Origin: a virus
Length of the DNA: 25,388 bases
Reading direction: 5' to 3' (one strand)
IMG/VR virus record: IMGVR_UViG_3300017781_000115
Location: 1 to 25,388 of that record
Below the pieces are notes generated by a model. It saw only the letters and a list, made by a program, of their open reading frames with translations, was not told the origin of the DNA and did not search any database. The position numbers and the translations under genes were made by a program. Of the stretch, positions 1 through 25,388 are shown piece by piece; position 1 is the stretch's first letter, and each line of letters opens with the position of its first letter.

Positions 1-40
1 TAATTTTTTATAAAAAATATTTTTTAAGAGGTATTCAGAG

Positions 41-424
41 ATGCAGACCATTATTGAAAACTCCCCCCGGTCTTCAATCAAGATTGAATCCCCCCACGTC
101 GAAATTGATTTAGATCTATCACCTTTTCTGAAGATAGATATGGTAGATACAATTCAACCTATCACTACTTCACAGACTGTTTCTACACCTGTTACTACGC
201 AGGTGAAGTACACTAGTGTTGATGGACCTTATACTCGTAAAAGAGATGGTGCATCAATCATGTACCTGAGACAGGATGAGACTGTAAGGTTCGACCCTGA
301 GACAGGAGAGATGTTCGATGACAGTAAGTCTAGAATGTTACTCTATACTCCGGAGAGAATGGAACAGTGCAAGGAGATACTATCCACTATAGGATACATC
401 TACCGTACTGTTACAACGAAGTAG
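41..424 (+). CDS. Hypothetical phage protein, 127 aa
   Basis: I do not recognise this protein. The ATG at 41 is the first possible start after an in-frame stop at 11-13, and it has an AGAGG stretch about 9 bases upstream, one of very few Shine-Dalgarno-like sites in the window. The N-terminal half is rich in Ser/Thr/Pro/Ile and looks low-complexity. The C-terminal half (about residues 60-127) is more globular, with a DPETGEMFDD segment near residues 85-95 and a helix-like stretch after it. No signal peptide or membrane segment is evident. The 5' part of the gene uses C-runs (CCCCCC) that are unusual for this AT-rich region. It is followed by a structured spacer and a strong terminator (492-550), so it probably ends a transcription unit that begins left of the window. 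Confidence 0.72.
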   Translation: MQTIIENSPRSSIKIESPHVEIDLDLSPFLKIDMVDTIQPITTSQTVSTPVTTQVKYTSVDGPYTRKRDGASIMYLRQDETVRFDPETGEMFDDSKSRMLLYTPERMEQCKEILSTIGYIYRTVTTK

Positions 425-550
425 TGGGAACTAACTATCCAGCCAGATAGAGTTCAGAAGTCATTATACACTTCTTTAATCAGTATGATACACCACTCAT
501 CCCTTGACTAAGCAACTACGGCTAAATTTGGATGAGTGGTTTCTTTTTTT
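425..550 (+). terminator. Intrinsic terminator with structured leader
   Basis: An 11-bp perfect stem pairs 492-502 (ACCACTCATCC) with 530-540 (GGATGAGTGGT) around a 27-nt loop, followed directly by TTCTTTTTTT at 541-550. Two smaller hairpins precede it: CTATC 435-439 with GATAG 446-450, and AGAAG 456-460 with CTTCT 471-475. This is a textbook rho-independent terminator with an unusually large loop. The three tandem hairpins could also form a small RNA that remains as the 3' end of the upstream transcript. Confidence 0.75.
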
Positions 551-582
551 TATTCAGATCTATTTACCTTTACTTAGTAAGG
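544..582 (+). promoter_or_regulatory. Repeat motif copy 1, putative promoter
   Basis: The stretch reads T-run, TATTCAGATC, five bases, ACCTTTACTTAG (ACCTTTAC at 566-573). Two more copies lie at 861-899 and 998-1036, each right after an intrinsic terminator and upstream of the next transcribed unit. Here it sits 33 bases before the start of the 82-aa gene. The promoter role is inferred from position; the motif itself is seen directly. Confidence 0.45.
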
Positions 583-605
583 ATATTAATTTAAAAGATA
601 AAGAT

Positions 606-854
606 ATGCATATTTTAGAAGATGTGAAGTCGACACTTAAACACAGACAAGAGGAATTATTTAAACTAGGTAAGAAGGCTGAGACATTAAACTCTCTTAC
701 TAGAACATTGTTAGAGTCACTACAAACACTCTTAAGAGAGGGTGATATGTCTTACAATTATGATGATAGAAAGCGTATGAAGGCTAAGACTGATGAGTTA
801 ATCTCAGGTATTAATGCTAATCTACAGATAGAAGACATGATGGAAGAGAGTTAG
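606..854 (+). CDS. Small helical hypothetical protein, 82 aa
   Basis: This is a short, highly charged, probably all-helical protein with Leu/Lys/Glu repeats suggestive of a coiled coil (about residues 5-45). No known family is recognised. The frame is open from a TTG at 504, but that start would lie inside the loop of the upstream terminator and the first 34 residues would be read through its stem and T-run. The ATG at 606 is therefore the likelier start; it follows putative promoter copy 1 by 33 bases. The TAG stop lies in the loop of the next terminator (844-868), so the gene and its terminator are tightly packed into one monocistronic unit. Confidence 0.62.
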   Translation: MHILEDVKSTLKHRQEELFKLGKKAETLNSLTRTLLESLQTLLREGDMSYNYDDRKRMKAKTDELISGINANLQIEDMMEES

Positions 855-868
855 TCTCTCTTTTTTTT
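844..868 (+). terminator. Intrinsic terminator
   Basis: AAGAGAG (844-850) pairs with CTCTCTT (856-862) around a 5-nt loop that contains the stop codon of the preceding gene, and it runs into an eight-base T-tract. The strand is assigned from the T-run. Confidence 0.8.
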
Positions 869-899
869 ATTTAGATCCAAGACCTTTACTTAATTTTGG
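861..899 (+). promoter_or_regulatory. Repeat motif copy 2, putative promoter
   Basis: T-run, ATTTAGATC (ATC 875-877), four bases, ACCTTTAC (882-889), then TAATTTTG at 891-898, which also fits the Bacteroidota TAnnTTTG -7 element. It lies between a terminator and a roughly 100-nt unit with no open reading frame that itself ends in a terminator. Confidence 0.48.
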
Positions 900-1001
900 T
901 AAGCTAGTTTAATAATCTAGTGTTGAGTATGTGTGTGTGAGACACAGTAAGGACAGTATTACGACCTCTGAGTAAATGTAAGAGTTTACTGTCTTTATTT
1001 T
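900..1001 (+). ncRNA. Putative small RNA unit, about 100 nt
   Basis: No reading frame of useful length is present between motif copy 2 and the T-run near 1000. The 3' end can fold in two exclusive ways. AGTAAA (971-976) can pair with TTTACT (985-990), giving a hairpin before GTCTTTATTTTTTT. Alternatively GACAGTA (952-958) can pair with TACTGTC (987-993). A bounded unit with promoter-like and terminator-like ends but no gene suggests a small RNA. The GTATGTGTGTGT at 927-938 recurs at 1035-1046, downstream of motif copy 3. Confidence 0.42.
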
Positions 1002-1004
1002 TTT
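971..1004 (+). terminator. Probable intrinsic terminator
   Basis: A 6-bp stem (971-976 with 985-990) with an 8-nt loop precedes GTCTTTATTTTTTT. The alternative pairing of 952-958 with 987-993 would place a 7-bp stem next to the same T-run, so termination is plausible in either fold. Confidence 0.55.
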
Positions 1005-1036
1005 ATTTAAATCTATGACCTTTACTAAAGTGTGGT
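998..1036 (+). promoter_or_regulatory. Repeat motif copy 3, putative promoter, with long leader
   Basis: T-run, ATTTAAATC (ATC 1011-1013), four bases, ACCTTTAC (1018-1025). It is followed by a 250-base AT-rich leader (1037-1285) that holds no gene. The leader contains the palindrome AGAGTACTCT near 1136-1145 and otherwise nothing I can name. The next gene starts at 1286, so this copy would drive it with a long 5' untranslated region. Confidence 0.42.
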
Positions 1037-1285
1037 ATGTGTGTGTATCATTCGTCTACTTGTATCTCGAATTACATTCCTATTCGTGTGTAAAACAACT
1101 CAACACTTAAAGAACTAAACGATTTAACGAAAATAAGAGTACTCTTAGACACTGTATACTCATACACCTACCATTTTAACTAACATTTTAATCATTGTTA
1201 TTACAGTATATTACTATATATATAGCCAAAGTTGTGATAACACCAAAACCGAAGAGTACAATGTGTAAACCGTACAAAAGAAACA

Positions 1286-2011
1286 ATGGATCAAAACAGA
1301 GTAAAACAATTCGTAGCAAACTTACCAGAAAATGAATGTGCAGCTATCTCTTTAACTCGTATTAAAGACGACAAGAAAACAGGTGCAAAAACATTTCAAA
1401 TAGAGTTTGGACAGAAATTAACTGATACAAAAGTATCAACAGCTTCAGGTACTAATTTTGTACAACTAGCACAAGCGTCTAACCCTTCATTCTCTCCTTC
1501 TTCAGGTTGTAGAAGACATTGGTTAAACTTTATGGAGCCTGAGTTAAAACAGTATTTCCCTAATCTTGATATGAATGCAGTAAGTCAATTACCTATCAGA
1601 ACAAGTTCAAGTGCAGGACCAGGAATATTTATCGGAGAAACTAGTCCGAGTATTACACATAATGGATTACAAAAGTATTACAGAATATGTGTGAACGAGG
1701 TGTTTGAATCAGATGCCAACGATTATGAACTCAATAACATTGAGAAAGAGGCAAAGAAAGCAGGTGCAACAGGTAGATTCATCAAAGGTATGAACCCTGA
1801 AACAAATGCAGTAGAACATGTGTTCAGTAGAACATTATTGAAAGCTGCAACAAGAAATGAAGACGGTACATATACTAACGAGAACGGGTGGAAACACAAC
1901 GAAATCGCAGAGTATGTGGCTGCTGATAATCCTTATCAAGACGGTGTTGTTGTCAACACTGAAACAGGAGAAATAACAGATGCTGTTACATCTCTCCCTT
2001 CATTATCTTAA
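1286..2011 (+). CDS. Hypothetical phage protein, 241 aa
   Basis: I do not recognise the family. The protein is soluble, with no membrane segment. It has a Ser/Gly-rich stretch around residues 48-75 that includes a Cys (SSGCRRHW), a second Gly/Ser segment around residues 105-120, and a C-terminal tail with the repeat-like phrase VNTETGEIT. Start and stop are clear and the frame is intact. It is transcribed alone: a repeat-motif promoter candidate and a 250-base leader lie upstream, and a hairpin with a pyrimidine tail lies 28 bases downstream. The long leader and isolated unit would suit an early or abundantly made protein, but that is inference only. Confidence 0.8.
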   Translation: MDQNRVKQFVANLPENECAAISLTRIKDDKKTGAKTFQIEFGQKLTDTKVSTASGTNFVQLAQASNPSFSPSSGCRRHWLNFMEPELKQYFPNLDMNAVSQLPIRTSSSAGPGIFIGETSPSITHNGLQKYYRICVNEVFESDANDYELNNIEKEAKKAGATGRFIKGMNPETNAVEHVFSRTLLKAATRNEDGTYTNENGWKHNEIAEYVAADNPYQDGVVVNTETGEITDAVTSLPSLS

Positions 2012-2038
2012 TGATTAAACTGGCTGGAATATGAACTT

Positions 2039-2080
2039 GAGAGTGTGTGATGCACTCTCTTGTTCTTCCTTTTTCTTAAC
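2039..2080 (+). terminator. Probable intrinsic terminator
   Basis: GAGAGTG (2039-2045) pairs with CACTCTC (2053-2059) around a 7-nt loop, followed by TTGTTCTTCCTTTTTCTT. The tail is pyrimidine-rich, not a pure T-run, so strength is moderate. Confidence 0.6.
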
Positions 2081-2100
2081 AATAAAAAATATATAATCAA

Positions 2101-2334
2101 ATGAAATCAATTTTAAAACACTTAATAGATACATTGTTTGTATCATTATTATACATCGGAGTAATAGTATTTCCATTATTTGTACTGTTAAATATCTTAG
2201 GTCCGTGTGACCTTGGTAGTGGAATAACAAACTTAGTAGCTATTATATTTGCAGTAATATTTACTATTGCGTGTAGACTAGCTATCAGAGAAGCAAGAAT
2301 TAACCATAATCGTGGTGAAAGATTCTTGTTTTAA
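2101..2334 (+). CDS. Small membrane protein with two predicted TM segments, 77 aa
   Basis: Two hydrophobic segments are visible, at about residues 10-33 (with LLYIGVIVFPLFVLL) and about residues 42-60 (with LVAIIFAVIFTIA), separated by a short Gly/Asp-rich turn and followed by a basic C-terminal tail. By the positive-inside rule the tail would be cytoplasmic, with both ends inside. Such small double-spanning proteins in phages can act in lysis, superinfection exclusion or host membrane modification, and nothing here decides between these. The start follows an A/T-rich leader without a Shine-Dalgarno motif, as expected for a Bacteroidota phage. It is the last gene before a 390-base block of structured non-coding sequence. 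Confidence 0.7.
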   Translation: MKSILKHLIDTLFVSLLYIGVIVFPLFVLLNILGPCDLGSGITNLVAIIFAVIFTIACRLAIREARINHNRGERFLF

Positions 2335-2340
2335 AAATAC

Positions 2341-2410
2341 TGGAGCTTTATCTAATTGAGTGGTCGAACTCATTAGGACAGACAGGTTTGATCTCCTGTC
2401 TGTTGCTCCG
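2341..2410 (+). ncRNA. tRNA-like three-way RNA element 1
   Basis: GGAGC (2342-2346) pairs with GCTCC (2405-2409), with an extra T-G pair outside. Inside are two hairpins with almost no linker between them. The first is CTAAT.GAGT (2352-2361) with ACTCATTAG (2368-2376), loop GGTCGA. The second is a 9-bp perfect stem, ACAGACAGG (2378-2386) with CCTGTCTGT (2395-2403), loop TTTGATCT. The GAGTGGTCGAA string is identical to D-arm sequence found in type II tRNAs (Ser/Leu), and the second loop could be read either as an anticodon loop or as a T-loop. At 70 nt with only two arms it is not a canonical tRNA. A T5 run follows at about 2418-2422. Confidence 0.5.
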
Positions 2411-2433
2411 TACGATATTTTTAATCAGAAGAA

Positions 2434-2608
2434 TTGGAGCCAGGGGCTACATTTACTAATCAGGAACGATTAGCCAATATTTATATTGGGTATGTAAAGT
2501 TGGTCACGGATTACTCTTGAATAAGAGTCCATTCTACGCATCTATAAAATTACTTTGATAGAGGCATGAATGAGTAATGTATTGATAGTAATTCGAATCC
2601 TCCGCACC
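2434..2608 (+). ncRNA. Large structured RNA element 2
   Basis: Many local stems nest here. AGCC (2438-2441) pairs with GGCT (2445-2448). TTTAC (2452-2456) with GTAAA (2494-2498) can enclose two perfect 6-bp hairpins, CTAATC/GATTAG (2456-2473, sharing base 2456) and CCAATA/TATTGG (2474-2489). ACTCTT/AAGAGT (2513-2528) competes with ATTACTC/GAGTAAT (2510-2516 with 2572-2578). The latter would enclose CATTC/GAATG (2530-2534 with 2568-2572, sharing base 2572) and GCATCTAT/ATAGAGGC (2538-2565, one mismatch). The 3' end carries a T-loop-like TTCGAAT followed by CCTCC that could pair with GGAG near 2436. No reading frame is present. Confidence 0.5.
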
Positions 2609-2624
2609 TCTTTTGATTGAATCT

Positions 2625-2691
2625 GTATGAGTCAGTAATAGTATTGCTTGGAGCCTAGGGCTTAGGGTTAACGCTATTACTAGACTTATGC
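2625..2691 (+). ncRNA. Long-stem RNA element 3
   Basis: A 17-bp helix forms between 2625-2641 (GTATGAGTCAGTAATAG) and 2674-2691, with one bulged A at 2682 and two G-U pairs. The 32-nt loop contains AGCC (2652-2655) pairing with GGCT (2659-2662). The 15-nt string TTGGAGCC-nnn-GGCT at 2648-2662 matches that at 2434-2448 apart from the three variable bases, so elements 2 and 3 share a motif. There is no T-run after the helix, so it is not an ordinary terminator. Confidence 0.52.
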
Positions 2692-2727
2692 TTAAAATAA
2701 ATGTTTAATTTAAAATAATAGAATAAA

Positions 2728-2991
2728 ATGGTAATAGATAATCATATAATATTATATTTGCTGATGTTTGTTTTTGGTGTAGTTGTGGGTATTTATATTA
2801 TGACTCAAGTAGAAGCTGAGCAGAACGATAAATTAATGACTAACATTCTTGAAATGGACGATAACATTCAGACATATAAGGAAGAAGTAGATAAGCTAAT
2901 TGTAGCTAAAAGAAATGTTGAGATAGAGCTCAAGTTATATAAAATAAAGGATGAACAGCTTAAAGAAGTGGGTAAATTCCTTGAATCATGA
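2728..2991 (+). CDS. Membrane-anchored coiled-coil protein, 87 aa
   Basis: The N terminus (about residues 5-25, with IILYLLMFVFGVVVGIYIM) is a single hydrophobic segment, and the rest (about residues 28-87) is a charged, heptad-like helix rich in Glu, Lys, Leu and Ile. This is the shape of an inner-membrane spanin or other anchored coiled-coil protein, but I see no outer-membrane lipoprotein partner nearby, so the lysis role is only one possibility. Its stop overlaps the next gene's start (ATGA at 2988), implying translational coupling. The start lies in the A/T-rich context AATAGAATAAAATGG, which is very similar to that of the reductase gene at 3536. Confidence 0.72.
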   Translation: MVIDNHIILYLLMFVFGVVVGIYIMTQVEAEQNDKLMTNILEMDDNIQTYKEEVDKLIVAKRNVEIELKLYKIKDEQLKEVGKFLES

Positions 2992-3215
2992 GTAAATATC
3001 AACATATAATCGATGAAATTTCACCTAAAAAGTGTGAAACAGTAACAAAACCAAGATCTAATTGGCGTGAAAAGGTTTATCCACCGCCAACAATCTGGGT
3101 TAGTGAAGAAACAGTAAAAAAAGAAAGAAAGTATGGCAAAAGAAAGCAAAAAAAAGAAAGAAAACAAGTGGAAAAGTTATGGTGTCCCCATTGCGGAACC
3201 ATTATCAGGAAATAA
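2988..3215 (+). CDS. Small basic protein with C-terminal zinc-knuckle half, 75 aa
   Basis: The protein is strongly basic (a Lys/Arg run at about residues 44-62) and ends with LWCPHCGTIIRK, a single CxxC knuckle typical of half a zinc ribbon. A second Cys pair is missing, so metal binding would need a dimer or a partner. It is coupled to the upstream gene through an ATGA overlap. The last 83 bases are also read in the +1 frame by the next gene. Function unknown; nucleic-acid binding is plausible from charge and the knuckle. Confidence 0.6.
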   Translation: MSKYQHIIDEISPKKCETVTKPRSNWREKVYPPPTIWVSEETVKKERKYGKRKQKKERKQVEKLWCPHCGTIIRK

Positions 3216-3348
3216 GGACTCTGCATTTTTTGATATTGACCTAGATCCTCAGCGTAAAGAGGATGAATCTTATGAAGACTATAAGATAAGACAAAAACAG
3301 GTTAAAAAAAGAATAAAAATTCATCTAAGGGGTAAGAAAGTTAACTAA
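3133..3348 (+). CDS. Small phage protein, 71 aa, overlapping start
   Basis: The frame begins inside the preceding gene and runs 133 bases beyond it. The first 15 residues are Lys-rich because the shared DNA is A-rich. The non-overlapping part is clearly protein-like: an acidic segment (FFDIDLDPQRKEDE) and then ESYEDYKIRQKQVKKRIKIHLRG. That last pattern recalls a recurrent short phage protein with an ExYExYKxRQK motif, but I cannot name the family with certainty. An internal start after the overlap is not available (no later ATG), so the ATG at 3133 is used. It ends just before a TATCTTTG promoter-like match at 3355-3362. Confidence 0.55.
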   Translation: MAKESKKKKENKWKSYGVPIAEPLSGNKDSAFFDIDLDPQRKEDESYEDYKIRQKQVKKRIKIHLRGKKVN

Positions 3349-3354
3349 TTTAGT

Positions 3355-3362
3355 TATCTTTG
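3355..3362 (+). promoter_or_regulatory. TAnnTTTG-like promoter element
   Basis: TATCTTTG fits the Bacteroidota sigma-ABfr -7 consensus TAnnTTTG. No convincing -33 TTTG is seen. It lies 36-45 bases upstream of the tRNA-like element and about 175 bases before the reductase start, so it could drive both. Confidence 0.4.
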
Positions 3363-3397
3363 CTACCCTTTTGGAAACTCAACACTACTCAAAATAC

Positions 3398-3509
3398 AAT
3401 GTATTATAGAGTAGGCAATGTTGGAATGTGCTTCAAAGAGAGAGTAACCATGGTGCTCGAAACAGAATTCTGTTTTTAGGTTCGACTCCTAGCTACTCTG
3501 TAATACATT
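3398..3509 (+). ncRNA. Type II tRNA-like element with 17-bp closing stem
   Basis: The core (3408-3500, 93 nt) has a 7-bp acceptor-like stem AGAGTAG/CTACTCT and a T-arm TTAGG-TTCGACT-CCTAG (3476-3492). A perfect palindromic variable arm lies at 3460-3475. An anticodon-like arm GAGTA/TGCTC (3442-3458) has the 7-nt loop ACCATGG, which would present CAU. A D-arm-like GCA/TGC (3415-3431) has a GG-containing 11-nt loop. Departures from a real tRNA are: no positions 8-9, a 10-nt insertion before the anticodon arm, C at position 33 and G at 37. The stem continues through a T-G pair and nine more pairs (3398-3406 with 3501-3509), giving 17 bp. It is either a degenerate tRNA or a tRNA mimic. Confidence 0.5.
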
Positions 3510-3535
3510 TATAAACATAATAAAATAGAATAAAA

Positions 3536-5389
3536 ATGGAAGTATCTAATCAGATATTGAGCGACATCGTCGTCTTTAATAAATACGCCAAGTTCCTACC
3601 CTCACTAGGTAGGAGAGAAACATTTAGTGAAATATGTAATCGTTATGGAGATATGATGATTGCTAAACATCCTCACATGGAAAAGGATATAAAAGAAGCC
3701 ATGAAAGCAGTAAAAGAAAGAAAATTATTACCTTCGATGAGGGCTATGCAATTCGCGGGAGTTGCTATAACTAAGTCAGAATCAAGGATTTATAACTGTG
3801 CGTATTTACCAATAGATGACTATAGAGCATTCTCTGAGATCATGTTCCTTTTACTAGGAGGAACAGGTGTTGGATACTCTGTACAATTCAAACACGTAAG
3901 AAATTTACCAGAAATAGTTAAACCTATGAAAACCCAAAAATATGTAATTGGGGATTCAATAGAAGGTTGGGCTGATTCTGTACGACATCTAATCGGAAGC
4001 TATCTGGGGATTAGGAAGACGAAGCCAGTTTTTGACTTCTCTGACATTCGTCCGAAAGGGTCCCGATTAGTAACAGCTGGTGGTAAAGCACCAGGACCTG
4101 AGCCACTTAAAGTGTGCTTATTTCATTTAGAAACATTATTAAACAGAAAAGAAACAGGAAGTTCTCTTACTCCCCTGGAGGTGCACGATATGGTATGTTA
4201 TATTGCCGACGCAGTGCTTGCAGGAGGTATTAGGAGAGCGGCATTGATCTCATTATTCTCAATGGATGATGAAGAGATGCTAACAAGTAAATATGGAAAT
4301 TGGTGGGAGCTTAATCCTCAACGAGGAAGGGCTAACAACAGTGCAGTAATTCGTAGACACCGCATCACTAAAGTTGAATTCAATAGGTTTTGGAAAAAAG
4401 TTAAAGAATCTAACGCTGGTGAGCCAGGTATGTATTTCACTAATAATAGTGATTATGGTACAAACCCCTGCTGTGAAATTGCTCTAAAACCATTTCAATT
4501 TTGTAATCTAACTGAGGTTAACGTTTCAAATATTGAGTCACAAGAAGATTTATCGAATCGTGTTAAACTAGCATCATTACTGGGTACTCTACAGGCTAGT
4601 TTCACGGATTTCCATTATCTTCGACCAATATGGAGAACAACAACTGAGAATGACGCCTTAATTGGTGTCGGGATGACAGGAATAGGAAGTGGTACAATTT
4701 TGAAGTATGATTTAGAATCAGCAGCGAAAGTTGCAAATGAAGCTAATGAGCACTATGCAAAATTATTAGGAGTGAATAAAGCATCGAGGGTAACTACTAT
4801 CAAACCTTCAGGTACTACGAGTTGTGTATTAGGGACATCTTCAGGAATCCATGCATGGCATAACGACTATTACATTAGACGTATGCAATGTACAAAGGAT
4901 GAGGATTTATATAAATATTTGGCCAAAGCTCATCCTGAGTTGGTAGCTGATATGAAATTAATACCAAACTCTGCAGTGATTGAGATCCCTCAAAAGGCTC
5001 CTGCTAATTCCATTTTACGACATAAAGAAACAGCTCTTGAATTACTTGAAAGGATTAAATTATTTAATCTTGATTGGGTAAGACAGGGACATCGTTCAGG
5101 TGATAATACTAACAATGTATCAGCTACTGTATCCATTAAAGAAAAAGAATGGAAAGAAGTAGGTGAGTGGATGTGGGCTAACAGAGACACATTCAATGGT
5201 TTAAGTATACTACCATACGATGGAGGATCATATACTCAAGCACCATTCGAAAACATATCAAAATCAAAATACTATTCAATGATTAATTCATTGAAAGCTA
5301 TTGACTTACGTAAAATCAAAGAATTAGATGATAATACGACGAGGAGCCAAGAAATAGCATGTGCAGGCGGGTCTTGTGAAATAGTATAA
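3536..5389 (+). CDS. nrdJ: Adenosylcobalamin-dependent class II ribonucleotide reductase
   Basis: This enzyme reduces ribonucleotides to deoxyribonucleotides using a thiyl radical made with adenosylcobalamin (vitamin B12), feeding phage DNA synthesis. The signature residues of the monomeric Lactobacillus-type RTPR are all present: a redox Cys at 88 (YNCAYLP), NPCCEI at 310-315 (thiyl-radical Cys 312, Glu 314), the second redox Cys 323 exactly 11 residues later, the KPSGTTSC loop near residue 425, and a C-terminal CAGGSC pair (609 and 614) that re-reduces the active site. At 617 aa it is shorter than the roughly 740-aa Lactobacillus enzyme; the loss lies mostly between Cys 88 and Cys 312. B12 dependence means the enzyme works without oxygen but needs cobalamin from the host. 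It follows a tRNA-like RNA, and its leader AATAGAATAAAAATGG lacks a Shine-Dalgarno motif. Confidence 0.95.
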   Translation: MEVSNQILSDIVVFNKYAKFLPSLGRRETFSEICNRYGDMMIAKHPHMEKDIKEAMKAVKERKLLPSMRAMQFAGVAITKSESRIYNCAYLPIDDYRAFSEIMFLLLGGTGVGYSVQFKHVRNLPEIVKPMKTQKYVIGDSIEGWADSVRHLIGSYLGIRKTKPVFDFSDIRPKGSRLVTAGGKAPGPEPLKVCLFHLETLLNRKETGSSLTPLEVHDMVCYIADAVLAGGIRRAALISLFSMDDEEMLTSKYGNWWELNPQRGRANNSAVIRRHRITKVEFNRFWKKVKESNAGEPGMYFTNNSDYGTNPCCEIALKPFQFCNLTEVNVSNIESQEDLSNRVKLASLLGTLQASFTDFHYLRPIWRTTTENDALIGVGMTGIGSGTILKYDLESAAKVANEANEHYAKLLGVNKASRVTTIKPSGTTSCVLGTSSGIHAWHNDYYIRRMQCTKDEDLYKYLAKAHPELVADMKLIPNSAVIEIPQKAPANSILRHKETALELLERIKLFNLDWVRQGHRSGDNTNNVSATVSIKEKEWKEVGEWMWANRDTFNGLSILPYDGGSYTQAPFENISKSKYYSMINSLKAIDLRKIKELDDNTTRSQEIACAGGSCEIV

Positions 5390-5439
5390 GCATAAAAAAT
5401 CAGACTACAGGCATAGTTATTAATTTAAAACGATATTTT

Positions 5440-5520
5440 ATGTTACAAATAATAGTAATTGGACTAACCATAGGACTTTGTTGTCTCGCATGGGCAGTCC
5501 TATTTGGAAATGAAGAATAA
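5440..5520 (+). CDS. Tiny single-TM protein, 26 aa
   Basis: This short frame encodes about 20 consecutive hydrophobic residues (QIIVIGLTIGLCCLAWAVLF) after a two-residue N terminus, followed by GNEE, which is a convincing single membrane segment. The stop TAA shares its last base with the ATG of the next gene (TAATG at 5518-5522), a classic stop-start coupling arrangement. The ATG is preceded by an A/T-rich leader like those of the neighbouring genes. Function is unknown. Its size makes it easy to miss, but composition, position and coupling support it. Confidence 0.6.
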   Translation: MLQIIVIGLTIGLCCLAWAVLFGNEE

Positions 5521-5711
5521 TGGGACATATGAACTGGATTTCAACCTTGACTGCTGACGACATTCAAGTAATGAAAGTAAAAACGCAATTCTTAACTGAT
5601 AGTGATAATGTAATTTTTCAAGATCAGAAGTATACCGTCTCTTATTTAAAAGCAGTAATTAAAGTCTGGGAAACTAATATAATTGACCCAGAATTATTAG
5701 ATAATGTATAA
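5520..5711 (+). CDS. Small hypothetical protein, 63 aa
   Basis: A soluble acidic protein with no recognised family. Its ATG overlaps the stop of the 26-aa membrane protein by one base, suggesting coupled translation. It ends 16 bases before the DNA polymerase start, so the three genes probably share one message. The hydrophobic/charged pattern (with YTVSYLKAVIKVWE in the second half) suggests a small folded domain with a C-terminal helix. Confidence 0.68.
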   Translation: MGHMNWISTLTADDIQVMKVKTQFLTDSDNVIFQDQKYTVSYLKAVIKVWETNIIDPELLDNV

Positions 5712-5727
5712 TTAAAAATGAATAGAT

Positions 5728-7584
5728 ATGATAAAGTTAATCTGCGCGCACAAGAGTATAGACTCTATGTTCGAGTGTGCAACAATGGATGAAGCTGTAA
5801 ATTATCTATCTGATCAAACTGTACTTGGCGTCGATACTGAAACATCAGGCAAATGCTTTACCTCTAAAAAGGTAGTGATGTTTCAGATCGGTACTAAGGA
5901 CGTTCAATACGTTATTGATACAAGATATATTGGTATTGAACCTCTTATTCCAATTCTGGAAAATCCTAATATTGTGAAGATATTTCACAACATTAAATTT
6001 GATTATAAGTTTCTGAAAGCGCAGTGGGGTACGGATATTAAAAATCCATACGACACTATGTTAGCTGAAGGTGTGATTAATTGTGGTAAACTTAAAGTAG
6101 GTTACTCACTTAATGCACTGACACAGAGATACTTAGATAAAGAATTGAACAAAGAAGTTCGTAACAAGTTTGTAGGACTAGATGGTAAACCTTTCAACAC
6201 TGAACAAATATTATATGGTGCTGAAGACGTTGAACATTTATTGGACATTAGATTATTACAATTAGTAAAAGTTAAAGAATTAGACCTTGAGAAGGTTCTG
6301 CACTTAGAGAATAATGCAGCTTTAGCTTTTGCTGATATAGAATTTAACGGACTATGTTTTGATTCAAAGGCATGGCTAGCAATAGCTGATGACACTGAAG
6401 AAATCGTAAAAGTTATGGAAAGTGATTTAGATGAAATGATATATGCATTAAACCTCAACAAGTTTATAAAAAGATCATTTCAAACTGACATGTTTATTGA
6501 ACCCGAAGAGATTCGTAAAATAGACATTAAGTGGTCAAGTCCTACACAAGTATTACAAGTATTTAAAGAGTATGGTTTAGATATAGAAAAAGTTAATGCT
6601 TTTGAACTATCACGTCATAAAAATAAAGCTTTCGTTACCAAGTACTTACGTTACAAAGAAAAACAAAAGGTTGTCTCAACCTATGGTAAATCTTTTCTTA
6701 AATATGTAATGAAGGATGGTAAGGTTAGAACTAGTTTCTGGCAAATACTAAATACTGGTCGTGTATCAAGCGGTATGAAATCAGATAATAAACCTAACAT
6801 GCAGAATATACCTGCGGATAATAAATTCAGAAATTGTTTTAAAGCAAGGGATGGATACTCATTAGTTTCCGTGGACTATTCAGGTCAAGAGTTAGGAATT
6901 ATAGCTTCGGGGTCTAAAGACCCTGTATGGATGAAAGCACGTAAAGAGGAGGCAGACCTCCACAGTATATGTGCTGACATGGTATTTAAAGATAAATGGC
7001 GTCAAGCTGACGCTGATGAGAAGAAAAAGCTTAGAACTATGATTAAGACTATTAACTTTGGTCTTGCTTATGGTATGAGTAAATTCAAATTATCAGATAC
7101 TCTACAAATATCAGTCGATGAAGCTGAAGCATTAATTAAACAGTATTTTACAGAGTTTCCTAAAATTGGAGGCTTTTTAAATATACTAGGTGATTATGGT
7201 AAGCAACATGGACATATCAGAACATTTAAACCTTATAGAAGGATTAGATGGTTTGAGAACTGGCGCAATAACATGAGTCCTAAGAAAGATTTTAAGGAAC
7301 TTGGTGCTATTGAGCGTGCAAGTAAAAATACACCAATACAAGGTACGGGAGCTGATATGATTAAACTAGCAATGGTTAAGATAAGAGATCATATCAATGA
7401 AACTCAGTTTCCTGCACACATAGTTACACAAGTTCACGATGAAATAGGCGTGGAAGTGCGTGATGATGTAGCGGAAGAGTGGGCAAGTATACAATGTAAA
7501 CTAATGAGAGAAGCAGGTGAAACCATTATACCTGATTTTCCAATGGGTGTAGATTATACAATAACAAAAGAATGGAGTAAATAA
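5728..7584 (+). CDS. Family A DNA polymerase with 3'-5' proofreading domain
   Basis: This is the replicative polymerase of the phage. The N-terminal domain (about residues 25-180) is a DEDDy exonuclease: Exo I D36/E38 (GVDTETSG), Exo II N88 to D92 (HNIKFD) and Exo III Y163-x3-D167 (YGAED). The polymerase domain carries motif A with D383 (SVDYSGQE), motif B as R436-x3-K440-x7-Y448-G449, and motif C as H570-D571-E572 (QVHDEIG). All catalytic residues are intact. At 618 aa it lacks the 5'-nuclease domain of bacterial PolI, as is usual for phage enzymes. Tyr at 448 in motif B, in place of Phe, is expected to permit dideoxynucleotide incorporation. The ATG at 5728 is used; the nearby ATG at 5718 is in another frame. 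The SF2 helicase follows 10 bases downstream. Confidence 0.96.
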   Translation: MIKLICAHKSIDSMFECATMDEAVNYLSDQTVLGVDTETSGKCFTSKKVVMFQIGTKDVQYVIDTRYIGIEPLIPILENPNIVKIFHNIKFDYKFLKAQWGTDIKNPYDTMLAEGVINCGKLKVGYSLNALTQRYLDKELNKEVRNKFVGLDGKPFNTEQILYGAEDVEHLLDIRLLQLVKVKELDLEKVLHLENNAALAFADIEFNGLCFDSKAWLAIADDTEEIVKVMESDLDEMIYALNLNKFIKRSFQTDMFIEPEEIRKIDIKWSSPTQVLQVFKEYGLDIEKVNAFELSRHKNKAFVTKYLRYKEKQKVVSTYGKSFLKYVMKDGKVRTSFWQILNTGRVSSGMKSDNKPNMQNIPADNKFRNCFKARDGYSLVSVDYSGQELGIIASGSKDPVWMKARKEEADLHSICADMVFKDKWRQADADEKKKLRTMIKTINFGLAYGMSKFKLSDTLQISVDEAEALIKQYFTEFPKIGGFLNILGDYGKQHGHIRTFKPYRRIRWFENWRNNMSPKKDFKELGAIERASKNTPIQGTGADMIKLAMVKIRDHINETQFPAHIVTQVHDEIGVEVRDDVAEEWASIQCKLMREAGETIIPDFPMGVDYTITKEWSK

Positions 7585-7594
7585 ACTATTAAAG

Positions 7595-8803
7595 ATGAAA
7601 GCTAACGATGTTAAAGACAAAGTCCAACGGGATGGTCTAAACAAGTGGTGGTCTCGCTTTAAAGGTAAAGGGACCCTCCAATATGCTACAGGTGTAGGTA
7701 AAACTAGATGTGGTGTATTAGCGGCTGCTTTAATAGCTAAACGAGTAGGTATGGATTGTAAAATCTTAGTCTTAACTCCAACACAAACTATTAGAGACAG
7801 GTCGTGGAAAGAAGAATTTAAAAAATGGGATGAAGAGTTATTATTTGAATCATGTGTAAAAACTGTATGTATACAGACAGCATATAAATATGTTGGACAA
7901 CATTATGATTTAGTAATAGCTGATGAGATACATAATTATATATCTCCTGAATATTTTAACTTCTTTGCAAACAACCATAGTCCAAGAGTATTAGGACTAA
8001 GTGCTTATATAGATCCGGTTAAACTTAGATTACTAACCGCTGTAGCACCCATCTGTGCAAGGGTGAGTACTGCAGAGGCTAGTGAGTTAGGATTAATCAG
8101 TGAATATAAGATTTACAACGTACCACTAAAATTATCAGGAGCTGAAAAGAAATCATATACTCATGCAAACAACAACTTTAATCGGTTGTTTACTTTGTTT
8201 GATAAAGATTTAAAGCTTATGTATGCATGCATGAAACCAGCTACATACAATAAGTTCCTGCAACAGAAGGGTATGACCATTGATGATGAGAATAAAACAT
8301 TTCCTTATCAATGTAACGCTGCAATGGCTAAACGTAAGAAGTTATTATATAATGCTTCTGCTAAAGTTAGTGCAGTTCAACAACTATGTGATATGTATCC
8401 TAAACGGAAAACAATCATTTTTTCTCAAACAATAGATTTTGCTGACAAAGTTACAGAAGAGTTAGGTGATACTTGTGTGAGTTTTCATAGTAAGATTGGT
8501 AAGAAAGCAAGAACTGCTAACTTAGACAAACTTATAGATAACAGAACTAAAGTAACACGGATCTCTACTGCTAAAGCTTTGAACGAGGGCATGAATGTCC
8601 CGGATATTTCAATGGCTATTATAGCCAGTGGAACCAGTAAAGTTAAAGACTTAATTCAACGAATCGGTAGAACCGTTAGATGGGAAGAAGGTAAGCAGGC
8701 GCTTATTTTTCATCTATATATTGAAGGTAGTCAAGAAGAGAAGTGGGTGAATTCCGCGCAAGATGGTCATAGTGTTGAGTTAATGAGACTGGAGCAAAGC
8801 TGA
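7595..8803 (+). CDS. SF2 DEAD/DEAH-type helicase (UvsW-like)
   Basis: An ATP-dependent helicase or translocase of superfamily 2. Seen directly: motif I TGVGKT at 32-37, motif Ia-like VLTP near 59-62, motif II DEIH at 110-113, motif III-like LSAY near 139, a C-terminal RecA-like domain with IIFSQT, and motif VI QRIGRTVR at 355-362. Its compact 402 aa with little accessory sequence fits phage branch-migration or repair helicases such as T4 UvsW, with which it may share roles in fork remodelling and recombination. This functional equivalence is inference. It sits directly behind the polymerase, in the same likely operon, and its last 15 bases and stop codon lie within a stem of the structured spacer that follows. 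Confidence 0.9.
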   Translation: MKANDVKDKVQRDGLNKWWSRFKGKGTLQYATGVGKTRCGVLAAALIAKRVGMDCKILVLTPTQTIRDRSWKEEFKKWDEELLFESCVKTVCIQTAYKYVGQHYDLVIADEIHNYISPEYFNFFANNHSPRVLGLSAYIDPVKLRLLTAVAPICARVSTAEASELGLISEYKIYNVPLKLSGAEKKSYTHANNNFNRLFTLFDKDLKLMYACMKPATYNKFLQQKGMTIDDENKTFPYQCNAAMAKRKKLLYNASAKVSAVQQLCDMYPKRKTIIFSQTIDFADKVTEELGDTCVSFHSKIGKKARTANLDKLIDNRTKVTRISTAKALNEGMNVPDISMAIIASGTSKVKDLIQRIGRTVRWEEGKQALIFHLYIEGSQEEKWVNSAQDGHSVELMRLEQS

Positions 8804-8974
8804 ACGTATTAAATTTCAGATAACATTGCAGCGCTGAATTGCTCCAGTGCTCATTATATAAGATATTTGCAACCAGTTCAGTTGCAGAGCGGGGACACAT
8901 AAAATTGTGCGCTATAGTGTCCAGAGCAGTCTCGTAGCAAGTTAGTGGTTTTTCATGCTACGCAGGCAGTCTCC
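8789..8974 (+). ncRNA. Structured spacer RNA
   Basis: Four hairpins follow one another. The first is a perfect 9-bp stem CTGGAGCAA (8789-8797) with TTGCTCCAG (8839-8847). Next is TGCAAC/GTTGCA (8868-8886) with a 7-nt loop, then GGACAC/GTGTCC (8893-8922), then CGTAGCA/TGCTACG (8933-8962). The last is flanked by direct repeats GCAGTCTC (8926-8933 and 8966-8973). GGGGAC (8891-8896) could instead pair with GTCTCC (8969-8974), making a longer-range fold. The first stem includes the end of the helicase gene, so it may stabilise the 3' end of the message. No T-run follows, and no reading frame is seen. Confidence 0.5.
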
Positions 8975-9006
8975 TTTAACTTAATTATTAACCTAAATCA
9001 AATGCT

Positions 9007-9243
9007 ATGTCATACGATAACTGGAAACTCATGTCACCTGACGATGAGGGACCCTATTTAGTAAGTCCATGCTGTGGGGCAGAATACACAGAAAAAGATT
9101 TTATCACAGAGATGGGAGAAAAATATTATTGTAATGAATGTGATCATTTGTTTAAATATCCTGAAGAAGATTATGAAGTAGCTGCGCGTAGAGCGGAAGA
9201 TGCTGCAGAAGATCGGATGGATGAAGAACGACTTGGAATATGA
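9007..9243 (+). CDS. Zinc-ribbon protein, 78 aa
   Basis: Two Cys pairs are visible, SPCCGAEY near residues 21-28 and YCNEC near residues 41-45, spaced as in a rubredoxin-like zinc ribbon. The C-terminal third is a very acidic, Ala-rich helix (EEDYEVAARRAEDAAEDRMDE in parts). Such small zinc-ribbon proteins in phages often bind nucleic acid or protein partners, but the exact role is unknown. The ATG at 9007 is used; an ATG at 9002 is out of frame. The gene overlaps the next by ATGA at 9240, so the two are coupled, and this chain continues into the radical SAM gene. Confidence 0.75.
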   Translation: MSYDNWKLMSPDDEGPYLVSPCCGAEYTEKDFITEMGEKYYCNECDHLFKYPEEDYEVAARRAEDAAEDRMDEERLGI

Positions 9244-9695
9244 AGACAATACTAGAAGCAAAACAATATCTAAGAGATAACTTTAAAACCGGAGCTACGT
9301 GCCCGTGTTGTAATAAATATGTAAAAGCATATAAACGTAAATTAAATTCAGGTATAGCTCGAGCATTGATTATTATGTATAAACTTGGAGCAGTTAACAA
9401 GAAATATATACATGTACAAAATGAATTTGCTAAACTTAAACTAAGAGCAACAACTATGGATTATGCATATGCAGAAAAATGGTCGTTAATTGAAGACGGT
9501 GATGAATTAGGTACTTGGACTTTAACAGATAAAGGTGTTGATTTTGTTAACAATAGAACTGTTTTACCTGATTATTGTTTAGTATATAATGGTAATGTTT
9601 ATGGCTGGAGTAAAAAGCTAATAAATATTGATACTGCTTTAACTATTAAATATGATTATGATGAAATGATGGATATAGGAATATTCCCACTATGA
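9240..9695 (+). CDS. Cys-motif phage protein, possible DNA binding, 151 aa
   Basis: The N-terminal segment carries TCPCCNKYVKAYKRKL (about residues 19-35), a single CxxC knuckle followed by a basic stretch, then a helix-rich region (about residues 36-85) and GTWTLTDKGVDFV, whose pattern resembles the beta-wing end of winged-helix domains. The sequence suggests a nucleic-acid-binding protein, but I cannot assign a named family. It is coupled at both ends by ATGA overlaps (9240 and 9692), placing it in one operon with the zinc-ribbon and radical SAM proteins. Confidence 0.72.
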   Translation: MKTILEAKQYLRDNFKTGATCPCCNKYVKAYKRKLNSGIARALIIMYKLGAVNKKYIHVQNEFAKLKLRATTMDYAYAEKWSLIEDGDELGTWTLTDKGVDFVNNRTVLPDYCLVYNGNVYGWSKKLINIDTALTIKYDYDEMMDIGIFPL

Positions 9696-10549
9696 AAGTA
9701 AAGAAAGTTAAGCGAAAGTCTATGATAATAAGACCTTCGGGAAGATCAACAGATTTTATTAGCCCTTCATTTGGTTATGGTTGTTTATATAACTGTTCTT
9801 ATTGTTATATGAAACGTCATCAACCTGAAGGATTATCTATTGCTGTAAATGAGCATGATATATTAACTGCTGTTAACAATCATGCATTCTTTACACCAGT
9901 AGAAAAACCTAATCAAACTCATCCTACTCTGACTAGTTATGATATTAGTTGTAACGAAGATTTTGCTCTTCATGCTAAACATCATAACTGGAAAAGAATA
10001 TTTGAGTTCTTCAGAGATCATCCTGTGGCTATGGGTAGCTTTGCTACTAAATATGTAAACCCTATGTTGTTAGAGTTTAATCCTCTAAACAAAATACGGA
10101 TTAGATTTAGTTTAATGCCACAGCATATGTCTGACTTACACGAACCTCATACTACTAAAATAATTGATAGAATAAAAGCTATTAATACATTTATAGATGC
10201 GGGGTACGATGTGCATGTTAATTTTAGTCCAGTTATATTATATAAAAACTGGAAACAAGATTATACAGATTTATTCAATATGCTTAATGATTATGTAGAA
10301 CATAAAGATTGCGTCCTTGCGGAAGTTATCTTTCTAACTCATAATGAATCTAAGCATATAAAGAATATGGAGAATCATCCTGAGACTGAGAAACATCTAT
10401 GGGTACCTAAATTACAAGAAGCTAAAACTTCACAGTATGGTGGTACAAACTATAGATATAAATTAGGACTTAAGAGAAATTATATTAACCAATTTGTAGA
10501 ACTCCACAATAGTATAGTACCGTGGAATACAATTAGATACATATTTTAA
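9692..10549 (+). CDS. Radical SAM protein of the spore-photoproduct-lyase-like family
   Basis: C31-x3-C35-x2-C38 (CLYNCSYC) binds the [4Fe-4S] cluster that cleaves S-adenosylmethionine. Downstream are features shared with SPL-like proteins: a RIRFSLMP strand near residue 145, EPHTTKIIDRIKAI (about 157-170), a DAGYDVHVNFSPVI segment, and a C-terminal PWNTIRYIF. Length (285 aa) is within the usual range for this group. Characterised SPL reverses a thymine-dimer photoproduct in spore DNA. Phage relatives might repair or modify DNA, but the substrate here is unknown. It is coupled by ATGA to two Cys-rich small proteins, which hints at a joint pathway. Confidence is high for radical SAM and moderate for the SPL-like label. 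Confidence 0.88.
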   Translation: MKVKKVKRKSMIIRPSGRSTDFISPSFGYGCLYNCSYCYMKRHQPEGLSIAVNEHDILTAVNNHAFFTPVEKPNQTHPTLTSYDISCNEDFALHAKHHNWKRIFEFFRDHPVAMGSFATKYVNPMLLEFNPLNKIRIRFSLMPQHMSDLHEPHTTKIIDRIKAINTFIDAGYDVHVNFSPVILYKNWKQDYTDLFNMLNDYVEHKDCVLAEVIFLTHNESKHIKNMENHPETEKHLWVPKLQEAKTSQYGGTNYRYKLGLKRNYINQFVELHNSIVPWNTIRYIF

Positions 10550-10551
10550 TT

Positions 10552-10746
10552 ATGGCATATAAAGAAGATTCATATGAAAAAGCTTTGAGAATATACGGCT
10601 CACAAGCTGAAAAACAAGTCATTGAAGATGTATTCTTTGATGATGATGGGTATGGTTATGTAACGACGCAAGTCATTGGTAATCATACAATTACAACGTA
10701 TAAAAAGAAGAAAAAACCCGAGAAAAAAGTAGTCTATAAGCTATAA
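10552..10746 (+). CDS. Small hypothetical protein with basic tail, 64 aa
   Basis: A small protein with an acidic middle (EDVFFDDDGYG) and a strongly basic C terminus (YKKKKKPEKK). No family is recognised. The ATG follows the radical SAM stop by two bases, so the two genes are likely co-translated. A TATATTTG promoter-like match begins seven bases after its stop, so this gene probably ends the preceding unit. Confidence 0.65.
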   Translation: MAYKEDSYEKALRIYGSQAEKQVIEDVFFDDDGYGYVTTQVIGNHTITTYKKKKKPEKKVVYKL

Positions 10747-10752
10747 TTTTCT

Positions 10753-10760
10753 TATATTTG
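10753..10760 (+). promoter_or_regulatory. TAnnTTTG-like promoter before replisome block
   Basis: TATATTTG matches the Bacteroidota -7 consensus and lies 22 bases before the ATG at 10782, at the head of the replisome genes. A -33 TTTG is not obvious. Confidence 0.4.
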
Positions 10761-10781
10761 TTAACTTTTAAAAGCCTGCCT

Positions 10782-11369
10782 ATGAATGTAGAAATTAACG
10801 TTCCTGGACTCATAAATAATAAATTAACCGCATCTCAGTATGTTATGCTAGTTTTATTATTTGAAGATAACACGGAACTATTTGTAAATTACGTAAATCT
10901 GTATGGATTTGCACAAAAGGAAATACAAGGCTTAGTAGATCAAGGATATATATTATCTTGTGACCCTGAGAATCCTTTAACTTGTATAACAATAGCAAGA
11001 GATAAAGTAAGAGAACTCATAGGTATAGAGGAGTCTTACTTTACTGAGCTATTTAATACGTACCCATTAAAAGTATCTAATGGTAGTTCGTTAAGAGTAT
11101 TGCGCCCGTCTAGTTTATCTGCAAAAGCAGCTGTTGTTTGTAAAGAAAAGTATGATAGATTTGTTAAAGGTAATCTTATTAAACATAAACATGTTTTAGA
11201 TTGTCTTAATAAAGAATTACAAATAAGAAAACGAGGTGGTAATATGCAATATATGCATGCATTGGAAACTTATATAAATAAGAATGCCTGGGATGCATAT
11301 GAAGGCTTGTTAGATACACACACAACTATCAAACAAGCAGAATCTAAGTACGGACAAGATTTAATTTAA
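10782..11369 (+). CDS. Replication-associated protein, winged-helix-like, 195 aa
   Basis: Not recognised by name. The N terminus (NNKLTASQYVMLVLLFED...EIQGLVDQGYI) has the helix-turn-helix plus 'LxxxGyI' pattern of phage winged-helix domains, such as those at the N terminus of DnaD-like or helicase-loader proteins. It immediately precedes the DnaB-type helicase (3-base gap), so a role as helicase loader or origin binder is a reasonable inference. The frame is open from a TTG at 10758, but that codon overlaps the TATATTTG promoter-like element, and the ATG at 10782 gives a natural start. Confidence 0.72.
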   Translation: MNVEINVPGLINNKLTASQYVMLVLLFEDNTELFVNYVNLYGFAQKEIQGLVDQGYILSCDPENPLTCITIARDKVRELIGIEESYFTELFNTYPLKVSNGSSLRVLRPSSLSAKAAVVCKEKYDRFVKGNLIKHKHVLDCLNKELQIRKRGGNMQYMHALETYINKNAWDAYEGLLDTHTTIKQAESKYGQDLI

Positions 11370-11372
11370 ATT

Positions 11373-12350
11373 ATGGAAAATAAGAAAATAAGTCTATACT
11401 ATAAAAGTATAGCAAAAGCAACACATGATGCTGTTCAATATATCGATCAGCGTCGTCAAGGACTTATAAAGTCTTTAAGAACTCCATGGTCTAAGTATAA
11501 TCATGTGAGTATGGACGGAATAGAGTGGAACACTATACATACTATAGCGGGTATGTCTGGTAGTGGTAAAACTGCTATTATAAATCAATTAGAAACAGAA
11601 TTATTTAAATTAAATCCTGATGAAAACTTTGCTGTACTTTCATTTAACTTCGAGATGTTAGCGCGTCAGTTAGTTAGTAGAAAGCTATCAAATGAGTTAA
11701 ACATGACCACAAGACAATTACATAGTGGTATTGATGGATTTAGTTTATATGATAATGAATTCTATAAAGTTTTAGCTGCTCAAAAAGAGTTTAATAAATT
11801 ACCTATTTACTATGTAGAAATGCCTGGTACTGTGGAAATGATTAAAAATACTATTGAGAAGTTTATAAGTGAGGACTTTAATAAAGATAGAGGTATAATG
11901 ATTATGTTAGATCATACTATATTAGTCCGTGGTAAGCAAGGTGAGATGGAACGTTTAGTTCTTGTCGAGCTTATGATTATGGCTAATGCATTAAAGAAGC
12001 AACATAAAATCTCATTTGTATTCTTAAGTCAGTTAAATAGAGAAATCGAATCTGCTGATAGAGTAACAGAACCATCTCAACAATTTCCTAAGAAAAAAGA
12101 TCTTTTTGGTGGTGATTCTGTGTTTATGTTTTCGGATTTAGTGATGGTCTCTATGAACCCTGAGCAGTTAGGTATGGATACATATGGAGCTAAAGCGTGG
12201 CCTACAGCTGGTGCTTTATTCTGGCACTTTATTAAAGTAAGAGAAGGTCAGCCTTGTATTGCTAAAATGAAAAATGAACTTAAGTATAACCGTGTAATTG
12301 ATTTCCCAAAAGAAGTTAATTACCAATTAAAAATAGAAGATGGCAAATAA
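11373..12350 (+). CDS. DnaB-type replicative helicase ATPase
   Basis: A RecA-fold ATPase resembling the C-terminal domain of DnaB. Walker A is GMSGSGKT (60-67). Walker B ends at D180 followed by H181 (IMIMLDHT). The downstream LSQ (218-220) is the sensor-like Gln strand typical of DnaB, and FGGDSVFMFSDLVMV carries the arginine-finger-side region of the family. At 325 aa it lacks the N-terminal primase-binding domain of bacterial DnaB, which is common in phage helicases paired with a separate primase (here 14083-15099). It unwinds DNA ahead of the polymerase. The 3' end overlaps the next gene by 11 bases. Confidence 0.9.
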   Translation: MENKKISLYYKSIAKATHDAVQYIDQRRQGLIKSLRTPWSKYNHVSMDGIEWNTIHTIAGMSGSGKTAIINQLETELFKLNPDENFAVLSFNFEMLARQLVSRKLSNELNMTTRQLHSGIDGFSLYDNEFYKVLAAQKEFNKLPIYYVEMPGTVEMIKNTIEKFISEDFNKDRGIMIMLDHTILVRGKQGEMERLVLVELMIMANALKKQHKISFVFLSQLNREIESADRVTEPSQQFPKKKDLFGGDSVFMFSDLVMVSMNPEQLGMDTYGAKAWPTAGALFWHFIKVREGQPCIAKMKNELKYNRVIDFPKEVNYQLKIEDGK

Positions 12351-12750
12351 AATATATAATACGACGACATCAACCTATGATTTAAAACTTGAGACAGAGT
12401 TTCCTGAACCGGATGCATATGAAACATCTGTTACGGAACTGTTAGATCTAGCTAGAAGTATAGAAGAGGCTAAAAGGCCTGGATATACTTTAGATAGTCC
12501 TGATGTATTAGCTAACTTTAAAAAAGCAGGTGAAATGACTGGATGTACTCCTATGCAAGCATGGGGAGCGTACTTCTATAAGCATGTAGCAGCTATTTTA
12601 AGTTATGCTAAAGATGAGGATATAGAACAAGCAGAACCATTGTCAGGTAGATTTGCAGATGCAATAAACTATCTTAAGTTAGGCTATCATATGGTAAAAG
12701 AAAGTAAAATAGAACAAGAAATTAATAACCAACAAAAATTACCTTTTTAA
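12340..12750 (+). CDS. Nmad1/DUF1599-like protein, 136 aa
   Basis: Residues about 55-118 (ANFKKAGEMTGCTPMQAWG, then YFYKHVAAI and EPLSGRFADAINYLKL) match my memory of the DUF1599 / nucleotide-modification-associated domain 1 pattern: a helical, MazG-like fold with conserved His and Asp. Members occur in phages near nucleotide and replication genes. The reaction is not established. The last three residues are LPF, preceded by Gln/Lys, reminiscent of the tail of SSB proteins. It overlaps the helicase gene by 11 bases and precedes the Sak4-type gene by one base, so it belongs to the replication operon. Confidence 0.62.
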   Translation: MANKIYNTTTSTYDLKLETEFPEPDAYETSVTELLDLARSIEEAKRPGYTLDSPDVLANFKKAGEMTGCTPMQAWGAYFYKHVAAILSYAKDEDIEQAEPLSGRFADAINYLKLGYHMVKESKIEQEINNQQKLPF

Positions 12751-12751
12751 T

Positions 12752-13423
12752 ATGGCAAATTTAGTAATTATTTGTGGAAAGTCTGGATCAGGCAAGTCCA
12801 CAAGCGGGAGCAATCTCGACCCAAAATCAACCTTATGGTTAAACTGTGACCAAAAATCACTACCTATTAAAGGATGGAAAAAGAACTATAGTAAAGAAAA
12901 TAAAAACTATGCGACTGCTTCTAGCCTTGTAGATATTGTAAATACGTTAAAAGTTATACCAGAAAAGGCCAAGCACATTAAAACTATTGTGATAGATACC
13001 ATTAATCGCGTTATGACCGATAAAGTAATGGGAGAACGTCACATTAAAGGTTTTGAAAAATGGGCTAGTTTATCAGGTGGTATATATGACATTTTCACAG
13101 TCATAAACCAAACTATACCTGATGATGTTGATGTATTTGTATTAGCACATTCCGATGAGGGATATACTGATATGGGTGCTCAATATCGAAAAGTGATGAC
13201 AGCTGGAAAACAGTTAGACAAGATAGTTTTAGAATCTATGTCGAGTGTGGTTTTGTTTACCCACATTGAATCAGATGGTAAAGGTAAGAATGAATATTTC
13301 TTCCAAACACAAACAGATGGTGTGTCGACGGCAAAGTCACCTGCTGGGATGTTTGAAGATTACCAAATCCCAAATGATTTACAAATGGTGAAGGACACCA
13401 TGGACAAGTATTATAATGAGTAA
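12752..13423 (+). CDS. Sak4-like RecA-fold ATPase (single-strand annealing/recombination)
   Basis: A P-loop NTPase with Walker A GKSGSGKS (9-16) and Walker B TIVIDT ending at D82, followed by a region with FVLAHSDEGY that fits the RecA-like core. The total of 223 aa and the position just before an SSB gene are typical of Sak4-family phage recombinases, which anneal single strands and work together with SSB. The AAA_24 family is the alternative label for the same fold. The gene starts one base after the previous stop and is followed by a TAATTAATTAATTAA tract and the SSB gene. Confidence 0.8.
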   Translation: MANLVIICGKSGSGKSTSGSNLDPKSTLWLNCDQKSLPIKGWKKNYSKENKNYATASSLVDIVNTLKVIPEKAKHIKTIVIDTINRVMTDKVMGERHIKGFEKWASLSGGIYDIFTVINQTIPDDVDVFVLAHSDEGYTDMGAQYRKVMTAGKQLDKIVLESMSSVVLFTHIESDGKGKNEYFFQTQTDGVSTAKSPAGMFEDYQIPNDLQMVKDTMDKYYNE

Positions 13424-13435
13424 TTAATTAATTAA
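13421..13435 (+). promoter_or_regulatory. TAATTAATTAATTAA tract before ssb
   Basis: This exact 15-mer, starting with the stop codon of the Sak4-like gene, ends 14 bases before the SSB ATG. The same 15-mer occurs once more at 17552-17566, ending 13 bases before the rIIB ATG. Equal spacing suggests a shared translation or promoter element. Confidence 0.4.
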
Positions 13436-13449
13436 AAAAATCGAAAATT

Positions 13450-14028
13450 ATGAGTATGTATCAAATTAACCAGAAGGTTAAATCGGAAGGGTCGTCAACC
13501 AAAGTATTTCCATTAGGAATTAGTGAAAATGCTGAAATGACAAATGTAAGTATGGAAACTGCTTCTAACGGAAATAGTTTCTTAAAGTTTTCTTTCACAG
13601 CACCAGACGGTTCTGCATTAAGTCATTTAGAATGGCCTATCGATGTAAACAATGAAGGGTGGGAAAAGAAAGCACAGTCTCAAATGAAAAGAGTTAAGCA
13701 TATTATGACTAAATTCTTAACAGAAGACAAGGCTGTTGTAAATGCACAAGACTTTGAAGGCTTTTGCCAGCAAGTAATTGCATTACTAGGAAATACATAT
13801 GTAGGTAAGAAATTAAGAGTTAAGACTGTTTACAGTTACAACAATTATGTTTCTATTCCTAAGTATGTTCCATTCTTAGAAGATATGAGTGTTGAGAAAA
13901 CTAAGCTTAATATCACAAACTTTGATAAAATGGAAAAGGATGAAGCTGAAAATCCTTCTTCTTTAACATCTACTGCGCCATCTAATGGTGCTGTAACGGA
14001 GCCTGCTAGTTCTGATTTACCTTTCTAG
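13450..14028 (+). CDS. ssb: Single-stranded DNA-binding protein
   Basis: The protein ends in an acidic/Ser-rich tail finishing SSDLPF, the hallmark of bacterial and phage SSB tails that dock partner proteins. Before it (about residues 25-150) lies a beta-rich region with SFLKFSFTAPDGS and LRVKTVYSYNNYVSI, consistent with an OB fold, and a disordered Ser/Thr/Pro linker (about 165-187). The sequence is divergent from E. coli SSB. It would coat single strands during replication and annealing, fitting its place between the Sak4-like ATPase and the primase. A TAATTAATTAATTAA tract lies 14 bases upstream, and a strong GC hairpin follows the stop. Confidence 0.78.
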   Translation: MSMYQINQKVKSEGSSTKVFPLGISENAEMTNVSMETASNGNSFLKFSFTAPDGSALSHLEWPIDVNNEGWEKKAQSQMKRVKHIMTKFLTEDKAVVNAQDFEGFCQQVIALLGNTYVGKKLRVKTVYSYNNYVSIPKYVPFLEDMSVEKTKLNITNFDKMEKDEAENPSSLTSTAPSNGAVTEPASSDLPF

Positions 14029-14043
14029 GTAAGTTAAACTGTT

Positions 14044-14075
14044 AGATATAGGGGAGTGTAATGCTCCCCTTATCT
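14044..14075 (+). terminator. Strong hairpin between ssb and primase (attenuator-like)
   Basis: GGGGAG (14051-14056) pairs with CTCCCC (14064-14069), extended outward by AGATA (14044-14048) with TATCT (14071-14075). It is the strongest GC stem in the replisome block. No T-run follows, and the primase ATG is only 8 bases away. It could stabilise the ssb message, cause partial termination or restrain primase translation. Confidence 0.5.
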
Positions 14076-14082
14076 ATTTACA

Positions 14083-15099
14083 ATGGAATCCCCTTACAAG
14101 ATAACACTTTCTTTAACTAAGGATCATATTTTAGATAAGATTAGCCAATATCAATTATTTAGCTATTATTTAGGATGTGACTTTAAGTCTGGAGTTGTAA
14201 TGAATAGTCCGCTCCGACAAGATGATAAACCAAGTTTTTCCATCTTTACTGATCGTAAAGGTACTCTGAGATTTAAAGATTTCGGTAATGGAGATACTGG
14301 TGATGCATTTACATTTATTCAAACACTATTTGGATGTGATTTTTATTCTGCGTTAGTTAGAATAAATGAAGATTTCAAATTAGACTTAATGTATAATAAG
14401 AAAAATGTTACAATAAAGCCGTATGATGGATTTGTTACGGCAATCAAAGAATTAAAGTTTGATGCAAAAAAGACTATAGGTGTAAAAACTCAGTCTTTAA
14501 ATTTTATAGATAAACATTACTGGGAACAATATGGTATAACAGAAAAAGTACTTAAATATTATAATGTATTTTCATGTAAATGTGTATTTATAGGAGAGAA
14601 TGTAGTAGGCTATTATAAAAATAATGATCCAATATATGGATATTTATTCTATAAAGATAGTGTATATACATGGAAAATTTACCGCCCATTGTCCCTTACG
14701 GGTCATAAATGGATGAGTAACACTAATCGAACTATCTTCCAAGGCTGGGATCAACTGCCTGAACGAGGAGAGTTCATTATTATAACGAAGTCACTAAAAG
14801 ATGTAATGGTTTTAAGAACCCTTGGATTTATTAGTGCTGCGTTGCAGAATGAGATTACTAGTATCAAAGATACTGTAGCCCGAGAGTTATATGAAAGATT
14901 TAATAAAGTATATATATTAAATGATTTCGATTTAACCGGTGTTAAAGGCGCTAATAATTTAAGAAAGAAATATGGATTTACTCCTATTTTCTTACAAACT
15001 TTTAGTACTAGAAACAATGGCTTTAAAGATATTTCTGATTATAGGAAAGATCATACTGCTGAACAAAGTAAAAACAAAATAAATAAATTAATAATATGA
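14083..15099 (+). CDS. DnaG-type primase lacking zinc-finger cysteines
   Basis: It makes RNA primers for replication. The N-terminal part (about residues 38-85) follows the CHC2 zinc-domain pattern: SPLRQDDKPSFSIF stands where CPFHxExxPSF is usual, and FKDFGNGDTGDAFTFI stands where the second Cys pair and GDxxxF lie. All metal ligands are replaced, so the fold seems kept without zinc. The Toprim region (about 228-300) has TKSLKD where EGxxD is normal, apparently putting Lys236 in place of the catalytic Glu, while the DFD motif (D281, D283) remains. Similar zinc-less primases occur in other Bacteroidota phages, to my recollection. The gene sits after a strong hairpin and overlaps rIIA by ATGA. 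Confidence 0.82.
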   Translation: MESPYKITLSLTKDHILDKISQYQLFSYYLGCDFKSGVVMNSPLRQDDKPSFSIFTDRKGTLRFKDFGNGDTGDAFTFIQTLFGCDFYSALVRINEDFKLDLMYNKKNVTIKPYDGFVTAIKELKFDAKKTIGVKTQSLNFIDKHYWEQYGITEKVLKYYNVFSCKCVFIGENVVGYYKNNDPIYGYLFYKDSVYTWKIYRPLSLTGHKWMSNTNRTIFQGWDQLPERGEFIIITKSLKDVMVLRTLGFISAALQNEITSIKDTVARELYERFNKVYILNDFDLTGVKGANNLRKKYGFTPIFLQTFSTRNNGFKDISDYRKDHTAEQSKNKINKLII

Positions 15100-17558
15100 A
15101 ATTAGAACGCGAACATGTAGTCGATGAGTTAATCGGCGATGTTAAAACCAATAAATTTAAAATTGGTGAAGATTCGATGGGTATCATAATAGACTCATTG
15201 ATTAATCTATATTCTGATCCTATTGGTTCTATTGTTAGAGAGGTAACATCTAATTGTTATGACGCACATCGAGAGAAAGATCTTAAGATAGAAAAAGTCA
15301 TACCGTTAGGGGATGAAGATGATCCTAAATGGTTTCATCCAGCTTCCAAAAAACCACAAATAGAATTTCAGGAAGAGAATATATTGTTAGGCGTAGGTAA
15401 TGCCTTCTTATTCCGTGACTTCGGTGTCGGGTTAAGTAAAAAACGTGTAGAAGAGATTTATACTTTATTTGGTAATTCAACCAAAAGAGATAATAATCAT
15501 CAAATTGGTGGTTTCGGTATTGGTGCTAAATCACCTTTCTCGTACACTGACACTTTTTATATAATAAGTAACCATAACGGTAAAAAGTTTAGTTATATGT
15601 TATATAGAGGTAATGATGCATTTCACATGGATCTTCTTAAAGAAGGAGAAACAACTGAATTGAATTCTACTGAAGTGATTATACCCTTAGATGATGTTAT
15701 GTCTTATAGAGACATTAAGAGATTTACAAAAGCAATTAACAATCAATTAATGTACTTTACAGGCTTAGAATTTATCAATATATCAGAAGGGACTGGTAGA
15801 GAGGTGCAACTAGCAGCTCTAGACTATGAAGATGATGATATAGCTATTGAATTAAAGCAACAACATGATAGTGATTTAAATGATATTCATTTAATGGTTG
15901 GTAGAGTTCGTTATCCTCTTAATACGTCACAAATTGAGAGTCAGGTTTTATGGGAGTCTGAAAGAATTCCTTGTGCTATTAAATTTAATGTAGGTGAATT
16001 AGATTTAGTTCCCAGTAGAGAAGCAATTCGATACACGGATAAAACTAAAAATGCTATAAAAGACAAGGTTTTAAAGATACAGAGAAACTTAAAAGCTGAT
16101 TGTGAACATGAATTATCAACTTCTGATAATATGATTACCTGGTTAAAACAGGCTTCTGCGTTAAAAGCTAATGCAGGATATTCATATAGAAGAGATTATG
16201 GTTCTATTTTCGCTGTAAAGTCTTATATGGCAAAACTTAGTAATAAAAATCTAGAATGTACATTACATGATGTTAAGCTTTCTGGCTCATTATTAAATGA
16301 TGATCATAGAAACCATTGTCTATTTACAGGTTTTACTGTAAATAAAGTAACAAGACAGTCTAATGGTAATTATGTAGGTGGTTATAAACTTAGTAAAACT
16401 AGCCCAAACATACAGGATTTTATAGATCTTCCTATTTTATTTCAACAACAGATAGATACTACAGATACTGAATCGGAAGAAACTCGTAAAGTGTTTTTAA
16501 AGAGTAAGGATCTATATCTAACAAGTAAAGAAGATTTTTCTAGAGGTTTTATACAAATTAGAAGACTTCATGCTTTAACTAAAAAAGAAATTACTAAAGC
16601 TAGTAATTTATTTCAAGTTGAACATCGTGAAGACGAAACAATTTTACAGGACTTTGAAGGTATGTCGACATTATTTAGTCATGTTCAAATGATAGATTAT
16701 GATAATATTGATATGTCTGAAGCTACTGATTTTGATGAAGAAACTGTAGGTAACTATGAGTCAGAAGCGCAGAGACGTAAAAGATTGGGTAAAGCTTTTA
16801 TGAGACGTGTTTACTTTAAAGATAGATGGGGTAAACGTGATAAAATTGCATTTAGTAATAGTGAATATTTTATTTCTGATTTAGAAGAATATGTTAAGAA
16901 TGGTGGTATATGTATATGGGGTAATTCAGCAGACGAAAGTCTATTGAAAAACGTCGCCGCTGTATGTGCGCAGGCAAAACTGTATCCAGATATGTCTGGT
17001 TATGGAAAAAGCTCTTTAGATATAGAAAGCTTTCCTGTTGTAATACTTAAGGTAGCTGCTACTCTTAATAAAAAACTAACTAATCTTATAAATATTAAAG
17101 ACCTATTCAAAATGAAACATAGAATTCTAGTTAACTGGCATACAGCTAAACTAACCAGAGAGTCTACAGATGATTTATATTTCTTTTCATGCTTTGAAAA
17201 ACTTAATGCTGACTTATACTACAAGTGGAAAAAGTTAAAAGAAAATCATGAAAATAACTATGAACATTTTCAATATTTAAATGGACAAGATCAGAATGAA
17301 ATGGTTAAAATTTGTGTTGAGCATGATTGTACTAATCATTCAATGATGCAAGACATGGCAGAGTTAAAATTATATGCTAAAGATTTAGATTTACTTAAGC
17401 ATTTAGAATTTGCTCAAAATGATGCCACATCTGAATCATCTATTCCTAATAAAGAAGTGTTTTTAGCTGTTAGAGAATATCTTAGATTTAAAGGTAAAGC
17501 TGTTGTGAAATTCAAAAAACAAAAAAAGAAAGAGGTGGAAGAGCCTCAAAGTAATTAA
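15096..17558 (+). CDS. rIIA: rIIA-like GHKL ATPase protein
   Basis: The N-terminal 150 residues form a GHKL (Hsp90/gyrase/MutL) ATP-binding domain: the N-box REVTSNCYDAHRE (48-60, with E49 and N53), the DFGVG loop at 108-112, and GGFGIGAKS at 138-146. The remaining roughly 650 residues are helix-rich and unnamed, ending in a Lys-rich tail. This is the architecture of T4 rIIA, a membrane-associated protein that counters exclusion by resident prophages. Its partner rIIB follows 21 bases later. The T4-like role is inferred from family and gene pairing. It starts through an ATGA overlap with the primase. Length (820 aa) is similar to or somewhat longer than the T4 protein. Confidence 0.87.
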   Translation: MKLEREHVVDELIGDVKTNKFKIGEDSMGIIIDSLINLYSDPIGSIVREVTSNCYDAHREKDLKIEKVIPLGDEDDPKWFHPASKKPQIEFQEENILLGVGNAFLFRDFGVGLSKKRVEEIYTLFGNSTKRDNNHQIGGFGIGAKSPFSYTDTFYIISNHNGKKFSYMLYRGNDAFHMDLLKEGETTELNSTEVIIPLDDVMSYRDIKRFTKAINNQLMYFTGLEFINISEGTGREVQLAALDYEDDDIAIELKQQHDSDLNDIHLMVGRVRYPLNTSQIESQVLWESERIPCAIKFNVGELDLVPSREAIRYTDKTKNAIKDKVLKIQRNLKADCEHELSTSDNMITWLKQASALKANAGYSYRRDYGSIFAVKSYMAKLSNKNLECTLHDVKLSGSLLNDDHRNHCLFTGFTVNKVTRQSNGNYVGGYKLSKTSPNIQDFIDLPILFQQQIDTTDTESEETRKVFLKSKDLYLTSKEDFSRGFIQIRRLHALTKKEITKASNLFQVEHREDETILQDFEGMSTLFSHVQMIDYDNIDMSEATDFDEETVGNYESEAQRRKRLGKAFMRRVYFKDRWGKRDKIAFSNSEYFISDLEEYVKNGGICIWGNSADESLLKNVAAVCAQAKLYPDMSGYGKSSLDIESFPVVILKVAATLNKKLTNLINIKDLFKMKHRILVNWHTAKLTRESTDDLYFFSCFEKLNADLYYKWKKLKENHENNYEHFQYLNGQDQNEMVKICVEHDCTNHSMMQDMAELKLYAKDLDLLKHLEFAQNDATSESSIPNKEVFLAVREYLRFKGKAVVKFKKQKKKEVEEPQSN

Positions 17559-17574
17559 TTAATTAATATATTTG
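17552..17574 (+). promoter_or_regulatory. TAATTAATTAATTAA tract plus TATATTTG before rIIB
   Basis: The 15-mer at 17552-17566 is identical to the one before ssb. TATATTTG (17567-17574) fits the -7 consensus TAnnTTTG but lies only 6 bases from the ATG, so it would give a nearly leaderless message if used. Confidence 0.42.
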
Positions 17575-17579
17575 CAAAT

Positions 17580-18590
17580 ATGACAAATTCGTATTTAGTC
17601 TGTAAAATCGGTAAAGATGATGTTCAAGTTATTATCGATGGACTACCAAAAAGTATCTCTAAACAATTTAAAGAAGCTGATCAAGTAATAGCGCTTGCTA
17701 GAAGCTTTAATGTATCAAGAGATCAAGATGAACGTAACGCTATACTGGAGAAAGTGAAAACCTTACTTACTCCTGCAAATCGCATTCAGCACCAAACTGA
17801 TGGTCGTTTTGAGTTTGATGGAGGGAACAAAATGTATCTTAGAGGTACAACTGATCCTATTCCTAACTTCCTTGCGAAGAAACTTATGAAATGGCTTGAA
17901 GAAGGAGTGCCGTTAGACGGTTTGGTAAATTTCTGGAAGCATCTATTGTTAAATCCTGATAAGACTGTTAGAAAGCAGTTATATGGTTTCTTAGAGCATA
18001 ATGGACATCCCATTACAGATAAAGGTTATTTCTTAGCTTATAAAGCTTGTAAAGTTAAAAGTACTTATGACACTGAAACCGGTGAGGAAAAGGTTCAGTT
18101 TAAGTATGACGCTGATACAGGTGAACAAGAGCAGAAATATACACAATCATTAACTTTTGCTCCATATCATAGTGGTGCGCACGGCATGGTAATTAAATGC
18201 GGTACGCCTATCACAATGCCGAGAGAAGATTGTGATTCAAATCCTGAACGTACTTGTTCTGCTGGCCTACATGTAGGTTCAATGGAATATGTTCATGACT
18301 TTGGATACAATGATGGTGTAATCTTAGAAGTTCTTGTAAGTCCGCGTAATGTTGTAGCAGTTCCGACTGATTACAATAATACAAAGATGAGAACATGTGA
18401 GTATTTCCCTATTGCTATTAGTAATGGTGAAAACGAAAACATTTTCTTAGAATCTGACTATACTGCATTTGATCACAAACAAATGAAAGTAGATTTACAA
18501 GAATATGAATCTGCCAAAAAGCAACAAATTAGTGATTTAGAAACTGAGTTAGCTCAGAATTCTGAAATCGCTGAAAGCTTGATGGCGTAA
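17580..18590 (+). CDS. rIIB: rIIB-like protein
   Basis: The sequence shows the recognisable rIIB-family core: NFLAKKLMKWLEEGVPLDGLVNFW (about 97-120, in parts), LYGFLEHNGHPITDKGYFLAYKA (about 138-160), then CSAGLHVGSMEYV (about 226-238) and a strand VILEVLVSPRNVVAVP. The T4 counterpart acts with rIIA in lysis timing and exclusion. The order rIIA-rIIB and the 21-base spacing match that partnership. The C-terminal 40 residues are a charged helix, probably coiled-coil. The gene is preceded by a distinctive tract shared with ssb and followed by a GC-rich hairpin spacer. Confidence 0.85.
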   Translation: MTNSYLVCKIGKDDVQVIIDGLPKSISKQFKEADQVIALARSFNVSRDQDERNAILEKVKTLLTPANRIQHQTDGRFEFDGGNKMYLRGTTDPIPNFLAKKLMKWLEEGVPLDGLVNFWKHLLLNPDKTVRKQLYGFLEHNGHPITDKGYFLAYKACKVKSTYDTETGEEKVQFKYDADTGEQEQKYTQSLTFAPYHSGAHGMVIKCGTPITMPREDCDSNPERTCSAGLHVGSMEYVHDFGYNDGVILEVLVSPRNVVAVPTDYNNTKMRTCEYFPIAISNGENENIFLESDYTAFDHKQMKVDLQEYESAKKQQISDLETELAQNSEIAESLMA

Positions 18591-18599
18591 TTATAATTA

Positions 18600-18660
18600 G
18601 TAAGAACGGGCCTCTTTGGCTTCCTCCATTGTGCCTTGGAGGCTCGTCTCCTTACGCTTA
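18600..18660 (+). other. Hairpin-rich spacer before rusA
   Basis: GTAAG (18600-18604) can pair with CTTAC near 18651-18655, enclosing CCTCCA/TGGAGG with an 8-nt loop and other GC-rich pairings. There is no T-run. It could be a processed or regulatory hairpin between rIIB and rusA. The preceding frame runs through it only from a TTG at 18636. Confidence 0.4.
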
Positions 18661-18668
18661 ATTCGCTT

Positions 18669-19166
18669 ATGAAACAATTAAAAATAGAAATTCCAAATTT
18701 TATTACACATGTTGCGAAAACGAACACAAAATATGTGAAAATAAACGGACAGAGATTATACACCGGTATGAATCATCATTTAAGAGCTTTGATTGTAAGA
18801 AGAATGCATAGATATATCCAACAATGGATTCCAAACGGATTAGATATTCGAAAAATGGGACCATTAAAGATAAAGTTAGAATTGCATACTGTTATAAATC
18901 ATGGAGACATTAGGATGTATAAAGGAGACTTGAGATGGCGTCCACCTAAAAAAGGATACACCCCTAAATGGGATGTAGATAATTTATGGATATGGATAAA
19001 AAGCTTCCAAGACACTATAGTTGAAATGGGTTTAATAGACGACGATAATTGTGCTACGATACCACAAACAGGAGAGATAGAGTTTATTCCTGTTCCTACT
19101 ATAGATGATAGAAAATTAGTATTTATTATAACACCTTATAAAAGGAAAAAAACGAAGAAAAAATGA
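18669..19166 (+). CDS. rusA: RusA-like Holliday junction resolvase
   Basis: RusA-family nucleases cut four-way DNA junctions during recombination and before packaging. Residues about 108-138 show the family core: WDVDNL (Asp-x-Asp), a Lys in IKSF, DTI, and GLIDDDN, matching the D-x-D, K and D(D) catalytic pattern of RusA. Length (165 aa) is slightly longer than E. coli RusA (about 120 aa), with a basic N-terminal extension and a Lys-rich tail. The frame is open from a TTG at 18636, but that lies in a hairpin-rich spacer, so the ATG at 18669 is chosen. It overlaps the exonuclease gene by ATGA. Confidence 0.87.
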   Translation: MKQLKIEIPNFITHVAKTNTKYVKINGQRLYTGMNHHLRALIVRRMHRYIQQWIPNGLDIRKMGPLKIKLELHTVINHGDIRMYKGDLRWRPPKKGYTPKWDVDNLWIWIKSFQDTIVEMGLIDDDNCATIPQTGEIEFIPVPTIDDRKLVFIITPYKRKKTKKK

Positions 19167-20194
19167 AAATAGATCATTTAAGTCACTCTTCCCTTAGCGC
19201 TTTAAAAGTAAGCCCACAATATTTTATAAAATATAAAAACAAAGAACTAAACAAATCTAGTAAAGGATTTGAATTAGGATCTGCTATTCACTGCTATATA
19301 TTAGAACATGATAAGTTCGATAGTAGATATGTGGTAGCAGACATACCAGTTATTGGTGGTATGATGGGAACTTTTATTGAGACTATGGTTGAAAATGAGG
19401 CTTTTGTTGCATCTACATTATATGACAGTACAGAAGACACACCTTCTGAATTTGTTATACATAGTGTAGACGAATTGTATGAGACTTGCTACTCAAAAGC
19501 AGGTTTTAAAACACCACTAGCTGGTGTCATAAAAAAGCTAGAAAAAGAAGAAAATAAAAATTACTTAGAGTTCTTAAGAAAATCTAAAGGCAAAGAAGTT
19601 TTATCGTCAGAAGATTATGTAATAATAGAACAATGCGCTGCTAGTGTCGCGGGACATGCTGTAGCAAGTAATATTTGTAATACCTCAGAGTTAAATAATG
19701 CTGAGGCTGAGAAGGAACTTTCTTGGACTTATAAGGATTATCCTTATTTAATTAAATCCATTATTGATAATTTAATACTTAACAAAGAAAATAAGTTAAT
19801 TACAATAGTAGATCTTAAAACCACCGCTAAATCTGTATATAACTTTATGGGAGCTTATAGTTCTTATGGATATTATAGACAGATGGCAATTTATAAAGAA
19901 GCTGTTAATTGGTATCTTAGTGAATTGGGTGAAGATCCGCTAGAATATGATATAAAGTCATATATTGTAGTTGTTCAAACGACTGGACTTTGTGAGTGTG
20001 TGGTATATGAACCAGATAGCTTCGATTTATCTATAGCCATTGATGAATTCGAAAATTTGCTAGAAAGGTTTAAATGGCATCAAGACCACAACCGTTGGGA
20101 TTACCCAATGGAGTATTATAGTAATAATGGTGTAATTAAAATCAAATTGTCAGATGATAAAATCTCTCGAATCAGAGAAAATTTTGAAGACTAA
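19163..20194 (+). CDS. PD-(D/E)XK exonuclease (RecB/Cas4/RecE-like)
   Basis: The nuclease core motifs are in order: GSAIHCYILE (H43) at the N terminus, E185, D202 in IKSIIDN, the DLK motif at 217-219 followed by TT, and Q240 in RQMAIYK. This is the lambda-exonuclease/RecB-type fold found in phage 5'-3' exonucleases such as RecE and DUF3799 proteins, which expose single strands for annealing. Together with the Sak4-like ATPase, SSB and RusA it would complete a recombination pathway. The 343-aa length is typical. Its last 41 bases overlap the next gene in another frame. Confidence 0.85.
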   Translation: MKIDHLSHSSLSALKVSPQYFIKYKNKELNKSSKGFELGSAIHCYILEHDKFDSRYVVADIPVIGGMMGTFIETMVENEAFVASTLYDSTEDTPSEFVIHSVDELYETCYSKAGFKTPLAGVIKKLEKEENKNYLEFLRKSKGKEVLSSEDYVIIEQCAASVAGHAVASNICNTSELNNAEAEKELSWTYKDYPYLIKSIIDNLILNKENKLITIVDLKTTAKSVYNFMGAYSSYGYYRQMAIYKEAVNWYLSELGEDPLEYDIKSYIVVVQTTGLCECVVYEPDSFDLSIAIDEFENLLERFKWHQDHNRWDYPMEYYSNNGVIKIKLSDDKISRIRENFED

Positions 20195-20738
20195 ATCTTA
20201 TGATTTTTTATTACCTTTAACAGGTTATTCTAGTATAGATTTAAATCCTTATTTAGTAAATGTATATCTTGGCGATACAAGTTTACTAGATTGGGATTTA
20301 AATTCTCCTGATATTTTTGTATTAACAAAATATAATGGGAATATGCGATATTATAATCTAGAGAAGCAAATAGAGAAACATGAAGATTTTAAAACCTCCT
20401 ATTCTTTATTTAGAGGTAGATACATAATGTTTGTATTTACTATAAATAAGGAATTTAAGAAAGATTATGAACGATTCTTACGAGGTAAATATTCAGAATT
20501 TTCTCACCCCGCTAAAATTCGATTAATGAAAGATCGTAGTATTAAAAGTGCCATTCCGTTTGTCCTCGATAAAGGACAGTCACTGCGTACGTACTGGGAA
20601 GAAAAACTAGACGCGCAGCTACCAGACAATTCAGAAGTATGGCCTATTGTAAATTACAATCAAGAGTTATTTGATAGGGTTAAGTTTAAGAAACAGATGG
20701 GAATAAACACAGATTTACCGGCTAATTTAGTCCGGTAA
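20154..20738 (+). CDS. Hypothetical phage protein, 194 aa
   Basis: Not recognised. It is a soluble alpha/beta protein with an LFRGRYIMFVF strand and a basic middle segment (YERFLRGKYSEF), with no clear catalytic motif. The ATG at 20154 gives a 41-base overlap with the exonuclease gene. No other ATG lies near in frame, but a TTG at 20184 would shorten the overlap. It is the last plus-strand gene before the convergent junction, and its 3' end overlaps the minus-strand gene by 12 bases within a shared hairpin. Confidence 0.75.
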   Translation: MIKSLESEKILKTKSYDFLLPLTGYSSIDLNPYLVNVYLGDTSLLDWDLNSPDIFVLTKYNGNMRYYNLEKQIEKHEDFKTSYSLFRGRYIMFVFTINKEFKKDYERFLRGKYSEFSHPAKIRLMKDRSIKSAIPFVLDKGQSLRTYWEEKLDAQLPDNSEVWPIVNYNQELFDRVKFKKQMGINTDLPANLVR

Positions 20739-20741
20739 GTC
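20712..20741. terminator. Convergent-gene hairpin, possible bidirectional terminator
   Basis: GATTTACCGG (20712-20721) pairs with CCGGTAAGTC (20732-20741) around a 10-nt loop with one G-U pair. The stop codons of both converging genes fall inside it. No T-run flanks it on the plus side, so termination is plausible rather than certain. Confidence 0.5.
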
Positions 20742-21089
20742 TGTCTCATCGTCCATAGGTATCTTATAAGTAAACTTTCCTTGTTTTTTTTTATTCTCAC
20801 TGCTTAACTGTATTTCCCTCTCTTTACAGATCTTAAGGACATTACATTTTTCGTACTCCTCTGTTTCTATATAGTAGTCTATAAGGACATCAAAAATAGT
20901 TAGACTATCAAAATCAGTTAAGAGCCAGAATAGCTTTTCAGGAAAAATATCAAAATCGTAATTATTTATAACTAATGTATACGTATTTTCCATGGACTGT
21001 CTCTTAATAGATTCTTTTTGTTTATCTGTTAATAAATCCAAGTCAGAGTCTTCTGGATCATAAAAAAAATTCTCTAAATTATCAGGCAT
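20727..21089 (-). CDS. Small acidic hypothetical protein, 120 aa
   Basis: The N-terminal 25 residues are very acidic (EDSDLDLL). The middle contains a Leu/Phe-rich helical region (about 45-75) and a KCNVLKICKERE segment, and the C terminus is again acidic (DDETDLPD). I recognise no family. It lies 7 bases downstream of the giant minus-strand gene, in the same direction, so the two probably share a message. Acidic small proteins next to large phage proteins can be chaperones or DNA-mimic partners, but nothing here proves either. Confidence 0.7.
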   Translation of the reverse strand: MPDNLENFFYDPEDSDLDLLTDKQKESIKRQSMENTYTLVINNYDFDIFPEKLFWLLTDFDSLTIFDVLIDYYIETEEYEKCNVLKICKEREIQLSSENKKKQGKFTYKIPMDDETDLPD

Positions 21090-21096
21090 TATTTAT

Positions 21097-24000
21097 CTAT
21101 TTTAAATCAAACCAGCTAAGCTTATCTTCAGGTTTCGTGTACCATTCCTTACCTGGTAAGATGTTATGGAATCGTTTTAATATTTTTGGATCATCTTTCT
21201 TATACCTTCCTGCATCTCTTTTATATCTTTCGTAGTCTCCTCCAGTCATTAATGATGATCCGTCACTCATTAACTGACTAATAAATTTCCAATATGCTTC
21301 AATAGTAGTCATGTTTGCTGCAGGTGTTCTTAATATCTCAAAGAATGATGAGGTAGTATAGAAGCCCATTTCAGCTTGTACTCTTTTAACGTTGTAGAGC
21401 ATCTGCCAATCAAGCGCGGTCATATTTGCCGATCCGTCTTCGTCGTCTGGGTCATATCCAAATCCTAGTGAACTTCCTAATAGTGTTAGCATAAAGTATC
21501 CTACACTTTCACCTAAAGCTCTTCTAATATTCTGTTGCTCAAACTCTTCTAATTTTTTCCACTGCTGTGGTAGAGTTTGGAATCGCATAGCCATCACTTC
21601 TTTCTTTATTCTATTCATAAACTTAAGCGCCGTAACATAATTACCTTCAGTAAATGATTGTAGTCTTTCATTATATTCAGGCCCTCTAAACTTAGAGTCT
21701 TTATTATAAAATAATTTCTCTGCGCCTTGGAATCTACGAAGCATTCCTGGACGTAACCACTTACGGAACTGCATTGCCCATCTACCCACTGCATATTGTT
21801 GTAAAGCATTTCTGTCTTTAGTATTATATATACCATGGATACGTTGATAAGCCGCAGCTGCTCTTTCAGCAAATAATATTCTATCTGTATCACTAAACTG
21901 CTCTGCCACTTCAGAATCTAATTCAAGACGACCATCTACTACTGAATATGCATCATATAAATTTACTTCACCTTTAGATGTTTTAAATTTAGTATTCAAC
22001 ATCTGAGCAACAGCCATTTGGCTTTGTATTGCATGCTCTCCTAATGACATCATAAAGAATAATGCCGAAGCATTAGTTCTTAAGCCTAGTTTTCTATGCT
22101 CTAATCTATTTCCATATTCATCAAAATGTTGTTGGAAATCAAATAATTCATTTATCATTCCTAATTTCGAACTAGGTTGTCTAGACATTACATCTTTAGT
22201 TAACCCTCCAATACTTGCTGCATAAATCCCAGTAGCTTTTAAGTAATTTCCTACACCGTAGTGCTGATTAGCATACCCTTCAATAAAACTCATCATTTCA
22301 CCGAACGTTGCATTAGATAAACCGGCGTGTTTATTCAGTGCCAAGACACGGAAACTTCCTGCCTGTAAGAATGCATCTAGAGATTGTGCTATATCTATCT
22401 CTTTACCCATAATAGTTACTGCTCCCATATCTTTTTTACGTTTACCGTATACTTGCATATCAAAGTAGTCACTTAATCTAGCATAAGCTCTTGAGTCTTC
22501 TCCGGCTACAGTAATATCTTTTCCTATCTGATCTTTCTTAGCTATACCAGATGATAGCTTAGTAACTCTTCTTGTTTTTATTAGCTCTTTACCTACTTCA
22601 AGTACATCAAGTATCTCTGACATTTCTTTAAAGTTGTTTGCCATAGTAAAGAACATTTTTAAACCAGAACCTAGATCATATGATAAGTCTTCTGGACTTA
22701 ATTGTCCTTCTTGATTACCAATAGCTCGTGAATAATGTACAGGTACAAAATCTAATGGGTTACCCGCAGCATCTACATACTCTCCATAAGAAACATTATC
22801 TTCATGTTTTGTAAATGTTTCAGTCCACATTTCTTTAGCTGCATCCTTTAACCTTGTAGGGAACTTTCCTTTTTTCTCTAAAACTTTCTCCGCAGCTGTA
22901 GCTCTTAATGATGGTAATTGAGCTCCTTTTCTATATTGAGTTGGTAAGAGTTTTTGAGCATACATGTAATTTTCTACATAGAATTCATAAAACACCCTTC
23001 TCGGATCTTCCTTACTCATGTTTGCTATATCTTTAAACTTCTGACTCTGATAATCTTTTGCTTGATTTTCTCTGTAAAACTCTTGCCATTCTTCTTTGCT
23101 ATTACTAAAGTTTTCACTATCCATAAACTCTTGCTTTAACTCTCTCCATCTAACTTCTTGCGCTGTAACAACGTTTCCTGTATAATTTCCATCAGTGTCT
23201 TGTTCTAACATAAAGTCATAAACTTCTCTGTTATTATATAAGTTTACACCATTATCAAACTGATACTTTTCAAGATCCTTCATAATTTTCATAAGACTTT
23301 TCGTAGTCTTAGTACCATACATTAATTCCTGAGTGGCCTGATTTACTTTACCTCTTTGTAATACAATAAGTTTATCCATTGTAGCTAGCTCAGTTTGCGT
23401 TGAATCTCCTAAAGAGTCTAACCATCTAGCCATAAATGTTATATCTCGACCTGCAGTTAATAATTCTGCTTCTAATTTCTCTACAGTTACATTAGGATTA
23501 GTACTTAATTTAGCTAAAGCTTCTGCTATTAAAGGTCTTCCAAGGGCTTTATACTCTTCATATACTAAATTTTTCTTTGCAATAGCAGGCATTACATATT
23601 TCTCGATCATATTTTCGAAACCAGACTCTACTAACATAGGAGCCATCAATGTAATCTCTTCTAGACTATCATAAGATTTTACAAACTGATATATTTGATT
23701 TAAATTCTTTGGAGTAACTGCATTGTTTCTTACTAGCTCTTTTAATCTACCATGTGCAGCATTTATATCTCTTATTGCACGTTTAGTAAATGTAATCAAT
23801 CCTTCCTTTTCCCCTATTTCATCTAATTCATTATATAACTCTTGTAATTTATCTGAATATTCTTTATTATTAGATTTTTTATAGAAATCAATCTTTCTTA
23901 ATATTTGATTTTTAGCGTTTTCAAATACACGGGCTACTGCGTCTTGTTCTTTTTCTATCTTTTTATTTGCCGCATCAAACTCAGGGGATATATAACTAAT

Positions 24001-25380
24001 AGCGCTTTTAATTACTTTCTTGCTAATAGGTTTCATATTGTTTAACTTATTTATCACCGGAGTGTTAGAAGTTGCAAGCCCAATATTATCAAATGTTATA
24101 TTTCCATCTATATCCATAGTTACATCTGCTTCTAATGGTACTATATTTATTTCATCTATTGTAATTCCTTTTTCTTCTATTATATGTTTATAGAAAGAGA
24201 GTTGTAATCTATATTTATTAAGTAAAGTATTAGGTATAGATGCAAGAGCTCCTTTAAATGCAGGTAAAGATTGTTCTATATTTCCAAATTTACCTCTCAT
24301 TTTTGTTTTAAAGTCATGTATAATTTTTCTACCAGTAGGAGTAATCTCAATAATATCTACTGAACCTGCTAATAGATCTGATTTATCTGCTACTTTAACT
24401 TCTGAGTATAATGTACTTCCATCATTTATCTTAGCTTCTACCCATGCTTTTAAATTAGGTAACGCTTTTTTAAATGCTCCTCGGTGCTCTTCAGGAACCG
24501 CAGCTAAAGCAACTTCATCTGTTTGTTGTTGTACAAGCTGTTCCATTACGTTATGCAAACCAGTTCCCATGTCATCTCTTAAGAAATCCCACAACTTCTG
24601 TACTTTATTTGCCGTGTTAAACACATTACCTTCTTTTCTATTATTAGCTGCTACTTTCTCTGCCATTTCTTGTTGATTAAATGGATCCTGGAATATCTCA
24701 AGTAATCTACTTACTCTGTTCATTTTTACACCGTCTTGAACATAATAGTTATCCTGCTCAGTAGGCGCCATAATCATGTTACTTTCCCCAATAAGCTGAT
24801 TCATAGCATCTTTTTGTGAGTAGTTTTTTAAATAAGGTATTTTAGAAGCAGCTAATGCCGTACCTCTTTTAAGTAACTGCGCTGCTAATCCTGTAATGTT
24901 CTGAGTTTGTAATGCATAGTATTTATTTATACCGATGTTTTCTATGCTAAGTCCTCCCGGATTTACACCAGATGTTATTGCTACTGCTGCAGGTCCTAAT
25001 ACTTCAGATAATTGTGCAGATAAATCATTAGCAGCTGTATTGCCTCCTCTAAAGAAACGTTTAATAGATTCCCATAAGTTTCTAAGTGTATTCATTAATC
25101 CAGATCCACGTACAAACTCAGGTTCTATTCCTAACTCTTGTCCTACAATATATCTACTAAGAACTTTCCCGGCGGCTTCTTTAATGAACTGCTCGTCTGT
25201 AGTATACACTCCCTCATATTCTTTTAGTACATCTTGATAAAGTTTTGTTTGGCTAACTAAATCAAATAGCCTCGTCTTAAGCGGGCTCTGATCCATCATC
25301 TCTATGTAGAAATGGCCTGCTTCTTCTGGTAATGTATACCTATCTCTGCTATTTTGTATTTGTACAACTTTATTTGCCAT
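21097..25380 (-). CDS. Giant polyvalent/virion-type protein with embedded PD-(D/E)XK nuclease
   Basis: A 1427-aa, mostly helical protein. Residues about 250-420 contain the full RecB-like nuclease motif series: GTGLHNVMEQL with H276, E327 (LYSEVKV), D342 (AGSVDII), D356-x-K358 (HDFKT) and Q393 (RLQLSFY). The first 110 residues (PEEAGHFYIEMM..., with a helical region to about residue 80) precede a Gly/Ala-rich linker. The middle (about 430-900) is long helical and coiled-coil-like. The C-terminal third contains GEHAIQSQMAVAQML and a short hydrophobic segment (YFMLTLLGSSLGFG). Size, strand switch and layout suggest a large protein packaged in the virion and ejected with DNA. That is inference; the nuclease motifs are visible. 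The ATG at 25380 is near the window edge, so a longer N terminus cannot be excluded. Confidence 0.8.
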   Translation of the reverse strand: MANKVVQIQNSRDRYTLPEEAGHFYIEMMDQSPLKTRLFDLVSQTKLYQDVLKEYEGVYTTDEQFIKEAAGKVLSRYIVGQELGIEPEFVRGSGLMNTLRNLWESIKRFFRGGNTAANDLSAQLSEVLGPAAVAITSGVNPGGLSIENIGINKYYALQTQNITGLAAQLLKRGTALAASKIPYLKNYSQKDAMNQLIGESNMIMAPTEQDNYYVQDGVKMNRVSRLLEIFQDPFNQQEMAEKVAANNRKEGNVFNTANKVQKLWDFLRDDMGTGLHNVMEQLVQQQTDEVALAAVPEEHRGAFKKALPNLKAWVEAKINDGSTLYSEVKVADKSDLLAGSVDIIEITPTGRKIIHDFKTKMRGKFGNIEQSLPAFKGALASIPNTLLNKYRLQLSFYKHIIEEKGITIDEINIVPLEADVTMDIDGNITFDNIGLATSNTPVINKLNNMKPISKKVIKSAISYISPEFDAANKKIEKEQDAVARVFENAKNQILRKIDFYKKSNNKEYSDKLQELYNELDEIGEKEGLITFTKRAIRDINAAHGRLKELVRNNAVTPKNLNQIYQFVKSYDSLEEITLMAPMLVESGFENMIEKYVMPAIAKKNLVYEEYKALGRPLIAEALAKLSTNPNVTVEKLEAELLTAGRDITFMARWLDSLGDSTQTELATMDKLIVLQRGKVNQATQELMYGTKTTKSLMKIMKDLEKYQFDNGVNLYNNREVYDFMLEQDTDGNYTGNVVTAQEVRWRELKQEFMDSENFSNSKEEWQEFYRENQAKDYQSQKFKDIANMSKEDPRRVFYEFYVENYMYAQKLLPTQYRKGAQLPSLRATAAEKVLEKKGKFPTRLKDAAKEMWTETFTKHEDNVSYGEYVDAAGNPLDFVPVHYSRAIGNQEGQLSPEDLSYDLGSGLKMFFTMANNFKEMSEILDVLEVGKELIKTRRVTKLSSGIAKKDQIGKDITVAGEDSRAYARLSDYFDMQVYGKRKKDMGAVTIMGKEIDIAQSLDAFLQAGSFRVLALNKHAGLSNATFGEMMSFIEGYANQHYGVGNYLKATGIYAASIGGLTKDVMSRQPSSKLGMINELFDFQQHFDEYGNRLEHRKLGLRTNASALFFMMSLGEHAIQSQMAVAQMLNTKFKTSKGEVNLYDAYSVVDGRLELDSEVAEQFSDTDRILFAERAAAAYQRIHGIYNTKDRNALQQYAVGRWAMQFRKWLRPGMLRRFQGAEKLFYNKDSKFRGPEYNERLQSFTEGNYVTALKFMNRIKKEVMAMRFQTLPQQWKKLEEFEQQNIRRALGESVGYFMLTLLGSSLGFGYDPDDEDGSANMTALDWQMLYNVKRVQAEMGFYTTSSFFEILRTPAANMTTIEAYWKFISQLMSDGSSLMTGGDYERYKRDAGRYKKDDPKILKRFHNILPGKEWYTKPEDKLSWFDLK

Positions 25381-25388
25381 GTCTGCAA

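Follow-up and report, generated by a model that had tools for sequence, protein, structure and literature searches.

Conserved folded RNAs of an uncultured bacterial virus group match no catalogued family

The locus and its relatives

The window analysed here, a 25 kb virus record (25,388 nucleotides), carries four non-coding elements in two intergenic intervals: elements 1-3 lie between an open reading frame (ORF) ending at 2334 and one starting at 2728, and element 4 lies between an ORF ending at 3348 and a ribonucleotide reductase (RNR) gene starting at 3536 (Table 1). An earlier note on this DNA had placed four non-coding elements here; their positions were confirmed and their limits refined. 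Against TIGR02505 the RNR scores 263 bits, below that family's cut-off of 340 bits. The genes flanking elements 1-3 (2101-2334 and 2728-2991) encode a small membrane protein and a membrane/coiled-coil protein with no family matches, and by size and layout could be holin and spanin genes.

Table 1. Features of the two intergenic intervals and of the gene that follows, in window positions.
Feature	Positions	Strand	Evidence or remark
Element 1, three-way-junction RNA	2338-2412	+	Folding z = -5.45
Element 2, branched RNA of ~208 nt	2416-2623	+	Covariation; covariance model R2
Element 3, hairpin with 18-bp conserved stem (GTATGAGTCAGTAATAGT../..GCTATTACTAGACTTATGC) and variable top	2625-2691	+	Directly after element 2
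Terminator-like hairpin (GGGTAAGAAAGTTAACTAA/TTAGTTATCTTTGCTACCC), then TTTT	3326-3373	+	Hairpin here in 12/12 family sequences
Tag CTCAACACTA and strand CTACTC..AATACA	3378-3396	+	In 10/10 homologues
Element 4, tRNA-like candidate leader	3397-3508	+	Place before RNR; two-sided changes; tRNA model 21.3 bits in L087
Class II (adenosylcobalamin-dependent) RNR gene	3536-5389	+	phrog_367, E 2e-129; Pfam RNR-II insertion domain

The window is almost identical to one end of the 87,235-bp contig L004 (>99.8% over 6956 bp). The DNA polymerase gene is split across both ends of L004 (L162/L163), so this contig is probably a circularly permuted, near-complete genome. Four differences from L004 are crowded into window positions 73-79, seven bases that belong to an inverted repeat (TCTTCAATCAAGATTGAA); the pattern resembles the inversion of a short segment. 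Among annotated phages, the window's DNA polymerase finds its best matches, with ~27-32% identity, in crAss-like phages and similar phages of the human gut, which suggests a putative Bacteroidota host. The window had no DNA-level match among annotated phage genomes, and a search with the window and the intergenic stretch against annotated phages gave nothing convincing. The only relatives found were uncultured IMG/VR contigs (L083/L085, which are one contig, L086, L087, L088, L089, L090, L091, L092, L093, L094 and L095), in which the RNR is 87-96% identical to that of the window and the flanking DNA mostly ~78-88%. Homologues are few, with 8-10 distinct sequences for each element.

Several other features of these genomes were recorded. 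Contig L154, whose DNA polymerase is 84% identical to that of the window, has a genuine tRNA-Arg (TCT) at 4059-4133, and the other family contigs show only tRNA-Met. A homologue of the spore photoproduct lyase family (radical SAM) is encoded in the phage at window positions 9692-10549. Window positions 422-550, following the gene at 41-424, are nearly identical in L083 although their flanks are ~82% alike; the stretch ends with the hairpin GGATGAGTGG and a T-run and looks like a conserved non-coding RNA or terminator region. A repeated block, TTTATTTAGATCYAWGACCTTTACT, stands behind terminator-like hairpins at 866-890 and 1002-1026 (0 expected by chance) and is possibly a phage promoter.

The strong foldability that had been claimed for all four elements holds for elements 1, 3 and 4 (z = -5.5, -5.8 and -4.1 against dinucleotide shuffles) but is weak in element 2 (z = -1.7), the entire stretch 2335-2700 reaching z = -5.8. 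Values down to z = -5 also occur in some of this contig's coding windows, so folding energy alone is nothing special here, and sliding-window folding z-scores were set aside as uninformative. None of the elements fits a canonical cloverleaf, as had been proposed: ARAGORN found no tRNA gene in the window and none at element 4 in the homologues, and Rfam 15 at the gathering threshold returned no match to elements 1-4 in the window and only a tRNA-Met gene in 11 homologous loci. ARAGORN likewise reported no tmRNA in the window or the homologous loci, and the Rfam cobalamin riboswitch model had no match over 2320-3540 even at E up to 10. An identity as Y RNA was rejected, since a search of three family contigs (86-89 kb) for the gene of its Ro60 (TROVE) partner, PF05731, gave no match. 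No paralogues of the elements were seen elsewhere in contigs of 21-89 kb, and no prior report of these RNAs was found in the open-access literature by title and abstract. With foldability weak or non-specific and no ARAGORN, Rfam or tRNA-model match in the window, the case rests on the homologues.

Elements 1 to 3 and the variable slot

Element 2 is built of three helices, P1 (2422-2432/2609-2619), P2 (2440-2443/2500-2503 plus an inner helix, capped by a hairpin at 2456-2473 with an AGGAAC loop at 2462-2467) and P3 (2508-2520/2582-2594, enclosing a variable region). All three covary: two-sided changes occur in 16 of 32 pairs and amount to 30 cells against 10 in shuffles, a level matched by 0/500 shuffles. 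Adding L148 gave a similar result, in an alignment that was fitted to the model and so leans towards it. The covariance model R2 also matches the L093 contig (E 8e-25), a sequence absent from its building. The motif TTCGAAT (2592-2598), earlier taken as T-loop-like, was rejected as such: it forms no hairpin loop, and its first three letters are the 3' end of P3.

In element 3, 98.9% of alignment cells are paired, two-sided changes are found at three pairs and the covariation score is again matched by 0/500 shuffles; outside the family its pattern gave only chance matches in coding sequence (L130-L137). Elements 2 and 3 are without tRNA features. Depending on the phage, the gene 3' of element 3 encodes either a small membrane/coiled-coil protein or a lipoprotein-like protein, and this difference means that the RNA of elements 2 and 3 is not tied to one gene. 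Taken together, the two elements make up ~280 nt of structured RNA, which is probably a free-standing non-coding RNA.

Element 1 has a closing stem (TAC-GGAGC/GCTCC-GTA), a hairpin CTAATTGAGT/ACTCATTAG and a second hairpin ACAGACAGG-TTTGATCT-CCTGTCTGT; the motif GAGTGGTCGAA lies at 2358, and a T-loop-like hairpin loop is the most that it offers as a tRNA feature. It occupies a slot between the gene for a 77-aa membrane protein and element 2 whose content differs among related phages. In L090 and L091 the slot contains almost nothing; in L083, L086, L087, L088, L095 and the L093 contig it is filled with different sequence, which folds well in L087 and L088 (z = -4.0 and -3.2) and poorly in L086 and L095 (z = -0.8 and -1.4). 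One distant look-alike of element 1, a segment of L095, shares the three-way architecture and the TTTGATCN hairpin loop; two sequences, window and L095, are too few for a covariation claim. The L093 contig has a pair of similar RNAs with closed stems (AATAAGGTACAGG..CCTGCTAAGTT..CAGCCTTATT; L148 714-765 and 1103-1176) in its slot ahead of element 2, which suggests that RNA cassettes were duplicated.

Element 4, a tRNA-like structure before the RNR gene

Element 4 ends 27 nt before the RNR gene. It comprises an acceptor-like helix AGAGTAG/CTACTCT of 7 bp that is extended to ~16 bp, a D-arm GCA-ATGTTGGAATG-TGC, an anticodon-like hairpin, a variable arm AACAG/CTGTT and a T-arm TAGG-TTCGACT-CCTA. 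Of the two T-loop-like motifs pointed out earlier, it is TTCGACT (3481-3487) that forms the loop of a T-arm-like hairpin. All 10 homologues have the D-loop GG and a T-arm with a TTCRANY loop closed by GG/CC. Element 4 has the same place in 12/12 related contigs. Its D-arm 21-mer AGGCAATGTTGGAATGTGCTT is present in 12 contigs and is unchanged in phages whose neighbouring DNA is ~78-88% identical.

Circularity was avoided by an independent search with the RNR start-codon region, element 4 being left out of the query. Each returned contig with a family RNR has element 4 before the ATG, with the same 21-mer; about 20 contigs with an RNR ~60% identical and the same start motif are without it. The covariance model R1, run on 100 sources, finds element 4 in every family contig and in no outgroup, as a single copy per genome with no paralogue; a weak R1 match in L154 proved to be that contig's ordinary tRNA-Arg and was discarded. 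R1 scores are 114-131 bits on the plus strand and 25-36 bits on the minus strand, which shows that the plus-strand RNA is what is conserved. An 18-mer of element 4 had four matches among 84,980 genomes, about the chance expectation, all without the surrounding structure.

Across the alignment of element 4, 88.6% of cells pair, and the covariation score is matched by 0/500 shuffles. Two-sided changes fall at five pairs, two in the acceptor-like extension (columns 10-110 and 12-108), two in the variable arm and one in the T-stem, where the outer pair alternates compensatorily between AU and UA. The anticodon-like helix is misaligned by one column in most rows; read by row, it is GAGTA/TGCTC or GAGTA/TACTC in 10/10. 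The D-arm and T-loop are invariant, and covariation neither supports nor contradicts them or an elbow between them.

The tRNA hallmarks that had been described for several of the elements hold for element 4; elements 2 and 3 have none, and element 1 has at most the T-loop-like hairpin loop. With the L087 copy, the Rfam tRNA model (RF00005) aligns acceptor, D-arm and T-arm and scores 21.3 bits (E 0.022), which falls short of the cut-off of 29 bits; at the L088 copy no tRNA model appears, and at the window's own copy only tRNA-Sec does, at 17.4 bits. The 7-bp acceptor-like helix, D-loop GG, variable arm and TTCGANT T-arm resemble a type II tRNA with a long variable arm. Element 4 is tRNA-like, but it is not a tRNA gene. 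There is no consistent 7-nt anticodon loop (6 nt, TCATGG or TCCGGG, in 7/10 homologues; 7 nt in the window, L085 and L088), the U33 position holds C, G or A, the anticodon position changes from CATG to CCGG in L093, CCA is missing, and the acceptor helix runs ~9 bp further into both flanks.

The terminator-like hairpin upstream of element 4 ends in CCCTTTT or similar; TAtcTTTG at ~3355 was dropped as a Bacteroidota -7 box because it is part of the 3' arm of this hairpin. Between hairpin and element 4, the tag is adjoined by the strand CTACTC..AATACA. In 10/10 homologues this strand can base-pair with the 5' acceptor strand, TGTATT..GAGTAG, at -6.5 to -9.6 kcal/mol, only marginally better than shuffled upstream strands, and may form an alternative hairpin. 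The tag CTCAACACTA also stands upstream of the gene at 1286, and the variant searched occurs at one or two places per genome. In the form ACTCAACACT it lies at window positions 1098-1108 and 3377-3387, and in most family members it precedes two conserved transcription units that are separate from each other.

Interpretation

All four elements are genuine RNA structures, but they fall into three kinds. The proposal of the earlier note that they form a single undescribed family of tRNA mimics does not hold, since elements 2 and 3 have non-tRNA folds of their own and element 4 is fixed before one gene. Its argument for selection on structure, and not mere tRNA erosion, is upheld for elements 2, 3 and 4 by the compensatory changes found in related phages. 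The opposite reading, that the elements are tRNA genes in decay or inverted repeats that arose by chance in AT-rich DNA between genes, is very improbable. It would agree with a foldability that is not unusual in the contig, with the lack of a tRNA-finder or Rfam match at cut-off and, for element 1, with the single distant look-alike; for elements 2-4 it is already contradicted by covariation, the compensatory changes lying far above both shuffles and slid controls, and the invariant 21-nt D-arm stretch amid diverged neighbouring DNA is a further point against it.

We give about an even chance to a joint reading in which the B12-dependent RNR mRNA has element 4 as a 5' leader that derives from or mimics a tRNA and acts in cis, and elements 2 and 3 are a non-coding RNA beside the variable slot. 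Three observations speak for a leader acting in cis: the fixed place just before RNR, the conservation of the plus strand and that of the elbow sequences. What the data establish is the structure with its covariation, the lineage and the constant association with the gene; transcription, the tertiary elbow, switching and an effect on translation are inferred. In such a leader, once transcribed, the D-loop GG and the T-loop TTCGANT would pair as a tRNA-like elbow, the ~16-bp acceptor-like helix would clamp that elbow just before the RNR start codon, and the structure, lying within the mRNA, would raise or gate RNR translation. The competing upstream hairpin, by capturing the 5' strand of the acceptor, could provide an off state. 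Element 4 would thereby probably tune the amount of RNR made. Elements 2 and 3 would adjoin a slot that other structured RNAs occupy in related phages, and element 1 would be one RNA of this sort. A variant of this scheme, on balance unlikely, makes element 4 a tRNA-derived leader of riboswitch type that senses a metabolite, a tRNA-binding protein or the state of the ribosome through the choice between acceptor helix and upstream hairpin, and makes elements 1-3 a locus that collects and exchanges structured non-coding RNAs acting on host translation.

Two further readings of element 4 were weighed against the cis-acting leader. It might be cut from its transcript and act in trans as a processed tRNA mimic, either a ribosome binder or a decoy that occupies host nucleases or tRNA-binding enzymes, which the tRNA-like acceptor, D-arm and T-arm and the invariance of the 21-nt stretch across homologues would suit. 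We consider this improbable: the element keeps a constant distance before the same gene and occurs nowhere else in the genome, the acceptor helix with its two-sided changes continues into both flanks so that tRNA-like ends are not exposed, and the anticodon-like loop varies in size and sequence. A fixed site before one gene is easier to reconcile with a leader in cis than with a decoy in trans for tRNA nucleases or synthetases. Quite unlikely, too, is an element for mRNA processing or stability, cut by RNase P or RNase Z or shielding the 5' end of the RNR mRNA with its closing helix. Folds resembling tRNA are known RNase P substrates, and the long, stable closing helix right behind a terminator-like hairpin would be in keeping with such a role, but the acceptor extension would be expected to hinder RNase P at its usual site. 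One such substrate is reported to be mascRNA (PMC11693755).

Among known systems, the large structured phage RNAs GOLLD and ROOL are, like elements 2 and 3, orphan and strongly covarying RNAs of phage genomes, but elements 2 and 3 are far smaller (~280 nt) and have no Rfam match at the gathering threshold; the GOLLD model at the L088 copy of element 4 gave 8.7 bits against 150. Leaders of S15 and thrS type imitate another RNA before the gene that they control. Element 4 resembles them as a leader before a gene that it possibly controls, and differs in that no autoregulating RNA-binding protein has been identified for it. Nor is RNR known to bind tRNA-like RNA. Close in architecture is the azaaromatic-responsive yjdF riboswitch, whose aptamer is tRNA-like and which acts in cis on translation (PMC9142559). 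It shares with element 4 the tRNA-like fold and a place upstream of the start codon, in what would here too be a 5' leader; its D-loop/T-loop pair and its alternative pairing as off state have putative counterparts in the conserved loops of element 4 and in the upstream hairpin. The same work gives a 2- to 6.3-fold rise of in vitro translation for leaders into which authentic tRNAs were grafted (PMC9142559). Unlike yjdF, element 4 belongs to a different gene and lineage, carries a variable arm in addition, is closed by a far longer helix, and is without a known ligand or a recognised Shine-Dalgarno-like site; the Rfam yjdF model was absent among matches up to E 10 over 2320-3540 and at element 4 of L087 and L088.

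For tRNA-like mRNA leaders yjdF offers a well-studied bacterial precedent, and it took biophysics to recognise its likeness to tRNA. The model built here allows searches for the ~280-nt RNA of elements 2 and 3, an orphan with strong covariation, and further structured RNAs may be sought in the neighbouring slot, whose RNAs differ between phages. If our reading of element 4 is true, a phage tRNA-like leader before the phage's own RNR would link tRNA mimicry to the control of nucleotide supply during infection.
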